Shown one piece after another: positions 1-64,000 of a stretch of 64,000 bases of DNA (within the stretch, counting starts at the first letter, position 1; every line of letters starts with the position of its first letter). Source of the stretch: Planctomycetes bacterium syqfu (GTDB taxonomy: Bacteria > Planctomycetota > Phycisphaerae > Phycisphaerales > Phycisphaeraceae); the NCBI GenBank assembly GCA_020974905.1, contig CP087563.1:1798001-1862000 (forward strand). Direction: 5' to 3'. The notes below the pieces were generated by a model. The model was not told the origin of the DNA. It ran no database searches and saw only the letters and a program-made list of their open reading frames with translations. The translations under genes and the position numbers were made by a program.

Positions 1-2
1 GT

Positions 3-317
3 GAGATGACGCTGCAAGGTGATACCTGCGGCTGGGAACATTTTAAGAAAGGTCGGCCCGCTAATGCGTATTGGCCAACCCGCAGTCGCTGTCACCCCTG
101 CTCGGCGGTGGCACTGAAGTACATCGTCCGCTGGGTTCTGGGTGTGCGACAGACATCCGCAGGCTGGAAGCAATTCACGGTCAAACCAATCGACACAGGC
201 CTGCCGATTCAACGTGTCTGGGGCTCAGTTCCGACACAAGGCGGGTTGATTCGCGTGAGTTGGGAGCAAAATGCGGAAAAAATACAGCAGATGAACGTGA
301 TTGCGCCGAAAATATAG
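3..317 (+). CDS. alpha-L-rhamnosidase (GH78-type), C-terminal fragment
   Basis: This is the 3' end of a gene whose start lies upstream of the window; the frame is open from the first bases and ends at TAG 315-317. The roughly 100 visible residues resemble the C-terminal beta-sandwich of GH78 alpha-L-rhamnosidases: a CHPCSAVALKYI segment, then VLGVRQTSAGWKQFTVKP, then a V.TQGGLIRVSW strand, matching the family's 'H.WSA.P.Y.L...VLG..P..PGF..F.I.P' and 'G.V.TP.G.I.V.W' end. Such enzymes release terminal rhamnose from plant or algal glycans. No catalytic residue lies in this part, so activity cannot be judged. It fits the carbohydrate theme of the window. Moderately sure of the family. Confidence 0.68.
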   Translation, partial: EMTLQGDTCGWEHFKKGRPANAYWPTRSRCHPCSAVALKYIVRWVLGVRQTSAGWKQFTVKPIDTGLPIQRVWGSVPTQGGLIRVSWEQNAEKIQQMNVIAPKI

Positions 318-515
318 TATTTATATGTATACGGTATATGAAATTTTTCACACCCACAACATCTAGTACCTGAACCCAGATCACAATCTGTGTATAGATT
401 ATGCCGTACCCATATAACATACCCTTTTGATCAAAACACTCTTAAATCGTATTTACACAACCCTTAATCAAAAGTGAAAAAACGCTGAAATATTACTTTG
501 GTTTATATTTTTCCA

Positions 516-544
516 TTGACAGAATACATACATGGTCCAATAAT
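516..544 (+). promoter_or_regulatory. sigma-70-type promoter for the small HTH gene
   Basis: TTGACA (516-521) is followed after 17 bp by AATAAT (539-544), a near-consensus pair in a very AT-rich stretch (318-545). The predicted start near 551 would give a leader of about 145 nt before the gene at 696, carrying the two hairpins described next. The rest of 318-515 is AT-rich with no gene that I can support. Confidence 0.5.
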
Positions 545-637
545 ACCCATAGTCTTACAGTGATCCTGCGAATGAATCAGCTCACTTAGGGGTAACCGGG
601 GCAATTTCTTTGAGGTGATACGAGTCTGCTTCGCTTT

Positions 638-691
638 TGTACACATGGAGGTGTACATACCGCACCGGATCCAAGATACAGGGAGGTATCT
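638..691 (+). promoter_or_regulatory. two GGA-loop hairpins over the ribosome binding site
   Basis: Two perfect small hairpins follow each other in the leader. The first is TGTACAC / GTGTACA (638-644, 651-657) with loop ATGGAG. The second is AGATAC / GTATCT (674-679, 686-691) with loop AGGGAG, and this loop supplies most of the Shine-Dalgarno sequence GGAGG (682-686) of the ATG at 696. GGA in a hairpin loop, one copy on the SD, is the known geometry of CsrA/RsmA targets; 676-687 agrees with the published CsrA consensus RUACARGGAUGU at 11 of 12 positions. Binding by CsrA is inference. Confidence 0.5.
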
Positions 692-695
692 GATT

Positions 696-950
696 ATGAG
701 CTCACTCGAGGCCCAGACGCTCCGGCATTTTATCGAATCACAAGATCAGGTCAGTCGCTACATTCTGTTGTTGCACTACTACGACGAATTGACGACCAAG
801 GAAATCAGCCTAGTGCTTGATCTCTCCGAATCCTATGTCAGTAAGCGTCTGGGACAACTCCAGCAGCAGGCTCAACAGCAGATTCTCCTCTGCCGTTCCG
901 CTTCCAAGACCAAAGCATCTTCGACCGCCAGCCTGTCAGCCATCGCCTGA
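696..950 (+). CDS. small sigma-70 region-4-like HTH protein
   Basis: A protein of 84 residues. Residues about 10-60 (SRYILLLHYYDELTTKEISL, then VLDLSESYVSKRLGQL) match the helix-turn-helix of sigma-70 region 4 as in FliA/SigF-type factors ('L.YYEELTLKEIG..L.LSESRVSQ'). There is no region 2, so it is not a full sigma factor; it may be a DNA-binding regulator or a sigma/anti-sigma adaptor. The tail is Ala/Ser-rich and probably disordered. I chose ATG 696 because GGGAGG sits 9 nt upstream; the frame is open back to 615 but the extra residues look non-coding. It is monocistronic and likely controlled at translation by the hairpins at 638-691. Confidence 0.7.
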   Translation: MSSLEAQTLRHFIESQDQVSRYILLLHYYDELTTKEISLVLDLSESYVSKRLGQLQQQAQQQILLCRSASKTKASSTASLSAIA

Positions 951-1307
951 TTCAGCTGGCTGCCCTGTTCGTTGTCACTGCCCTGAACTAAAGCTGTGTT
1001 ACGTCTCGAATCTTTGCTTTCGCCCTGCTCTAAACCTGCGCTCTGCAGATCGACTTGAACTCAAAACATACATGATATTTCTGCCATCACGTTAAGATGG
1101 TTTTGTCATGCTTCGGTGTGATTACCCATTCCAATCAAAACGTGTGCATGCTTGAGTACTGTATGTCAATCCGTTACTCGTTGTGTCAACTTTGCTCCAT
1201 GGGCACCAGATTAACACCTGGCGCTCAATGAATTGGTACGCACGCGTTTCAGGCGGGATGGGTAGTGATGTAATACGCATCATAGGTACATTGACGGGCC
1301 GAATGAA
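951..1307. other. intergenic region without recognisable features
   Basis: About 357 nt between the convergent HTH gene and DUF4340 gene. I see no gene, no strong terminator hairpin with a T-run, and no member of the repeat families found elsewhere in the window. Confidence 0.5.
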
Positions 1308-3443
1308 TCACTTACTCATCTTGGCGGTAAGGTTTTCAAAATCATCATCAGCCAACTTGAAGAACGTCGAACCGATCTGGCCGGTCTTGTCATCGCTGAG
1401 TTGAATCGTGATGGTCTTGTCATCGGTCGTAGTGAGGATCACGCTGATGGGACGGGCAATCTTGCTTGAATCGATGTACTTCTCAACCCGCAGGCCTGCT
1501 AACGTGTCAAAGAGCATGCCCACCTTCTCGTCATCCAATTCGACACCGGCTGCAGTGAACTTGCCATCGACATGGTTGATGGTGACATCCTGCTCCTTGG
1601 TGTTGACCTGCACGTGCTTGATCGCATCACGGGTCAGATCGACAATCGTGCGCGGGCGCAACTCCGCGGTGAGTTTGTCCACGAGTTCCTGGCTGACCAT
1701 GAAATTCAACTCCGGCTCGAGAAGCTGTGCAACACGCGAAGTCGGGTCGACCTTGAGCGTGAGTTTCTGATCATCATTGCCATACGTCACCGTGTAGACA
1801 TCATCGCCCAACGGGCCGTTAACCTGCCAGCTTTCGACTTTCAACGGGGCCAATGCATCGAGCAAGTCCGTCAATGCAAAGCTTTCGTGCTTGTCATAGC
1901 CGTCAAGCTTCCAACTGGCATTGTCCCGCGTGAAGTGCAGCATGGTCTGACCGGCGTCGGGCAGAATCACATCAAGTACCTTCAAGTCAGCAGGTTTCCA
2001 ATCCTTGATTGTGCGGTTACGCAGCAAGGCGACCTTCGCCCCCATCACCTGTTCCAAATCCGTTTTGGGAACGTTGTAACCCACCGTCTCGTTGTTACGG
2101 ATCACGGTGACAAAATCATCACCACCTGCATGAATCGAAAGCACGTCATCACTGGCATGCCCCGTCGCTCCCAACGTCACCGACATCAACGGCGGGCGGA
2201 TGAACTTGGGATCAACCATGTATCCCGTGGCGCGGGCATCGGTGAGTGTATTGACTAACTGCTCAGCCAACTCCACATCCAACCCAAAGCCGGGTTTGGG
2301 ATCACCGTAGCCCCAACCCGTTGCGCCTTTATTGATCTGAAGCACGGTGTCATTACCTTTTGCAATGAGCAGCTTGGTGATATCGCTGGTGACGATCGGG
2401 GTCAGACGCGGATCGCGCAGGCTATCGGCATCCTTGACAAACTTCTCGTAGTCGGACTTATTGATCTGGAAGACCACCTGCCCAACGCCTTGCCCATCCG
2501 CATAGGTCGCAAAGTAACGTTCTTTCTTCAAGTCCACCGGGTCTCCGATGGCAATCGTCTTGAAGCGCGGCTTGGAAGTTGCGGCTTCAGACTGATCCGC
2601 ATCCTGCCCATCTGTCTTTTGGGCCTCCGCAGGTGGCAGTTGCAACGTCATCAACACCTTGGGTTGATCCAAACCATAAACCGACAGGTCCGCAGGTTCA
2701 TCAGCCACAAACTCAGCGACAAAGATGGTGTTGATCGCACCAAGCAGCTTGGTGACTTCTTCACGTGAGACGCGACCGGTGTGATCACCAGCGAAGGCCC
2801 ACATGCCATTGGATTTCACCATCTCGATCTTGCCATGCTCATCAACTTTGGTCACCTGGTTGATCTGACCTTCAGTCGGCGCTTTGAAACTCTTGGAACG
2901 CCAATCGTTGATGTCTTCATCAAGAATGGTCTTATGCAGATCATCGTTGACGACATAGAGTGCAGGATTATCATTGAGCATCAGGTAACCGCGCCCACCG
3001 ACACCACGTCGGCCGAGTTTGAAAGTCTGTGCCGGGGTGTCATCATCGAACTTGACGGTGACCACAGCTAAAGGCTGATCCAGTTTGACATCCTCCAACG
3101 TCGGAGCGCCGCTCTTACCAGCAGTAAGTTTTTCAGTGTAAGTCAGTTCCAACGCGCGCGTGCCCGGTTGATTGGCGGACCAGCTATTGAGCTTGAAGGA
3201 TACCGGTGAAGTCTGCTGCCAATCGGTTCCCTGTTTTTCGATGGTGACCGTCTTGCCGTCTTTTTCAATGCTGAGTGACGCGATCTTGTCCTTGTCAAAA
3301 TCATCAGCATTGAGCAGTGGCTGTTTGGTCTGATCCACCTGAGACTGATCGTAATCCGTCTGAGGCTGATCCTTTTCCCAAAGGAAGAATCCACCAACAA
3401 TTGCCAGTAAAACCACGAGAAACAGGGTTGTCTTGAAGTTCAT
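1308..3443 (-). CDS. DUF4340 domain membrane-anchored protein of an ABC-2/GldG-type operon
   Basis: A protein of 711 residues with one N-terminal membrane anchor (residues about 5-23, TTLFLVVLLAIVGGFFLW) and a long extracytoplasmic region made of repeated beta-rich units, typical of DUF4340. Clear units include 'DKDKIASLSIEKDGKTVTIEKQGTDWQ' near residue 50 and further units through the length. DUF4340 proteins are usually encoded at the end of operons with a GldA-like ATPase, a GldF-like permease and a GldG protein, as here, so it is probably an accessory subunit of that transporter. Its biochemical role is unknown. ATG 3443 has an AGGAAC-type binding site. The gap to the previous gene (3444-3676) carries a dispersed repeat, so it might have its own transcript. 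Confidence 0.8.
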   Translation of the reverse strand: MNFKTTLFLVVLLAIVGGFFLWEKDQPQTDYDQSQVDQTKQPLLNADDFDKDKIASLSIEKDGKTVTIEKQGTDWQQTSPVSFKLNSWSANQPGTRALELTYTEKLTAGKSGAPTLEDVKLDQPLAVVTVKFDDDTPAQTFKLGRRGVGGRGYLMLNDNPALYVVNDDLHKTILDEDINDWRSKSFKAPTEGQINQVTKVDEHGKIEMVKSNGMWAFAGDHTGRVSREEVTKLLGAINTIFVAEFVADEPADLSVYGLDQPKVLMTLQLPPAEAQKTDGQDADQSEAATSKPRFKTIAIGDPVDLKKERYFATYADGQGVGQVVFQINKSDYEKFVKDADSLRDPRLTPIVTSDITKLLIAKGNDTVLQINKGATGWGYGDPKPGFGLDVELAEQLVNTLTDARATGYMVDPKFIRPPLMSVTLGATGHASDDVLSIHAGGDDFVTVIRNNETVGYNVPKTDLEQVMGAKVALLRNRTIKDWKPADLKVLDVILPDAGQTMLHFTRDNASWKLDGYDKHESFALTDLLDALAPLKVESWQVNGPLGDDVYTVTYGNDDQKLTLKVDPTSRVAQLLEPELNFMVSQELVDKLTAELRPRTIVDLTRDAIKHVQVNTKEQDVTINHVDGKFTAAGVELDDEKVGMLFDTLAGLRVEKYIDSSKIARPISVILTTTDDKTITIQLSDDKTGQIGSTFFKLADDDFENLTAKMSK

Positions 3444-3521
3444 CGTTTATGTTCCTGATCGTTTTATTCCCGATCGTATCTCTGAGTTTCGAGAAACATG
3501 CCTCAAACAATCATCATCACC

Positions 3522-3605
3522 CGTCACTCCCGCGCAGGCAGGAGTCCAGTGAAATATGCAAGCGTCTACAGAATGCCACTGGGTTCCCGCCTTCGCGGGA
3601 ATGAC
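3522..3605. repeat. 84-bp dispersed palindromic element, copy 1
   Basis: It starts CGTCACTCCCGCGCAGGC and ends CCTTCGCGGGAATGAC. Each end can form its own hairpin and the two ends are inverted to each other. The centre carries GCAAGCGTCTACAGAATGCC. Related copies lie at 13115-13200 (opposite orientation) and 57944-58035. The size, terminal inverted repeats and lack of coding capacity fit a MITE/REP-like element. It sits between the GldG C-half gene and the DUF4340 gene. Confidence 0.85.
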
Positions 3606-3676
3606 AATGCGTGATCCATATCGCTGAAATGACACATCTTGCTCAAACCATTCATCAATTAAAAAACAACACTACG

Positions 3677-4597
3677 TTACGACGCGCGGCGTTTAAGTCC
3701 GACAACAATGCCAACAATGAAGATCACCAGCGGCATCCCCGCGAGTACCAACCAGCGAATACCCGTCATCTGAGCAGGGGTGATATTACCAATGCGACGG
3801 ATATCCTGACTGCGAGCACTGGCAGCAATCATCTCATCCATGTTCGACAGCCAGAAAACAGAGTTAACAAACAACTCAGCATTACCGGGGAACATGGCAC
3901 CGACCATCTGGGCGGTATTGGGACCAAGCAAACCGTAGTTGACGATCTGATTCGTCGACCAAACCGGGTCAGCAAAGACGGCGATGCGTTCGTCACCCTT
4001 GTTTGCTGCGACGGCAACGGTGAACTGATCCGCTGCGTTTTCTTCGTCGTATTTAGGATTCTCTGAACGCAGATCTTTCTGAGCCCACATGCGTGGCCCC
4101 TTGACGGTTGCCAACTTGAAAGTCTCGATATCATCCTTCTTGTCAATCTCAATCGGTGATGCCGAAGCAAACACACCGGCATTCCCCGAAAGCGCCTGTG
4201 TCACCGATAAATCTTCAGGCCAACTGGTCACACGTAACGTGGTATCGGCTACCGTCCGACGACTATCAGCGGTCACTTCGTTCATGATGATGCTGCCGCT
4301 TTCGACAGTGATCCCCCACTGCTCAAGTAACTCTGCGGTCGGGTCGGGCATACCCATCGAAGCAGCAGGATTCGGGCCACTGATAAACATCACCGCATCA
4401 CCTTCTGCCATGCGTGCTTTGACGTGATCGACGATCTCTTTGCCGCCCCCCATTTGCCCCATCTGCATCATCATGGGATTGACCGGTTCGATCGGTGTGA
4501 CAATCCACACCACGCTCTGCCCTTCCTTGGGAGTCGGGGGTGGAGCAGGTGGGCCGGGTTGGCCGGTCATGGGATTACGCTGACCTGGGTGGACCAC
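3677..4597 (-). CDS. GldG family protein, C-terminal part (second frame of a split gene)
   Basis: A reading frame of 306 codons. It opens with a Pro/Gln-rich linker (GQPGPPAPPPTPKEG), continues through an ABC_transp_aux/DUF4350-like domain ('SVVWIVTPIEPVNPM', 'DAVMFISGPNP', 'RIAVFADPVWSTNQIVNYG') and ends in a membrane anchor (about residues 280-300) followed by KRRAS. In known GldG-type proteins this region follows directly on the part encoded by the preceding gene. The two frames overlap by 31 nt with a -1 offset. GTG 4597 has GAGGT 6 nt upstream, so independent, coupled translation is possible. A frameshift, in the genome or in the sequence, is the main alternative. Confidence 0.72.
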   Translation of the reverse strand: MVHPGQRNPMTGQPGPPAPPPTPKEGQSVVWIVTPIEPVNPMMMQMGQMGGGKEIVDHVKARMAEGDAVMFISGPNPAASMGMPDPTAELLEQWGITVESGSIIMNEVTADSRRTVADTTLRVTSWPEDLSVTQALSGNAGVFASASPIEIDKKDDIETFKLATVKGPRMWAQKDLRSENPKYDEENAADQFTVAVAANKGDERIAVFADPVWSTNQIVNYGLLGPNTAQMVGAMFPGNAELFVNSVFWLSNMDEMIAASARSQDIRRIGNITPAQMTGIRWLVLAGMPLVIFIVGIVVGLKRRAS

Positions 4598-5751
4598 GAC
4601 TTGACCTCAAAATTCAGGTTCTCCAAACGGTCAGCGACCGCTTGATATTGACCTTGCGGTCCCAACACCGGCATGCGTGGTGAACCTTCAATGAACACCA
4701 CCAACGGTTGGGTGTCCATACTCATGGCAAGGAGATTACCGGTGATTTTCTCTTCACCAAGGAACTGGAGTTCAGGCTGCTGACCTTGGGCCAATTGACG
4801 CTGCTGGTCCTGTGACATGCGGAACATATCCACCAATTCAACAACGCGAATTTGATCCTCACCGATGAGCACCACCAATTCAGGCTTGGCAATCTGCTGC
4901 ATCACCTTGGTGTATTCTTCGCCGGCTTTGACACTGTCGATCTGACTGAGCACCGCATTAATGGGTTGGCGTGAAGCCTTGAAACTCTCGGAGAGTTCAA
5001 GTAACTTTTCCTTGATCGCATTGGGCTGCTGACTGTTGGCAGCGAACTGTTTGAGGTAATTGCCAGCGGCACCATAGACACTGTCGTTGTAATGACTGAG
5101 AATCCGCTTGATCTCCTGGAGTGATCCGGCGTAATCGGGCATGGGACTGTCCAGCGTCTTTTCGATCAACTCATTGGTCTGCTTGAACTGCTCGTCGGAA
5201 CGTGCAAAAGCGCGAATGACCTGGCTGAGCAGTTCCTTTTCATCACCATCAGCAAAAGCTTGATTGGCCATCAAGTCCGAAAGCAGTTTCTTCTGCTGTG
5301 CAATATCTGAGGCCAGGCGTTCGATGCCTTCACGGCCCTTTTGGATCGCTTCTTCCAACGGCTTGACCGTGTCGGCATAGCGTTCCTTGATCGTGCCATA
5401 GAACTGACTGACACGGGTGAGTTCACGTGCAGGGTCAATGTGCTCAACCGTGATATGACTGGAGTAATTGTCATACTCACTGATGAGATCTTTGGCTTTG
5501 TTGAACTCTTCAGCGTTCTGCGAAATGAGTGTGACGATCTTGACATCCTTCTGCATCTTGCCCAGCAGTTTTTTGGTCTGCGGCGACAAGCTGTACAGAC
5601 GCGTTGCCGTCATGTCGATGCGCTGTGAGGCAAAGCGACGGTAGGAGATGATGTTGAGGATGATCACGATGGCAAGGACAATGACCACGGAGACCGTGAC
5701 ATTGATGCCGTACTTGAAACGTCTTGAATTTTGGGTTTCGGTATTGCTCAT
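4567..5751 (-). CDS. GldG family ABC transporter auxiliary protein, N-terminal part
   Basis: A product of 394 residues. A membrane helix lies at about residues 14-36 (VTVSVVIVLAIVIILNIIS), followed by 'ASQRIDMTATRLYSLSPQTK', the hallmark start of GldG-type proteins, then a long helical, probably coiled-coil part (residues about 120-280). It stops early at TGA 4567, right after LENLNFEVKSW, where homologues run on into the region encoded by the next frame. ATG 5751 was preferred to GTG 5763 because it follows the permease stop codon by two bases. Known relatives accompany ABC-2 exporters; the substrate here is unknown. Truncation against the family norm (about 700 residues) is the odd point. 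Confidence 0.75.
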   Translation of the reverse strand: MSNTETQNSRRFKYGINVTVSVVIVLAIVIILNIISYRRFASQRIDMTATRLYSLSPQTKKLLGKMQKDVKIVTLISQNAEEFNKAKDLISEYDNYSSHITVEHIDPARELTRVSQFYGTIKERYADTVKPLEEAIQKGREGIERLASDIAQQKKLLSDLMANQAFADGDEKELLSQVIRAFARSDEQFKQTNELIEKTLDSPMPDYAGSLQEIKRILSHYNDSVYGAAGNYLKQFAANSQQPNAIKEKLLELSESFKASRQPINAVLSQIDSVKAGEEYTKVMQQIAKPELVVLIGEDQIRVVELVDMFRMSQDQQRQLAQGQQPELQFLGEEKITGNLLAMSMDTQPLVVFIEGSPRMPVLGPQGQYQAVADRLENLNFEVKSWSTQVSVIP

Positions 5752-5753
5752 GA

Positions 5754-6476
5754 TTAACGCCACCGTTTGCTTTCAACGAGTTTAACTGCCAGGAAAAGGA
5801 AGAATGCTGTTGACGAGACGAAGTAGACCACGCGGGAGAGATCGAGAATCCCCTTGCCGAAGTCTTCAAAGTGCCCGTTAACAAACATGAACTGCATGGC
5901 CTGCTGGAGTTTGAGCGGGATGAAGCTGGCCCGTGAGAGCAGGAAGATCACAAAGGTGAACAAGCAGATGGTAAAGACGGTCAACATGTAGCTGATGATC
6001 TGGTTGCGACTGATGGCAGAAGCGAACGTGCCAATGGCAAGATAAAAACCGCCAACCAGCAGCAAGCCGATATATCCGGTGAGAAGCGGGCCGTAATCCG
6101 GATCACCGAAGGCTTCGATCACACCGACAAGTACGAGAGTCGGGACCAGCAGTGTCAGGAAAAAGCCCATTGCACCGAGCCACTTGCCCAGGACCAACTG
6201 CGTATCGGTCAAGGGTGAAGTCATCAGTAACTCAATGGTGCCTGAATCAAACTCATCGCTGATCAATCGCATGCTGATACCGGGTAACAGCAGGATCATC
6301 AACCAGACGAGTCCCTGGAATGTCGCCTGCATGGAGGCGGGCATACTCGGGGCAAAGGCGTTAAAGAAAATCAGTGACGATCCCAACGCAAAGAGCGCTA
6401 AGACCACGTAGGCAATGGGCGAATAGAACAGTGATGTTATTTCGCGTTTGGCTATGGTGATGACGTGATTCATCAT
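5754..6476 (-). CDS. ABC-2 type (GldF-like) permease
   Basis: A protein of 240 residues with about six membrane helices. The N-terminus (VITIAKREITSLFYSPIAYVV) and the segment MRLISDEFDSGTIELLMTSP with the following LTDTQLVLGKWLG are the classic signature of GldF/NosY-type ABC-2 permeases. It forms the membrane part of the exporter whose ATPase is encoded just upstream and whose GldG and DUF4340 partners lie downstream. Its stop codon abuts the next start, which indicates one transcript and coupled translation. Substrate unknown; gliding is not implied outside Bacteroidetes. Confidence 0.88.
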   Translation of the reverse strand: MMNHVITIAKREITSLFYSPIAYVVLALFALGSSLIFFNAFAPSMPASMQATFQGLVWLMILLLPGISMRLISDEFDSGTIELLMTSPLTDTQLVLGKWLGAMGFFLTLLVPTLVLVGVIEAFGDPDYGPLLTGYIGLLLVGGFYLAIGTFASAISRNQIISYMLTVFTICLFTFVIFLLSRASFIPLKLQQAMQFMFVNGHFEDFGKGILDLSRVVYFVSSTAFFLFLAVKLVESKRWR

Positions 6477-6575
6477 CGATCCTCAAATCAGGGAGTAGTG
6501 ATTAGTGAACAGGGAGTAGGTTCAAACATTTCAAAATTCGACACCGAAGGTACTGCGGAGCACAATCCGAAATCG

Positions 6576-7532
6576 CTAGGCCACGGACTCTTCGACCACC
6601 TGGCTTTGGTCTGCGGTGATCTGGATGAAGAACTGTTCGAGGCTGGCGGTTTCGTTGCGCATTTCGCGGACCGCCCAACCGTTGGTGAGAATGGTTTGCC
6701 CCAACTGTTCACGCAGTTCGTTGCCGGGCTTGGGTTGGACGACTGCTTTGGCCCACTCGCCCTGCTGCTGGACATCGACCGCCTGGACACCTTCAACACC
6801 AGCAAAGGCTTTGTGTACCGACTCGCTGGATGCTTTGACCTGCACGAGTACGCTGGCACCTTGGCCGACACGTTGACGTAATTCGGTCGGACTGCCATCA
6901 GCTTTGATCTGGCCACCGGCGATGATGATCACACGGTCAGCCGTCTTTTCGACTTCAGGCAAAATGTGGGAACTCAACAGAATGGTGTGCTTGCCTTTGA
7001 GTTCCTGAATCAACTGACGCACCGCGCCGATCTGCACGGGGTCCAGGCCGGAGGTCGGTTCGTCAAGGATGAGCACCTTGGGGTCATGGAGCAAAGCCTG
7101 GGCGATGCCGACGCGTTGGCGATTACCCTTGGAGAGTTGGCCGATCACGCGTTTGCGAATTTGCTGTAAACCACAGCGATCCGACACATAGTCAATGGCT
7201 TTGACGCGGTCGGCTCGGGGCATGTCCATGAGCTTGCCACGGAAGTGCAGGAATTCTTCGACCCGCATTTCCAAGTACAAGGGTGTGGACTCAGGCAGGT
7301 AGCCGATCTGGCGGCGTGCCTTTTCCGACTCTTTGGTCACATCCATGCCATCAATGCTTGCTGCCCCGGATGTCGGTGGCAGGTAGCCGGTGAGCATGCG
7401 AATGGTGGTGGACTTGCCTGCACCATTTGGACCGAGAAACCCGACGATCTGGCCTTCGGGCACATCAAAGCTGATGTTATGAACTGCCCGGGTAGGCCCA
7501 TACCATTTCACAAGGTTTTCCACGTGAATCAT
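6576..7532 (-). CDS. ABC transporter ATP-binding protein (GldA/CcmA type)
   Basis: A protein of 318 residues. It has Walker A GPNGAGKST (about residues 35-43), the ABC signature LSKGNRQRVGIAQAL (family form LSKG.RQRVGLAQAL), Walker B VLILDEPTSGLDP and the switch His in LLSSHILPEV. A C-terminal extension after residue 220 matches the DUF4162-like tail of this subfamily. It energises the ABC-2 permease encoded next. The start ATG has a GAGGG site upstream (around 7540). A 99-nt gap to the permease gene holds a degenerate 'agggagtag/gattag' repeat arm (about 6488-6520). Confidence 0.92.
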   Translation of the reverse strand: MIHVENLVKWYGPTRAVHNISFDVPEGQIVGFLGPNGAGKSTTIRMLTGYLPPTSGAASIDGMDVTKESEKARRQIGYLPESTPLYLEMRVEEFLHFRGKLMDMPRADRVKAIDYVSDRCGLQQIRKRVIGQLSKGNRQRVGIAQALLHDPKVLILDEPTSGLDPVQIGAVRQLIQELKGKHTILLSSHILPEVEKTADRVIIIAGGQIKADGSPTELRQRVGQGASVLVQVKASSESVHKAFAGVEGVQAVDVQQQGEWAKAVVQPKPGNELREQLGQTILTNGWAVREMRNETASLEQFFIQITADQSQVVEESVA

Positions 7533-7727
7533 CTGTTTTACCCTCTAAGTCGAATCATCTTCCCCCGCGGGAGTAGTCTGCATCTGAGTCTGCAGAGTCC
7601 AAAGGTTTAACGGACAATCGATGTTGCGTCAAACACGTCGACTGCCCAAACCCCGCGCGAGTGATCATGTGTTAAGCGATACGCAGGGAGTTTGGATGAG
7701 GTTCACTTGTTTTTTATTTTTTTTGAA

Positions 7728-8064
7728 CCGCCAAGACGCCAAGATCGCCAAGTTAAGAAAGAGAAAAAAAATTCTGAAATAAAGCCATTTCCACTCAAGT
7801 GTAGCGAGCATGGGGGGAACGCGCTAGCTGTCAGCTCGCGGCTGTTGAACCTGTTTTTCAATAGCCGCACGCAAACTTGCGTGCGCGTCAGATGCGACAC
7901 ATGAGTGAAAAATGCAATAAAGCCCAATACTCAACAAAGTGATGCATGGGATTCATACGGTTAATGATTGGCATAGGTATCCCGTTCTTCGCTACGATCA
8001 CCCTATAGCTTGCGTCAAAAATCAAGCATTCAATATCTCTCTTAACTTGGCGTCTTGGCGGTTG
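7728..8064. repeat. 337-bp palindromic element with CGCCAAGA-periodic arms
   Basis: The left arm (7728-7763) consists of 8-9 nt units CCGCCAAGA, CGCCAAGAT, CGCCAAG, then TTAAGAAAGAG. The right arm (8037-8064) is its reverse complement with one unit fewer. Inside are further hairpins: GGCTGTTGAA/TTCAATAGCC (7840-7866) and GCACGCAA/TTGCGTGC (7867-7884). The whole 7533-8075 gap between the ABC operon and recQ contains no gene that I can support; 7533-7727 shows nothing clear beyond the likely ABC-operon promoter region. Confidence 0.85.
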
Positions 8065-8075
8065 GATATCTGTCT

Positions 8076-9932
8076 TTAAAACGGACCTTCCTGCTTATCC
8101 TGATAGTCAGAGATCGCGTTGATGAAGGTCTCACCGTATTGCTTGCTTTTGCGGGCACCGACGCCGTTGATCTGGTCGAACTGCGTCAACGTGGTGGGCT
8201 TGAGTGCTGCCATTTGTCGCAGGGACAGATCGGAGAAAACCATGTACGGCGGGATACTCTGATCGTGTGCCAATTGCAGGCGGAGTTGACGCAGGTGTTC
8301 AAACAAGGCTTCGTCCACCGGCATGCCATCGACGTCCAGGACGTCATGCTTCTTGGAGCCTGCTTCCTTCTTGAGCATTGCACGGGGTTTGACCATCTCA
8401 AATTCGACTTCCCCGCGAAGCAGTGGCATGGACTGTTCACTTAAATGCAGTGTCGGGAACTGGTCGGTCGTCTGCGACATGTAGCCGGTCAACACCAGGG
8501 CATCGCCCAGCGCTTTCCAGTAAGCAAGGCGACTATCCGAACCGATGCCGAAGACGGAGAGTTGATCGTGACGGTTACGCTGGATTTTCTCGTCGGTCTT
8601 GCCCCGCAGGACGTTGATGACATAACCCATGCCGTAGTATTGGCCGGTGCGTGCGACGGCGGAGAGCATCTTGCGCGCGTCCTGTGTCGCATCAATGATC
8701 TCGGGGGCCTGCTGACAGTTGTCACAGTGGCCGCATTGGCCTGCATGTTCCTGGCCGAAGTATCCCAGCAGTGGGACACAGCGACACTTGGTGTGATAGG
8801 CAAATTTGATGACCTGTGAAAGTTGCCACTGAGCCAGTTCGCGTTCGCTGTCGGACTTTTCTTCGAAGAAGTGTTCGATCTTGGCGCGGTCACCGGCGGA
8901 GAAGAAGAGGATGCAGTCGGCGGGTAAACCATCGCGTCCCGCCCTGCCGGTCTCCTGGTAGTAACCTTCGAGATTGCGAGGTAAATCCGCATGCATCACA
9001 AAGCGCACGTCAGGCTTGTCGATGCCCATCCCAAAGGCAATTGTGGCGCAAATCACACGGGTGTCACCGTAGACAAAGTCATGTTGATTCTGCGTGCGTT
9101 CGGCATGAGATAATCCCGCGTGATACGGGCGGGCGCGGATGCCTTTGTCCTGGAGTTTGGCTGCCATCTTCTCGGTGCCTGCACGTGAGTGACAGTAGAT
9201 GATGCCTTCGTCATTGGGATGCGATTGGAGATACTGGTGAATCTGCTGGAAGACGCCCTGCTTGGGACGGACTTCGTAGTAGAGATTTTTTCGTTCGAAG
9301 CTGCTCTGGTAAATACCGGGGTTACGGAGTTGGAGTTGATCCTGGATATCCTTGGCAACGCGCGGTGTCGCGGTAGCGGTGAGTGCGATCATCGGGACCT
9401 TACCATAGGTCTGAGCCAACTGGTCCCGGAAGTTGCCAATCATGCGATACTCAGGGCGGAAGTCGTGTCCCCATTCACTGATGCAGTGTGCTTCGTCGAC
9501 TGCCACCAGTGACAGATTCATCTGCCCGATAGTTCGCAAACCAGATGTCGAAAACACGCGTTCGGGAGCCATGTAGAGTAAGTCGAGTTTACCCTCGGCC
9601 GCATCGCGCTGAATCTGCATGGACTGGGCAGGTGTGTTCGTGGAGTTGAGAAAGGCAGCCTGGATACCGTTGGCCTGCAGGGCTTTGACCTGGTCTTCCA
9701 TCAGCGCAATCAGCGGCGAGACCACAAGTGTGGTCCCCTCACGCAGCAACGCAGGCATCTGGTAGCAAAGGCTCTTGCCACCCCCTGTGGGCATGATCGC
9801 CATCACATCCCGACCCCCGACAACGTCCGTGATAATCTGCTCCTGCAATGGGCGGAATGTTTCATGACCAAAATGTCGTTTGAGCGTCTGGCTTAGAGTG
9901 CTGTTATATTGTTGAGTCTCTAAAGTCGACAT
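8076..9932 (-). CDS. recQ: ATP-dependent DNA helicase RecQ
   Basis: A protein of 618 residues, the usual length for bacterial RecQ. It has the Q-motif region FRPLQEQ, Walker A MPTGGGKSLCYQ, the DEAH box VDEAHCISEWGHDFRPEY, motif VI YYQETGRAGRDG, the RecQ zinc site (CRCV then CGHCDNC), an RQC winged helix and a C-terminal HRDC domain (last ~80 residues, 'LRQLRLQLAHDQSIPPYMVFSD'). It unwinds DNA 3' to 5' in recombination and fork repair. ATG 9932 was chosen over an in-frame TTG at 9950; neither has a strong binding site. It stands alone on the minus strand. Confidence 0.95.
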   Translation of the reverse strand: MSTLETQQYNSTLSQTLKRHFGHETFRPLQEQIITDVVGGRDVMAIMPTGGGKSLCYQMPALLREGTTLVVSPLIALMEDQVKALQANGIQAAFLNSTNTPAQSMQIQRDAAEGKLDLLYMAPERVFSTSGLRTIGQMNLSLVAVDEAHCISEWGHDFRPEYRMIGNFRDQLAQTYGKVPMIALTATATPRVAKDIQDQLQLRNPGIYQSSFERKNLYYEVRPKQGVFQQIHQYLQSHPNDEGIIYCHSRAGTEKMAAKLQDKGIRARPYHAGLSHAERTQNQHDFVYGDTRVICATIAFGMGIDKPDVRFVMHADLPRNLEGYYQETGRAGRDGLPADCILFFSAGDRAKIEHFFEEKSDSERELAQWQLSQVIKFAYHTKCRCVPLLGYFGQEHAGQCGHCDNCQQAPEIIDATQDARKMLSAVARTGQYYGMGYVINVLRGKTDEKIQRNRHDQLSVFGIGSDSRLAYWKALGDALVLTGYMSQTTDQFPTLHLSEQSMPLLRGEVEFEMVKPRAMLKKEAGSKKHDVLDVDGMPVDEALFEHLRQLRLQLAHDQSIPPYMVFSDLSLRQMAALKPTTLTQFDQINGVGARKSKQYGETFINAISDYQDKQEGPF

Positions 9933-10046
9933 TGTTTTCAAGGATAACAACCTTCGGACGTTTGACCAAAAGACAGTCGACGGATTTGAACTGAACCTCT
10001 AGGCTGGTTATGGTGTTTGACCCGTCAGCAGGAAAGTGATTTGTAA

Positions 10047-10508
10047 ATGTTATTGACTGATCTTCTACATCCTGACTGCATCCAAGTCCCGCTGGTTTGC
10101 AAAAACAAGCAGGATGCTATCTTTCAACTCATCGATGTCCTGACTTCAAAGCATCACCTCACCGATGCTCAGCAACTCAAAGACGCGGTCTGGGAACGTG
10201 AAAACACACGCACCACCGGCATGGGATTCAACATTGCCATCCCACACGGCAAAACAAGCAGTTGCAATAAACTCATCATGGGTATCGGCATCCCCGACCA
10301 ACCGTTGGAATTCAACTCCGTCGACGGGCAACCGGTCAAACTCATTCTCTTGCTGATCTCACCGGCAGATCAAACCAAGGAACACATTCAGGTACTCAGT
10401 GCTGTCAGTCGCATGCTTGTTGTCGAAGACATCCGCGAAGCGTTCTTCCGAGCCAGTGACCCCAGCGAAGTCTACGAACTGCTGAAAAAACACCAGCCTC
10501 AGGACTGA
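10047..10508 (+). CDS. PTS EIIA type-2 domain protein (PtsN/EIIA-Ntr-like)
   Basis: A single-domain protein of 153 residues with the EIIA type-2 fold. The phosphorylated histidine is His67 in NIAIPHGKT, the family motif. The DLLHPDCIQVPL start and 'RENTRTTGMGFNIAIPHG' are typical of PtsN-like regulators. No EIIB, EIIC or HPr gene lies nearby, which favours a regulatory rather than a sugar-uptake role. It is divergent from recQ. The gene is followed immediately by CCCCCGGAAG and then a tandem heptamer array. Confidence 0.88.
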   Translation: MLLTDLLHPDCIQVPLVCKNKQDAIFQLIDVLTSKHHLTDAQQLKDAVWERENTRTTGMGFNIAIPHGKTSSCNKLIMGIGIPDQPLEFNSVDGQPVKLILLLISPADQTKEHIQVLSAVSRMLVVEDIREAFFRASDPSEVYELLKKHQPQD

Positions 10509-10521
10509 CCCCCGGAAGTTT

Positions 10522-10583
10522 ATTTCGGATTTCGGATTTCGGATTTCGGATTTCGGATTTCGGATTTCGGATTTCGGATTTCG
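10522..10583. repeat. tandem heptamer array (ATTTCGG)x8.9
   Basis: Eight perfect copies of ATTTCGG run from 10522 to 10577, followed by a partial ATTTCG ending at 10583. It begins 14 nt after the stop codon of the EIIA gene. No variation between copies is visible, which suggests recent expansion or active homogenisation. Confidence 0.97.
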
Positions 10584-10595
10584 TGCGAATTGTAG

Positions 10596-10687
10596 ACCGC
10601 TTGCGGTTTGGTGGTCGCAGGCGAGATTTTTATATCCATGTGTTTACGTTCGAGCGTTGAAGCCCTAAACCACAAGCGGTTTTTTTA
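10596..10687. repeat. AACCGC-arm palindromic element, copy 1 (possible terminator)
   Basis: The left arm ACCGCTTGCGGTTT (10596-10609) is itself palindromic and pairs with AAACCACAAGCGGT (10667-10680), which is followed by TTTTTT. A second copy with the same arms and similar internal blocks (GTCGCA, GAG, TAGCGTG-like) is at 20027-20106. Here the T-run could also let it end the EIIA transcript. Confidence 0.65.
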
Positions 10688-10718
10688 ATTCTAAATTCGA
10701 AATTCAACATTCGAAATG

Positions 10719-11885
10719 CTAAAGCAGTTCCCCCAACACCGCATCTCCGACGAGTAACCCGCTGTGCGTTAATCGCAGATAACCATCGGACTGTTCCAGT
10801 AAGCCCAGATTCGTTAACTCACTGATCTTGTCGTACCGCCAATCACCGTTGGGAATCAAAGCTTCCACGCGATCCATCGGCATGCCTTTTCGCAACCGCA
10901 GATGCATCATCAACACTTCCCCCACCCGTTGATCAGCTGACAAATGCTCCACGTCCATCACCGGCGGTTGATCCGTCGATGACAGGTACGGCCCGAGATT
11001 CGGCTGGTTTTTCCAGCGATATCCATCGACATGACTTGCTGCAGCAGGTCCTGCGCCCACCCAGTTGCCATTGGTCCAGTAGACGAGATTATGTTCACAG
11101 GGCTTACCCGGCTGACACCAGTTGCTGATCTCATAATGCTCAAAATTTGCTTGTGACATGCGATCGAGGATCAACTCGTACATCGCTGCCTCCGTGTCCT
11201 CATCCACGGGCATGACCTGCCCCATAGCCAGTTTCTGCTTCAGCGCGGTGTTGGGCTCATAGGTCAGGTTGTAGTAACTTAGATGCTCCGTCTGCAAAGC
11301 CATAGCTTGATCCAGATCGCGCTCAACATCCGACAGCATCTGCCCGGGGATGGCAAAGATCAGGTCGATATTGAGATTGGCGATGCCTGCTTGACGCGCC
11401 AAGTCGACCGCAAGTGTGACCTTCCGGGGATCATGCCACCGCTCAAGTGTTTTAAGATGCTCCAAATTAAAGGATTGAGCGCCCATGCTCATGCGGTTCA
11501 CACCCCCTGCCACCAGTTGATCCAGTAGCTGGGAAGTCACCGTTTCAGGGTTGGCTTCCACGGTGAACTCGGTGACATTTTCAAGCCAGCCCTGCTGCTG
11601 CATCGCCGTCAGCAGGGACCGCCAATTCTCCGCAGGCAGGAATGTTGGCGTCCCCCCACCCACAAAAATCATCCGCGGTCTGGCATCCGTCCAACCCTTG
11701 AGCCAGGCCAATTCGCCGATCAAACGCTCGGTGAACTGGTCATATTTCTCCTGTGCATTGGCTTGTGAAGGGACAATGCTGTAAAAGTCACAATAGTGGC
11801 ATTTGTGAAAGCAAAACGGAATATGCAGGTAAAGACTATCAATCTTTGAACCAACTTTTTCGATGCACGGTTGATGTCGCTGCAT
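10719..11885 (-). CDS. hemW: HemW-like radical SAM protein
   Basis: A product of 388 residues. Near the N-terminus, YLHIPFCFHKCHYCDFYSIV holds the CxxxCxxC iron-sulfur site of radical SAM enzymes in the HemW/HemN form. FVGGGTPTFL, FTVEANPETV, GVNRMSMGAQSF and the C-terminal HemN domain (VGAGPAAASH, LMMHLRLRKGMP) follow. HemW proteins are now regarded as haem chaperones rather than coproporphyrinogen oxidases; the second motif cysteines of true HemN are absent. The frame extends 117 codons upstream across the divergent FHA gene, which is not credible; ATG 11885 is chosen, with ATG 11912 as alternative. Neither has a clear binding site. Confidence 0.88.
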   Translation of the reverse strand: MQRHQPCIEKVGSKIDSLYLHIPFCFHKCHYCDFYSIVPSQANAQEKYDQFTERLIGELAWLKGWTDARPRMIFVGGGTPTFLPAENWRSLLTAMQQQGWLENVTEFTVEANPETVTSQLLDQLVAGGVNRMSMGAQSFNLEHLKTLERWHDPRKVTLAVDLARQAGIANLNIDLIFAIPGQMLSDVERDLDQAMALQTEHLSYYNLTYEPNTALKQKLAMGQVMPVDEDTEAAMYELILDRMSQANFEHYEISNWCQPGKPCEHNLVYWTNGNWVGAGPAAASHVDGYRWKNQPNLGPYLSSTDQPPVMDVEHLSADQRVGEVLMMHLRLRKGMPMDRVEALIPNGDWRYDKISELTNLGLLEQSDGYLRLTHSGLLVGDAVLGELL

Positions 11886-11958
11886 GGCAGAGTTAAACTT
11901 TTGTTCAGACATCACATTGCATGCGATGTCATTTCTCAAATTCGGTGAAGAGAACGGC

Positions 11959-12873
11959 ATGGAAGTATCGTTGGTCATAGTCAAAGCGGACGGCACAACG
12001 CGGGATTTCCCGCTTAGCGCCCAACGTACTGTCATCGGGCGGCAGAACACCTGCGGCCTGAGAATACCATTACACAGCGTCTCGAGAAAGCACTGCGAAG
12101 TGCAAATGATCGATGACCAGCTGCTGGTGCGCGATCTGGGATCAAGCAACGGCACGCAGATCAATGACCAGAAAGTCACCGGCCAGGCCAAACTCACCGC
12201 GGGTGATCGACTCCAACTCGGACCGGTCATCTTCACCGTTGTGATCGACGGTCACCCCGCAGTGGTCGACCCCTCAGCAACTCTCATCACCCAGGCCCAT
12301 CAGGTGGAATCCGAAACACGTGGCAGTGCTGCACAACAGCAAACGGCCTCGGCCAAGAGTGGCAGTCGTCATGTACTCTCGAATTCGGATCGTGATGCGC
12401 CCTCCAAGGATTTGCCGGATAACAGTGATCTTTACGATCTCGGTGCCGACCCTGCGAATTCTGGTGTCAACGCATCCCAAGGCAGCAAAAGTGGTAGTGC
12501 TGCAGACGAACGTGCTGCCGCTGCCGAGAGTGCGCTGGCTGATCTGGATGCCCTGCTTGCTGCACCCTTGGATGTCGCTGGTGATGAGGACGAAGACGAA
12601 GTGCTCGAAATCCTCGATGCTGATGACGATCCCATGGCTGATCTGCAAGCCAAAGCCGAAGGCAAGGAACCCAGTTCCAACACCGCCATCGACAATCCCA
12701 ATGCTGATGCGTCAGCTGAGACCGCTGAAGTGCTCATGGAAGACGATGACGAAGACGACGATGATCTGGACATCGACGATCCCCTGGCATCACTCGAAGC
12801 CCTCACCGATGATATTCTCGATGATGACGACGATGATGATATTCTGAGTCTGGATGACTCGGATTTGAAGTAA
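11959..12873 (+). CDS. FHA domain protein with a poly-acidic tail
   Basis: A product of 304 residues. Residues about 3-95 form a forkhead-associated domain: TVIGRQNTCGLRIP, SVSRKHCEV and DLGSSNGT are the phosphothreonine-peptide-binding motifs. The rest is low complexity: an Ala/Ser/Gln linker, then repeated acidic blocks ending in runs of Asp (DDILDDDDDDDILSLDDSD). ATG 11959 is chosen because GAAGAG lies 6 nt upstream and the FHA fold starts right after it; starts at 11884 and 11926 are in frame. It probably docks onto a Ser/Thr-kinase substrate. Divergent from hemW. Confidence 0.85.
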   Translation: MEVSLVIVKADGTTRDFPLSAQRTVIGRQNTCGLRIPLHSVSRKHCEVQMIDDQLLVRDLGSSNGTQINDQKVTGQAKLTAGDRLQLGPVIFTVVIDGHPAVVDPSATLITQAHQVESETRGSAAQQQTASAKSGSRHVLSNSDRDAPSKDLPDNSDLYDLGADPANSGVNASQGSKSGSAADERAAAAESALADLDALLAAPLDVAGDEDEDEVLEILDADDDPMADLQAKAEGKEPSSNTAIDNPNADASAETAEVLMEDDDEDDDDLDIDDPLASLEALTDDILDDDDDDDILSLDDSDLK

Positions 12874-12922
12874 GTCGATTAAGTAAACACAACGTTGATA
12901 TCAGTTGACCTGCGGTCAAACC

Positions 12923-13003
12923 CGCGTCGACACGACGCGGCTCGCCTGCATTGCGCTTGTGTTCTCGCTGTGTCATTCAGGCGAGCCGCCGCGTGTCGCG
13001 GCG
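12923..13003. repeat. inverted pair of 17-nt REP-like hairpins
   Basis: CGCGTCG-ACA-CGACGCG (12923-12939) is followed by GCTCGCCTG. The mirror image CAGGCGAGC leads into CGCCGCG-TGT-CGCGGCG (12987-13003). Each unit is a 7-bp perfect stem with a 3-nt loop. A further single copy with the same GCTCGCCTG flank is at 63357-63382. Confidence 0.85.
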
Positions 13004-13114
13004 GGACAGTGCGAAGCACTGCTTTGAAGTTCACGTGCGTTGTATATCTCAAATTATTGCATTTTTCACTCAAAGAGCTTTTCAAGTCATTCATTTCCAT
13101 GCCATCGTTGATTT

Positions 13115-13200
13115 CGTCATTCCCGCGAAGGCGGGAATCCAGTGGCATTCTGTGCGGACTCTGCAAGTTCCACTGGACTCCCGCCTGCGCGGGAGTGACG
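13115..13200. repeat. 86-bp dispersed palindromic element, copy 2 (inverted)
   Basis: It starts CGTCATTCCCGCGAAGGCGG and ends GCCTGCGCGGGAGTGACG. It is the reverse orientation of the elements at 3522-3605 and 57944-58035, with the same hairpin ends and the ACAGAATGCCA / CAAGTTCCA internal blocks. Confidence 0.88.
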
Positions 13201-13292
13201 AAAAGTGGTGGAGGTTATGCTCTGATCAATGTATTTTCATTTCGTCACAGTACAAGGATCCGCTTACTTCGTGCGCGGCTCGTTGTTGAGAT

Positions 13293-13321
13293 AAAAAAAG
13301 ACGCCCTTCCTTGGGCGTCTT
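13293..13321 (-). terminator. intrinsic terminator of the xerC/D operon
   Basis: AAGACGCCC (13298-13306) and GGGCGTCTT (13313-13321) form a 9-bp stem with a TTCCTT loop. On the minus strand the stem is followed by seven T residues (A-run 13293-13299). It lies about 80 nt beyond the recombinase stop codon. Confidence 0.9.
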
Positions 13322-13398
13322 CTTGCGTACTCTCTTTTTTGGTGTGCCGTTCCTTGGCGAGAAAGTATCTGGAGATATAGCGAGGCAATATCTCTGAG

Positions 13399-14484
13399 TT
13401 ATGCGGAGCGCGGATGGGCTTGATCATAAGCCGTACGCATACGCATCGCTGAGAGATGGGTATAAATCTGGGTGGTTGAAAGTGACTGGTGACCGAGCAG
13501 TTCCTGGACGCTGCGCAGGTCTGCACCGTTGTCGAGCAGGTGGGTTGCGAAGCTGTGACGCAGGGTGTGCGGGCTGATGGTGGAATCCAGGCCAGCTGAC
13601 TGCAGGTACTTGTCGAGTTTACGACGGACACTGCGGCTCGACAGACGGCCACCATTCTTGTTGACAAACAGTGCGGTTTCGGCACCGGATGCTGCAGACT
13701 CACGGATCGCACGGAAACGGGGATCCGGTTCGAGCAATGTCAGATAGTGACGGATGGCAGCAAGGGCATGGCTACCCAGCGGGACGATGCGTTCCTTCTT
13801 GCCTTTACCACGGACACGCAGGGTCTGTTCTGCCTGGTCCAGATCACCACGGGAAAGGTCGACCAGTTCGCTGACGCGGACGCCGGTGGAGTAAAGCGTT
13901 TCGAGAATCGCACGGTCACGGGCGCCCAGGGTGTCTTTGCAATCAGGCATCGACAGAAGCTTATCGACCTGTTCGACACTCATGGCCTTGGGCAGACGCT
14001 TGGTCTGCTTGGGGGTGCGGATCAGAACCATGGGATTGGACTGGATCATGGCACGCTTGAGCATCCACTTGTAAAAGCTTCGCAAAGTTGCGATCTTGCG
14101 GGCGGTGGTTGCAGCGGAGTAGCCAAAGCCATCCAGATGCGTGAGGAAACCGCGAATGACCATGGCGTCGGCATGAATCATGGTGTATTCCACATCACCT
14201 TCCTGTGCTGTGGATTCGTGTTCCATGGGTGAGCCCATAATGGTCACCGGTTCGGACTGGGCAATGCTCAGCGAAGGTTTGGAAGGTGCTTCCGGGGTTC
14301 CGGGGATTCCGGGGGTTCCGGGGGTTTGGGGCTGCTGGGGCTGGGCCGATTGGTTCTTGGCTTCCAGGTATTCAGCATACTGCCGAAGGTCAGCACCATA
14401 ACAACGTGCGGTGTACTGGGAGAAGTGTCTTTCAAACCGCAGGTAGTTAATGAACTGATCGATAATTTGTGGTTGTCCCGCCAT
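13399..14484 (-). CDS. tyrosine recombinase XerC/XerD with Pro/Gly-rich insertion
   Basis: A product of 361 residues. The N-terminal SAM-like core-binding domain is interrupted at about residues 45-95 by a linker rich in Pro, Gly, Ser and Gln (TPGTPGIPGTPEAP), absent from ordinary 300-residue Xer proteins. The catalytic domain is complete: Arg in STGVRVSEL, Lys in GKGKKERIVP, His and Arg in HTLRHSFATHLL, His in LLGHQSLSTTQIYTH and the nucleophile Tyr in the same segment. It resolves chromosome dimers at dif, if it is the housekeeping Xer. ATG 14484 has GAGGA 8 nt upstream and was preferred to 14499. It closely follows the small gene at 14509. Confidence 0.9.
   Translation of the reverse strand: MAGQPQIIDQFINYLRFERHFSQYTARCYGADLRQYAEYLEAKNQSAQPQQPQTPGTPGIPGTPEAPSKPSLSIAQSEPVTIMGSPMEHESTAQEGDVEYTMIHADAMVIRGFLTHLDGFGYSAATTARKIATLRSFYKWMLKRAMIQSNPMVLIRTPKQTKRLPKAMSVEQVDKLLSMPDCKDTLGARDRAILETLYSTGVRVSELVDLSRGDLDQAEQTLRVRGKGKKERIVPLGSHALAAIRHYLTLLEPDPRFRAIRESAASGAETALFVNKNGGRLSSRSVRRKLDKYLQSAGLDSTISPHTLRHSFATHLLDNGADLRSVQELLGHQSLSTTQIYTHLSAMRMRTAYDQAHPRSA
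14294..14340 (+). repeat. G-run tandem repeat inside the recombinase gene
   Basis: Six runs of four or five G (14294, 14302, 14311, 14320, 14328, 14337) are separated by 3-6 nt, with an approximate 9-nt period (TTCCGGGGG). On the coding strand it encodes the TPGTPG linker. The + strand meets the usual G-quadruplex pattern of four or more G-runs with short loops. Confidence 0.85.
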
Positions 14485-14508
14485 GATTCTATTCCTCAAG
14501 AATGGTGA

Positions 14509-14784
14509 TTACTGTTTTACAATCTGCTCCAACTGTTGCCCGAACCTTTTTCCCATTTGATGAGACAGCATCGCCGCGTCGAACCAGGTGAGGTCGGACT
14601 TGGGATCCCGCGCCATTTCAATGAGACTTTCCAGGAGGCCCGTTTCATCCCCGAGGGCATAGCGAAAGACGTATCGCTGCCCGTTTTTGACAAGCACCAA
14701 TTGACGTTGACCGTTGTCCACGGACACAGGTTGACCTGCGGGTGAGGACTTGGGATCGATCGGATTGGATTGCGAACCTGCCAT
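14509..14784 (-). CDS. conserved-looking small protein of unknown function
   Basis: A protein of 91 residues that I do not recognise. Residues about 25-90 look folded: NGQRQLVLVKNGQRYVFRYALGDE suggests a beta-hairpin, followed by helices with ETGLLESLIEMARDPKSDLTWFDAAMLSHQMG. The first 20 residues are Pro/Ser-rich. ATG 14784 has GGAGCG 3-8 nt upstream. It ends 24 nt before the recombinase start on the same strand, so both are probably on one mRNA, with the lipoprotein gene 47 nt upstream. No catalytic motif or membrane segment. Confidence 0.7.
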   Translation of the reverse strand: MAGSQSNPIDPKSSPAGQPVSVDNGQRQLVLVKNGQRYVFRYALGDETGLLESLIEMARDPKSDLTWFDAAMLSHQMGKRFGQQLEQIVKQ

Positions 14785-14830
14785 CGGACGCTCCGTTCCA
14801 GGACGGGCCTCCGTGACAAGTCAGTGGAGA

Positions 14831-15646
14831 CTATCGACCTGGTGTTCGCCGCGACAAACCGAGTCGGTAAGACTCTGCCTGAAGCAGACGTTCAGCCAGC
14901 TCAGCGCTGGCATATTCGGTGAACAGGTTCATATTGATGCGATAGAGGTGCCAATCGGTATCATCCTTCTCTGTGATACCGGTTGAAACGGCGATACGTT
15001 TCCACCAGGGTTGATCGGAGGGTTTGTGGCCCCCACGTCCTGATGCGAATGCCCGGAGTCGACTTCGCGTGGCGGGATTGGACGCATCGAGCATGGCAGA
15101 AGCCGTACTGACGGGTGCAATATCACCGGGAATCGTTCCGGGAGCTGGTGCTGTGTTGCCGGTCGGCGCGGACATGAGTTCGCGGATATCGACAGCTTGA
15201 GACTGGAGCCTTTGACTGGTTGCGTAGAGTTCCAGTTGCAGGCCGACTTTGGGCGGGTCATATGGGTCGTATGCCGTGATGGTGCCGACGACGATGCCGT
15301 CAACGCCCAGCGTCCGTGCCAGGTGCATCACATCGACGGGTGACCGCAGCTGTGGCAGTTCAAGTGTCTGCATTGCAGCGATGACCCGATTGACAGGAAG
15401 CACATCCATGTTCTCCACGGTCTGCAAGGTATTGGCCAGTGAATCGGCCATCATGGATCCGTTTGCCGTTGCTGATCCACTTTCGTTTCTCAGCGGGACG
15501 ACTGCCCAGATCACCCTGTCAGCATACAACGAGTTGGCGTTTGGGCCTTTTTCCCGTTGGATAAGCGGAGAGGCAGTACAACCACCCAGTATCAGTAACA
15601 CCAGGTAGAAAAAAACCTGTTCACTTGTCAGGGCATCCTGCCGCAC
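14831..15646 (-). CDS. LpoB/CsgG-like lipoprotein
   Basis: A protein of 271 residues with a lipoprotein signal ending in LVLLILGGC (Cys at about residue 23). The middle (residues 45-150) shows the CsgG/LpoB-type pattern: VIWAVVPLRNESG, 'ADSLANTLQTVENMDVLPVNRVIAAMQ', 'MHLARTLGVDGIVVGTITAYDPYDPPKVGLQLELY'. Proteins of this fold include activators of penicillin-binding proteins and curli export; which applies is unknown. GTG 15646 is preceded by AGGAGG at a spacing of 9, which decides this unusual start. It probably heads the operon with the small gene and the recombinase. Confidence 0.75.
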   Translation of the reverse strand: MRQDALTSEQVFFYLVLLILGGCTASPLIQREKGPNANSLYADRVIWAVVPLRNESGSATANGSMMADSLANTLQTVENMDVLPVNRVIAAMQTLELPQLRSPVDVMHLARTLGVDGIVVGTITAYDPYDPPKVGLQLELYATSQRLQSQAVDIRELMSAPTGNTAPAPGTIPGDIAPVSTASAMLDASNPATRSRLRAFASGRGGHKPSDQPWWKRIAVSTGITEKDDTDWHLYRINMNLFTEYASAELAERLLQAESYRLGLSRRTPGR

Positions 15647-15853
15647 AGTGGAGAGCCTCCTGCTCGTCCTAAACGTCTGACCCGAATTCCGACATCCATG
15701 CCGGGGTGGGTCGTTAGAGTTACCTGTTATTCTGAACCGGGTTCTGATAATCCATTGGTTCAGATGAACTGGTAAAGCTATTTATCGGTCAAAGGGTAAA
15801 TTTCTCTGACTTTTTTCTTTGCGTAATCTGAATCAACAGATCAACTTTTTTTA

Positions 15854-16009
15854 CCGCAGAGGCGCAGAGGACGCAGAGTTAAGAAAGAGGCCAAGACATC
15901 AATCATTTGTGTTGTCTTACCCGTCAGATTCACTTCGTTCATCTGGCGGCTTGTGTCTTGATTAAAGATTGACACCTGTCTTAACTCTGCGTCCTTTGCG
16001 TCTCTGCGG
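15854..16009. repeat. 156-bp palindromic element with GCAGAG-periodic arms, copy 1
   Basis: The left arm (15854-15884) is CCGCAGAGG, CGCAGAGGA, CGCAGAG, TTAAGA. The right arm (15979-16009) is its reverse complement with two changes. The arms flank a loop of about 94 nt that itself contains ACAAGACA/TGTCTTG-type inverted pieces. The same arms occur at 60886-61050. It fills the gap before the TolB-like gene; no gene is seen in 15647-16023. Confidence 0.92.
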
Positions 16010-16023
16010 TTAAATCTCTGTCA

Positions 16024-17568
16024 TCAAGGCGTGACACCAGCCTGTTGCGTGTCAGCGTTGGGCAAGCGCATCATGCCTGCCGGCGCCGGGTTGGTGCCTG
16101 CCATCTGATCCATGGTGTTGACGATCTGCAAAGACCGTTCAGGACGGATGGACCAGATGTTTTCGATACCTGCCTGCCCGCGATTGGAGACGAAATAGAT
16201 GGTTCCGTCAGATGACCACTTGGGCTGAAGGTTGGAAAAACGGGATCGTGTGAGGTTGGTGCGACCTGTGCCGTCCAGGGCTGCCATCCAGACATCCGAC
16301 TGCGGCGGGCGTTTGTCGCCGGTCTTCTTGGCACCATTAACGACGGTGGCAAAGACCACGTGCTTGCCATCGGGTGCCCAACTGGGGGTAATGGCAGCGG
16401 CGTTGGCGGAAGCAATGATCTCGGTCGGCCGCATCGCTTCACCATTCATCAGTTCGACCGTCCAGATGCTAAACCACTGTGTCCCACGTTGACGGGCACG
16501 CTGGAAGAGAATCTTGTTGCCCACCGGGGACCACTTGGGGAAGAGTCCAAAGCCGATGAAGCGTTTGACGGAAGGATTCTTGACGCTGACGACGACCATC
16601 TCCCAGGCGCCGGACTGCGTGCCGTAGCTGGCAAAGACAATCCATTTACCATCGGGTGAGAAACTGGGGCTCAAATCCTGGGTCGGCTGCGTGGTGATCT
16701 GCACGGGGCGACCACCCTGAACGTCGACAAGATAGATATCCCAATTCCCTGATCGGTCCGAAGCAAAAGCGATTTTTGAACCATCCGGGCTGAAGACCGG
16801 GGTGACGTCATGCGACGGATCATTGGTGATCTGCATGATGGCCATGCCTTCTGCTGACTTCACATAAATATCTGCGGTCTTGGAATGACGGGTGGAGGCA
16901 AAGGCGATCTGCTTGCCATCGGGGGAGATATCGACATCAAAGTCGCCCCCCTCGTTGGCATAGCTCACGCGGGTGATATTGCTTGGGTCTGCATCACCGG
17001 TGCCCGAGATATCCTGTGGATTGTTGGGGACCATCCCGAAGATGTCGACTGGACGCGCGGTCGGGCGGATGACGGGTTGACGGTAGCTGCGGTCAAATTC
17101 AGGTTGCGTGGCTGATTGGGTGCCAAAGTCCACTGCCGGACGCGAAGGGGCGGTGCGGGACATCGGCATGGAATCTGCTGCGGGAAGTGATGATGGTGCA
17201 TCAAGTGTCGCGGGTTGCCAGGGATTGGAGGTCGGCTGGATGACCGCCTCGTTGTTGTTTGTGGTTGCCCATGCGGTCGACGGTGCCGACTCGGTTTCAA
17301 AAGTCGGCTGAGCGACTTGCTGCGCCATCACGTTACGCTGATTGGCAGGCAGGATGGTCGTGGGCGTATTGCTGGTCTGCTGCGGGGTAGCAGGCGCACT
17401 TTGCATCGCCAAATCACGTTCCTGGAGGAACTTGTGATAGGCTTCGACGGACTTCTTCTCACGGGGCGTGATCTTCCAGCCACCGGAGTAGCTGAACATC
17501 TCACAACCTGTCATCGAAAGACAAAGGCAGGCCGTCACTGCGGAATGGACAAATAATTTACGCGTCAT
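16024..17568 (-). CDS. TolB-like WD40/PD40 beta-propeller lipoprotein
   Basis: A protein of 514 residues. A signal peptide ends in the lipobox CLSMTGC (Cys about residue 22). Residues 25-200 are low complexity, rich in Pro, Thr, Gln and Ala. From about residue 205 to 480 there are five or six PD40 repeats (VDISPDGKQIAFASTRHSKT, FSPDGSKIAFASDRSGNWDI, FSPDGKWIVFASYG, WAPDGKHVVFATVV, then WSSDGTIYFVSNRGQ). This is the TolB propeller, but TolB is normally a soluble periplasmic protein without a lipid anchor. A role in envelope integrity is likely. The ATG has GAGGTGA 4 nt upstream. Not linked to tolQRA or pal here. Confidence 0.85.
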   Translation of the reverse strand: MTRKLFVHSAVTACLCLSMTGCEMFSYSGGWKITPREKKSVEAYHKFLQERDLAMQSAPATPQQTSNTPTTILPANQRNVMAQQVAQPTFETESAPSTAWATTNNNEAVIQPTSNPWQPATLDAPSSLPAADSMPMSRTAPSRPAVDFGTQSATQPEFDRSYRQPVIRPTARPVDIFGMVPNNPQDISGTGDADPSNITRVSYANEGGDFDVDISPDGKQIAFASTRHSKTADIYVKSAEGMAIMQITNDPSHDVTPVFSPDGSKIAFASDRSGNWDIYLVDVQGGRPVQITTQPTQDLSPSFSPDGKWIVFASYGTQSGAWEMVVVSVKNPSVKRFIGFGLFPKWSPVGNKILFQRARQRGTQWFSIWTVELMNGEAMRPTEIIASANAAAITPSWAPDGKHVVFATVVNGAKKTGDKRPPQSDVWMAALDGTGRTNLTRSRFSNLQPKWSSDGTIYFVSNRGQAGIENIWSIRPERSLQIVNTMDQMAGTNPAPAGMMRLPNADTQQAGVTP

Positions 17569-17940
17569 CGATCACCTCGATATCCACCAGCCGGCCCCAA
17601 CCCGATGGATGTAGATTCCTTATCGGGTCAGATACGGGCTGAATAACAACGAATTCGTATAAATGTTTTATCGGACGGGATGCCGATTTTCCTTGATGGA
17701 AAATTTTGGCAAACCATGTTCAGACCAACAGATCAAGCGAATCACCCATATCAGCATGATTGTGCTCAACCACTAACCAAAGGATAATATCAACGTCCAC
17801 ATAACATCTGACCATGCTCAGACCATGTGATATGGAATATTCTGACCAGTAAACGCATTGGTTGGGTAGAAGCACAAGCAACAGGACTTGAAGCAAAGTC
17901 AGGCATTACGGACAGATGGGGAAATGGGGAAATGGGGTCA
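17569..17940. other. divergent intergenic region
   Basis: It separates the TolB-like lipoprotein gene (minus) from the glycosyltransferase gene (plus), so it must carry both promoters, but I cannot assign them with confidence. It contains two similar blocks, AACCATGTTCAGACCAACAG (17712-17731) and GACCATGCTCAGACCATGTG (17811-17830), and a threefold ATGGGGA run (17914-17938) just before the start. Confidence 0.4.
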
Positions 17941-19497
17941 ATGACACATTGGATTGCTAACTTGAGCCAATGGGGGGCATATTTGAATCACCCCGGAATC
18001 CGTTGGCCGCTGACCGCCCTGTATGTCCTGGTGCTACTGCTCATCGCGTTTTACGGTCTGCATCGGTATCTGCTGGTGCTCATTTATTTTCGTCACCGTA
18101 AACAAACACCCCAGACACCTGCTCATCCCCAAACGTGGCCTGCGGTGACCGTGCAATTGCCGATGTTCAATGAAGGCAACGTTGCAGCCAGAATCATCGA
18201 CGCCGCCTGTCACCTGGAATACCCATCCGAACAACTACAGATTCAGGTCGTTGATGACTCCACCGACACCAGCAGCCAGATCGCAAAAGACCGTTGCGAC
18301 TATTGGCAAAACCGTGGGATCAACATTCAATATCTGCACCGAACCCATCGCACCGGATTTAAAGCAGGTGCGTTGCGCGATGCCATGAACTCAGCAACGG
18401 GTGAGATCTTTGCGATCTTTGATGCCGACTTTGTCCCCCCTGCTGACTTTCTCAAGCAAACCGTCCCCCACTTTGCTGACCCGACCATCGGCATGGTGCA
18501 GGCTCGCTGGGGACATCTCAACCGGGATGACTCCATACTTACCAAAGCTCAAGCGGTGTTCCTTGATGGACACTTTCTCATTGAACATGCTGCCCGCAGT
18601 CTCTCGGGTCGATGGATGAACTTCAACGGCACAGCAGGTCTCTGGCGCCGCCAAGCCATCGATGATGCAGGTGGCTGGGAAGATGACACACTCACCGAAG
18701 ACATGGACCTCTCCTACCGCAGCCAATTGGCAGGTTGGAAGTTCATCTTCCTGCCCGATGTTGTCTGCCCTGCGGAACTGCCACCGGAGATCAACGCGTT
18801 CAAAGCCCAGCAACACCGCTGGACCAAGGGCGGCATCCAAACCGGTCGTAAACTTCTGGGGCGCATCTTCCGATCCGACAACTCCTGGAAAATCAAATCC
18901 GAAGCCTTCTTCCATCTCACCGGCATGGGGGTTTACGTGTACATCACGTTACTTGCCCTGCTGTTCTTCCCCGCGTTTTACGTGAACATGCAACCCTTTG
19001 AGTCAGGCACCATCCCGGCTACGCTCTGGGGGTTGACACTCTTTGCCCTGGGGACGGCATCGGCGGGAACGTTTTACGTCGCTTCCCAACAAGTCCAGGG
19101 ACGAAGCGTCATCAAGACCTTCTTCCAACTGCCCATCCTCATGAGTCTGGGTATCGGCATCGCCCTGAACAATGCCCGTGGCGTGCTTGAAGCGTTACTC
19201 GGCCAACAGTCCGAGTTCGTGCGCACCCCCAAGTACAACACCACCGACAGCACGGTTAACACCACGAAAAAGCCCATCGCCTGCCCGAGCATCAAACGCT
19301 GGATGAGTTACCTGGAAATCGCCATGGGTTGCTACTGTCTTGCCTGCACGCTCATCGCACTGGGCCAACCGCGGGGCCTGATCAGCGTGCCGTTCCTGTT
19401 CCTCTTCGCAGCAGGCTACTTCACCGTCGGCATCAGTTCGCTCCGCGGCCAATGTCGCAGCCGCGATCAAGTCGAAATCAAAGCACTGCCGGTGTGA
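17941..19497 (+). CDS. membrane GT2 glycosyltransferase (cellulose synthase-like)
   Basis: A product of 518 residues. A membrane helix near residues 20-45 precedes a GT2 domain with the processive motif set: VVDDSTD, DADFVPP (metal-binding DxD), TEDMDLSYR and QQHRWTKG (Q-x-x-R-W). Four further helices follow (residues about 325-385, 400-425 and 460-490). This is the layout of cellulose synthase-like and mannan synthase-like enzymes that polymerise and export a beta-glycan from a nucleotide sugar. No PilZ domain is visible. The start at 17941 follows a G-rich run; 17932 and 17827 are in frame. The product sugar cannot be told from sequence. Confidence 0.88.
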   Translation: MTHWIANLSQWGAYLNHPGIRWPLTALYVLVLLLIAFYGLHRYLLVLIYFRHRKQTPQTPAHPQTWPAVTVQLPMFNEGNVAARIIDAACHLEYPSEQLQIQVVDDSTDTSSQIAKDRCDYWQNRGINIQYLHRTHRTGFKAGALRDAMNSATGEIFAIFDADFVPPADFLKQTVPHFADPTIGMVQARWGHLNRDDSILTKAQAVFLDGHFLIEHAARSLSGRWMNFNGTAGLWRRQAIDDAGGWEDDTLTEDMDLSYRSQLAGWKFIFLPDVVCPAELPPEINAFKAQQHRWTKGGIQTGRKLLGRIFRSDNSWKIKSEAFFHLTGMGVYVYITLLALLFFPAFYVNMQPFESGTIPATLWGLTLFALGTASAGTFYVASQQVQGRSVIKTFFQLPILMSLGIGIALNNARGVLEALLGQQSEFVRTPKYNTTDSTVNTTKKPIACPSIKRWMSYLEIAMGCYCLACTLIALGQPRGLISVPFLFLFAAGYFTVGISSLRGQCRSRDQVEIKALPV

Positions 19498-19528
19498 TCA
19501 AGTTGCTCTGATGTTCTTCTGCAATTAT

Positions 19529-19668
19529 GTTTTAACGCGAAGGCGCCAAGAGCACGAAGGACACGAAGATCAAGACATTTGTTTTTTGTTTTGAAATCCA
19601 TGTTGAACAAACGAAATATGATAAGAATCATGTTTTTCTTCGCGACCTTCGTGGCCTTCGCGTTAAAC
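19529..19668. repeat. 140-bp palindromic element with ACGAAG-periodic arms
   Basis: The left arm (19529-19567) runs GTTTTAACGCGAAGGCG, CCAAGAGCACGAAGG, ACACGAAG. The right arm (19638-19668) is CTTCGCGACCTTCGTGG, CCTTCGCGTTAAAC, its approximate reverse complement with one unit fewer. The loop is AT-rich. It lies between the glycosyltransferase and mazG genes. Confidence 0.85.
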
Positions 19669-19692
19669 ATCTAAACGCCCGAAAGAACCAAC

Positions 19693-20004
19693 ATGCTCAA
19701 CACAGATAATCTCACCATCTCTGATTTCCAACAGTTCATCCGTGACCGCTACTATGCCACCGACAAGGCACGCGGCACGCCCAAGACGTACATGTGGTTT
19801 ATCGAGGAAGTCGGCGAGTTGGCCACCGCCCTGCAGAAGTCCGTCGGGGAAGGTGGCAACACTTCAGGCGGTGAGAATCTCGAAGAAGAATTCGCTGACG
19901 TCTTCGCGTGGCTATGCACCCTGGCCAATATCAATGACGTCGACCTGACAGATGCCATCCAACGCAAGTACGGCAAAGACGGCGGCCCCGATGGGACCAA
20001 GTAA
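19693..20004 (+). CDS. MazG-like nucleotide pyrophosphohydrolase
   Basis: A single-domain protein of 103 residues of the MazG/all-alpha NTP-PPase fold. The metal-binding glutamates are in MWFIEEVGELATALQK (E-E-x-x-E) and the second pair is in NLEEEFADVFAWLCTLAN (E-x-x-D). It hydrolyses NTPs or modified nucleotides to monophosphates and pyrophosphate; the short form is typical of house-cleaning enzymes. It stands between two palindromic elements. After the stop codon comes the CACCCCGGAAG block also found after two other genes in the window. Confidence 0.88.
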   Translation: MLNTDNLTISDFQQFIRDRYYATDKARGTPKTYMWFIEEVGELATALQKSVGEGGNTSGGENLEEEFADVFAWLCTLANINDVDLTDAIQRKYGKDGGPDGTK

Positions 20005-20026
20005 CCCACCCCGGAAGCTTCCGATT

Positions 20027-20106
20027 AAACCACTTGCGGTTTTGTGCGACAGTCGCATTTGAGCGATACCTTTAACCAACCCATAGCGTGCTAAACCGCA
20101 AGCGGT
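20027..20106. repeat. AACCGC-arm palindromic element, copy 2
   Basis: The left arm AAACCACTTGCGGTTT (20027-20042) and right arm AAACCGCAAGCGGT (20093-20106) enclose GTGCGACAGTCGCA and GAGCG blocks. It is related to 10596-10687. There is no T-run, so it is not an obvious terminator. A lone fragment, AAAACCACTTGCCGTTGAG, follows the gene ending at 45638. Confidence 0.75.
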
Positions 20107-20198
20107 CTTGGCTGTGTCGTTAAAACGCAAAATCAAATGACATTTTTACTTCAACCGTCTCCTTACGGTCTTGGATTTAAGTACAATGTCATCCACTT

Positions 20199-21305
20199 AT
20201 GCCAAAGGGTCCATCCATCCTGTTCGCTGGCGGCGGTTCAGGCGGCCATATTTTCCCGTCCATTGCCATTGCCCAACGTGTTGCCAAAATTCAAGCCGAT
20301 GCTGGGATTCACTTCCTTGTTTCCAATCGCGCGATCGACGCAACGGTGATGGGCAACCTCCCGTACGAATGGTCCCCGTCTCCGGCCCAACCCTTACCCC
20401 GTCAACCGATGAAAGTCTTTGGCTTTATCAAGTCATGGAAAAAAGCACGCGCCCAGGCAAGAAAATTAATTGCTGACAACCAGGTCAAAGCGGTGTTGTG
20501 TGCAGGCGGTTTTGTCTCCGGTGCGGTGGCTGTTGAGGCTCGCAAAAAACGCGTGCCGGTCGTGCTCCTGAATCTTGATGCGACCCCGGGCATTGCCAAC
20601 AAGTGGCTGGCCAAACGCGTTGATCATGTATACACCGTCTACAAGCAGGAAGACTGGCATCACGCTGAACATGTCGGCCTGCCGTTGCGCAACGAAGCGA
20701 TCGGCCCGGAAGACAAGGCCCAGGCACGCGTGGACATGGGACTCAATCCCACCCGCCGGACGTTGCTGGTCGTGGGTGGCAGTCAGTCCGCCAGATCACT
20801 TAACGAGATGATGCTGGAGATGGTGCACCTGTCTTCCACGCAGCAGGTCATGCGTCAATGGCAGATTCTGCACATCTGCGGCATGGAAGACGCTGAGCGC
20901 ATGGAGTTGGCATACCGCAATGCCAACATTCAGGCCAAGGTCTTGCCGTTCACCCAGCAGATGGGCTTGGCGTGGCGGTGTGCCTCGGTTGCCATCAGTC
21001 GCTCAGGTGCCGGTTCGGTGGCAGAGGTTTGGCATAATGCGGTACCGACGATCTTCATGCCTTACCCGTATCACAAGGATCAGCATCAAGTCCACAACGC
21101 TCAGCCGCTGGTCGATGCCGGGGCCGCGTTGCTGTTGACGGATCATGTGGATGCGGTGAAAAATGCCCACCAGATCATCAACCCACTCACCGAGTTGATG
21201 GTCAACAAGGTCTACCGCCAGAACATGGTCGACTGGCTGATCAAAACCAAACCGGCTGACGGCGCAGACATCATCGCCAGAGCCCTGCTGCGCCATTTAC
21301 GGTGA
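20199..21305 (+). CDS. murG: MurG-type N-acetylglucosaminyltransferase
   Basis: A protein of 368 residues of the GT28/MurG family. The glycine-rich loop FAGGGSGGHIFP (residues 9-20) matches the lipid I-binding signature. VLCAGGFVSGAVAVEARKKRVPVVLLNLDATPG corresponds to the conserved G-G-F.SG..A..A motif, and ISRSGAGSVAEVW with FMPYPYHKDQHQVHNAQPL to the UDP-GlcNAc-binding C-domain. It converts lipid I to lipid II at the inner face of the membrane. It is not in a dcw cluster, which is common in Planctomycetes. Homology to other GT-B enzymes is possible but the two motifs favour MurG. Confidence 0.85.
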   Translation: MPKGPSILFAGGGSGGHIFPSIAIAQRVAKIQADAGIHFLVSNRAIDATVMGNLPYEWSPSPAQPLPRQPMKVFGFIKSWKKARAQARKLIADNQVKAVLCAGGFVSGAVAVEARKKRVPVVLLNLDATPGIANKWLAKRVDHVYTVYKQEDWHHAEHVGLPLRNEAIGPEDKAQARVDMGLNPTRRTLLVVGGSQSARSLNEMMLEMVHLSSTQQVMRQWQILHICGMEDAERMELAYRNANIQAKVLPFTQQMGLAWRCASVAISRSGAGSVAEVWHNAVPTIFMPYPYHKDQHQVHNAQPLVDAGAALLLTDHVDAVKNAHQIINPLTELMVNKVYRQNMVDWLIKTKPADGADIIARALLRHLR

Positions 21306-21336
21306 TTTTGCGACTGAGAATTTCACGTGTGTTTGA

Positions 21337-21358
21337 GCACCGGATGTCAATCCGGTGC
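21337..21358. repeat. 9-bp hairpin downstream of murG
   Basis: GCACCGGAT-GTCA-ATCCGGTGC is a perfect 9-bp stem with a 4-nt loop. No T-run follows, so it is either a Rho-dependent stabilising hairpin or one more dispersed palindrome. Confidence 0.6.
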
Positions 21359-21607
21359 AGGTTATGCAGTTTACGATTGACCTGCACCAGGTTAACAACC
21401 GGTGCCCATACGAATGAGAGGATCTCTACCCTTCCCATCAAAGGACCAACAAAACCCTTGATAAACAGGGATTTGGATGGCTGATCATTGTTTAGCCCCC
21501 CATGAACCGGTATCATATGCCCACGTTTGGCAAACGGCGTCCCGTCGCACGGTGCACCTGATCCAAGCAGGTTAAGACTTGACTCCAACAAGGACAGACT
21601 GAGGCGA

Positions 21608-22501
21608 ATGAGTACCACTGTGCCCAATATTGATATCAAACAACTCACTGAGCCGGCAGGCGCGATTGAAGCGTACATGTCTGCTTATCTTGACGAACGC
21701 GATTTACCCGAAAACCTGCGTGATGCAGCCAAGTATGCCCTGCTCGGTGGTGGCAAACGCATGCGTCCGATTCTCGTCGCCCGTTGCTGTGAAGCTGTGG
21801 GTGGCAAGCTCGAACAAGCGTTTCCTCCCGCTGCAGCCATCGAACTGATCCACTGCTTTAGCCTGGTCCACGATGACCTGCCTGCCATGGATGACGATGA
21901 CCTGCGTCGCGGCCGCCCGACGTTGCACATCAAGACCAACGAAGCCATGGCCATCCTCACCGGTGACCTGCTGAACACGATGGCATTTGAATTGATCACC
22001 GAAAAAGTCGCTGACCCGAAATTGGCCTGCCAACTGGTCAAGGAACTTTCAGTCGCGACCAATGACATGATTGCTGGTCAGGTCTATGACACACTCCCCT
22101 GCTTCCCCGAAGGTTTATCCGATCTGGAAGAACTGCAATTGATCCACCACAACAAGACCGGCGCCCTGCTGCGTTGTGCTTGTCGCATGGGAGCGATTGT
22201 CGGTGGTGCTGATGAAAAGCAACTCGCTGCCATCACCGATTACGCAGCAGCAATTGGCTTGATGTTCCAGGTCGTCGATGACCTGCTTGATGTCACCCAG
22301 ACCACCGAACAACTGGGCAAGACCGCTGGCAAGGACCTGGTGCAAGGCAAACTCACCTACCCCAGCCTCATCGGGATTGATGCCACCAAGCAGCAGATCG
22401 TTGAACTGCAAAAACAGGCTCACGATGCCCTGGACAAACTTGATGTCCCCGACAGCAGCCTGCGTGATCTCTGTGACTTCATGGCCACGCGATCGAACTA
22501 A
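21608..22501 (+). CDS. polyprenyl diphosphate synthase (IspA-like)
   Basis: A product of 297 residues, the length of FPP/GGPP synthases. The first aspartate-rich motif is HDDLPAMDDDDLRRGRPT (DDx4D type with the RRG arginines), the second is MFQVVDDLLDVTQTTEQLGK. GGGKRMRP near residue 50 binds isopentenyl diphosphate. It condenses C5 units into farnesyl or geranylgeranyl diphosphate. ATG 21608 with GAGG just upstream was preferred to 21527. It lies 190 nt before dxs on the same strand, so supply of precursor and chain elongation are physically linked, with a palindromic element between them. Confidence 0.92.
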   Translation: MSTTVPNIDIKQLTEPAGAIEAYMSAYLDERDLPENLRDAAKYALLGGGKRMRPILVARCCEAVGGKLEQAFPPAAAIELIHCFSLVHDDLPAMDDDDLRRGRPTLHIKTNEAMAILTGDLLNTMAFELITEKVADPKLACQLVKELSVATNDMIAGQVYDTLPCFPEGLSDLEELQLIHHNKTGALLRCACRMGAIVGGADEKQLAAITDYAAAIGLMFQVVDDLLDVTQTTEQLGKTAGKDLVQGKLTYPSLIGIDATKQQIVELQKQAHDALDKLDVPDSSLRDLCDFMATRSN

Positions 22502-22507
22502 GACAGA

Positions 22508-22608
22508 AGGGATTAGTGATTAGGGATTTGGGATTAGTACGAAGACAACCGACATTCCCAAATTCAAATGCCTTGCCCCTAATCCCTAATCCCCAATCAC
22601 TAATCCCT
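22508..22608. repeat. 101-bp palindromic element with GGGATTAG-periodic arms
   Basis: The left arm (22508-22537) is AGGGATTAGTGATTAGGG then ATTTGGGATTAG. The right arm (22579-22608) is its reverse complement with a few changes. A degenerate single arm (AGGGAGTAGTGATTAGTG) lies near 6488-6520 between the ABC ATPase and permease genes. Confidence 0.88.
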
Positions 22609-22692
22609 GACTAAAAAAACGCACGGAAGCGACCGTTTCAGGTTACAATACTGTCATCCTGAAACTCCGAAAGGTATCCAGAAGGAAAGACA

Positions 22693-24675
22693 ATGACCGC
22701 AACCTCGTCCGACAACATGGTCACCGAAGCTCAGGCCAACGATTTACCCCTGCTTCGGGCCATCAAGACGCCAGCTGACCTCAAGAAGCTCTCCATTGAT
22801 GAGTTGCCCCAACTGGCGCAGGAAATCCGCAACGCCATCTGCCATCAGGTCTCCAAGACCGGCGGCCACCTGGCTCCGAACCTCGGCGTGGTGGAACTGA
22901 CCATCGCCATGCACTACGTCTTTGACTTTGCTTCCGACCGTCTGCTGTTTGATGTGGGTCACCAATGCTACCCGCACAAGCTGCTCACCGGTCGCCTCGA
23001 CCTCATGAGCAAGCTCCGCACCTCCGCGGGGATGTCCGGCTTCCCCGAGCCGGCAGAGTCCCCCTACGACCTGTTCTCCGTCGGACATGCTGGCACCGCG
23101 GTCTCCACAGCTGTGGGCATGGCACGCGGCGACAGTCTCAATGGTGAAGAAAACCGCAAAGTCGCCTGCCTCGTCGGTGACTCCTCCATCGTCAACGGCA
23201 TCTCCATGGAAGGCCTCAACAACGCAGGCACGCTCAAACGCCAGTTCCTCGTCGTGCTCAATGACAACGGCATGTCCATCGCCAAGCCGCAAGGCGCGAT
23301 GGCCAGTTACTTCGATCGTGTCCGTGTCAACCACATGTACGGCGACCTGAAAAAACGTGCACACGAAGTCCTTCAACGCATCCCCGGTGGTTCGACTCTC
23401 GAAGAGGCCTATCACCGCTTTGGTGAAATGGCAAAAGCCGCTGTTTGTCACGATCACATGTTCGAGCAGTTCGGCCTGGTTTGTCTTGGCCCGATTGATG
23501 GTCATGATCTGCCGACCTTGGTGGACATGCTCAACGAAGTCAAGGACATCGACCGCCCCGTGCTGCTGCATGTCAAGACGATCAAGGGCAAAGGTTTCAG
23601 CTTTACCGAAGGCGATGCCACCACGTTCCACAGCCCCAAGCCGTTCACCGTCGAAGGCTGTCGTGTGGAAGTTAAATCCTCCGGCCGCTCGTTCACCAGC
23701 GCCTTTGCTGACGGCATGATCGACCTGATGAAACAGGATGACAAAGTCACCGCCATCACCGCTGCGATGCCCGACGGCACAGGACTCACCAAGATCATGG
23801 CCGAGTTCCCCGATCGATCATTCGACACCGGTATCTGTGAATCACATGCCATGGACATGGCGGCTGGCATGGCAAAGACCGGCTTAAAACCGTTCTTCGC
23901 CGTGTACTCAACCTTCAGTCAACGTGCGCTGGACCAGGTCTTCCAGGAAGTCTCACTCCAAGGCCTTCCCGTCCGCGTCTGCATGGACCGTGCAGGCTAC
24001 GTCGGCGGTGACGGTGCCGTGCATCACGGCTTCATGGACATCAGCATCTTCCGACTGTTCCCCAAGGCAGCTTTGCTCGCCCCCATGGACGAACCGACCC
24101 TCAAGGCCGGACTGGCCTTCATGAAGGACTACAACGACGGTGCTTCGTTCATCCGCTACCCGCGTGACAACGTCGCTGCTCAACCCTTCGAAACCGAGCT
24201 TGCCCCGTTTGAACTGGGTAAAGCTCATCGCATCCGTGAAGCCAAGGACGGCAAACCCAGCGTTGCCATCCTCGCATTGGGCACCATGGCCTACATTGCA
24301 AACACCGCCATCGACGAATTGGAACAGCAAGGCTACAGCGTCGAACTTTACGATGCCCGCTTTGCCACCCCCGTCGATATCGACCTGGTCCAATCGCTCA
24401 TCGAACAAGGCATCAAAGTCATCACCATCGAAGACCACACCTTGATTGGTGGCTTTGGCACCGCGGTTCTTGAAGCGGCATCGGATCGCAATCTCGACAC
24501 CCGCTTGATCAGCCGCATGGGTATGCCTCAGAAATGGGTCCGCCCCGACAGCCGCAACAAACAGCTTGCAGAAAACGGCCTGGATGCAGTAGCCATCGCC
24601 CGCCGCGTCCGCGAAGTGCTCGACGATTCAACCGAATCCGTCAACAGCAAATCACAGGAAGAAGCCCAGGCGTAA
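22693..24675 (+). CDS. dxs: 1-deoxy-D-xylulose-5-phosphate synthase
   Basis: A protein of 660 residues. The thiamine-diphosphate motif is GDSSIVNGISMEGLNN followed by NDNGMSI. The N-terminal GGHLAPNLGVVELT and VGHQCYPHKLLTGR, the central YSTFSQRALDQVFQEV and DRAGYVGGDGAVHHG, and the transketolase C-domain are all in family order. It condenses pyruvate and glyceraldehyde 3-phosphate, the first step of the MEP pathway to isoprenoids. The family's usual GDGA is GDSS here. GAAGGAAAG precedes the ATG. Confidence 0.96.
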   Translation: MTATSSDNMVTEAQANDLPLLRAIKTPADLKKLSIDELPQLAQEIRNAICHQVSKTGGHLAPNLGVVELTIAMHYVFDFASDRLLFDVGHQCYPHKLLTGRLDLMSKLRTSAGMSGFPEPAESPYDLFSVGHAGTAVSTAVGMARGDSLNGEENRKVACLVGDSSIVNGISMEGLNNAGTLKRQFLVVLNDNGMSIAKPQGAMASYFDRVRVNHMYGDLKKRAHEVLQRIPGGSTLEEAYHRFGEMAKAAVCHDHMFEQFGLVCLGPIDGHDLPTLVDMLNEVKDIDRPVLLHVKTIKGKGFSFTEGDATTFHSPKPFTVEGCRVEVKSSGRSFTSAFADGMIDLMKQDDKVTAITAAMPDGTGLTKIMAEFPDRSFDTGICESHAMDMAAGMAKTGLKPFFAVYSTFSQRALDQVFQEVSLQGLPVRVCMDRAGYVGGDGAVHHGFMDISIFRLFPKAALLAPMDEPTLKAGLAFMKDYNDGASFIRYPRDNVAAQPFETELAPFELGKAHRIREAKDGKPSVAILALGTMAYIANTAIDELEQQGYSVELYDARFATPVDIDLVQSLIEQGIKVITIEDHTLIGGFGTAVLEAASDRNLDTRLISRMGMPQKWVRPDSRNKQLAENGLDAVAIARRVREVLDDSTESVNSKSQEEAQA

Positions 24676-24699
24676 GCAAACATCACAACAGACAAACAA

Positions 24700-24738
24700 A
24701 AACACGAGATGAATCACCACGGTTCATCTCGCGTTTTT
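24700..24738 (+). terminator. intrinsic terminator of dxs
   Basis: CGAGATGAA (24705-24713) pairs with TTCATCTCG (24723-24731), extended by one or two flanking pairs, then CGTTTTTATG. It starts 25 nt after the dxs stop codon. Confidence 0.88.
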
Positions 24739-24878
24739 ATGTTTTGGATCGGATCAGCGACACGTCCCCCGGAGAATGTCGCAGCTATCTTTCACACGTC
24801 TGATCAAATCTCAACACGTTGCATCACATGATCACGCAATGCGGATAATGACACACAAGTAAACGCTCCGCATTTACA

Positions 24879-25050
24879 GCATTGCATCGCAATGCAGCTA
24901 TCATTGCGTCTGACTTCGATATTACACAAGTATTCTTGTTCTTTGATGATTCTATCTCGATAGCTGCGTTGCGCCGCAACGCTGAAACTGCAAAGCAGTT
25001 TATCATCGACTTTCTAAAATATTAACCCTAGCTGCATCACCACGTGATGC
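24879..25050. repeat. cluster of three 17-nt REP-like hairpins
   Basis: Three units each have a 7-bp perfect stem and a 3-nt loop: GCATTGC-ATC-GCAATGC (24879-24895), GCGTTGC-GCC-GCAACGC (24966-24982) and GCATCAC-CAC-GTGATGC (25034-25050). Each borders an AGCT (TAGCT before the second and third, AGCTA after the first). The stems differ in sequence but keep pairing. The gap 24739-25086 holds nothing else that I recognise. Confidence 0.88.
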
Positions 25051-25086
25051 TGTTGATCAAAGATGCAAGACACAAGCAACTTCGAC

Positions 25087-25815
25087 TCACCGCACCACTA
25101 CCGGTAAATCATTCATGCCCACACACGCGACTTTCATTTCCTTGGCGAGTTTCAAAATTTCTTCCAGATAGTCGATCTGCGTGTGATGACCTTCGTTGGT
25201 ACCCGCACTGATGTTGTGGCCGTAGAACGTCATGTACTGGCCGCGATCCAAAAGCTGCGCGAAAATCTGTTTCCAGACATCAAGCGGAATCGCAGCTTTG
25301 GGTTCACCGCGAATGATGGTGTCCGTCGATGCGCCAGGCATCATACGTTGCGTGGGCAGCGTCTCCAGATCAAACATCCCTGGCATCAAATTTTCAAACA
25401 CCGTGCGGTCAATCTGCCCAAGTCCACAACGAAAGCGATCGAACCGATCAAACAATCGGGCATTGGTCTTTTCGTCGTAGTTGTTATATGCGTAGGCATA
25501 GTTGGTGATGTTCCAACCATGTGCGTCATACCAATCGATGCAGGGTTTGACTTCATCTTCCCAGAATTTTTCGATGCCGTTGTCCTGACTGTACTGCACC
25601 GGCCAGACATGTCGCCAACCGTGACAACCGATGGTCTGCCCTGCTGCCATGAGTTGCTCGGCTTTGGTGATCTGCTCGTCGGTGAGTTTATCAAGGTTGT
25701 TCAGATAGAAGGTGACCTTGGCGTCATACTTTTCCAACACGGGCAAAAAGGCGTGCCAATTGTCGATATGATAATCATCAAACGTCAGCAGAATACAGGG
25801 GGCGATCTGTGCCAT
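25087..25815 (-). CDS. polysaccharide deacetylase family protein
   Basis: A product of 242 residues with the NodB/CE4 fold: ILLTFDDYHIDNW supplies the catalytic and metal-binding TFDD motif, and IGCHGWRHVW the second H(S/T)xxH-like motif (here H-G-W-R-H). YDAKVTFYLNN matches the A.ATFF core. There is no signal peptide, so it acts in the cytoplasm; several such cytosolic proteins act on small amides or sugar acids rather than on polymers. ATG 25815 follows GAGG with 6 nt spacing; GTG 25827 is in frame. It lies downstream of the lactonase gene but behind a hairpin terminator. Confidence 0.75.
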   Translation of the reverse strand: MAQIAPCILLTFDDYHIDNWHAFLPVLEKYDAKVTFYLNNLDKLTDEQITKAEQLMAAGQTIGCHGWRHVWPVQYSQDNGIEKFWEDEVKPCIDWYDAHGWNITNYAYAYNNYDEKTNARLFDRFDRFRCGLGQIDRTVFENLMPGMFDLETLPTQRMMPGASTDTIIRGEPKAAIPLDVWKQIFAQLLDRGQYMTFYGHNISAGTNEGHHTQIDYLEEILKLAKEMKVACVGMNDLPVVVR

Positions 25816-25838
25816 GGGAGTCCTCACATCCGAGCGAT

Positions 25839-25875
25839 AAAAAAAGCCACGACAGGTCGATGGACTTGTCGCGGC
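25839..25875 (-). terminator. intrinsic terminator or attenuator after the SMP-30 gene
   Basis: On the minus strand a stem of GCCxCGACA paired with TGTCGxGGC (25846-25875, one A-C mismatch) is followed by seven T residues (A-run 25839-25845). It would end or attenuate the IclR-SDR-RraA-lactonase transcript before the deacetylase gene. Confidence 0.78.
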
Positions 25876-25905
25876 GGGTCAATTGTTGGTATCAGTTTAG
25901 CGAGT

Positions 25906-26769
25906 TTACAGCAGAATGCGTGAATTACATTCGGCCTTGCCGGGGACATCACAGATCATGGTGAACATCCCCCCTGCATTTTCGCCGAACTCAGCGTCGC
26001 CGGTTTCCCCGCCAAAGCTGGTGATGACCATGCGTTTAAAATCGTCGCCTGCCCAGGCGGTACAACTCGGGCGTGCACAGCTTGTCTTGAAGCGATTGAC
26101 TTCCTTGCCATCGACATCAAACTCGATGACACAGTACCCCCCCCAGATGGCAGAGAACACATGGCCTTGCGAGTCAACGGTCATGCCATCGGGAACGCCC
26201 AGGTCTTTATCGATTTCCGCGAAGACCTGTTTGTTGGAGATTTCGCCGGTCGCCTGATCGTAGTCATAGCGATAGATCTGACGGGCGGTTGAATCGGTGT
26301 GATACATCTGCTTGTTGTCAGGCGTAAAGCCAAGACCGTTGGAGATGCCCAGGTCGGTGACGACTTGATGCAGTGAGCCGTCAAGGTCCAGACGATAGAG
26401 ACTGCCACGGTGTTTGTCGGTGGGCATCGTGCCACAGAACACGCGACCGCATGGCGCAGCGATCACATCGTTGAAGCGACCGTCCACTTCACCAGCCACT
26501 TCGTCGATGATGGTTTTGATCACCTTGCCATCTGCCCATTGGACGATGTTGCCTTTGTCACGGAAAAGTATCAGGCTGCCGTCGGGTTGAATGGTGTAAC
26601 CACCAACGGTGCGGTCTTCGTAGATTTTTTCGTGCTGCTCAGTTGCCGGATCATACGTGTGCAACTGCCCACGCGAGATGTCGGTCCAGTAGAGTTTCTT
26701 GTGCTGAGTATGCCAGATCGGGCCTTCACCCAGGAAGTTGTGCTGGTTAAACCAGAGTTCAATGGACAT
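25906..26769 (-). CDS. SMP-30/gluconolactonase family protein
   Basis: A protein of 287 residues with the six-bladed SMP-30 propeller. LGEGPIWHTQHKKLYWTDI carries the metal-ligand Glu, DGRFNDVIAAPCGRVFCGTM the metal-ligand Asn, SNGLGFTPDNKQMYHTDS the second Asn region and GVPDGMTVDSQGHVFSAIWGG the metal-ligand Asp. Known relatives open sugar lactones (gluconolactone, xylonolactone, rhamnonolactone). Beside an SDR dehydrogenase and an RraA-like aldolase this suggests an oxidative sugar-acid route. No signal peptide. Confidence 0.88.
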   Translation of the reverse strand: MSIELWFNQHNFLGEGPIWHTQHKKLYWTDISRGQLHTYDPATEQHEKIYEDRTVGGYTIQPDGSLILFRDKGNIVQWADGKVIKTIIDEVAGEVDGRFNDVIAAPCGRVFCGTMPTDKHRGSLYRLDLDGSLHQVVTDLGISNGLGFTPDNKQMYHTDSTARQIYRYDYDQATGEISNKQVFAEIDKDLGVPDGMTVDSQGHVFSAIWGGYCVIEFDVDGKEVNRFKTSCARPSCTAWAGDDFKRMVITSFGGETGDAEFGENAGGMFTMICDVPGKAECNSRILL

Positions 26770-26881
26770 ATTTCAAAGCCTTTGACTTGATGAAAAGTGA
26801 AAGCGGTATTGTAGCGAGAAAGACGAAAGTGTCTATATTTCCAGCATTTTCTCACATCATGCAAATTGCACGATATGGAAT

Positions 26882-27601
26882 TTAGAAATATCCACCACGC
26901 GAATGAATCTCTTCAGCGGACATGCCAGCGGAGACCCATTCCTTGATTTCCTCTTCGTTCTTCTCAATGGCTTCGGCACGAAGCAACACTTCCACTGCAA
27001 TCTTGCGTGGGATGACAATCGCACCATCAATGTCAGCAAAGATGATATCGCCGGGCTTGATGATGCAGTTACCCACCTGAATCGGAACCTGGTAGCCGGT
27101 CATCTTGGTGCGGCTCAAAGCGCCATTGGATGTGCGATACTTGTACCAGATTGGGAACTTGAGATTCAGAATGCCACGGGTGTCGCGGATGCCACCATCG
27201 ACAATCGCGCCTTTGGCACCCCGTTTCATGGAGGCCTGCGTCATGACTTCACCCCAGTGAGAGGCTTCGTCATCGCCGTTGGCATTCCACACGCAGATGT
27301 TGTTGGGCTTGATCTCTTCAAGCATCTTCACGCGATGTTCCAACTCGCCGGTAAGTGTCGGGTCTTTGCAACTGCGGATGGTAAAGGCAATGCCACAGCA
27401 GACCATGTCTTTTTCCAGCGGGTGAATCTCAGGCGGCAGTGCACAATTGACAATGCACATCTCGCGCATCACGTCATTGACTGCGCCGGTGTAGAGTTTT
27501 TCGTAACGAGCACACAGCTCATCTTCGGGAATCGAAAGTTCGACATCATCGACAAAATCACGAATCTGACGGAGTTTGTCGGTTTCCATTTTGTAGCTCA
27601 T
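26882..27601 (-). CDS. RraA/HMG-aldolase family protein
   Basis: A product of 239 residues. The central part (GAKGAIVDGGIRDTRGI with the following LKFPIWYKYRTSNGA, then PGDIIFADIDGAIVIPR) is the RraA-like fold also found in 4-hydroxy-4-methyl-2-oxoglutarate/oxaloacetate aldolases; the Arg and Asp of GGIRD are the metal and substrate ligands. It probably splits or decarboxylates a keto acid in the sugar-acid pathway rather than regulating RNase E. ATG 27601 has AAAGGA 6 nt upstream and beats the TTG at 27607. It is 75 nt from the SDR gene on the same strand. Confidence 0.8.
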   Translation of the reverse strand: MSYKMETDKLRQIRDFVDDVELSIPEDELCARYEKLYTGAVNDVMREMCIVNCALPPEIHPLEKDMVCCGIAFTIRSCKDPTLTGELEHRVKMLEEIKPNNICVWNANGDDEASHWGEVMTQASMKRGAKGAIVDGGIRDTRGILNLKFPIWYKYRTSNGALSRTKMTGYQVPIQVGNCIIKPGDIIFADIDGAIVIPRKIAVEVLLRAEAIEKNEEEIKEWVSAGMSAEEIHSRGGYF

Positions 27602-27676
27602 AGCCAATCCTTTACTGTCTTACGCGCATACGGATCGCGCGTTGTTTTCAAATATGAAATTCTCAATCAAAGTCGA

Positions 27677-28438
27677 TCAGGGCAAACGCATGCCACCGTC
27701 GACCACCAGATCAATACCTGTGATATAACTGCCAGCATCCGAACAGAGCATCAGTGCAGGTGGCACACATTCGTCGGCTTTTCCGCCCCGCCCCAATGGG
27801 ATCATGCTCATGACTTTTTGACGGTATGCTTCATCGCTCAACGCGTCGGTGTTGCGATCGGTGAGAATTACACCCGGCGCGAGATTGTTAATCGTCACGT
27901 TATGCGGCGCAAACTCCTTGGCTAACGCTCGCACCATCGTCTCCAAGGCGGACTTGGTTGCTGCGTAGGGAATCATGGCGCTATGCGGGCGATGCTGCTG
28001 CACCGAACCAATCGTGAGGATGCGCCCCCACTGCTGCTTGATCATGTGCTTGGCAGCAAGCTGGATCATTTCAAACTCACTGCGGAAGTTGGCGGTCACC
28101 TGCTGCTGGAATTTCTCACGCGTGACCTGATCCCAGTTTTGGCGAAACTGCATCGACGCATTGAGCACGAGTATGTCCACCGGCCCGAGTTTATTTTCGA
28201 CTTCATTGAGTATCTTCCGGGGGGCATCATCCGCAAGCAGGTCACAGCGAACCGTGCAACTGTTGGGAATCTGCGAAGCAACGGCATCGGCTTCTTCCTG
28301 GTGTCCAACGTAGTGAATGGCCACGGAGGCACCACACTTGGCGAGTCCCAACGCAATGGCTTTGCCAATCCCACGACTGGAGCCGGTGACCAACGCCACC
28401 TTCCCGGTTAAGTCATATCCAAATTCTGCAGCGTTCAT
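27677..28438 (-). CDS. SDR family NAD(P)-dependent oxidoreductase
   Basis: A protein of 253 residues. The cofactor motif is VTGSSRGIGKAIA, and the Ser-Tyr-Lys active site is in ILTIGSVQQHRPHSAMIPYAATKSAL, where Ser, Tyr and Lys can be placed. PGVILTDRNTD and the C-terminal ITGIDLVVDGGM are typical. It probably oxidises a sugar or reduces a keto intermediate. Its ATG overlaps the stop of the IclR gene (ATGA, 28435-28438), so it is translated together with the regulator. Confidence 0.88.
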   Translation of the reverse strand: MNAAEFGYDLTGKVALVTGSSRGIGKAIALGLAKCGASVAIHYVGHQEEADAVASQIPNSCTVRCDLLADDAPRKILNEVENKLGPVDILVLNASMQFRQNWDQVTREKFQQQVTANFRSEFEMIQLAAKHMIKQQWGRILTIGSVQQHRPHSAMIPYAATKSALETMVRALAKEFAPHNVTINNLAPGVILTDRNTDALSDEAYRQKVMSMIPLGRGGKADECVPPALMLCSDAGSYITGIDLVVDGGMRLP

Positions 28439-29220
28439 TTGAGTTCCACCGTCAATTCGTCACGCTTGATCAATTGGTTGCAACGCGATGTCGCACGCAG
28501 CAAAGCCTTGATGTGGTCATCATTGGATTGGGCGTTCATGTCCTCAGGCAAACCGAGAATCGTCAACGCAGCGAGCATCTTGCCATGCCCGTCATACAGC
28601 GGCGAGGAGATCGTGTGCACCTGCGGGTGAAAGTTGCCAAGGTCCATGCAGAAATTGTTCTCACGTACACTGACAATCCGCTTACGAATATCCGAGGGCT
28701 TCTGGTGTTTCCATGCTGCATCAGGTGACTGCTCAATGATGCGATCCACGCGCGCGTCAGGTAAGCTGCTTAGCAAACACGCTCCCGACGAACCATAAAC
28801 CAGACTGAAACGAACGCCCACCCGCCCCGACAGCGACATCGGCAGCGGTGACTCCACGCGGTACACCGTCACCGCATCATCGCCCTGCCGAACCGACAGC
28901 TTCGCAGATAAACCCGTTTTGTCGACCAACTGCTCCACCACCGGGCAGATCGTGTCGATCAACACACGGTGATTCAAAAACGGCTCGACCATCGGCAAGA
29001 GCCCGTAACTCAGCTCATATCCCACCCCACCAGCTCGCGGGCGCAGCCAATCGGCATCAACCAACGTCTGCACAATGCGGTAACAGGTGGTGTGTGCAAC
29101 CCCCACCTCACGAGCCAACTCAGCGATGGAATAATTCTGCATCCCGCCGGCAATGGCCTTGAGCACCGAGATCGATTTACTCAGTGCAGGTATGCTGTTT
29201 TGTTGCTTGGACGCGGCCAT
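28435..29220 (-). CDS. IclR family transcriptional regulator
   Basis: A protein of 261 residues. The N-terminal winged helix (about residues 10-70) reads IPALSKSISVLKAIAGGMQN, then YSIAELAREVGVAHTTCYRIVQTLV. The C-terminal effector domain includes KTGLSAKLSVRQGDDAVTVYRV and GSSGACLLSSLPDARVD. IclR proteins sense small acids such as keto-deoxy sugar acids. It is the first gene of the minus-strand sugar-acid operon and probably represses it through the TTCC/GGAA palindromes upstream. Divergent from the LacI gene at 29439. Confidence 0.9.
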   Translation of the reverse strand: MAASKQQNSIPALSKSISVLKAIAGGMQNYSIAELAREVGVAHTTCYRIVQTLVDADWLRPRAGGVGYELSYGLLPMVEPFLNHRVLIDTICPVVEQLVDKTGLSAKLSVRQGDDAVTVYRVESPLPMSLSGRVGVRFSLVYGSSGACLLSSLPDARVDRIIEQSPDAAWKHQKPSDIRKRIVSVRENNFCMDLGNFHPQVHTISSPLYDGHGKMLAALTILGLPEDMNAQSNDDHIKALLRATSRCNQLIKRDELTVELK

Positions 29221-29226
29221 TTCCTA

Positions 29227-29331
29227 TTCCTCTATGGAAATATTTTATTCCTATTTGGATAATACTAGATATCAGGCCATGAATGTCAACCGTAATTTTC
29301 AAACAGAATAATTTCCGTTCCTATTTAGGAA
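29227..29331 (-). promoter_or_regulatory. promoter and three putative IclR operators
   Basis: On the minus strand TTGACA (29284-29289) and TAGTAT (29262-29267) are 16 bp apart. Three similar palindromes lie around it: TTCCTCTATGGAA (29227-29239), TTCCTATTTGGAT (29248-29260) and TTCCTATTTAGGAA (29318-29331). The first two start 21 bp apart, two helical turns, and cover the predicted start and the ribosome binding site; the third lies upstream of the -35. This fits autorepression by the IclR product. Confidence 0.6.
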
Positions 29332-29382
29332 TAAAATCAATATTACCCAGTGTGACATTTGACTATTGACCATTACATGAAA

Positions 29383-29419
29383 GAATTACAACGATTTCAC
29401 GCTGAATTACAACGATTTC
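29383..29419 (+). promoter_or_regulatory. direct-repeat operator upstream of the LacI gene
   Basis: GAATTACAACGATTTC occurs twice without change at 29383-29398 and 29404-29419, 21 bp start to start, that is on the same face of the helix. The second copy ends 19 nt before the LacI start codon. Probable binding sites of the adjacent regulator. Confidence 0.6.
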
Positions 29420-29438
29420 TCAAAGCAGATTCACGAAT

Positions 29439-30551
29439 ATGGTCAATCAACGACAAATCGCTCAAGCAGCCAAAGTCAGTATCAGCACCGTGTCCAAAGC
29501 ATTAAGCGGCGGTGCCGAAACACAACGGCTTCATCCTGATACGGTACAACGGATTCACAAGGTGGCAATCAAGTTGGGCTATCAACCCAACGATCACGCC
29601 CGTGCGTTGCGTTCCAAGCGTTCTGGACTTATCGGGGTGTATTTCGGATCGGGACATCAAATCCAGGGCCGCCCTGTAGTCAGTGGCTATGTCCCAGCCC
29701 ACACACTCGATGGCATTGAAAAGGCAGTCGTACATGCGGGGTATGATCTGCTATTAATCAACTTCACGCATGCACTGGGGCATCCCAAACGACTTGAAAC
29801 GGTTCTGCTTCGAAAACAGCTTGACGGTCTGATCTGTATTGGGCTCTCGGAGACGCCGGAGATTTACGACCTCTTGATCAAACGACAACTTCCCACAGTT
29901 GCCATCGAAGATTTGCCCACGGATCATCCTGCCCCATCGATCACCATGGATTGCTCACAGGCCATCAGCGATGTGCTGGATCATCTGACATCACTTGGCC
30001 ATCGGCACATCGGATACATCGGCCCGTTACATGACAATGTCTCGCCGGCACAAGTACTGCGACATGAAGAACTCGTCAAGCAGCTTCGTCAACGCCAACT
30101 GCCCTGGTCGGATCAACAGTGCATTGATGGCTCGAACACCAGCCAGGTCATTGCTCGTCAGGACAACTTCTGTTTAAAAGACGGCGTCGTTGGCATGAAG
30201 CAATTACTCGATCGCAAAGCACCCGTCACCGCGGTCATTGCGTATAACGATCTTGCTGCAGCGGGAGCCATGCAGACGTTGGCGCAACGCAAGATTCAAT
30301 GCCCGGACCAAGTCAGTATCGTGGGCTTTGGCAACTACGACATCGCCCAGTCACTCTGGCCGGATCTGACGACGATCCCCTACCCACTGGTTGAGATGGG
30401 GCAAGCCGCAGGCAAGCATCTGCTGGCACACCTTCAAGATGCCAAAGCCCCAACCACCATCCCCGTCACCACACACACCATCAAGAGTCCGTTGGTCATT
30501 CGCCGTAGCACCGGTCCTGTGAATTCAATTGCTCAAAAGGAACACGTATGA
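29439..30551 (+). CDS. LacI family transcriptional regulator (cassette 1)
   Basis: A protein of 370 residues. The N-terminal HTH ([20 protein letters not shown], hinge '[34 protein letters not shown]') is followed by a periplasmic-binding-like effector domain ([50 protein letters not shown], '[25 protein letters not shown]'). It should sense a sugar and control the genes that follow. Its stop overlaps the pseudopilin start by 4 nt, so the two are one operon and the regulator is part of its own regulon. Confidence 0.92.
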
Positions 30552-31282
30552 TCTCAAATCATTCAATATCCAGTCGTGCTTTTACACTCATTGAACTGTT
30601 GGTGGTCATCTCGATCATTTCCATTCTCATTGCGATTCTCTTGCCCGCGTTAGCCTCTGCACGATCACAAGCCAAGGTGATGTTGTGTGCTTCGAATCTC
30701 AAGCAGATCGGCCTTGCCTACGCCATCTACGAGACCGAAGAAGGCGTCCCATGCTATGGCGCGTCCAAACTGGCGTTGGGGGATTTTTCACGTGGCTGGT
30801 TCAAAGATCGCAAAGACGGTGGCCTTCGTGACATCATCAACCCCGGCGTGAAAACCGCTGCTGATATCAGTGATGTACTTTACTGTCCTGCCATCATTGA
30901 TGCGGACACCAAAGTCAACAGTGCCGGCTATGCCTTTAACCGACTCATGCGCCCGTGGGACGGTTACCCCCTGCTTTTCCAGAAGATTCACGACATCAAG
31001 TATCCGAGTAAGAGTGTTCTCATGGTTGATCGCTATTCGCGCAAACGCAAAGCCACCACAGGCACAACCGGCTTCTGGTACTACATCTCAGACTATGGTG
31101 CAGGCCTTTGGGACAACGAGCCAATGGATACCGCACACAAGAACAAACAGAACAATTTCCTGTGTTTCGATGGCCATGTGCAGTCTCTGAAAATTCAGGA
31201 TGACTACAACATGACCTCGGGCAATCTGATCAACGGTGTCACTGCCTATGGCAGATTATTCGAGTGGTACTCAGGTAAGTAA
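30548..31282 (+). CDS. prepilin-type pseudopilin (cassette 1)
   Basis: A protein of 244 residues. A short positive leader is followed by the prepilin peptidase site and hydrophobic helix [20 protein letters not shown] with [13 protein letters not shown]; then [19 protein letters not shown], the common planctomycete pseudopilin pattern. The C-terminus has [15 protein letters not shown], the H-x(9-12)-DG motif with DGHV. Such proteins are type II secretion/type IV pilus-like surface or periplasmic components; the individual function is unknown. ATG overlaps the LacI stop. The glycosidase gene follows after 47 nt. Confidence 0.9.
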
Positions 31283-31329
31283 CATTCAGATTTCACCAGC
31301 TTTTTAATTCATATCGGAGTATTTTGAAC

Positions 31330-32757
31330 ATGCGATCATTCTCTTTGATCCTGCTATTGTGCCTTGGCTTGATCTGTCACGCTGATGAAATGCCAGCAGT
31401 CTATGATGCTGCGATAGCTGGCGACGATATCGTCCAAACCCCTGAAAAACCAGTCAATATCACCGTTGACTTCAACACCCCCCTTGTCACAATCTCACCG
31501 GACTTCTATGGCATCAACGTGCATCCGGTGCCGGCATCCGTTGCCTTTGCCAATCAGGATCTGGTTGCACAACTCAAACCGGACGTGATCCGCATCATGG
31601 GCTCGCACCGCACACATTGGTATCGCGATGCCAACAACAAATCCGTACGTGTTGACAGCACCATCAGCCCTGCACAAGGTCAGTACGACTTCACCGAACT
31701 CGATGCGTTGGTCCAGGGCATTAAGGACGTTGGTGCCAAGCCGTATCTGGCCATTGGTTTTGGTGCGCCCAAATGGCTCGCGGATTCAACTGGTTCCAAA
31801 CGTCTTCGCCGTGTCGCCAAGGACCGTCTACCTGAATATGCCCAGTACATGGCAGATGTCATCAAGCATCTGAATGTAGACAAGGGATACAACATCAGAT
31901 GGGTTACCATTGACAATGAACCTGAAAATCTGCAATACCCGATTCAGGATTATGTCACACTCGTCACACTTGCCACCGCAGCAATCAAGTCGGTTGATCC
32001 TGCGATTCAAATCTGCGGACCGGTGACAGGCTACGCGACATGGAAACAACCGGATGGCCGGAAGATCAGTTTTTCATCATCATTGCAAATGCTCAAAGAT
32101 GCTGGCATGGACTACGATGGCATTGATTGGCATATTTATGCGACCAATCCCTCGCTGGTGTTCAAGACCGTCGACATCGTTAAAAAAATCTACCCCGACA
32201 AACCGCTGATCATCAGTGAGCTCAATCGGGATTGGCGCTATGCAGGTGAAGCAGGCAAACTCTCAGCCCAACGCAACACCGGATGGTATTCCGTTGCTTG
32301 GCTTGCCCACTGCTACGATCAACTCCAGCAAATGGGTGTCAGCCAAGTGCACTATTTCTGCTTGGGCAACGGCTTTTTCGGGCTCATTGATTATCACCAA
32401 ACGCAGGTGCATCCCAACTATCACCTGTTCAAACTCATGACCACGAAACTGGGACGACAACGTGTCCAAGCAAGTAGCAGTGATCCTGCCATCGGCGTGA
32501 TTGCCACCAATGACCAACAACAGGCATCGGTGCTGATCTACAACCGCGCTCAGCATGCTGTCACCGTATCCTGGCCCATCTCATCAACAGACAAAGTGCA
32601 ATGCTGGACATTGAATGAGGATTGGTATCAAGCCCATAAAGCCATCACTGACAGCAAGACCACGCAACTCACCCCAACCATCGTCTCCGCCCAAAACAAC
32701 ACATGGCTCATTCCCGCACGCGGGGTGATCCTGCTCAACGGATTTACCGCGCAATAA
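31330..32757 (+). CDS. secreted clan GH-A glycoside hydrolase (GH39-like)
   Basis: A product of 475 residues. A signal peptide (RSFSLILLLCLGLICHA) is followed by a (beta/alpha)8 barrel of clan GH-A type: ISPDFYGINVHP, RIMGSHRTHWY, the acid/base Glu in WVTIDNEPENL, and the probable nucleophile Glu in PLIISELNRDW. C-terminal beta-sandwich strands (ASVLIYNRAQHAVTVSWP) complete the GH39/GH51-like architecture. The substrate cannot be read from the sequence; GH39 enzymes act on xylosides, uronides and related glycans. ATG 31330 is chosen over TTG 31324. Co-transcribed with LacI and the pseudopilin. Confidence 0.75.
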   Translation: MRSFSLILLLCLGLICHADEMPAVYDAAIAGDDIVQTPEKPVNITVDFNTPLVTISPDFYGINVHPVPASVAFANQDLVAQLKPDVIRIMGSHRTHWYRDANNKSVRVDSTISPAQGQYDFTELDALVQGIKDVGAKPYLAIGFGAPKWLADSTGSKRLRRVAKDRLPEYAQYMADVIKHLNVDKGYNIRWVTIDNEPENLQYPIQDYVTLVTLATAAIKSVDPAIQICGPVTGYATWKQPDGRKISFSSSLQMLKDAGMDYDGIDWHIYATNPSLVFKTVDIVKKIYPDKPLIISELNRDWRYAGEAGKLSAQRNTGWYSVAWLAHCYDQLQQMGVSQVHYFCLGNGFFGLIDYHQTQVHPNYHLFKLMTTKLGRQRVQASSSDPAIGVIATNDQQQASVLIYNRAQHAVTVSWPISSTDKVQCWTLNEDWYQAHKAITDSKTTQLTPTIVSAQNNTWLIPARGVILLNGFTAQ

Positions 32758-32788
32758 AAACAGGCACCGAATACACTTCGATGCCTGT
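32756..32788 (-). terminator. intrinsic terminator of the GH2 gene
   Basis: ACAGGCA (32760-32766) pairs with TGCCTGT (32782-32788), with extra CGA/TCG pairs inside. Only the minus strand has a T-run after the stem (A-run 32756-32760), so it serves the minus-strand GH2 gene; it overlaps the stop codon of the plus-strand glycosidase. Confidence 0.78.
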
Positions 32789-32824
32789 TGAAAAAACTTG
32801 TAAGTCAATTGCGAGTCAACTCGA

Positions 32825-34552
32825 TTACCGCTTGATCTTGCGGGCCTTGGTGAACAATTCCTTGACCTTGGCATAAGCGAGTTTGGGGCGGCGGTATTCA
32901 TCGACGATGCCCTTGTTGTTATTGCAACGTGGGCGTGTCTTCCACGGGCCACACTGGTCGATGCCGAACTGTGTCGTACGCACATCACAAAACTGCCAGA
33001 TGACCGAACCGAGAATGTCCGTGTTGTTCAGGTAGGCATTGAGGCATTGCTCCAGCGCGACAACCTGGTATTCCTCGGTCCAGCGTTCGCACTTGGGATG
33101 ACGGTAGCCATAAATCGCACCTGCACCAAACTCCGAAACGATGATGGGCTTGCCTTTGCCACCGGTCTTCTCTGATGCGTTAAGCCACTTGATCATTTTG
33201 CGGACACCTTCGTCAGGATCACAATCGCCATACCAGTTGTCATAGCGGTTCCATGAAACGATGTCCGTATACTTGTAAGCAAGATCCTTGTCATGGAACA
33301 TCGACGCGTAGGTCACCGGGCGACTGGGGTCGAGTTTCTTGAGCATGTTCAAAATGCGACCATGTTCCTTGGCACCGGACTTGGTGTAGCTTTGACATTC
33401 ATTCAAGCAGCCCCACATGATGATGCTCGGGTGATTGAAATGCCATTGGACCATCTCCTTCGTGGAGCCATCGATTTGATCCTTGTACGCAGGGTGATCA
33501 AAACTCACCGAGCGGGCATGGTGTTCTTCCCATACGAAGATGCCCATCTCATCACAGAGATCAAGCACGCGCATGTCATTGGGATAGTGGCAGGTCCGCA
33601 GGAAATTAGCGCCGGTGTCCTGCAGCAAAGCCATGTCCTGGGCGATGGCAGACATCGGTAAAGCGCAGCCATAGTTGGCATGATCTTCATGACGGTTAAA
33701 GCCAAAGAGGTGCAGCGGCTTGCCGTTGAGCAGCAACTTCTTGCCCCGGACTTTCACTTCACGGAAACCAAAACGTTCGGAAAGGTCATCACCAATCGTG
33801 CCATACACGTCCACCAACTGAGCAGTCAGCATGTAAAGATTGGGGGCGGCATCGTCCCAGACTTTCACATCCTTGCAGGTTTGCGTGTGGGTCACGGTTT
33901 TGCTTTGACCGCCACGGAGTTTCACTTCGCCAAGTTCAACCACCTGCCCATCCAGGTCATACTGGAGCATGGCATTGACCGCATCATCGCCGAGATTACG
34001 CACCGTGATCGCCATATCAAGCAACCAGCTTTTGCCTTTGGCCGTGGTGGTGATTTTCAGATCACTGATGTAAAGCGTGTCAATGAACTGCTGTTCGACG
34101 GGGCGTGTGATCCCGCCATAGGTGTAGTAGTCATTTTCGATATGCAACGCCGAGTGATCACCGAAGCTGTTATCCACTTCGACGACAACTTCACAGGACG
34201 TTTTGTCCGTCGGTTCGATGATCATGTCAAACGGTGTGAAGGCGTCATAGTGATGCTGCATGAGCACGCCATCGACATAGACATCCGCCGTATGCGAGAC
34301 ACCGCCAAAGATCAGTCGCGTGGACAAACCGGGAATCGCTTCAACCGTCCGACGGAAGTACGCTTTACCCCGATAGGTCTCCAAACCCGGGAGCGTTTCC
34401 CATGCCAGGGGCACGACAACCTTGCGGTTATAACTCTTGGGCAAACCATTCTTGTTGAGCTTGGCATCATCGGCAGTGATGAAATCCCAAACGCCATCAA
34501 GGGATTGGGCAAAGCGGATATGGTGTTGATTAAAGGCTCGCAACATGCGCAT
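32825..34552 (-). CDS. glycoside hydrolase family 2 protein (beta-glucuronidase-like)
   Basis: A protein of 575 residues with the three GH2 domains in order: jelly-roll (SLDGVWDFITADD ... YRGKAYFRRTVEA), Ig-like domain (about 190-275) and catalytic barrel starting FGFREVKVRGKKLLLNGKPL. The acid/base Glu is in IIMWGCLNECQSY, the nucleophile Glu in KPIIVSEFGAGAIYG. 'NRHEDHANYG' and 'TCHYPND' match UidA-type beta-glucuronidases, although some galactosidases share them. No signal peptide, so it probably splits imported oligosaccharides. Starts ATG 34552 or 34546; AGGAG lies just upstream. Convergent with the GH39-like gene. Confidence 0.87.
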   Translation of the reverse strand: MRMLRAFNQHHIRFAQSLDGVWDFITADDAKLNKNGLPKSYNRKVVVPLAWETLPGLETYRGKAYFRRTVEAIPGLSTRLIFGGVSHTADVYVDGVLMQHHYDAFTPFDMIIEPTDKTSCEVVVEVDNSFGDHSALHIENDYYTYGGITRPVEQQFIDTLYISDLKITTTAKGKSWLLDMAITVRNLGDDAVNAMLQYDLDGQVVELGEVKLRGGQSKTVTHTQTCKDVKVWDDAAPNLYMLTAQLVDVYGTIGDDLSERFGFREVKVRGKKLLLNGKPLHLFGFNRHEDHANYGCALPMSAIAQDMALLQDTGANFLRTCHYPNDMRVLDLCDEMGIFVWEEHHARSVSFDHPAYKDQIDGSTKEMVQWHFNHPSIIMWGCLNECQSYTKSGAKEHGRILNMLKKLDPSRPVTYASMFHDKDLAYKYTDIVSWNRYDNWYGDCDPDEGVRKMIKWLNASEKTGGKGKPIIVSEFGAGAIYGYRHPKCERWTEEYQVVALEQCLNAYLNNTDILGSVIWQFCDVRTTQFGIDQCGPWKTRPRCNNNKGIVDEYRRPKLAYAKVKELFTKARKIKR

Positions 34553-34648
34553 TGTCTCCTGAGTTTAAAATAGGAAACAACATGTTCGTTTCGGTACGAA
34601 CGATTGTCAACTCCAACCCGCCAACAAGCGTTGATAAACGTCATGTTA

Positions 34649-36361
34649 TCAGTTGATGGTGTTATTCTTGACGGTCACATTGGTCGCGTCATCCACGTCA
34701 ATCGGCTGGGTGACTAGATAGCCCTGCTTGCTGCCAGCATCAGGCAGTGGGTTGGGCAGCACGTCAGTGAGTTGGTTGCCGGTGATGGTCACATCCTTGG
34801 CGCAACGGATGAAAATCCCAGCCAGTGGGGTCCGTGTGATCGTGTTGTTGGTGATGCGAAGATTCGTGTTATGCATCGGCATGGGGAGTGTCGGATCTTC
34901 ACTGCGGAAAAAGACACTGATCGCGCCCAGTGTGTAGCTGTTGGCATTGTACGTGTTCGTCCCATGTCCCACATCAATGAGCGTGTTATTGGAAATCGTC
35001 ACGTCATCCGCCCAACCGGCTTCCCGCCAGTAGGCATATTCAGGTCCGACGGAGATGCCCACAGCCTTGAGCCGTTCAAAACGGTTGTTGGTGATAATGC
35101 CATCGCCGCTCATGATCCGCAGACCGCGTGCGCGATGGTCATGAAAATAGTTATCTGAGATTTCATACTTGCGGGCTGAAGTCTCGGGGATGTCCACATA
35201 GACCGCATCCACATGATCAATCGGCTCGGTCAGCGTGATGCGATACATCGAAGCCTTGCGGCCACCATGCGACCATGTCCTGCGCGCCCATGCCAATTGT
35301 TCTTCGTCCGCTGGCCCGTCATAGCCAAACGTCTTGATCTTACAGTCTGCAAGGATGGCAAAGTTCTTCTCGGCCAGCAGTCGAACCTCATCCCCCGGCT
35401 CAATGATCCAATCGAAATTCTCCTGACCATAGGGACGCCCCACCAGAATCTCCGTACTGGAGACCTGCTTGAAAATGGGGAATGTCACGCCATGGAAATT
35501 AATCGCATCATCGCCCATGTGTGAAAATTCATTGTTACGGACAATCGGGCCATGACGCATGTAGGCAAAGTTCAAGCCATCAGCAGCAGTAGACATCAAG
35601 CGTGGCTGCGTTGCGCCAACCGGTGTCGGGCCGGGTGTGATTTTGCAGTTGATGATCTGGTTCTGACCACGGGTAAACCGAGAGGAAAAGCCAAGCCCAG
35701 CTGTGGTGTAGATCGTGATGCCATCCAGAATGATGGTGTCCGTCTTATTCAGTTCAATGCCCGAACGTCGACGGATATTAAACACCACGCGATCTCCGAC
35801 GGTCACCTGTTTATCCAGTGGCACTGCTGAACGCGCAACACCCATTGAATCCGTCAATGCCTTGACCGAACTCAGATACACATCTGGCACACCAGGTTTG
35901 AGTCGCACCTGATCCTTCTCATAAACATGAAATCGGTTGACGACATAATCACCGGTAAAACGCGGGTAACCATCATGAATCTGGAAATGCAATTCCTGAC
36001 CATCGTCGGACACCTTGGTGATTGTTGCCTGTGTGAATGGCAAGGGGTCCATATCCAACGTCAGCCCACGCACCGTCACATGTTCACTGAGTTGCACCTT
36101 GAGCATCGGGACGTTGACGTTGGTGCCGATGATCGTGGTCTGCGAGCCATCAATAGTCAGATGTTTGGCATTGAGAATGATCAACGCGTCATCACTGACT
36201 TCGTAACGCCCTGCCGGTAATGTAACCTTGCTTTGGTCTTGTGCGATCGCCTGATTAATGACCTGCTGCAACACTGCGACATCCGTAGCATGTGTTGGCA
36301 AAACAACCGTGAAACACAGGCAAAGAACATTCAAAACGAAGAGACGGGTAAACAAATTCAT
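34649..36361 (-). CDS. secreted right-handed parallel beta-helix protein
   Basis: A product of 570 residues. A signal peptide (NLFTRLFVLNVLCLCFTVVLPTHA) precedes a long series of beta-helix coils with Asn ladders: VTVRGLTLDMDP, IRNNEFSHMGDDAINFHGVT, 'YEISDNYFHDHRARGLRIMSGDGIITNNRF', LRITNNTITRTPLAGIFIRC, VTITGNQLTDV, VTVKNNTIN. This is the pectin-lyase-like fold of polysaccharide lyases and GH28/GH110-type hydrolases; 'ISGDGI..N' resembles alpha-1,3-galactosidase (GH110) or related proteins. The catalytic class is not certain. ATG 36361 overlaps the stop of the upstream beta-helix gene (ATGA), so start 36397 is rejected. Confidence 0.82.
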   Translation of the reverse strand: MNLFTRLFVLNVLCLCFTVVLPTHATDVAVLQQVINQAIAQDQSKVTLPAGRYEVSDDALIILNAKHLTIDGSQTTIIGTNVNVPMLKVQLSEHVTVRGLTLDMDPLPFTQATITKVSDDGQELHFQIHDGYPRFTGDYVVNRFHVYEKDQVRLKPGVPDVYLSSVKALTDSMGVARSAVPLDKQVTVGDRVVFNIRRRSGIELNKTDTIILDGITIYTTAGLGFSSRFTRGQNQIINCKITPGPTPVGATQPRLMSTAADGLNFAYMRHGPIVRNNEFSHMGDDAINFHGVTFPIFKQVSSTEILVGRPYGQENFDWIIEPGDEVRLLAEKNFAILADCKIKTFGYDGPADEEQLAWARRTWSHGGRKASMYRITLTEPIDHVDAVYVDIPETSARKYEISDNYFHDHRARGLRIMSGDGIITNNRFERLKAVGISVGPEYAYWREAGWADDVTISNNTLIDVGHGTNTYNANSYTLGAISVFFRSEDPTLPMPMHNTNLRITNNTITRTPLAGIFIRCAKDVTITGNQLTDVLPNPLPDAGSKQGYLVTQPIDVDDATNVTVKNNTIN

Positions 36362-37602
36362 GGTTGGATATCCAAAAATGTCGAACTGAAAAACCACTTG
36401 GGTAACAATTTGTCGTAAGCCAATGTTGCAGCATCAAAATGTGCGGTGTCTGCCGAAACCTGATCGTATTTGCCTGTCCCGTAAAGCTTGGGTTCAACGG
36501 GGGCATTGCTGCGATCAAAGACTTGATTGATCAACAGGTGACAGTCATTGAGCACGCGCATGTTGGGTTGCGACTTTTCCGCGGTCCCTGATGTGTCGGA
36601 GATCACATACTGCAAGATGCCTTGGGCGCCGCCTTCCAAAGAGACATTCTGCCCTGCGTTGTGATAAAGCTGACCACGGGTCAAGGTCAGCATCGCGCCT
36701 TGCACAGCCACGACACCGCGGTCTGCGTTGTGTTCACTGACACAATCGGTCAATCGCATGATCCCCTCTTCATGCGGAGAAAAACCATCATCACCATTAT
36801 GAGCAGCGTAGCAGTTGGTGAAACTACCAATGCCCATGCGATGAACACCGAAGGCATCGTTACCGTTATTGACACCAGCGACGCGTGTACAATTGACACT
36901 GCTTTGGCGGGTGGTATCCAAACCATTCCAACCGTTTTCGGACAGCAGACAGTCGGTGAGTTGAATGATGCCGGAGTAGCCATAGACGCCGGTATTGCGT
37001 GCACCACGGATGTGAATGTTGCTGGCAATGACATGGCCATACGCAGCAAGAATCCCCATGTGCGCATCGGGAATCATGATGCTTGATGATGGGTCAACAT
37101 CAGCAAAAGGATGGACCGTGATCGTATCATTGCTGCTGTGATAGGTTCCCGGTGTTGAGGCAACCTGCGACACTTCTTTAACACGTGTCAATGACTTCCA
37201 CGCTAGATTCAAATCCTTGGCATCCGCTTCAAACAAGGCAATGAGTTCGCGGGGTTGTTTGAGCGTGTAGACCTTTTCGCCGGACTTTTCGTAGCCGGTT
37301 TTGGGGGTCGCAAACTGGAAGATAGTTGCAGGACCGTGATCCGCCAACGTGCCAACAATCTCAAGTTGGCGATCACTGACTTTGATACCTTCCTTAAACA
37401 GGTAGACACCGGGACCGACTTCAATGCGCGAGACTTTGCCATCACGTGCGATAGCGACGATTTTTGAACCTGCAGCCAACTGCTGGTCGGCAGTCGCATT
37501 GTCAGGCAGTGAGATTTGTACGGTCGATCCGGCAAAGGCATTGCCAGCTGACACCAGCGTGGAGAATAAAAACAGTGATAAAAACAGGGATTTTTTGAAC
37601 AT
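36358..37602 (-). CDS. secreted right-handed parallel beta-helix protein
   Basis: A protein of 414 residues with a signal peptide ending in AGNAFA. The body has beta-helix coils such as VIASNIHIRGARNTGVYGYS, IIQLTDCLLSENGWNGLDTT, SFTNCYAAHNGDDGFSPHEE, then MRLTDCVSEHNADRGVVAVQ and LTRGQLYHNAGQNVSLEGGA. The pattern is that of pectate-lyase-like or DUF1565/NosD-like proteins. No catalytic residues could be assigned. It overlaps the next beta-helix gene by 4 nt, so the two products are made together and may act on the same polymer. Confidence 0.8.
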   Translation of the reverse strand: MFKKSLFLSLFLFSTLVSAGNAFAGSTVQISLPDNATADQQLAAGSKIVAIARDGKVSRIEVGPGVYLFKEGIKVSDRQLEIVGTLADHGPATIFQFATPKTGYEKSGEKVYTLKQPRELIALFEADAKDLNLAWKSLTRVKEVSQVASTPGTYHSSNDTITVHPFADVDPSSSIMIPDAHMGILAAYGHVIASNIHIRGARNTGVYGYSGIIQLTDCLLSENGWNGLDTTRQSSVNCTRVAGVNNGNDAFGVHRMGIGSFTNCYAAHNGDDGFSPHEEGIMRLTDCVSEHNADRGVVAVQGAMLTLTRGQLYHNAGQNVSLEGGAQGILQYVISDTSGTAEKSQPNMRVLNDCHLLINQVFDRSNAPVEPKLYGTGKYDQVSADTAHFDAATLAYDKLLPKWFFSSTFLDIQP

Positions 37603-37689
37603 CTTAATCCATTCCAGTAACTCAATCAGGACAACAACAGTCCGTGATGCTTGATTTGAATTGTGCGAATTAAATGAAACGAAGTCGCT

Positions 37690-38370
37690 TTATTTCTTAT
37701 GTGCTCGCCAGCGGACATGTTCATCGTTGGTCCCGGGCATGACGGTGAGAACGGTGCTGACATGACCATCGACGAACTGGACATTGTTTTTCATATCCGT
37801 ATTGGCATGCCATGAGTTGGAATGCTGATAGCTATCCCAGCCGGTATTGATACCTGCATACATTGGCATGTCACCAACGCAGATGGTGCGTGAGGGGTCA
37901 ACGACATTACTCCATCGCGAAACATAGCTGTAGGACGTTGACTGCATCAGATAGACGTTGGCAGCATAGCTTGAACCCATGCGCTGCCATGCGAACTGCG
38001 TGGAAAGTCCAATGGCATTGTTGGTGTTATCCAACGGGCACTCGTAAATCTTTTCGTTGGTGATATAGCTGTAAAGGAAACGGTCTTCAATTGCAGGCAA
38101 ACCGGACTTAAGTTCACCAATCGGATCATACCCGCCCCATTCCATAAATCCCTTAGACAGTCCGGGCATGCGATCCTTGTAATCATTCTGGTAGATCATC
38201 CAGTAAACACCAATCCCCTTGAGATTGGATAGACACTGCGCATTGCGTGCAGCCTTGCGTGCATTGGCCAAAGCTGGCAGCAGGATCGAGATCAACAGCG
38301 CGATGATGCTGATGACAACCAGTAACTCAATGAGCGTAAATGCGGACAAACGTTTTGCGGGCACCTTCAT
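37690..38370 (-). CDS. prepilin-type pseudopilin
   Basis: A product of 226 residues. The start ATG 38370 is fixed by AAGGAG 6 nt upstream; an in-frame ATG at 38400 overlaps the upstream stop codon but has a poorer site. Leader [20 protein letters not shown], helix to about residue 35, then [21 protein letters not shown]-terminal [17 protein letters not shown] is the H-x(12)-DGHV motif. It stands between the giant glycosidase-like gene and the two beta-helix genes and probably belongs to the same transcript. Confidence 0.9.
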
Positions 38371-38396
38371 GACCGACTCCTTGGTATGGACTTGCT

Positions 38397-41300
38397 TCAT
38401 TGCCAGAAACGCGATGACGCCAAGCGTTGGAACGATGTATAAACCTCATCCACTGACAATGGACGACTCATCAATGTCAGACGGACCAATAGTCCTTTGT
38501 AGAAGGACTTTTCATGCACACCATCAATCTCACGAATCACCGTTTTCAAGGCAGGGCTGATGGTGTCTTTATCGACAATCACACTACGCGGTAATGCCGG
38601 CCCACCAATGACGAACATCTCCGTGGAACGACGTCCGAAACAGGGAGCCTGACTTTCAAGCTGGCCATTGAGGTACAGCTTTAAAGTCGTACCGTCATAG
38701 ACCACGATGGCCTGATACAGTTCATTGGCTTTGAGTGGCTGCCGTGATCGCACTTGCACCGAAGGATTCGGATGGACACGTTCCTGGGGCAGGCGACGCG
38801 CGACAAGATAACCTTCTGTGTCGATAATCAAGGTCGCCTGCGAACCACGTTGCACACAGAGTATCTGCTCACGATTCACCACGTCCGGCCTAAAGACCAC
38901 TTCCATCGCCATCGGGCCGACAGGCAGCGCGGTGAGTTCGGTGTAGAAACGTTGGTGACCGTTTAAGTGCATCACATCCAACTGACCGGGCAGTCGGACA
39001 TATTCCACCTTGCCGTTACTTGGTGCTGCATCCAAAGGCATTTGACGTTGCGTGCGGTCGATAAACTTCGTCGCATCCTGCTTGTAACGCGGGGAAAAGA
39101 CCCACTGTGCTGAGACGTCTTCTGCTGCATACTCCGGCAGGGCATACACCGTTGGGGACCATGCCACCGTTCCATCTTCAAACTGAGCTTGGGCGACGTA
39201 ATAGTTGTTCCCCTCCGCCCAATCGTCTCGCCGGACATCGATAAAGGTTGAGGCGTTGGGAACAGTGCCTTCGGTGATTTCCACGCCGTGATATCCGAAG
39301 GACGGCACGCGCCAGGCACCCTCCTGTTTGAGTGTGCCTGCCAGGCGAACCAAGTTGCTGTTGCCTGCAACACTCACATGTGTCTTTTCAGGGTCGGCAC
39401 CTTGAACCTGTAATTTCAGATCAACAAGGCTTTCATGTCTGGCAACGCCATCGGTCACACTGTTGACCTGAATGGTAACGCGCTTGTCTGCTGCAGCGAG
39501 TTTATGCAGCGGGACCAGGTAATAGAGTTCATCGCCGTACATGTTGCCATCGATCATGGCAATGTCGGGAATGTGGTGATAGGTTTTGTTTGCCTTCTCA
39601 CCAATAAACTCAAGTTTGACTTTGACGGTGCGCGTTTGCTTTTTGGTGACCTTGCCATCCCATTGCCAAAGCCATGTATCAACCTTGGTCAGATCGCGCA
39701 TGTCACTGGTCGTGCTTGCCAGTTGCTTGCCCTGATCATTGGTGAGAGTGAGTTGCCACTGCCCTTTTTTCGCACCTTGACTGGTGGGTAAACTCAGGAC
39801 GCGGAAGCGCACGGGTTCATTGCCATGCGAGACTTTGAAATAGGAAAGGATCGTATGGGGCTCGTTGGTCTTACCTTGAAGTGGCGGTTTGTTGAAATAT
39901 TGGTTGAGGTAGTATTTGCCAATCTCCAGTTGACTGGTTGACAGGCTAAAGGAGTTGGCGAACTGCGTGGCTTCGTTGTAGTCATTCCACGTGGTAGCAT
40001 GGATGAATGCCGGATCATATTGCAGTGCTTTTTCCCAGCTTTTGACGACGATTTCCGTCCCACGATGCGAGATCCAATTCTTGTTGTAGGGTCGGGCGCT
40101 GAGGTACCCCGGACGTACCGTAGCCCCGATCACCGGCGGATTTTTCAAAGGTGAAAAACACTCGCGAAACTTGGGTGGTAAGTCCAGTGAGACTTCAAGC
40201 AATGATGCACTGAAGGTGTAAATCGCATCGATGGTTTTGCCATACGGGCGCCATTCGTCGTAATCAAAAGTCCCGTAAATCGCAGTCTGAATCGATCCCA
40301 GGTCACCGAAGATAAACGGGTCCCAACCGTATGCAGCAAGGATGTCGCGGACTTCCTGCCAATAGGCTGGGTCGTTGTGGTTCACGCGATAAATCCCAAA
40401 GACCGGGCGTCCTTGAAACTTGAGCCAATTAGGATGATTGGCATACTGCTCCATGAGATAAATCATGGCATGGGCGGTGAACGATGCATCGACTTCGACA
40501 CGCCCTTGCTTGTTAATCTTGTCCTTGGATTTCTGGGCCTGCTTGGAATACGTACCGACTTCCAGGAAGGGGCAGATGTAAAAGTCATCAAGCTTTTCGT
40601 CAGCGGTGGCATAGAGCCATTCACGGAGCATGTGATACTGACGCACGACGCGATAGTCTGCAAAGAACGTGAAGTCCACTGCTGCAACATTCCAACCTGT
40701 CTCATGCATCAACCGCACATCACGATGGACATTATCCACCGGCGGGGTCACGGGAAAATCGTGTGTCGCATTGATCAGTGATGGCAAGAACGTATCCGGG
40801 GGTAACCACCCCAACACATTCTGCATGGCCACCTTGGGGATCGCCTGCTTACGGTCAACCTGATGACGCGGTGTTAAACCAACCGCTTGCCAACCAGTGT
40901 CACTGACCTTGACGGAAGTCGGTGCGATCGAAACATCGGTTGCATCACAAGGCACCATGCCTAGCAGTTGTTCATTGAACCGGACAAAACAAAACGAACC
41001 AAGCTGTGTTAACTGGATTTGAATCTGATCATCAAGACGTTTGAGAATTTGTTGAGCAGGATACTTGGCGTAGGTTTTAGTTTGATCACCAGACTTGCCA
41101 CGCAAGGTGACATAGCCCGACCATTCGATTTCAAACTGACTATCCGATGTCGATTCGAAAACAACCTTGGGACGTGCATTGCTGTTATCCACGGGAAGAC
41201 TCAGTGTTCGGACACGGTGAACAGGTTGGAAGCTTGAACTGGATTGCAATTCACTTGGGGGGGAGACAGAAACTTTGGCTTGTGGTTTGGAAGTTGGACC

Positions 41301-41945
41301 GTGGGTGATGTGAGTGGCCATACCGTTACCGACAACACGGCGCATCTGCATGTCCACACTGATAAATCCGCCTTTTTTCGCGTCTGCTTCGTAGGGGAAA
41401 GTCAACTTGCCGGAGACCTGTTGGTTGTTGAGATAGATTTCGACTTCATCTTTTTCTTTGACGAAGGTGAAGGTTGCAGGCAGTTTGAACTTGATGGACT
41501 TGCGGACTTTGAATTGGCCTTTGGTGTCCAGACGAACCAGGTCACCGGTTTGGTCGGAGTAGATCGCAACGCCACAGGCGGTGGTGTCGCTTGAGTTGTA
41601 CATGATGACGGCGCGTTTGAATTCGTCACTTGCGATTTGGACTTTTTCGACGGTGACCTGATAGCTGGTTTTGTTCAGGTCGATGGGTTGATCGAGTTTG
41701 TAACGATTGGTGAAGTAGTTGGACTTGGCAAGTTTCTTGCCAGCGGTTGCGTTGATCCACAAACCCGCGTTATCGGTGGTTCCGACCTGGATGGCAGCCT
41801 GTTCGGAGTTGGGTTGGAGTGTTAACTGTGGTTCAGACACCGCAATGCTTTTGCCTTGCTCATCAAGCCAGGTCTCTGCTGAGAGTGGTCCCGTTAAAAG
41901 TCCTGCAACGAGCAGAGACAGTGTTAGTAAACGTGCTGCAAACAT
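38397..41945 (-). CDS. giant secreted protein with GH99/GH71-like and LamG-like domains
   Basis: A product of 1182 residues. Signal peptide ([21 protein letters not shown]). Residues about 50-190 and the following segment look like a laminin-G/PA14-like sandwich. Residues about 385-690 form a barrel: [65 protein letters not shown] and [16 protein letters not shown]. The latter W-N-D-x-N-E resembles the end of GH71/GH99 endo-acting alpha-glycan hydrolases. The C-terminal 230 residues are a second LamG-like module ([37 protein letters not shown]). AAGGA precedes ATG 41945; 41978 is in frame. Substrate unknown. Confidence 0.72.
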
Positions 41946-42007
41946 GCCATTTCCTTCGTGATGATTGCGATCAACCAAGCGTAAGATTCAAAAAGGTGAC
42001 AAACCAG

Positions 42008-42664
42008 TTACTGGCCGGACCAAAAAGTATCCGTGGACGTTGACGGCAAGGCTTCACGTGTCGCTTCGACGTGACCATCGCCCATGAGCATGTTCACCGA
42101 TGCGACATGCCGATAATGAATATTGTGATCCGACCACAAGTCGATTGAGAGTATCTGTTCGGATGCATCGGAGTTGGTGCCTTCGTAGTAGATGTCCGGG
42201 GCAAACAATGCTTTGGAAGGTTTGAAGACATCCAGTGTCGTATGCCAGGGTGTGTTCCAATTGGAGAAGCGAAACAGTCGCGCGTTTAAGCCGTAGTTAC
42301 CGCCCTGCCCATTTCTCATCGCATGATAGTCAGGACAGACTGCCAACCACTTGTTGTGATCTTTGACATAGCCCATGTAAAAATGCATGAAGGACTTGTA
42401 GTTCTGCGAGTTGAGTGACCAGATACTGCCATACTCCAAGGACGGTTCCTTAAGCGGTGGCAGGTATTCATCAAAGTCATTGGTGTACATGACAACGAGC
42501 AGACCGATTTGTTTGAGTTGTGCTTTGCACTGAGCACTGCGTGCGGTTTTACGCGCATTAGCCAATGCCGGTAAGAGGATGGCAATGAGCAATGAGATGA
42601 TGCTGATGACCACCAGGAGTTCAATGAGTGTGAAACCTGATGCGCGTTTGGGAAGCGATGTCAT
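42008..42664 (-). CDS. prepilin-type pseudopilin (cassette 2)
   Basis: A protein of 218 residues. Leader [18 protein letters not shown], helix [18 protein letters not shown], then [19 protein letters not shown]-terminal [19 protein letters not shown] carries H-x(9)-DG. AAGGAG lies upstream of the ATG. It follows the LacI gene by 33 nt and precedes the giant glycosidase gene by 62 nt, all on the minus strand, as in the other two cassettes. Confidence 0.92.
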
Positions 42665-42697
42665 GCCGGTCTCCTTGGGTGCGAAAACAAGTCGTGC

Positions 42698-43747
42698 TTA
42701 GTCTTGAGGCGCTGCAACGGTGTCCTGCCAAACCATGTTGGCGGGGACGAGCGAACTGGGGTTGGCCACATCACGACCGGCCAAGCGCTGTTCGAGAATG
42801 TATAAAGCTTGATGAACGATTTTGGGATAGTCCGGTTGAATGTGTGCCATGCAGGGATAGCTGCGTTCGGCTTCGGCCTGGGTACCAAAACCGATGACAC
42901 TTAACTGTCGCGGCACGTCCAACTGCAACTGCTGAGCGACACTGACCACGGCACGGGCGACGCCCATCCCCTTGCAGATCACCGCGGTGGGACGATCCGA
43001 ACCTGCCAGACAGGTGCGGGCCCACTCGGCGGTCTTATGCATCCCATCACGGCGAGGCATCATGGGGATGTAATGCACCCATTGCGATTGGGTGTCCATG
43101 GGGAAATCCAGACACGCCCGTTCAAAACCGTGAAGACCTTCCTCATTACTGTCAAAGGAAACATCGCCATGCAAAAACGCGATCCGGCGATGGCCCAACG
43201 CAACCAGATGCTGAGCGACCTGATAAACATTTTGCTCACTGTTGTCTTTGACGAAGTACGCAGCAGACTCACCGACACTCACCCACGGGCGCGTGTTCTC
43301 ATGTTCGAGCCAATGGGCAAAGGGTTGATCACAGTACCCCACCACCAAAGCGCCATCGACCATGCCTCCTGAGAAGTAGGCAGGCGGTATAAACTCATCA
43401 TCAGGATTGACGGTCTCTTTTGCAAATTCGATGTGATAGCGGATGTCGCGCTCTTCACAAGCCTGAATGAAACTCGAGACAATCGGGCCATGGAAACCGG
43501 AGTCCATCAGGTCGGTGAGATTCACGCCACAAACGATCATACCCAGGTGTCCGGTGCGGTTGGACCGGAGCATCTGTGCTGCCAATCGCGGTCGGTAACT
43601 CATTTTTTTGGCAACACTTAAAATATGCTCGCGTTTTTCATCACTGATCCGACCCGTGCCATGCAAGGCGGCAGAGACGGCGGTATGCGACACCCCTGCC
43701 TGGGCAGCAATGTCCTTGAGTGTGACATTTGAAGATTTACGGCTCAC
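42698..43747 (-). CDS. LacI family transcriptional regulator (cassette 2)
   Basis: A protein of 349 residues. HTH: VTLKDIAAQAGVSHTAVSAA, then SVAKKMSYRPRLAAQMLRSN. Effector domain: GHLGMIVCGVNLTDLMDSGF, HLVALGHRRIAFLHGDVSFD, PTAVICKGMGVARAVVSVAQ and the LSVIGFGTQAEAERSYP strand. GTG 43747 is set by GAGGAG 5 nt upstream. It heads the minus-strand operon of pseudopilin, giant glycosidase, pseudopilin and two beta-helix proteins, which it probably controls in response to a released sugar. Confidence 0.93.
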   Translation of the reverse strand: MSRKSSNVTLKDIAAQAGVSHTAVSAALHGTGRISDEKREHILSVAKKMSYRPRLAAQMLRSNRTGHLGMIVCGVNLTDLMDSGFHGPIVSSFIQACEERDIRYHIEFAKETVNPDDEFIPPAYFSGGMVDGALVVGYCDQPFAHWLEHENTRPWVSVGESAAYFVKDNSEQNVYQVAQHLVALGHRRIAFLHGDVSFDSNEEGLHGFERACLDFPMDTQSQWVHYIPMMPRRDGMHKTAEWARTCLAGSDRPTAVICKGMGVARAVVSVAQQLQLDVPRQLSVIGFGTQAEAERSYPCMAHIQPDYPKIVHQALYILEQRLAGRDVANPSSLVPANMVWQDTVAAPQD

Positions 43748-43791
43748 GAGAACTCCTCAACTGATTTCACGTTTGCGGATTCGTTAAAGCA

Positions 43792-43821
43792 ACTATAGGA
43801 GACCAACTTCCCACAAGTCAA
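43792..43821 (-). promoter_or_regulatory. promoter of cassette 2
   Basis: Read on the minus strand, TTGACT (43816-43821) and TATAGT (43792-43797) are 18 bp apart. Between the -10 and the start codon lies TTTAACGAATCCGCAAACG, with two AACG cores that could be operator half-sites, though not a clean palindrome. Confidence 0.6.
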
Positions 43822-43945
43822 CCCAAAGCCGGAAATTTCCTGTTATCCTTTTGGGGAATCAGGTGGCACCGTCAGCCACACGCACGACAAAAATCCAGAG
43901 GTTTGCTCCCGCCAACCTCGCCTATGCAACACAAGGAATCACACA

Positions 43946-44230
43946 ATGGCAAGAGCCGTCGCCAGTCACATTCTCGTCTCCACCCAGGTTGAAGCACAGG
44001 ATCTCAAAGCCCAGATCGAAGAAGGTGCCAGCTTTGCCGACCTGGCCAAGCAACACTCCCAATGCCCCTCCGGCCGTGATGGTGGTAATCTTGGTGAGTT
44101 CGGCAAAGGCGACATGGTCCCCGAGTTCGACGCGGTGGTCTTCGGCGACCTGCCCGTTGGTCAGTGTTCCGAACCGGTCAAAACCCAATTCGGTTACCAC
44201 CTGCTGATCGTCGACAAGCGCATCGGCTAA
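43946..44230 (+). CDS. parvulin-type peptidyl-prolyl isomerase
   Basis: A protein of 94 residues that is just one rotamase domain: ASHILVSTQVEAQDLKAQIE, FADLAKQHSQCPSGRDGGNLGEFGKGDMVPEFDAVVF and EPVKTQFGYHLLIVDKR match PpiC/SurA parvulins, including the His residues at both ends and the conserved Cys. No signal peptide, so it acts in the cytoplasm like E. coli PpiC. AAGGAA precedes the ATG. The CCCCCCGGAAG block follows its stop codon. Confidence 0.93.
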   Translation: MARAVASHILVSTQVEAQDLKAQIEEGASFADLAKQHSQCPSGRDGGNLGEFGKGDMVPEFDAVVFGDLPVGQCSEPVKTQFGYHLLIVDKRIG

Positions 44231-44334
44231 CCCCCCCGGAAGTTTTCCCTTGGGAAATCCCCCCGAAATGTCCAGCAAGTTACATCTTGGTACCAAATGG
44301 GAACTCTGACGGGAACTTCCATGCAACACGCCAC

Positions 44335-44363
44335 AAAAAAGAAGTCCATGCGACTTCTTTTTT
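44335..44363. terminator. bidirectional intrinsic terminator after the parvulin gene
   Basis: GAAGTC-CATGC-GACTTC is flanked by six A and six T, giving a 12-bp A/T-extended stem with a T-run on either strand. It ends the parvulin transcript. Confidence 0.85.
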
Positions 44364-44456
44364 CATGCGCGGTTTCGTCAAGTTTCTAGAACTGAATTTG
44401 ACTATGGACAAGCAGCCTCGAAAATGACACGCTTGAAACTTTGAGGATGCTCCACC

Positions 44457-45638
44457 ATGTCCACCCCCAACGATCTGCCAGCCAATCATCAACCCCATGC
44501 CAATCTCAGACGTGTGACGCCTGATGATGGCAAGCATTACTTTTTCGGATACTACGAAAAGTTCCCATGGGACCAATCCCACCAACGCCTCTTAGCCAAC
44601 TGCGCGACGTTTCGTGATCGTCGCCCGACGGTGGATGATGCGCTGCAGGTTGGATATGTCGATCTGACAGACGATACCCATGATTACAAGCCGTTAGCTC
44701 GAACAACCTGCTGGAACTGGCAACAGGGATGCATGCTCCAATGGTTCGACAACCAATCGATCATTCACAACATCCACACGCCCGACAAACACTTTGCTTC
44801 ACAGATCGTCGACCTTGATGGCAGAATCGTCGAACACTTTGAACACCCCATTTATGATCTGTCGCCCAACCGCGATCGTGCCTACTCGCTGAACTTTGCG
44901 CGACTCACCGACCTGCGTCCGGGCTATGGCTATGCCGGTCAACCCGATCCGCATGCACAGATCAATGCACCATCTGATGACGGTGTCTTCCTGTTTGATA
45001 CGGGCACACGCAGCAAGCCGGAGTTGATCATCAGCACCGCAGACCTTGCTAAACAAATCGGTGACACACAAGCCCAGTACAAACACTGGATCAATCACAT
45101 TCAGGTCTCACGCACCGGCAAGCGTTTTGCTTTCCTGCATCGCTGGAAACAACAACTGGGCAATCTCTGGTGGCGGACCCGCATGGTCGTTGCCAACCAC
45201 GATGGCAGTGACTACCGCAGTCTCATCGCGCACGACAATGTCTCGCATTATGACTGGCTTGATGATGACACCATCGTCGCATGGTGCATTGGTGAAGACG
45301 GCGAACAAGGCTACTGGCTCTACGATGCGTCAGGCAACAACGAACCGACCAAGCTGGAGCACCCCACCTTCACCGGCGACGGGCATTGCACCTTCAGCCC
45401 CGATGGCAAGTGGATGCTCAGCGACACCTACCCGGACAATCAGGGATGTCGAGCGTTATTTCTCTACCGACTGGCTGACGGACATCGCGTTGAACTGGGC
45501 AGCTACTACTCACCATCACCGTCCGATATTGAAATCCGATGCGACCTTCACCCACGCTGGTCCCGCGATGGCAAACAAGTCTGCATTGACTCGGTTCATG
45601 ATGGTTTCAGAGGGGTTTACGTCTTACCCGTCTCATAA
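44457..45638 (+). CDS. oligogalacturonate-lyase-like beta-propeller protein
   Basis: A protein of 393 residues without a signal peptide. Propeller blades with PD40-like strands are seen in ISRTGKRFAFLHRWK-type segments, FSPDGKWMLSDTYPDNQGCR and CDLHPRWSRDGKQVCIDSVHDG. The latter, with 'YFFGYYEKFPWD' near the start, is like the PL22 oligogalacturonide lyase family and its uncharacterised relatives. In PL22 a Mn2+ is held by His residues; several His residues stand at comparable places but I cannot align them reliably. It may process imported unsaturated uronides. GAGGAT precedes the ATG. Confidence 0.7.
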   Translation: MSTPNDLPANHQPHANLRRVTPDDGKHYFFGYYEKFPWDQSHQRLLANCATFRDRRPTVDDALQVGYVDLTDDTHDYKPLARTTCWNWQQGCMLQWFDNQSIIHNIHTPDKHFASQIVDLDGRIVEHFEHPIYDLSPNRDRAYSLNFARLTDLRPGYGYAGQPDPHAQINAPSDDGVFLFDTGTRSKPELIISTADLAKQIGDTQAQYKHWINHIQVSRTGKRFAFLHRWKQQLGNLWWRTRMVVANHDGSDYRSLIAHDNVSHYDWLDDDTIVAWCIGEDGEQGYWLYDASGNNEPTKLEHPTFTGDGHCTFSPDGKWMLSDTYPDNQGCRALFLYRLADGHRVELGSYYSPSPSDIEIRCDLHPRWSRDGKQVCIDSVHDGFRGVYVLPVS

Positions 45639-45748
45639 AACCACTTGCCGTTGAGCAGACCTTCACACCCGATTTTCAAATATCTGATACCCTTGGGAAC
45701 AAAACTGGCCTTTGCATCGTTTGTATCCGATGATAGGATTGTATGCAT

Positions 45749-46204
45749 ATGCGGCTATTAACTGTCATCCTACCCCTGCTTGTCATCACTGCGGTGTTCA
45801 TCGCCCCGCTGCAGTTGGGGTGTTGCCTGTCTGAAAAGGCGACGTCAACGCAGGATGTCCAGAAGCAAGCGTCATCCTCCTGCTGTTCGATGCAAATGAC
45901 CCAAACGGTCGCCTAACCATCCCGCAGCACGGACCAACCACTCTCCCCCTGCCAACCGCAGCGAAATGATTGCCCTCAATGCACACACACTGTCATGAGT
46001 CATCATGGCTGTGACAACGTCCAACTGATCATCAGCCAGCAAGTCGATCTGCCCACGCTGGCTCACTGTTTTGTGTTGGCCCTCAATACCATCTCCATGG
46101 ATCAACCACTTGCCCAAACTCAGCAGTGGCATGCGACAATTAATCCCTTCTCGCCAACAACTGCGCGCACACTCCGCGCCCAACACTGTCTGTTGACCGT
46201 TTAA
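45749..46204 (+). pseudogene. Cys-rich exported protein gene interrupted by one in-frame TAA
   Basis: The frame codes for 55 residues (MRLLTVILPLLVITAVFIAP signal-anchor, then CC and CC pairs), meets TAA at 45914-45916, and then stays open in the same frame for 95 more codons to 46204, with CQPQRNDCPQCTHTV, HHGC and AHC. Both halves are rich in Cys and His, as expected of a small metal-responsive exported protein next to a Cus-type operon. Either the gene is broken, the stop is read through, or only the first 55 residues are made. ATG 45743 is an alternative start. Confidence 0.6.
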
Positions 46205-46313
46205 TTCCAGATAACAAGTCCGACTATCTGTCCTGCGTTATTGCATAGGCGCGGGGTTGGTTGTGTCGATGGTCATGCATGATGCGCGGACCTCTTTTTA
46301 TCAGGATAAAACC

Positions 46314-47702
46314 ATGTTTCGATTCACTGTTATCAGCAGTCTCTTAATCACGATCGCATTGGTCGGTTGCCAATCACCATTGGATGATTCACTTTACACC
46401 CAATGGGAAAAAGACCGGACCACCACGGTCGCCCAGACCATCTCCGACCAGCAGCAGGAAGATGCTGCGACATCCGACGCGCTGGCTGAGCCTGCCACCT
46501 TGGAGCAACTCATCGCTTATGCCCAAAAGCATCACCCGATGATCCAGGCAGCGAACTTTCGCATCGAGCAGGCTGAACAAGGCATCATCCTGGCCAAAAG
46601 TCTGGATGACCCCATACTCACCGTCAGTCCCGTGGGCAACATGGCGCAGACTGCTGATGGTGAGGTCACTGCCATGGCATCGGTCAGTCAGCGTTTTCCC
46701 ATCTCCGGCAGACTCACGACTCAAAGCGATGCTGCCAAAGAGCAGGTCCAGATCGCAACCGAGCAACGTCGCCAAACACAATTGGCTTTGACACGTGATG
46801 TCAAACAGGCGTACTGGAATCTGCACTTGGCGAACCAGACGTTGACCGTCTACGAATCGCAGAAGCAGTTGATGCATCAAGTCCACGAGTCTGCTGATGC
46901 TGCGTATCGCGCCGGTCGCGCTGCACAACAGGACTTGCTGCGACTCAACGTGGAGATCAGTGCACTGGACAATCGCATCATTGCAACACAGCAGCAAAGA
47001 CACTCTGCCATCGCACGGATCAACAGTCTGCTTAACCGTCCTGCTGATGCCCCCCTGTCACTGACAGAGGTCGAAGCTTCACCTGTGGCTTTACAGACCG
47101 CGGACGCCTGGCAAAAACAGGCGCTTAATCACTCACCGCAGCTTAAGCAGATTCACCATGCCATCGCTCAGGCGCGCAAGCAACTGAAGCTCGCGCATCT
47201 CAAGCGTATCCCGGACTTGACGGTGATGCTCAACTACGCAGCGGTGGCGGATCACGGCACGTCCATGGCAGCCAACGGTGACGATCAACTCTATGCCGGC
47301 CTTGGGATCAATCTCCCGATCTGGCAGGAGAAACTCGAAGCGGGTGAAAAGCAGGCCGTCGCGCGCATCCGTGAGTTACTCAGTGAATTGATTGCCAATC
47401 ACAACCAACTGCAATATGCCATCGCGGACATGTATCAACGCGTCGACGCGCAACAGAAACAGGACACGCTTTACCGTGACACCATTCTCCCCCAGGCCAA
47501 GCAGGTACTCGACAGTTCACGTGTCCAGTACCGATCCGGTCGCGGTCCGTTTGCGGACTTGATCGACAACTGGCAGAAGCTGCTTCAACTCGAACTTATG
47601 TCCCATCGCAATCACACCCAACTTCAGCAGGACTACGCCCAGCTTCAATTCCTGGCAGCAGGCAAAGTCCACCCCCCTGTCAACAAGCCCAACGCAGACT
47701 GA
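46314..47702 (+). CDS. TolC-family outer-membrane efflux lipoprotein (CusC-like)
   Basis: A product of 462 residues. Lipoprotein signal ISSLLITIALVGC (Cys about 19). Two OEP repeats follow, with long helices (LTRDVKQAYWNLHLANQTLT, then AGRAAQQDLLRLNVEISALD, and VQYRSGRGPFADLIDNWQKL). Relatives form the trimeric outer-membrane channel of RND pumps. It is the first structural gene of the pump operon; the adaptor follows after 66 nt. ATG 46314 was chosen because the lipobox starts there; 46257 is in frame. Confidence 0.9.
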   Translation: MFRFTVISSLLITIALVGCQSPLDDSLYTQWEKDRTTTVAQTISDQQQEDAATSDALAEPATLEQLIAYAQKHHPMIQAANFRIEQAEQGIILAKSLDDPILTVSPVGNMAQTADGEVTAMASVSQRFPISGRLTTQSDAAKEQVQIATEQRRQTQLALTRDVKQAYWNLHLANQTLTVYESQKQLMHQVHESADAAYRAGRAAQQDLLRLNVEISALDNRIIATQQQRHSAIARINSLLNRPADAPLSLTEVEASPVALQTADAWQKQALNHSPQLKQIHHAIAQARKQLKLAHLKRIPDLTVMLNYAAVADHGTSMAANGDDQLYAGLGINLPIWQEKLEAGEKQAVARIRELLSELIANHNQLQYAIADMYQRVDAQQKQDTLYRDTILPQAKQVLDSSRVQYRSGRGPFADLIDNWQKLLQLELMSHRNHTQLQQDYAQLQFLAAGKVHPPVNKPNAD

Positions 47703-47768
47703 CGTTTTACCCTTGTTTTCAGGCCAATTACAACATCAAACCTTTTCACACAGACAAGAGTGTGCATC

Positions 47769-50066
47769 ATGAACACCGAACAAGACAACAAGAAAATTCC
47801 CAAGAGCATCCCCATCAAGTGGCTGCTGATACTGGTGATCGTTTTTCTCTTCGCCATCACCGCAGGTGTATACTTTGCCAAACCGATCAACGCAACGGTT
47901 GCCAAACTCACCCCGACATCCAATGCCGATGAGCACGAACATGAAGCAGGTGACTCGGAGTATTACACCTGTGGCATGCATCCATGGATCATCCTCCCCA
48001 AGGCCGGCACATGTCCGATTTGTCAGATGGACTTAACCCCGCTGGACCCCGCCAAGTTCTCAGGGGAAGTATCCATCGACCCTGTCATCGTGCAGAACAT
48101 GGGTATCCGCACGCAAACCATCACCCGCGGACCGTTGATTAAAACCATCAACACCGTTGGCACGGTCGACTACAACGAAACTCTGCTGCGTGATGTGAAT
48201 ATCAAAATTGCCGGCTGGGTCGAAAAGCTTCATGTCGATTATCTGGGTGCCCAGGTCAAGCAAGGCGACGCCCTGTTTGATCTGTATTCCCCGGAACTCT
48301 ACGCTGCCCAGCAGGAATACCTGATCGCTTACCGTGCCAACCAGGACAAGGGCAATCCCCTGCTTGAGTCCGCGCGAACAAGACTGCAATACTTTGATAT
48401 CACAGACCAGCAAATTGCCAAACTCCAGGCATCGGATCACCCGACAAAAACACTGAGTATTGAGAGTCCGTACAGTGGCGTGGTCATTGCCAAGCATGTC
48501 AACGAAGGCATGAAAGTCGATGCAGGCATGCAGGTCTATCGCATTGCAGACCTCTCGAAAATCTGGGTCATCGTCACGCTGTATGAATACCAACTGCCCT
48601 ACATCCAGATGGGTAACAAAGTCACCATGAGCCTGCCCTATATCCCCGGCCACACCTTTGAAGGCTCCGTGGTGTACATCTACCCGTACCTCGATGCCAA
48701 AACCCGCGAAGTGCAGGTCCGTCTGGAATTCGAAAATCCGGATGGCCTGCTCAAGCCGGGCATGTTTGCCAACGTGACGCTTGAAAACAAACTGGCAACG
48801 GATCGCATTCTCGCGCCCCGTGAAGCCATCATGGACACTGGTGAACGAAAAGTCGCCTTCGTCGCCCTGGGTAACGGTCGCTTTGAACCGCGTGATGTTG
48901 TCACTGGCATTCAAACGCAAAACGATGAAGTCGAAATCCTTCAGGGCTTATCCGAAGGTGAAAATGTGGTGACCTCCGGCCAGTTCCTTATTGATTCCGA
49001 AGCCAAAATCCGTTCCTCACTGGCACGAATGCTTCAACCCAAGTCAGATAAAGAGCCTGAAAAACAGGCACAAACGGCGTTCTCCAGCTTGACCCCCTCT
49101 TTGGCAACCGCCATCAATGACGTGCTTAAAACCTATCTGGCCATCGGTGATCAATTGGCATCGGATTCAACCAGCCAGGTCACTGAGCAGGCCAAGACAC
49201 TGGCTAAACAGATTGACACTTTGACCGCAAAGACCATTCCAGGCCAGGAACATTTCTGGCATGAGCATCCGCAGATTATGGATGCCAAAACCGCCGCCAT
49301 TCAAATCACAAACACACAGGAGATATCAGCCATGAGAAAACACTTTGCCATCGTCAGCATCAACCTTGCCGCCCTGATTCAACTCACCGGTGTTCCCGCC
49401 ACCTTCGCAGGCACACTCGACCAGATGCATTGCCCGATGTTCCGCGATGATCAGGGAGGCAGTCACTGGATGCAGGCAAGTGGTGATGTGCGCAATCCCT
49501 ACTTCGGCGCTTCCATGCTCAAATGCTTTGACACACAGGACGCGCTGCCCGTCACGCCGGTCTCTGATACGACGACGCCTGCAGCGACATCGCAGCCTGC
49601 TGAAAAGGAACATGCCATGTCGCATGATCCAGCAGAGTTGGTCACCAACATCACTGACAGCTACCTGACCATCCAACATCAACTCACGCTTGAAACGCTT
49701 GATGAGGTTGCCAAGCCGCTGAAGAAATTGAACATGTCCGCGGACATGCTCGCCAAACATGTTGATGAAAAATTAGCCAAGTCCGTCAAAGCGGTCTCGG
49801 AAGCAGCAGCCATCAAGACCAAGGACATCAAAGCGTTTCGTGAAGCCTTCGCCCCACTGTCTGATGCGATGACCGCCATGCTCAAGCAGCTTCCCGATGA
49901 TCTCAAACCGGACCGCAATGTGTATCTGACCTATTGCCCAATGGTCAAAAAGCACTGGTTACAAGGCAAAAAAGACGTCCGCAATCCCTACGCGCCCTAC
50001 ATGCTCGCTTGCGGGAGCATCAAAGAACAGTTGGTCAAGTCAGACCAGAAGGAGTCTGAAAAATGA
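47769..50066 (+). CDS. CusB-type RND efflux adaptor with metal-binding N-domain and two DUF3347 domains
   Basis: A product of 765 residues, nearly twice the usual 400. Order: membrane anchor (18-36), His-rich linker, heavy-metal-binding zinc-ribbon-like domain YYTCGMHPWIILPKAGTCPI-CQMDL (65-90), HlyD/CusB barrel-sandwich, lipoyl and beta-barrel domains (about 100-415), then two DUF3347 domains (about 435-595 and 625-765). The first ends HCPMFRDDQGGSHWMQ ... VRNPYFGASMLKC, the second YCPMVKKHWLQGKKDVRNPYAPYMLAC. It bridges the CusA pump and TolC channel and may hand over Cu(I)/Ag(I) or another metal. Its stop overlaps the pump gene start (ATGA). Confidence 0.9.
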   Translation: MNTEQDNKKIPKSIPIKWLLILVIVFLFAITAGVYFAKPINATVAKLTPTSNADEHEHEAGDSEYYTCGMHPWIILPKAGTCPICQMDLTPLDPAKFSGEVSIDPVIVQNMGIRTQTITRGPLIKTINTVGTVDYNETLLRDVNIKIAGWVEKLHVDYLGAQVKQGDALFDLYSPELYAAQQEYLIAYRANQDKGNPLLESARTRLQYFDITDQQIAKLQASDHPTKTLSIESPYSGVVIAKHVNEGMKVDAGMQVYRIADLSKIWVIVTLYEYQLPYIQMGNKVTMSLPYIPGHTFEGSVVYIYPYLDAKTREVQVRLEFENPDGLLKPGMFANVTLENKLATDRILAPREAIMDTGERKVAFVALGNGRFEPRDVVTGIQTQNDEVEILQGLSEGENVVTSGQFLIDSEAKIRSSLARMLQPKSDKEPEKQAQTAFSSLTPSLATAINDVLKTYLAIGDQLASDSTSQVTEQAKTLAKQIDTLTAKTIPGQEHFWHEHPQIMDAKTAAIQITNTQEISAMRKHFAIVSINLAALIQLTGVPATFAGTLDQMHCPMFRDDQGGSHWMQASGDVRNPYFGASMLKCFDTQDALPVTPVSDTTTPAATSQPAEKEHAMSHDPAELVTNITDSYLTIQHQLTLETLDEVAKPLKKLNMSADMLAKHVDEKLAKSVKAVSEAAAIKTKDIKAFREAFAPLSDAMTAMLKQLPDDLKPDRNVYLTYCPMVKKHWLQGKKDVRNPYAPYMLACGSIKEQLVKSDQKESEK

Positions 50067-53000
50067 TTGCCCGATTGATTCGCTGGTGTGTGAACAATCG
50101 CATGATGGTCGTCCTGCTTACGGGCTTTGTCCTGCTGGCAGGTGTCTGGTCTATGCGCCATATCACCATTGATGCGATCCCTGACTTATCTGACGTGCAG
50201 GTGATTATCCGCACCGAGTACTCCGGGCAGGCGCCGCGCATTGTCCAGGATCAGGTGACCTACCCGTTAACCACAGCCATGCTCGCGGTCCCGCAAGCCA
50301 AGGTCGTCCGTGGGTATTCCATGTTCGGCACGAGTTTTGTCTACATCATTTTTGAAGACGGGACCGACCTGTACTGGGCACGCAGCCGCGTCCTGGAGCA
50401 ACTCAACTTTGTCTCCAATCAACTGCCCAACACCGTCACGCCGCAACTGGGGCCCGATGCCACCGCAGTCGGTTGGATCTATCAATACACCCTGCATACC
50501 GGCAAGTATTGTGAAACACATCCAAACGGACTTTGGCATGACCCCGTGACCGACACGTGGTACGCCAAACCCAAGGATGCGCCGGTTGATATTCAAAAAC
50601 GCCTGACACATCAACGGACTTTTCCTGAGCGCGATGATTGCCCACTGGATCACACCCAGCTTGTCCAACCCCAGATTGACCTGGCTCAATTGCGTTCACT
50701 ACAGGACTGGTATCTGCGCTATGAACTCACCGCAGTGGACGGTGTGAGTGAAGTCGCCCCGGTCGGCGGTTTCGTCAAGCAGTACCAGGTTGTCGTCGAC
50801 CCTGCCAAGCTCCTGGCGATGAATATCCCTTTAAACAAGGTCAAAATGGCGATCCGCAACGCCAACCTTGATGTCGGGGGCAAACTCATTGAGATGAGTG
50901 AAACCGAATACATGGTCCGCGGGATCGGGTATCTGGGATCGTCAGCAGACAGTGATACCGACCGGACCTCGCAGGTTTTGGCGGACTTGTCACAGATCGC
51001 GTTGGGCGCCAATGATGCTGGCAAACCAATCTATCTCAGTGATGTCGCGCAACTGCAAATCGGCCCGGAGATTCGCCGCGGTGTTGCTGAAACCAATGGT
51101 GAAGGTGAAACCGTCGGCGGCGTGGTGATCATGCGTTACGGTGAGAATGCGCAGAAAACCATCGAACGTGTCAAAGCCAAAATGCAAACCCTCCAGGCCG
51201 GACTTCCTGCGGGCGTTTCAGTCGAAGTAGCTTATGACCGTAGTGATTTAATTGAGCGCGCGGTGGGTACGGTGTATCACACGCTGCTTGAAGAGATCAT
51301 CGTGGTTGGCCTGGTGATCGTGCTGTTTTTGCTTCATGCACGCAGCGCTTTGATTGCAGCGTTTGTCTTGCCAACCGGTGTGCTGGTGACGATTGGTGTG
51401 ATGTATTTACTGGACATCAATGCCAACATCATGAGTCTGGGCGGGATTGCGATTTCCATTGGTGTGATGGTCGACAGCAGCATCGTCATGGTGGAGAACG
51501 CGCACAAACACCTTGAAAACAGGGACAAAAACACCAGTCGCGTTGAAGCCATTGGTGATGCAGCTGCGGAAGTCGGCCCGACTTTGTTTTTCAGTCTGCT
51601 GATTATCACGGTGAGTTTCCTGCCAATCTTTGTGCTGGGTGAACAGTCCGGGCGCATGTTCCGACCGTTGGCCTTTACCAAGACATTTGCGATGACGGCA
51701 GCAGCAATATTAGCGATCACGATCATCCCGGTGTTGATGGTGTACCTGATTTCCGACCGCGTCCTGCCGGAGTCCTGGAGCAAGGGGAAACGTTATTCGG
51801 TTTATGCCTTGGTGATGCTGATTCCTGCGATGGTGTTGGCGGTGATGCCGTTACCGACATTGGGGGATTATCGCGTTTGGCTGTGTGTCGGCTGGGTGGT
51901 GATCTCGGGAATGATCTTGCTACCTCAGAAGATTCACAAAGAGCACAACAACCCGGTGAGTCGAATCCTGCAGAAGGTGTATGAACCGTTTTTCGTTTTT
52001 TCGATGCAGTATCGCTGGCTGATGTTGATTGGTGGCGCGTTGGTGATTGGCGTGACGATCTACCCGTTTAAACAGTTGGGCAGTGAGTTCATGCCACCGC
52101 TTGAGGAAGGTGACCTGCTGTACATGCCGACGACGGACCCGGGGATCAGCATGAGTAAAATCCGCGAGTTATTGCAGCAAACGGACAAGCTCATCACGCA
52201 GTTCCCGGAGGTCGCCAACGTGTTTGGCAAAGCCGGGCGCGCTGAGACTGCGACGGACCCTGCGCCGCCGAGCATGTTGGAGACCACGATCATTCTGCAT
52301 CGTGACAAGAGCAAATGGCGGACACGGCCGGTAAGTCGGTTTTATGATTCATGGCCTGGGTTCCTGGCAGCGATCCCGCAGAAAATCTGGCCTAACACGC
52401 GTCATATCACCAAGGATGAGTTGGTGTATGGGTATCAATTACCGTCAGCATCGGGTGAGCATCTGCATGTGCCGGGACTCAATGATGTGCTGCAAATTCC
52501 GGGGTTAACCAATGCATGGACCATGCCGATCCGCACGCGTATTGACATGCTCTCCACGGGGATCAAGACACCGGTGGGCATCAAGGTGATGGGGCCGGAC
52601 CTTCAAACGCTGGCTGACCTTTCCGAGCAGATTGCAACGACGATCAAAACCGACCCGCGCACGCAGGCCAATACCGTCAGTGCGTTCTCAGAAAAAAGTG
52701 TCGGCGGCAATTACTTTGACATTCAGATCAACCGTCAGCATATCGCACGCTATGCGCTGTCCGTCAGTGACGTGCAGGATGTGATCATGAGCGCGATTGG
52801 CGGGATGAATATCACCTTTACCGTCGAAGGCCTTGAGCGTTACCCGGTGAACCTACGGTATCCGTCGGAGTTGCGTAATAACGTTGAGAAGCTCAAGCAG
52901 ACGTTGGTATCGACACCTTCGGGGACGCAGGTTCCGTTGGGTCAGTTGGCGGAGATCTCGATTCACAAAGGTCCGCCGATGATCAAGAGTGAAAACGCGC

Positions 53001-53677
53001 GACTCACAGCATGGGTGTTCGTGGACATCTCAGGGATGGACGTGGGCAGTTATGTGACGATGGCCAAGGATGTCATCGAGCAACAGATCCAATTGCCCGA
53101 GGGATATAACATCGTCTGGTCCGGTCAGTATGAGTACATGCAGGCTGCGCGGAAGCGTTTGATGATGGTGATCCCAGTTGCCGCTGTTTTGATTTTGTTA
53201 CTACTTTATCTGGCAACGCACAGTTGGGTAAAAGTCTGTATTGTGCTTTTGGCGATTCCGTTTAGTCTTGTCGGGGCGGTCTGGTTGTTGTGGGCCTTGG
53301 ACTATAACCTTTCGATTGCGGTCTGGGTCGGCGTGATCGCGCTGGCAGGATTGGATGCGGAGACCGGGCTGGTGATGCTGCTGTATCTGGAAAATAGTTT
53401 TGATCGCTTTAAGCGTGAGAACCGGATGAATGACCGGGCTGATCTCTGGCATGCGATTCATGATGGTGCCGTCCAACGCATTCGACCCAAGACGATGACG
53501 GTGGTGACGACGTTCATTGGTTTGCTGCCCCTGCTCTGGGCATCGGGTGCAGGTGCGGACACCATGCGACGATTGGCAGCGCCGATGATTGGCGGCCTGG
53601 GGACGAGCTTCATCATGGAGCTGCTGTTGTACCCGGTGATTTTCTACCTGGTTAAATGCCGTCAGATCAAACCGTGA
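50063..53677 (+). CDS. CusA/CzcA-type heavy-metal RND efflux pump with Cys/His insert
   Basis: A protein of 1204 residues (E. coli CusA has about 1047). Core HME-RND motifs: DAIPDLSDVQVII, GQAPRIVQDQVTYPL, GVMVDSSIVMVENAHKH (proton-relay Asp region) and ETGLVMLLYLENSFD. Two insertions are unusual: residues about 148-205 in the periplasmic porter domain (CETHPNGLWHD ... DDCPLDHTQLV), which looks like another metal-binding motif, and about 571-625, two extra predicted membrane helices (YALVMLIPAMVLAVM, then VWLCVGWVVISGMILL). It exports metal ions using the proton gradient. Last gene of the operon, followed by a terminator. Confidence 0.94.
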   Translation: MIARLIRWCVNNRMMVVLLTGFVLLAGVWSMRHITIDAIPDLSDVQVIIRTEYSGQAPRIVQDQVTYPLTTAMLAVPQAKVVRGYSMFGTSFVYIIFEDGTDLYWARSRVLEQLNFVSNQLPNTVTPQLGPDATAVGWIYQYTLHTGKYCETHPNGLWHDPVTDTWYAKPKDAPVDIQKRLTHQRTFPERDDCPLDHTQLVQPQIDLAQLRSLQDWYLRYELTAVDGVSEVAPVGGFVKQYQVVVDPAKLLAMNIPLNKVKMAIRNANLDVGGKLIEMSETEYMVRGIGYLGSSADSDTDRTSQVLADLSQIALGANDAGKPIYLSDVAQLQIGPEIRRGVAETNGEGETVGGVVIMRYGENAQKTIERVKAKMQTLQAGLPAGVSVEVAYDRSDLIERAVGTVYHTLLEEIIVVGLVIVLFLLHARSALIAAFVLPTGVLVTIGVMYLLDINANIMSLGGIAISIGVMVDSSIVMVENAHKHLENRDKNTSRVEAIGDAAAEVGPTLFFSLLIITVSFLPIFVLGEQSGRMFRPLAFTKTFAMTAAAILAITIIPVLMVYLISDRVLPESWSKGKRYSVYALVMLIPAMVLAVMPLPTLGDYRVWLCVGWVVISGMILLPQKIHKEHNNPVSRILQKVYEPFFVFSMQYRWLMLIGGALVIGVTIYPFKQLGSEFMPPLEEGDLLYMPTTDPGISMSKIRELLQQTDKLITQFPEVANVFGKAGRAETATDPAPPSMLETTIILHRDKSKWRTRPVSRFYDSWPGFLAAIPQKIWPNTRHITKDELVYGYQLPSASGEHLHVPGLNDVLQIPGLTNAWTMPIRTRIDMLSTGIKTPVGIKVMGPDLQTLADLSEQIATTIKTDPRTQANTVSAFSEKSVGGNYFDIQINRQHIARYALSVSDVQDVIMSAIGGMNITFTVEGLERYPVNLRYPSELRNNVEKLKQTLVSTPSGTQVPLGQLAEISIHKGPPMIKSENARLTAWVFVDISGMDVGSYVTMAKDVIEQQIQLPEGYNIVWSGQYEYMQAARKRLMMVIPVAAVLILLLLYLATHSWVKVCIVLLAIPFSLVGAVWLLWALDYNLSIAVWVGVIALAGLDAETGLVMLLYLENSFDRFKRENRMNDRADLWHAIHDGAVQRIRPKTMTVVTTFIGLLPLLWASGAGADTMRRLAAPMIGGLGTSFIMELLLYPVIFYLVKCRQIKP

Positions 53678-53728
53678 ACCTGTTAGCCCCCTACTGTTGA
53701 TCTGGTTAACCCCACCAGATCGGCATCT

Positions 53729-53769
53729 GCACGCTGCGGTCCCCATTAGCCGCAGCGTGCCTTTTTTTT
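53729..53769 (+). terminator. intrinsic terminator of the metal-efflux operon
   Basis: GCACGCTGCGG (53729-53739) pairs perfectly with CCGCAGCGTGC (53750-53760), loop of 10 nt, followed by C and eight T. Confidence 0.95.
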
Positions 53770-53780
53770 CGCCTGATCGC

Positions 53781-53835
53781 TTGACTCCCGAAACGTTTAG
53801 GCTACAGTTACCCAAAGACAACCGAAACGTTTTGG
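53781..53835 (+). promoter_or_regulatory. promoter with two CCGAAACGTTTnGG operators
   Basis: TTGACT (53781-53786) and TACAGT (53803-53808) are 16 bp apart. CCGAAACGTTTAGG (53788-53801) fills the spacer, and CCGAAACGTTTTGG (53822-53835) lies just past the predicted start, 34 bp away. The AAACGTTT core is the typical centre of LacI/GalR-family operators. This suggests autorepression by the LacI product at 53872. Confidence 0.72.
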
Positions 53836-53871
53836 TTTCGGGTATTTTTCATTTTTTCAGGCAGACTCCCC

Positions 53872-54864
53872 ATGAAAGTCACGCTCAAGCAAATCGCCGA
53901 GCACAGCGGTGTTTCCATGCCCACCGTCAGTGAGATTCTCAATGACAAAGGCGTGTACTCCGAGCAGACACGCAAGAAGGTTCTGGCGGTTGCGCGCGAT
54001 CTTGGCTATCGCCCCAACGCATCAGCAAGGGCCATGCAATCAGGCAAGTTCAACACGGTGACCTGGCTGAGCAGTACCCATGCCGGCGCTCGATTCATGA
54101 CCAGCCCGTTACTCGATGGTGTTCTGCAAAAACTGGATGCGCGTCAGATGCAACTGCATATCGCCCGTGTCAACGACAGTAAACTCACCAACCCCGACTA
54201 CCTGCCCAGTGCGCTGCGTCATTTGAGTTGCGATGGTTTGCTCATCGACTACACCAAGGACATCCCCCCGCGCTTCTGGGAGTTGGTTCAGGAAACACGC
54301 TTACCGGCCGTGTGGATCAACACCAAGCAAAAGTATGATTCGGTGTACCCGGATGATGTCGCTGCGACCAAAGAGATGACCGAAGCCTTACTGGCAATGG
54401 GACACCAGGAAATTGGCTACTTCACGCCCCCCATGATTGCGGATCACTACTCCTATGCCGATCGCTGTCTGGGATACCAACAAGCCATGGAGGCTGCTGG
54501 CCTCAAAGACCATGTCATCGAGCATGGCAGAATCCCCGGCTCACAACTCCGCGATGCCATCAGTCAATTGGTCATAGCCAATGCCAACATCACTGCGTGG
54601 ATCAGCTACAGCGACACCGTTGCGATTCACATCTGCGATGTTTGGGAACACATGGGACACGAGGTTGGTAAAACCCATCATGTCTCAACAGTCGGTGCAG
54701 GTATTTCACTGCAACACCAATTCCTTGAGCATTACCCCATTCTCCATACGCCACATATCTGGGAAAGTGTCGGGCAGCATGCAGTTGAAATGCTGCTCAA
54801 AAAAATCAGCAATCCCAAAGCACGTCAATCATCCAAAGCAGTCCATCTCGCCTATCAACTGTAA
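53872..54864 (+). CDS. LacI family transcriptional regulator (cassette 3)
   Basis: A protein of 330 residues. HTH VTLKQIAEHSGVSMPTVSEI with hinge VLAVARDLGYRPNASARAMQ, then an effector domain (PLLDGVLQKLDARQMQLHIA, 'HLSCDGLLIDYTKDIPPRFW', ALLAMGHQEIGYFTPPMIAD, AWISYSDTVAIHICDVW). The second half of the effector domain is shorter than usual for the family. It is followed after 34 nt by a pseudopilin gene and then a glycosidase gene. The operators just upstream suggest that it controls its own operon. Confidence 0.92.
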   Translation: MKVTLKQIAEHSGVSMPTVSEILNDKGVYSEQTRKKVLAVARDLGYRPNASARAMQSGKFNTVTWLSSTHAGARFMTSPLLDGVLQKLDARQMQLHIARVNDSKLTNPDYLPSALRHLSCDGLLIDYTKDIPPRFWELVQETRLPAVWINTKQKYDSVYPDDVAATKEMTEALLAMGHQEIGYFTPPMIADHYSYADRCLGYQQAMEAAGLKDHVIEHGRIPGSQLRDAISQLVIANANITAWISYSDTVAIHICDVWEHMGHEVGKTHHVSTVGAGISLQHQFLEHYPILHTPHIWESVGQHAVEMLLKKISNPKARQSSKAVHLAYQL

Positions 54865-54898
54865 AAATCTCTGTCCATGAGATTCACTGGAGACACCT

Positions 54899-55612
54899 AT
54901 GAAACGTCATCACGCCTTTACACTCATTGAACTGCTGGTGGTCATATCCATCATTTCGCTACTGATTGCCATTCTCCTGCCTGCATTGGGTGCTGCACGA
55001 AAAAGCGCGCAGGGTGTCCAGTGCCAATCCAACATGCGGCAAATCATGATGGTGGTCTTTACCTATACCGCCGACCACAAAGACGTGGTCCCCTACCACA
55101 AGAACATCACGACAAACGACACATCCAACATCTGGTACAGCATCGCCCAATACATGTCCAAAGCCGGATACCTGCCCAACAAAACCGATGACAACAATGA
55201 TCCGCAAGTCGGTGCAGTCAGTACACTCAACACGCTGTGGGTCTGCCCTGCAAACATCAACCCGCCCTTCACTGAAGACCGTGGCATTGTTCGTTACTTT
55301 TTCTATCGCAAGAATTATTACATCTCCTCAGATCAAGGCAGCATTAACTGGGCAGCAGCTTCAGGCCCAAGTTGGTGGGATGACAAACTTGTACTCTCAC
55401 GTATGAGCCTTGCAGCGGACCCGACCAACACCTATTTCCACTATGACTATCAGGACAATACCAAGGTCACGACCTATCCTGCATCCAATCGTACTAAAAC
55501 CACCGGTGGTGGTCCGCATCTAAGTGACGCCATCAACGTCTCGTTCCTCGATGGCCATGTCATCAACAGTCCCTTCCTGGATACATCCATCTGGCTTCAC
55601 GAGAATCCCTGA
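54899..55612 (+). CDS. prepilin-type pseudopilin (cassette 3)
   Basis: A protein of 237 residues. Leader [18 protein letters not shown], helix to about residue 30 ([17 protein letters not shown]), then CQSNMRQIMMVVFTYTADHK. C-terminal HLSDAINVSFLDGHV carries H-x(10)-DGHV. GGAG lies 7 nt before the ATG. It is between the LacI gene and the secreted glycosidase gene, as in cassettes 1 and 2. Confidence 0.92.
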   Translation: MKRHHAFTLIELLVVISIISLLIAILLPALGAARKSAQGVQCQSNMRQIMMVVFTYTADHKDVVPYHKNITTNDTSNIWYSIAQYMSKAGYLPNKTDDNNDPQVGAVSTLNTLWVCPANINPPFTEDRGIVRYFFYRKNYYISSDQGSINWAAASGPSWWDDKLVLSRMSLAADPTNTYFHYDYQDNTKVTTYPASNRTKTTGGGPHLSDAINVSFLDGHVINSPFLDTSIWLHENP

Positions 55613-55678
55613 TTCGCTTTGATTCATTCAGATTCAACACGCGCATTAATCATCCTCGCATAACACCACGGAGTTCCC

Positions 55679-57910
55679 ATGCGTCGCACGTTTATCACCT
55701 ATTGTCTGTCCCTGCTTTTAACCAGTCTTGCAAGCCAACCGATCCTTGCTCAGTCAACCACGGCGTTGCCCAAGCTGCCGGACCAAAGCACGGTGCTCTT
55801 TGGCAACAAATTGCACAAGGTCACCGATGGCAAAGCATGGCTCACCAAGACCACCATGGGACATCACAACTATCACATGCATGGTCCGTCGACCCTCCAG
55901 TTTGACCTGTCAGAAATGAAGTTAAAACCAGACACATATCGCCTGGGACTCATCGCACGCACGGGCACCGTCTGGCGTGACGCACATAACCAGATCAATC
56001 AATACCACATCAAACTCATCACCGCCGACAAACAAACCATTGACCTGGGAACCCCCAAACTACTGAATGAAAAACAGCATCCACCCATTCGCGAATCAGG
56101 CAAGGAAAATGCCTACGCCAACTGGTTCGGCACCGTCGTCTTACCCAATGCCTGTCAACTCAACGGCAAGGAAATTCTTGAAGTGACTAATCTCAAAGGC
56201 CATGGCGGTGTCATCGCAATCTGGGCAGACACCCATCTCGCCAACACTGCCTCCACAACATCGCTGAAGATTCAAACCCCCGCCAAACACAACGCGTTTA
56301 TCCTCGGCCAAACCCCCACCGTTGAGATCACCCTGACCCAACCCGCATTATCAGGTGATCAGAAAGTGCTGCTCAAACTCCAGCGTTATGACATGATCAC
56401 CAAGACAACCGATCAAACGGTCTTGCCCGTCAAATTGGTTGCAGGTCAAACCGTCACGATCCAGCATCAATATCCGACCACGCCCGGTCTCTATCGCGTC
56501 ACCGCAGCCTTGGTCGATTCGGCAGAAAGCCCCATCACTGAGGACATGATGTCCGTCGAGCAACTCTATGCCTACACCCCCGCCAAATGGGCAAAGGACC
56601 TGCCGGATGATTGGCCTTTGGCAGCACACGTGGATCGTCGCGTCGTCGCCCTACCGGGTTTCAAACACTATCGCTATTTCGCTCACTGGTCGCGCATTCA
56701 CACCGCGCCCGGTGTTTATCACTGGGAACACTTCGACGAAAAATACAACGAAGTCAAAGACATCGGCGGGAAGTTGATGATCGCCTACGATGGCTCTCCC
56801 ATCTGGACCTCCAGCCGCGGCAAAGCTGGTATGGCGTGGGTCAAGAATGCGACCGCCTACCCGCCCGATGATATGACTGTTCTGGAAGACTACATCGCTG
56901 CCATGATCCGTCGCTATGACGATCCACAAGGCACGATCGATTCCCTGGAACTCAACAACGAACCGAACACCAAAGCCCGTTGGCAAGGCACACCTGAGCA
57001 ATATGTCCAAACCGCAAAAGCCTTCAAAAATGGGATCAAACGTGCCAACCCGTCAAACCCGGTCAAAGTCGTCGGCCCAGCCATCAGTGCAGGTGATCAT
57101 CGCAGCACCACCAGCAAACTCTTCAATGCCGGCCTGCTGGATTATGTCGATGCCGTCTCTGCCCACTGGTACGAAGAGATCATGAGTTTCGAATCGCAAA
57201 CCCCCATCAACAACCTCATCCGACATGTCACCATGCTCAAGGACCCGATGGAAAAACTCGGCAAAGATCTCCCGATGATTAACAGTGAATGTGGCATCGG
57301 TTTTCGCTCTCGTATCAATGGTGAGATTCGCGATCAGGACACCATCAATGCCAAGGACCAAGCTGACGAAAACTGGAACACCAAAGAAAAATGGCTCATC
57401 GGCCCCAAGTGGCGCCGCGTCAGTGAATACCGTGCAGCAGCAACCTACGTCGCAGGCACCGTCATGCTCCTGAACTACAACGTCAGCCCGACGTACTACT
57501 TCAGCCATTTCAATTTCATGCTCGACGGCGCACCGTCTTTGCCGTGGGTTGCCATCGGCCAACTCGGTCACCATCTCGATGGCGTGGACTATCACACGAT
57601 CAAACAACTCGATGCCCACGTCATCGGCTCAGAAGAAAAAGACGGTGATCCCAAAGCCCTTGCCTACCTGCTGGGCAAGCCCGGCGAGAAACAACTCATC
57701 GTCGCATGGAGTTTCCTCAGCGACACCACCATGGGCCGTTCCAAACACTGGCAACGTTGGCTCGAACCCGTCGACATCCAGATCAGCACCGACATCAAGC
57801 AAGCTACCGCCAATGACCTCTACGGTCGAAAGACATGGCAACTGCAAAACACCGCAGGCAAGTTCAATCTCAAAGTTGGTGAAGAACCGGTGTTAATGAC
57901 GGTGAAATAA
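55679..57910 (+). CDS. secreted clan GH-A-like glycosidase (cassette 3)
   Basis: A protein of 743 residues. Signal peptide ends SQPILAQS. Residues about 30-290 are beta-sandwich modules (RLGLIARTGTVWRDAHNQIN; VEITLTQPALSGDQKVLLKL). A barrel follows from about 300: HYRYFAHWSRIHTAPGVYHW, GGKLMIAYDGSPIWTSSRGK, the likely acid/base Glu in LELNNEPNTKARW, VDAVSAHWYEEIMSFES, and the likely nucleophile Glu in LPMINSECGIGFRSR. This is the layout of GH39/GH5-like enzymes; the family number is uncertain. GGAG precedes the ATG. A bidirectional terminator follows. Confidence 0.75.
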   Translation: MRRTFITYCLSLLLTSLASQPILAQSTTALPKLPDQSTVLFGNKLHKVTDGKAWLTKTTMGHHNYHMHGPSTLQFDLSEMKLKPDTYRLGLIARTGTVWRDAHNQINQYHIKLITADKQTIDLGTPKLLNEKQHPPIRESGKENAYANWFGTVVLPNACQLNGKEILEVTNLKGHGGVIAIWADTHLANTASTTSLKIQTPAKHNAFILGQTPTVEITLTQPALSGDQKVLLKLQRYDMITKTTDQTVLPVKLVAGQTVTIQHQYPTTPGLYRVTAALVDSAESPITEDMMSVEQLYAYTPAKWAKDLPDDWPLAAHVDRRVVALPGFKHYRYFAHWSRIHTAPGVYHWEHFDEKYNEVKDIGGKLMIAYDGSPIWTSSRGKAGMAWVKNATAYPPDDMTVLEDYIAAMIRRYDDPQGTIDSLELNNEPNTKARWQGTPEQYVQTAKAFKNGIKRANPSNPVKVVGPAISAGDHRSTTSKLFNAGLLDYVDAVSAHWYEEIMSFESQTPINNLIRHVTMLKDPMEKLGKDLPMINSECGIGFRSRINGEIRDQDTINAKDQADENWNTKEKWLIGPKWRRVSEYRAAATYVAGTVMLLNYNVSPTYYFSHFNFMLDGAPSLPWVAIGQLGHHLDGVDYHTIKQLDAHVIGSEEKDGDPKALAYLLGKPGEKQLIVAWSFLSDTTMGRSKHWQRWLEPVDIQISTDIKQATANDLYGRKTWQLQNTAGKFNLKVGEEPVLMTVK

Positions 57911-57943
57911 GACGAATCACTTTGGCATTTCACGCCCAAATTC

Positions 57944-58035
57944 CGTCACTCCCGCGCAGGCGGGAGTCCAATGGAACTTGCAAGCGTCTACAGAATGTCA
58001 CAGAATTCCCGCCTTCCGCCTGCGCGGGAATGACG
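57944..58035. repeat. 92-bp dispersed palindromic element, copy 3
   Basis: It starts CGTCACTCCCGCGCAGGCGG and ends CTGCGCGGGAATGACG, in the same orientation as 3522-3605, with GCAAGCGTCTACAGAATG inside. The right arm carries an extra CCGCCTTC-like 8-nt duplication. Confidence 0.9.
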
Positions 58036-58078
58036 AACAGGTGTCATCTGACAACCAACAAACGCAAAACATATCCAT

Positions 58079-58118
58079 AAAAAAAACGCAGCCCGTCATT
58101 GCGATGAGCTGCGTTTTT
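58079..58118. terminator. bidirectional intrinsic terminator
   Basis: AACGCAGC (58085-58092) pairs with GCTGCGTT (58108-58115), extended inside by TCAT/ATGA. An A-run on the left (58079-58086) and a T-run on the right (58114-58118) let it stop both the plus-strand glycosidase and the minus-strand galM transcripts. Confidence 0.9.
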
Positions 58119-58137
58119 GATTGTTGATTCTGACAAC

Positions 58138-59202
58138 TTATTTTTCAACACCAAACTGGTAAACCGTCTTGGTACTGTAGGTTTCGTCGGGCTTGAGAAT
58201 GATGTCGTGGAAGCCGGGTGTGTTGTGGCTGTTGGGGAACTGCTGGGTTTCCAGGCAGAGTCCGCCGCATTTGATGTAGGGTTTACCTGCTTTACCCATC
58301 AGGCGTCCGTCCAGGAAATTGCCGGTGTAAAACTGCACTGCCGGTTCCTGCGTGTAGACTTCCAACACACGCCCGGACTCGGGTTCGATGACGCGTGAAG
58401 CGAGCATCAATTCGTCGTCTGCCAGATCATCACGGTTGAGTTGGTAACAGTGATCGTAACCCATCGTGGTCTTGAACTGCGGATGTTCATCATCCCAATC
58501 CTGGCGAATCGTCTTGGGTTGACGGAAATCAAAGAGGGTGCCTTCGACGGGGACAATCTGGCCGTTGGGAATCTGACGGACGGTCACCGGCAAATACTCA
58601 TCCGCATCAATCATCACCACGTGATCCAGCACATCACCATTGCCTTCACCCTTGAGATTGAAGTACGCATGGTTGGTGAGCATCACCGGCGTTGCCTTAT
58701 CCGTAAAGGCTTCATACTCCATCGAAAGACCGTTGGAGTCGGTCAGTGTGTAGGTGACGGTGACATCGAGATTACCGGGGTATTCTTCTTCGGTGTCGGG
58801 GCTGCAGTAGGTCAGGCGAAGCGATTTAAAACCATTACCATCGCGCGTCTCAGCATCCCAGACGACTGCGTTAAAACCGGTCTTGCCACCATGCAGGTGA
58901 TTGACGCCATCGTTGGCATTGAGTTCATATTCGACACCATCAAGCGTGAACTTGCTGTCGGCGGTGCGGTTGGCAACGCGACCGATGATTGCACCGAAGT
59001 ACGGCTTGTCCACTGCATTGAGATAGCGGTCGAGTTTCTTGTAACCCAGTGTGACGTCTTCAAGCTTGCCGTTACGGTCAGGCACCATGATGCTGGTGAT
59101 GATCCCGCCGAAGTTGGTAATGCTCACGGACATCCCTGAAGCGTTGGTCAGCGTGAATAAACGAATATTGGAAAAGGCATCAAAGTCTGCAATCTGTGGC
59201 AT
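58138..59202 (-). CDS. galM: aldose 1-epimerase
   Basis: A protein of 354 residues of the GalM family. FGGIITSIMVPDRNGKLEDV, 'PYFGAIIGRVANRTADSKF', the catalytic His in MLTNHAYFNLKGEG and the catalytic Glu in GGLCLETQQFPNSHN are all present. It interconverts alpha and beta anomers of free sugars such as xylose, glucose or galactose. AAGGAA precedes the ATG. It lies downstream of xylB on the same strand, 68 nt apart, so both probably serve uptake of a released pentose or hexose. Confidence 0.94.
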   Translation of the reverse strand: MPQIADFDAFSNIRLFTLTNASGMSVSITNFGGIITSIMVPDRNGKLEDVTLGYKKLDRYLNAVDKPYFGAIIGRVANRTADSKFTLDGVEYELNANDGVNHLHGGKTGFNAVVWDAETRDGNGFKSLRLTYCSPDTEEEYPGNLDVTVTYTLTDSNGLSMEYEAFTDKATPVMLTNHAYFNLKGEGNGDVLDHVVMIDADEYLPVTVRQIPNGQIVPVEGTLFDFRQPKTIRQDWDDEHPQFKTTMGYDHCYQLNRDDLADDELMLASRVIEPESGRVLEVYTQEPAVQFYTGNFLDGRLMGKAGKPYIKCGGLCLETQQFPNSHNTPGFHDIILKPDETYSTKTVYQFGVEK

Positions 59203-59270
59203 GTGGTATTCCTTATCAATGAATCCACAGATTGTATCAAGACCTCAGCGTCCTGCTAGCAGCGTAAGTC

Positions 59271-60797
59271 TCACAGACCAGCGATCTGCTCATACATCGG
59301 TTCCAACGCGGTATAGAGATTGCTGTATTGCTTGTGATACTGCTGATACAACTTGGCAAGCTTGCGGTTGGGTTTGCGCTTTTCAGTCTCGGAAATGGCT
59401 TGTTTACAGGCTTGTTTGACGGATGACCAGACACCGGTGCCGACACCTGCAAGCAGTGCAACGCCGTATGCCGGACCTTCCTGAGCATTGATGGTGACCA
59501 CGGGGGTGTTGTAGATGTCCGCCTGGAGTTGACGCCAGAAGTCACTGCGTGCCCCACCGCCGGAGAGACGGACGGACCTGGTTGGGATACCCATCTCCTG
59601 CATGATGTTCAAGGCATCGGCCATGCCGAAGGTCACGCCTTCAAGCAGACTGCGGATCATGGCATTGCGGTCATGACGGGCGGTCAAACCAATCCAGCCA
59701 CCACGTGCATTGGGGTTGGCATAGGGACATCTTTCACCGGTGAGATAAGGCAGGAAAAACAGGCCTTCACTGCCGGGCTTGGCTTCTTGAGCTTGCTCGA
59801 TCAGTAGCGAATAGGGATCGACTTTTTTCTTCTTGGCCATCGCGACTTCGACCTCTGCCATGTGATTGCGGAACCATTGGAAGCTGCCCCCTGCACTGAG
59901 CATGCACCCAAAGACGCACCATTCATTCTCGACTGCAGAGCACATGGTATGCACGCGACCGTCCTTGTCATACACAGGTTCGGACGCGTGGGCATACATC
60001 ACGCCACTGGTCCCAAGTGTCGCTGAGACGATGCCTGCCTGGACGATGCCGTTACCGACTGCGCCCGCCGGTTGATCACCACTGCCACCGACGACGGGAA
60101 TGTCTTTAACAAGTCCCATGGCTTTGGCAGCGTTGGCGGTGAGTTTGCCGGTGACAACGTGCGATTCATAACAGTCGGGCATGAGTGACGGATCAATGCC
60201 GAGTTTGCTCATCAGTCCCGTATGCCATTTGCGTTTTTTCACATCCAGTAACAGCGTCCCAGAAGCATCGCCGACTTCCGTTGCATACTCACCGGTCATG
60301 CACAGGCGGATGTAATCCTTGGGAAGCAAGATGTGTTTGGTCTTGTCGTAGACTTTGGGTTCATTCTCGCGGACCCAGAGAATTTTCGGTGCGGTAAAGC
60401 CGGTGAGTGCGGGATTACCGACCATGTTGATGAGTTTGCGTTTGCCGCCTGCCAGTTTGGTGATGGCATCGCATTGGGCTTGCGTGCGTTGGTCATTCCA
60501 CAGTAGCGCAGGCCTCAGCGGCTTGGTGTCATCCGCCAGGAACACCGAGCCATGCATCTGCCCCGAGAGTCCGATGCCGGTGATGGCGCTGGGTTTGACT
60601 TTGGCTTGCTTGAGGACCGCTTTGGTGGCTTTGCAGGTTGCGTCCCACCACTGGATTGGAGACTGTTCAGACCAGCCGGGGTTGGGCGACTGGATGGTAT
60701 GTTCCGCCATGGCGGTGGCAATGACCTTGCCAGCATGGTCACAGATAAGCGTCTTGGTCCCGGACGTGCCGATATCAATCCCGAGCAGATAAGCCAT
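59271..60797 (-). CDS. xylB: xylulokinase (FGGY family)
   Basis: A protein of 508 residues. [20 protein letters not shown] is the N-terminal phosphate-binding motif, [14 protein letters not shown] the substrate segment typical of XylB (SGQMHG), and [19 protein letters not shown] the FGGY second signature. It phosphorylates D-xylulose for the pentose phosphate pathway. AGGAG precedes the ATG. No xylA is in the window. Confidence 0.93.
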
Positions 60798-60885
60798 GGT
60801 GTTGTCTCCTATGTTGGCACATTGTAGTGAGTCGGAGCCATTTTGTCATTCAGTATTACAAATTCATTTTCAAGACCGTTTTTCA

Positions 60886-61050
60886 CCGCAGAGGCGCAGA
60901 GGACGCAGAGTTAAGACAGGTTCAGATTGTTAATCTTGACTTATATCAGATCGGTTCACATCAGACGGTGTTCGTAGTCTCGGATTTTGAACAATAAAAA
61001 TATTACATCGTTTTTCCTGTCTTAACTCTGCGTCCTCTGCGTCTCTGCGG
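60886..61050. repeat. 165-bp palindromic element with GCAGAG-periodic arms, copy 2
   Basis: The left arm (60886-60920) and right arm (61016-61050) are inverted 35-mers with a single mismatch: CCGCAGAGG, CGCAGAGGA, CGCAGAG, TTAAGACAGG. The arms equal those at 15854-16009, while the 95-nt loops are unrelated. It lies in the divergent xylB/permease gap, which otherwise shows nothing clear. Confidence 0.95.
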
Positions 61051-61093
61051 TAGATAAAAAAATGTCTCAAACCAAAAACCGTACAATGTCAGC

Positions 61094-62017
61094 ATGTTCC
61101 GATTCATTGCATGGCGATTGATTCAGCTGCCGGTGATTTTGCTGGTGATCTTTGGCGTGACGTTCACGTTGGCATGGTTACTGCCGGGCAATCCGCTGGA
61201 GAATCCGGATAAGCCAGTCAAGCCTCAGATCGCCGAAGCGATGCTCAAGCAGTACAACCTGGATAGTCCGTGGTCATTCCTGCGGAGTTACTCGGTGAAT
61301 GTTTTGACCAAGGGTGATCTGGGACCATCGCTGGTTTACGAGGATCAGACGGTCAATCAGATCATCGGTAGCGGTTTACCCGTGAGTGTCCAGGTCGGCA
61401 TCACGGCTTTGATCCTTGCCTTGATCATCGGTGTGGGGACGGGGTTGATCAGTGCGATGAAACCCGGGTCACTTTGGGATATGAGTTCACTGGGGATCGC
61501 GGTGATCGGGATCAGCCTGCCGACGTTTGTGACGGCATCGGTGTTGATGATCATTTTTGCGGGGATGCTCAAGTGGCTGCCGGTGCAGGGTTGGGATTCC
61601 TGGGAGCATATGGTTCTGCCTTCTCTTGCGCTGTGTGCCATGCCCGGTGCCTACATTGCCCGACTCACGCGTATGGGCTTGGCGGACGTGATGCAAAGTG
61701 ACTTCATCCGCACCGCCCGCGCCAAGGGACTCTCAAAGAACAAGGCCTTGATCAAGCATGCGATGAAGGTGGCCTTCCTGCCGGTGTTAAGCTTTCTTGG
61801 CCCTGCCTCTGCCGCAACGATGACGGGTTCATTTGTGGTCGAAAAAGTCTTCAACCTGCCGGGCCTCGGCGTGCACTTCGTTGATGCGGTACGGAATAAA
61901 GATCAATTCCTGATCCTCGGCGTGGTGCTGGTCTTCTCAACCATGCTGGTGCTGATGAACCTGCTGGTGGATGTAGCCTACGCGTGGGTCGACCCGCGGA
62001 TTGAATTGGTGAAGTGA
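61094..62017 (+). CDS. OppB/DppB-type ABC transporter permease
   Basis: A protein of 307 residues with six membrane helices. RFIAWRLIQLPVILLVIFGV is the typical DppB/OppB start, and the EAA loop is in DFIRTARAKGLSKNKALIKH; GSFVVEKVFNLPGLG and the C-terminal YAWVDPRIELVK complete the family pattern. It forms half of a peptide or oligosaccharide importer, but no oppC, ATPase or binding-protein gene follows, since the next gene is on the other strand. It may be an orphan or its partners are elsewhere. Confidence 0.9.
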   Translation: MFRFIAWRLIQLPVILLVIFGVTFTLAWLLPGNPLENPDKPVKPQIAEAMLKQYNLDSPWSFLRSYSVNVLTKGDLGPSLVYEDQTVNQIIGSGLPVSVQVGITALILALIIGVGTGLISAMKPGSLWDMSSLGIAVIGISLPTFVTASVLMIIFAGMLKWLPVQGWDSWEHMVLPSLALCAMPGAYIARLTRMGLADVMQSDFIRTARAKGLSKNKALIKHAMKVAFLPVLSFLGPASAATMTGSFVVEKVFNLPGLGVHFVDAVRNKDQFLILGVVLVFSTMLVLMNLLVDVAYAWVDPRIELVK

Positions 62018-62043
62018 ATCACATGGCATTCAAGGCAGAATTA

Positions 62044-62201
62044 GCCACAGATGAACACAGATTAAAAATCAAAGACAATTATCGCGCCCGCTTCGCTTAA
62101 GACGCTGAGTTGGATCAAGCCTGAATTTTCTTGGCGGCTTGAGCGAAGCGAGTGTGATTTTTTTGTCTTGGTATCTGTGTTTATCTGTGTGCATCTGTGG
62201 C
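62044..62201. repeat. 158-bp palindromic element with ACACAGAT-periodic arms
   Basis: The left arm is GCCACAGATGAACACAGATT (62044-62063). The right arm (62163-62201) is its reverse complement with one more ACACAGAT unit. An inner palindrome joins CGCTTCGCT (around 62090) and AGCGAAGCG (around 62142). It fills the gap between the convergent permease and lgt genes. Confidence 0.88.
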
Positions 62202-62243
62202 AAAACTGCCTTGATCACTTCGAGCAACACAACACCAGATAAC

Positions 62244-63236
62244 TCACTTCAACCAACCGCCCATCGGCTCAACCTTGCGCTTGGCGGCAAAGACCACCAT
62301 ACCCAGGCCAAAGGCAAAGAGGACGAAGCTCAGCCATTGACCACGGGATAAACCAAGTGTCAGACCGATGCCATAGTCCGGCTCGCGGAAGAACTCGGCG
62401 ATGACGCGGAAGACCGCATACAGCGTGCAGAACCAGCCCGAGACCACCAGCGGTTTGCGCGGTTTACGCCAGATGATCACGAGAATAAGCCACAGCAGTA
62501 AACCCTCAAGTAACGCCTGATAGATTTGTGACGGGTGGCGTGGGGTCACCCAATCGCGGGCAATCTCCACCGCCTTTTCATTGTGATTCTGAACCTGCTT
62601 GATGAACCAATGGACATAGTGATACATCCCCTGATTGACTACGTGATCCGGGGCAGGCAGTTCGCGGGAGACTTGCGTTAACAAACCATTATCCCACGTC
62701 TCCATTTCCTGCGGGAACTTCACTGCTAAAGCAAAGTCCGGGTCACAAGGTCGGCCATAGAGTTCACCGTTGATGAAGTTGGCAATGCGCCCGAAGAACA
62801 CGCCGATCGGAGCCGTCATCGCGCACAGATCAAGTAGATGCGAGAGCGAATGTTTGCGGCGATAACTGTAATACCAACACGCGATGATCAACCCGATGAT
62901 CCCGCCATGCGAGGCCATCCCCCCCTTGTTAATCGCAAGCACATCCCAGAACGGCATGGTATCCGTAAACCGAAACAACATGTCCGGACTGTAAAACAGC
63001 ACATAACCCAGACGCCCCCCGACCACCAAACCGATCGCGGGCACGATCACGAAGTCCGCAGGTTCCTTGGGTTGCAGGCTTGAATGTCCGACGGAGACGA
63101 TGCGCCGAATCTGCAGATAAGCAAGCAAAAAGCCCAACAGGTAAGACAGTCCGTACCAACGGATCGGCCCGTCTTCCCAGAGCATGATCGCGTACGGATC
63201 AATGTCGTGAACATAAGCAGCAAGCGTGTGGAGCAT
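62244..63236 (-). CDS. lgt: prolipoprotein diacylglyceryl transferase
   Basis: A protein of 330 residues with about seven membrane helices. IRWYGLSYLLGFLLAYLQIR is the Lgt N-terminal segment, GGMASHGGIIGLIIACWYYS the H-G-G-x-x-G motif, and PIGVFFGRIANFINGELYGR the Lgt signature (G-R-x-x-N-F-x-N-x-E-x-x-G). It adds diacylglycerol to the lipobox Cys of exported lipoproteins such as the TolC-, TolB- and LpoB-like proteins of this window. A ~60-residue insertion (VKFPQEMETWDNG ... ARDWVTPRHPSQ) precedes the conserved HPSQIYQALLEG. Confidence 0.95.
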   Translation of the reverse strand: MLHTLAAYVHDIDPYAIMLWEDGPIRWYGLSYLLGFLLAYLQIRRIVSVGHSSLQPKEPADFVIVPAIGLVVGGRLGYVLFYSPDMLFRFTDTMPFWDVLAINKGGMASHGGIIGLIIACWYYSYRRKHSLSHLLDLCAMTAPIGVFFGRIANFINGELYGRPCDPDFALAVKFPQEMETWDNGLLTQVSRELPAPDHVVNQGMYHYVHWFIKQVQNHNEKAVEIARDWVTPRHPSQIYQALLEGLLLWLILVIIWRKPRKPLVVSGWFCTLYAVFRVIAEFFREPDYGIGLTLGLSRGQWLSFVLFAFGLGMVVFAAKRKVEPMGGWLK

Positions 63237-63356
63237 GATGGAAATTGTAGTGACTTTTGGGAAACCTGCTTAATTGAAACTCATGTCGTGCAACAACAAC
63301 GTGCTTCTGCAGAATGTGCCCCAACTCAGAAGTTAAATTTGAGCTTCGCTCAATCC

Positions 63357-63382
63357 CGCGTTGGCACAACGCGGCTCGCCTG
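63357..63382. repeat. single 17-nt REP-like hairpin with GCTCGCCTG flank
   Basis: CGCGTTG-GCA-CAACGCG (63357-63373) is followed by GCTCGCCTG, the same flank as the unit at 12923-12948, while the stem has changed by a compensated base pair (C-G to T-A). Confidence 0.85.
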
Positions 63383-63405
63383 AGTTGAGGTGTTCGACCC
63401 GTGAC

Positions 63406-63999
63406 TTACCGGCGACCACGACCTTTACGGTGTTTCTTCTTTTTGCTGCTACCGGCGCTGTCTTTCTTTTTCAGACGTTTGATGTTCATCGACTGCTGAT
63501 GCGCTTCGCGAGCGCCCTTGGGTTGCTTGCGTTGCTTCTTGTCGGGTGTCGGAACATGCTTGGGTTTGTTGCCCCCCTTGTTCTCCACGATCACCAGATC
63601 AAGCATGCGTGCAGCCGGATCAACACGGGCGATGCGGATGACAAATTGATCACCGATGGCAATGACGCGGCCGGAGCGTTGGGCAACCAGTTGGCCGGTG
63701 TTGCGGTTCAAACGCCAGAGTTCACCGTGGCGCGACTTGCCACCACCGGGCAGATCAGCGGTGCGAATGAAGCCGTCAACGAGATACTTGTCGATCTGCA
63801 TGAACACGCCGGAGTTGGTCACGCCGGTAACGGTGCCTTGGAAATCATCACCCAGGTGTTCAGCGAGTAATTGCAACACAAGGAAGTATCGCAGTTGGCG
63901 TTCAGCGGCTTCGGAGTTACGTTCGGTGGCAGAGCAGTGTTTGCCGATCTCACCGAGTTTGACTTCGTCGGGCACACGTTTGTCATCGAGCATGCCTTG
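63406..63999 (-). CDS. ribonuclease R-like protein, C-terminal part
   Basis: The 5' end lies beyond the window; about 198 C-terminal residues are seen. LGEIGKHCSATERNSEAAER is the end of the RNB exonuclease domain as in RNase R/VacB (GEHCS..ER.AD.AER). An S1 domain follows (FQGTVTGVTNSGVFMQIDKY, then VDGFIRTADL), then a Lys/Arg-rich tail (KKKKHRKGRGRR) typical of RNase R, which degrades structured RNA 3' to 5'. The catalytic residues are outside the window. Confidence 0.88.
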   Translation of the reverse strand, partial: QGMLDDKRVPDEVKLGEIGKHCSATERNSEAAERQLRYFLVLQLLAEHLGDDFQGTVTGVTNSGVFMQIDKYLVDGFIRTADLPGGGKSRHGELWRLNRNTGQLVAQRSGRVIAIGDQFVIRIARVDPAARMLDLVIVENKGGNKPKHVPTPDKKQRKQPKGAREAHQQSMNIKRLKKKDSAGSSKKKKHRKGRGRR

Positions 64000-64000
64000 G

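Follow-up and report, generated by a model that had tools for sequence, protein, structure and literature searches.

Three short hairpins in the window (the whole stretch of DNA that was analysed, 64,000 nt in length) are copies of a dispersed, genome-wide family of short, likely mobile repeats. It is very likely that these hairpins are REP elements spread by an IS200/IS605-like HUH tyrosine transposase (RAYT, TnpA-REP) that is encoded elsewhere in the genome. This reading draws on the anatomy of the hairpins, the nature of the enzyme, the adjacency of the two, and the association of hairpin class with RAYT. The features that define REP elements were found: the hairpin is extragenic and present in high copy, it carries a conserved 5' motif, and copies of it flank a RAYT gene. 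The family lies outside the strict GTAG superfamily because its head reads ATAG in 85 of 105 copies and GTAG in 5/105, AGCY being fixed by the search pattern itself.

Hairpins between dxs and a deacetylase gene

The sequence-only reading had described three 17-nt hairpins at positions 24879-25050, each with seven base pairs, a 3-nt loop, and an adjoining AGCT. Inspection of the window's letters confirmed every part of this description, and 7/7 pairs are intact in each stem. AGCT lies 5' of the hairpin when copy 1 is read on the minus strand and copies 2 and 3 on the plus strand. The site is flanked on one side by dxs (22693-24675; DXP_synthase_N, 4e-103) and on the other by a polysaccharide deacetylase gene on the minus strand (25087-25827; PF01522, 3e-13). 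That reading had missed the second hairpins and the decayed fourth copy, which are included in the following list.

24755-24786, minus strand: decayed copy, oldest of the array; AGCT (24786-24783), GCGACAT, a 12-nt loop that replaces TGC, GTGTCGC, TG
24859-24877, minus strand: copy 1, hairpin 2; GTAAATGC-GGA-GCGTTTAC, 8 pairs including one G.T; DNA fold z -3.8
24879-24901 (stem 24879-24895), minus strand: copy 1, hairpin 1 with head ATAGCT; GCATTGC/GCAATGC, loop GAT; TTGC class, A-type; genome position G000:C1:1822877-1822899
24960-24982 (stem 24966-24982), plus strand: copy 2, hairpin 1 with head ATAGCT; GCGTTGC/GCAACGC, loop GCC; TTGC class, G-type; head-to-head partner of copy 1
24985-25001, plus strand: copy 2, hairpin 2; AAACTGC-AAA-GCAGTTT, the most frequent second stem of the family
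25030-25052 (stem 25034-25050), plus strand: copy 3, hairpin 1 with AGCT (CTAGCT here) and TG; GCATCAC/GTGATGC, loop CAC; ACAC class, A-type
25053-25068, plus strand: copy 3, decayed hairpin 2; TTGATC-AAA-GATGCAA, without a fold in DNA folding

Could the hairpins be transcription terminators or mRNA 3'-end stabilizers that are kept as RNA structures at gene ends? Copies 1 and 2 of the window fold well in DNA folding, and 49 of the 92 family copies with both neighbours called lie between convergent genes; both observations favor such a role. However, dxs has a terminator-like repeat of its own (24698-24738) that is conserved in two other genomes of the genus (G001 and G003; the window's genome is G000) and lies upstream of every window copy. 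Moreover, no long T-run follows the hairpins in the window, copies at one site differ among relatives, and neither the adjacency to RAYT genes nor the 20/20 heteropairs described below would be expected of terminators. We therefore regard this alternative as improbable and retain the REP reading.

A dispersed family with two types of head

Counted within the window, hairpins show no excess: 9 perfect 7-bp/3-nt hairpins occur in 64 kb, vs 1-10 in 20 first-order Markov samples. The excess over controls on which the sequence-only reading had staked its proposal appears at the level of the genome. The pattern AGCYGC-N4-C-N3-G-N4-GCTG occurs at 103 places in the 7.38-Mb genome (48 on the forward and 55 on the reverse strand of the contig), compared with 5 for the reversed pattern. 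The three further genomes of this genus gave 79 vs 8, 26 vs 0, and 74 vs 3. Among the 57 remaining relatives, most show no such excess, and the control count is often the higher one. The copy set used below was obtained by reducing 115 script matches to 107 and then to 105. Ninety-five of these 105 copies are extragenic, although naive ORFs (at least 100 codons) cover 83.5% of the fetched DNA.

Each unit consists, in order, of ATAG-CY, a 7-bp stem that starts and ends with GC, a 3-nt loop, and TG. Hairpin 1 has stems of a few classes (TTGC, ATCAC/AACAC, and GACAC), and copy 3 is not in the class of copies 1 and 2. Two heads occur in the family: AGCC copies mostly have one hairpin, and AGCT copies usually have a second hairpin ~2 bases on. 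AGCC copies often carry the tail TGGTGYCTTG; among the G-type copies with this head, the tail TGRTGYCT is present in 10/22 and hairpin 2, identified by the loose rule defined below, in 2/22.

Other repeats were observed in the same DNA. A second REP-like family (CGCGTCG-ACA-CGACGCG-GCTCGCCT) is found at window positions 12905-13017 and 63339-63387, and its likely relatives (CCGCGGTG-ACA-CACCGCGG-CTCGCCT) flank a RAYT-like gene at G000:C1:4588270-4588821. A third palindromic family of the GTCATTCCCGCGAAGGCGGGAATCCA type occupies positions 3521-3611, 13116-13208, and 57936-58040; a copy of this type is also present in the G001 site downstream of dxs. Inverted pairs of ACCGCAGAGGCGCAGAGGACGCAGAGTTAAGA with arms of 36-46 nt set 74-95 nt apart lie at 15847-16014 and 60879-61058, and a tandem array of the 7-mer ATTTCGG at 10522-10591. 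Three further RAYT-like genes of the genome are each flanked by a hairpin type of their own: L047 (G000:C1:22406-22942) by CCGAGTCA-AGA, L048 (G000:C1:771285-771803) by CCGGATCG-ACA, and L131 (G000:C1:1188113-1188559) by GCACCGGAT-TAAC. The genome therefore contains at least six RAYT/hairpin sets.

Covariation in hairpin 1 and hairpin 2

In an unselected test with a fixed register, at least 6/7 pairs of hairpin 2 formed in 41 of 73 AGCT copies, compared with ~8 after shuffling. Removal of copies with the commonest stem, AAACTGC, left 24/56 AGCT copies vs ~1.6 shuffled, and the same test yielded 1/21 for AGCC copies. The 41 paired copies contain twenty different 5' arms in one geometry; their stems include AAACTGC, TATCGC, TTGCATC, AAACGGC, AAACGTC, AGAAGAC, AACTTGC, ATCATGC, and others, and the loop is AAA, GCA, or GAA in 30/41. 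According to a loose rule, which allows G.T and shifted registers and was applied without a shuffle control, hairpin 2 accompanies 20/20 GCA..GC, 18/21 GCA..AC, 15/17 GCG..GC, and 8/23 GCG..AC stems of AGCT copies. No copy has both the tail and hairpin 2 by this rule, an exclusion that is partly trivial because both use the same bases.

For hairpin 1, all four free pairs are Watson-Crick in 84 of 100 pattern places (those of the 103 that lie within fetched DNA); random reassignment of the 3' arms among copies leaves 18.8 such places on average. An alignment of 48 AGCT copies, picked for at least 6/7 pairs in hairpin 2, revealed standard pairs in 97.9% of 672 pair cells and 152 two-sided changes vs 42.8 shuffled, with such changes at 12/14 pairs. 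The hairpin-2 counts of this alignment are biased because its rows were chosen on hairpin 2, its pair cells are not independent events because related copies share ancestry, and part of the covariation in hairpin 1 reflects subfamily inheritance because the stems fall into few classes. These results bear on the earlier claim that the fold rather than the sequence is retained. The pairing is indeed kept, but hairpin 1 is not free in sequence: its ATAG-CY head, the GC/GC foot of its stem, the TG that follows, and a few loop types are conserved. The claim better suits the second hairpin, which the sequence-only reading had not seen.

Covariation this strong in both stems might also suggest a structured RNA or riboswitch-like family of intergenic regions. 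The same covariation fits single-stranded DNA equally well, however, and inverted pairs and species-specific copy numbers fit a mobile repeat. An Rfam search of positions 24600-25200 gave two matches, both far under the gathering score. The RNA alternative thus appears highly improbable, and we continue to interpret the hairpins as REP elements. Integron sites of the attC type were likewise set aside on anatomy, two successive hairpins.

The sequence AAACTGC-N3-GCAGTTT occurs at 25 places in G000, 7 in G001, 4 in G003, and 0 in the other 18 of 21 genomes. An independent repeat was ruled out, since 24 of the 25 places in G000 fall inside the matches listed for a two-hairpin model; hairpin 2 is therefore an appendage. 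This model matched at least 95, 90, 47, and 85 places in G000, G001, G002, and G003, respectively (98 candidates were scored per genome, which makes these values lower bounds, and own-genome matches include training copies), and it is present in 8/61 genomes overall. Our best guess is that hairpin 2 would take over from the tail that single-hairpin copies carry, as a structural stop or a second contact for the protein.

Head-to-head heteropairs among AGCT copies

Fifty-four of the 105 copies belong to opposite-strand pairs within 150 nt, and 51 do not. The pairs include 21 that are head-to-head, an arrangement that the sequence-only reading had overlooked. All 20 that contain an AGCT copy are heteropairs of an A-type stem (GCA; one GCT) and a G-type stem (GCG), a rule with a probability of ~1e-5 by permutation. 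In these AGCT pairs the heads face each other 24-107 nt apart and the second hairpins lie outside; 19/20 are of one class. The sole AGCC/AGCC head-to-head pair is not a heteropair. Seven pairs are tail-to-tail, five of them AGCC pairs at 71-73 nt with the inverted layout of a REPIN. Published REP families described in PMC3733652 also include strict heterodimers, and the heteropair rule by itself is therefore no novelty.

RAYT genes adjoin the hairpins

A search for RAYT genes, suggested with the sequence-only reading, located them beside the family. The PF01797 profile identified six Y1 genes in the genome. One of these, the RAYT gene at G000:C1:1441311-1441814, is bracketed by AGCC hairpins (1441212, 1441871, and 1441943). 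A protein search with this RAYT detected a 54% identical gene at 4268221-4268682 that is preceded by a head-to-head AGCT pair with second hairpins and followed by what appear to be decayed remains. This gene, the RAYT of the AGCT family, was not among the six PF01797 genes and was found by protein search only; it scores 19.2 against a PF01797 cut-off of 23. The RAYT protein P0001 is also under curated cut-offs (17.4 vs 80 for NF047646 and 22.7 vs 23 for PF01797), and its gene exceeded the cut-off in the genome search only with its neighbours in frame. Beside the RAYT genes of G001 and G003 (the latter as far as its contig reaches) lie ACAC-class AGCT hairpins; the outer, A-type ones have hairpin 2, and the inner, G-type ones have the tail.

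Scanning a collection of genome contigs with one conserved peptide pattern disclosed 34 RAYT loci, all from planctomycetes by title. A headed hairpin lies within 200 bp of the gene at 27 of the 33 loci used in the adjacency test, on both sides in 21, compared with 1/33 for control windows 700-900 bp away; the head pattern had been chosen after earlier loci were seen, and windows were full-length in 64/66 test and 62/66 control cases (four upstream control windows were missing). The remaining 6/33 lack a hairpin by the filter used. GTAG occurs beside some of the relatives' RAYTs, for example L144, L157, and L162. The RAYT protein reaches E <= 1e-30 in 16/61 relatives. Among 119 planctomycete genomes drawn evenly, none but its own passes this threshold, and the RAYT clade is therefore patchy.

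In a tree of RAYTs whose bootstrap has not settled, the three beside AGCT double hairpins (G000, G001, and G003) form a clade with 99/99 support, and most of the RAYTs that carry AGCC-TAC hairpins fall in another group (7 rows, 88/79). Two exceptions were noted: L143 (AGCC-TAC) lies outside the AGCC-TAC group, and L109 (AGCT, without hairpin 2) lies outside the AGCT clade. Hairpin 2 was seen only at the three AGCT-clade loci among 14 RAYT loci inspected.

Alignment of 28 of the 34 RAYT loci shows that H84, H86, Y143, and H147 (numbered as in L138, a G001-type RAYT) are invariant in 28/28 rows, and the tyrosine motif is mostly YLPxH. An AlphaFold model of L138 (pLDDT 93.6) places Y143, the likely catalytic residue, in the last helix. 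The RAYT, a protein of 154-157 aa, has the HUH motif, the tyrosine in the C-terminal helix, and the Y1 fold. The best Foldseek match of the model was 4er8, a REP transposase with its hairpin (E 5e-5, TM 0.53/0.50), which we take to be from E. coli. VIA-align ranked IS200/ISDra2/IS608 transposases first (Z 12.5-14.0) and aligned L138 with 4er8 at Z 11.6 and an rmsd of 2.6 over 119 residues. Thg1 and parvovirus NS1 nuclease folds are also listed below the Y1 transposases (Z ~8-9.6). A search of solved structures with the RAYT sequence profile gave no match at E 0.1.

Hairpin classes in the genus and at the orthologous site

AGCT hairpins of the TTGC class number 27/2/0/1 in G000/G001/G002/G003; those of the ACAC class number 44/61/15/71, and AGCC copies 23/5/1/1 (the AGCC value of G001 includes one hairpin twice, once per strand). 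The AGCT RAYT carries the TTGC class in G000 and the ACAC class in G001 and G003. Copy number is not always in step with the RAYT, which speaks against a simple rule: G000 has 44 ACAC copies though its AGCT RAYT carries the TTGC class, and in G002, which is 78% complete, an AGCC-type RAYT (L101) is accompanied by a single AGCC-pattern copy, and 15 ACAC copies occur with no AGCT-type RAYT found.

The ACAC copies of G002, for which a matching RAYT was not found, are among the observations that would be accommodated if palindromic repeats had spread by recombination or replication slippage without a dedicated transposase and their adjacency to RAYT genes were secondary. About half of the copies are single (51/105), and arrays differ among relatives, as this alternative would allow. 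However, headed hairpins bracket RAYTs far oftener than control windows, and G000, whose RAYT carries the TTGC class, is alone in showing an expansion of it. We consider spread without a transposase quite improbable and favor RAYT-borne REP elements, although recombination or gene conversion could be other routes by which copies spread.

At the orthologous site, dxs is 99% identical in G001 and 90% in G003. The leftmost hairpin, decayed in the window, has an intact counterpart (AGCT-GCGACAC-TGC-GTGTCGC) at the same place in both genomes. G003 has a simple head-to-head pair, and G001 has perhaps a truncated right element and an unrelated GGCGGG-type repeat. The TTGC-class pair, copies 1 and 2, is absent from the site in G001 and G003, which the sequence-only reading had not noted, and the few TTGC copies of these genomes lie on other contigs. 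These findings are compatible with either a recent gain of this pair or two separate losses of it. Copy 3 aligns with the right element of G003 with a score of 55 (best of 200 shuffles, 23), and the second hairpin of that element is TTGCATC-ATT-GATGCAA; the decayed sequence at 24777-24840 aligns with the same element with a score of 40 (best shuffle, 20). Matches between the window and G001 fall within the shuffle range (27, best shuffle 29; 21, best shuffle 25). The array differs in all three genomes, so there is no clean empty site. A clean nested insertion into an older pair was dropped because the array pieces do not support one history, and we therefore claim only the presence or absence of the TTGC-class pair.

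Model for spread of the hairpins

In the proposed model, RAYT would bind single-stranded hairpin 1 through its stem, its loop, and the 5' head ATAG-CY as a guide, and would cut beside it through a phosphotyrosine link. Strand transfer by the enzyme, which may still be active, would mobilize or copy hairpins, singly or paired, into extragenic single-stranded DNA. The RAYT at 1441314-1441784 would serve the AGCC copies, and the one at 4268221-4268682 the AGCT copies of the TTGC class, copies 1 and 2 among them. Copy 3 and the rest of the ACAC class would be a layer common to this genome and its relatives; in two of the latter the RAYT carries ACAC-class hairpins. Transposition is a prediction of the model; no transposition event, target site, or excision product was observed in the genomes compared.

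It is tempting to speculate, though we hold it doubtful, that the family represents a separate REP architecture. Tandem two-hairpin units, in which only the geometry of hairpin 2 would be under selection (mostly 7 bp with a 3-nt loop, a 2-nt linker, and a C-G closing pair), would provide a second recognition or stop element for a planctomycete RAYT clade with His as third metal ligand instead of Asn/Gln. This clade would move A-type and G-type copies strictly as heteropairs, the two serving as asymmetric left and right ends.

The spread of REPs is described as poorly understood in the relevant passage of PMC8266576. Four genomes of one genus have recognizable hairpin classes, and two carry the class of their own RAYT; at one site, a single species has the newer class and two others lack it. 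The genus offers enzymes together with their matching substrates for tests of binding and cleavage outside Proteobacteria, and the second hairpin provides a natural mutagenesis series.

Comparison with known systems

The family resembles the REP/BIME system of E. coli with its TnpA-REP (RAYT subclass 2.2) in that extragenic hairpins carry a 5' tetranucleotide, form inverted pairs of two subtypes (Y and Z2 in E. coli), and flank an HUH Y1 transposase of the same fold. Unlike E. coli REPs, the hairpins described here have ATAG-CY rather than GTAG at the foot, a perfect 7-bp stem without a bulge, and a second hairpin. The enzyme also differs in its tyrosine motif, Y-x3-H in place of the YIHYNP given for TnpA-REP in Table 1 of PMC6006769. 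The Y motifs entered in that table for Y1 subclasses 1.1-3 have Q or NP only, and comparison by eye with the table, rather than with the authors' HMMs, places Y-x3-H in no listed TnpA-Y1 subclass. H147 may replace the Q/N ligand of the published motifs.

The five AGCC tail-to-tail pairs, among seven in all, recall the REPINs of Pseudomonas fluorescens SBW25; the spacing of 71-73 nt compares with 71 bp between the 16-mers of the GI REPIN in the excerpted text of PMC3116915. The window's AGCT pairs differ from SBW25 REPINs in being head-to-head, 24-107 nt apart, with second hairpins outside.

Class 3 TnpA-Y1 enzymes, assigned in part of PMC6006769 to Planctomycetes, Acidobacteria, and Proteobacteria, are similar in that a planctomycete Y1 transposase accompanies atypical high-copy hairpins. 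As that source presents them, they have Y----Q and a CnGA foot, in contrast to the YLPxH and ATAG-CY found here.

A further parallel is provided by the double inverted repeats of P. putida and P. fluorescens, described in a section of PMC3733652 as a degenerate GTAG-1 unit joined to an unrelated stem-loop. These repeats likewise combine a REP-like hairpin with a second stem-loop, number in the hundreds, and flank tyrosine transposase genes. By that description the first unit is degenerate in Pseudomonas; in the present family the first hairpin is intact, and the changes in the second are compensatory. No description of this two-hairpin ATAG family was found in the literature searched, most subscription papers being outside its scope. 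The Pseudomonas units set a precedent, so the system is of a known category, and what is new within that literature is the variant; its distinguishing features are two-hairpin REPs, an ATAG head, RAYTs that score under curated HMM cut-offs, and the Y-x3-H motif.
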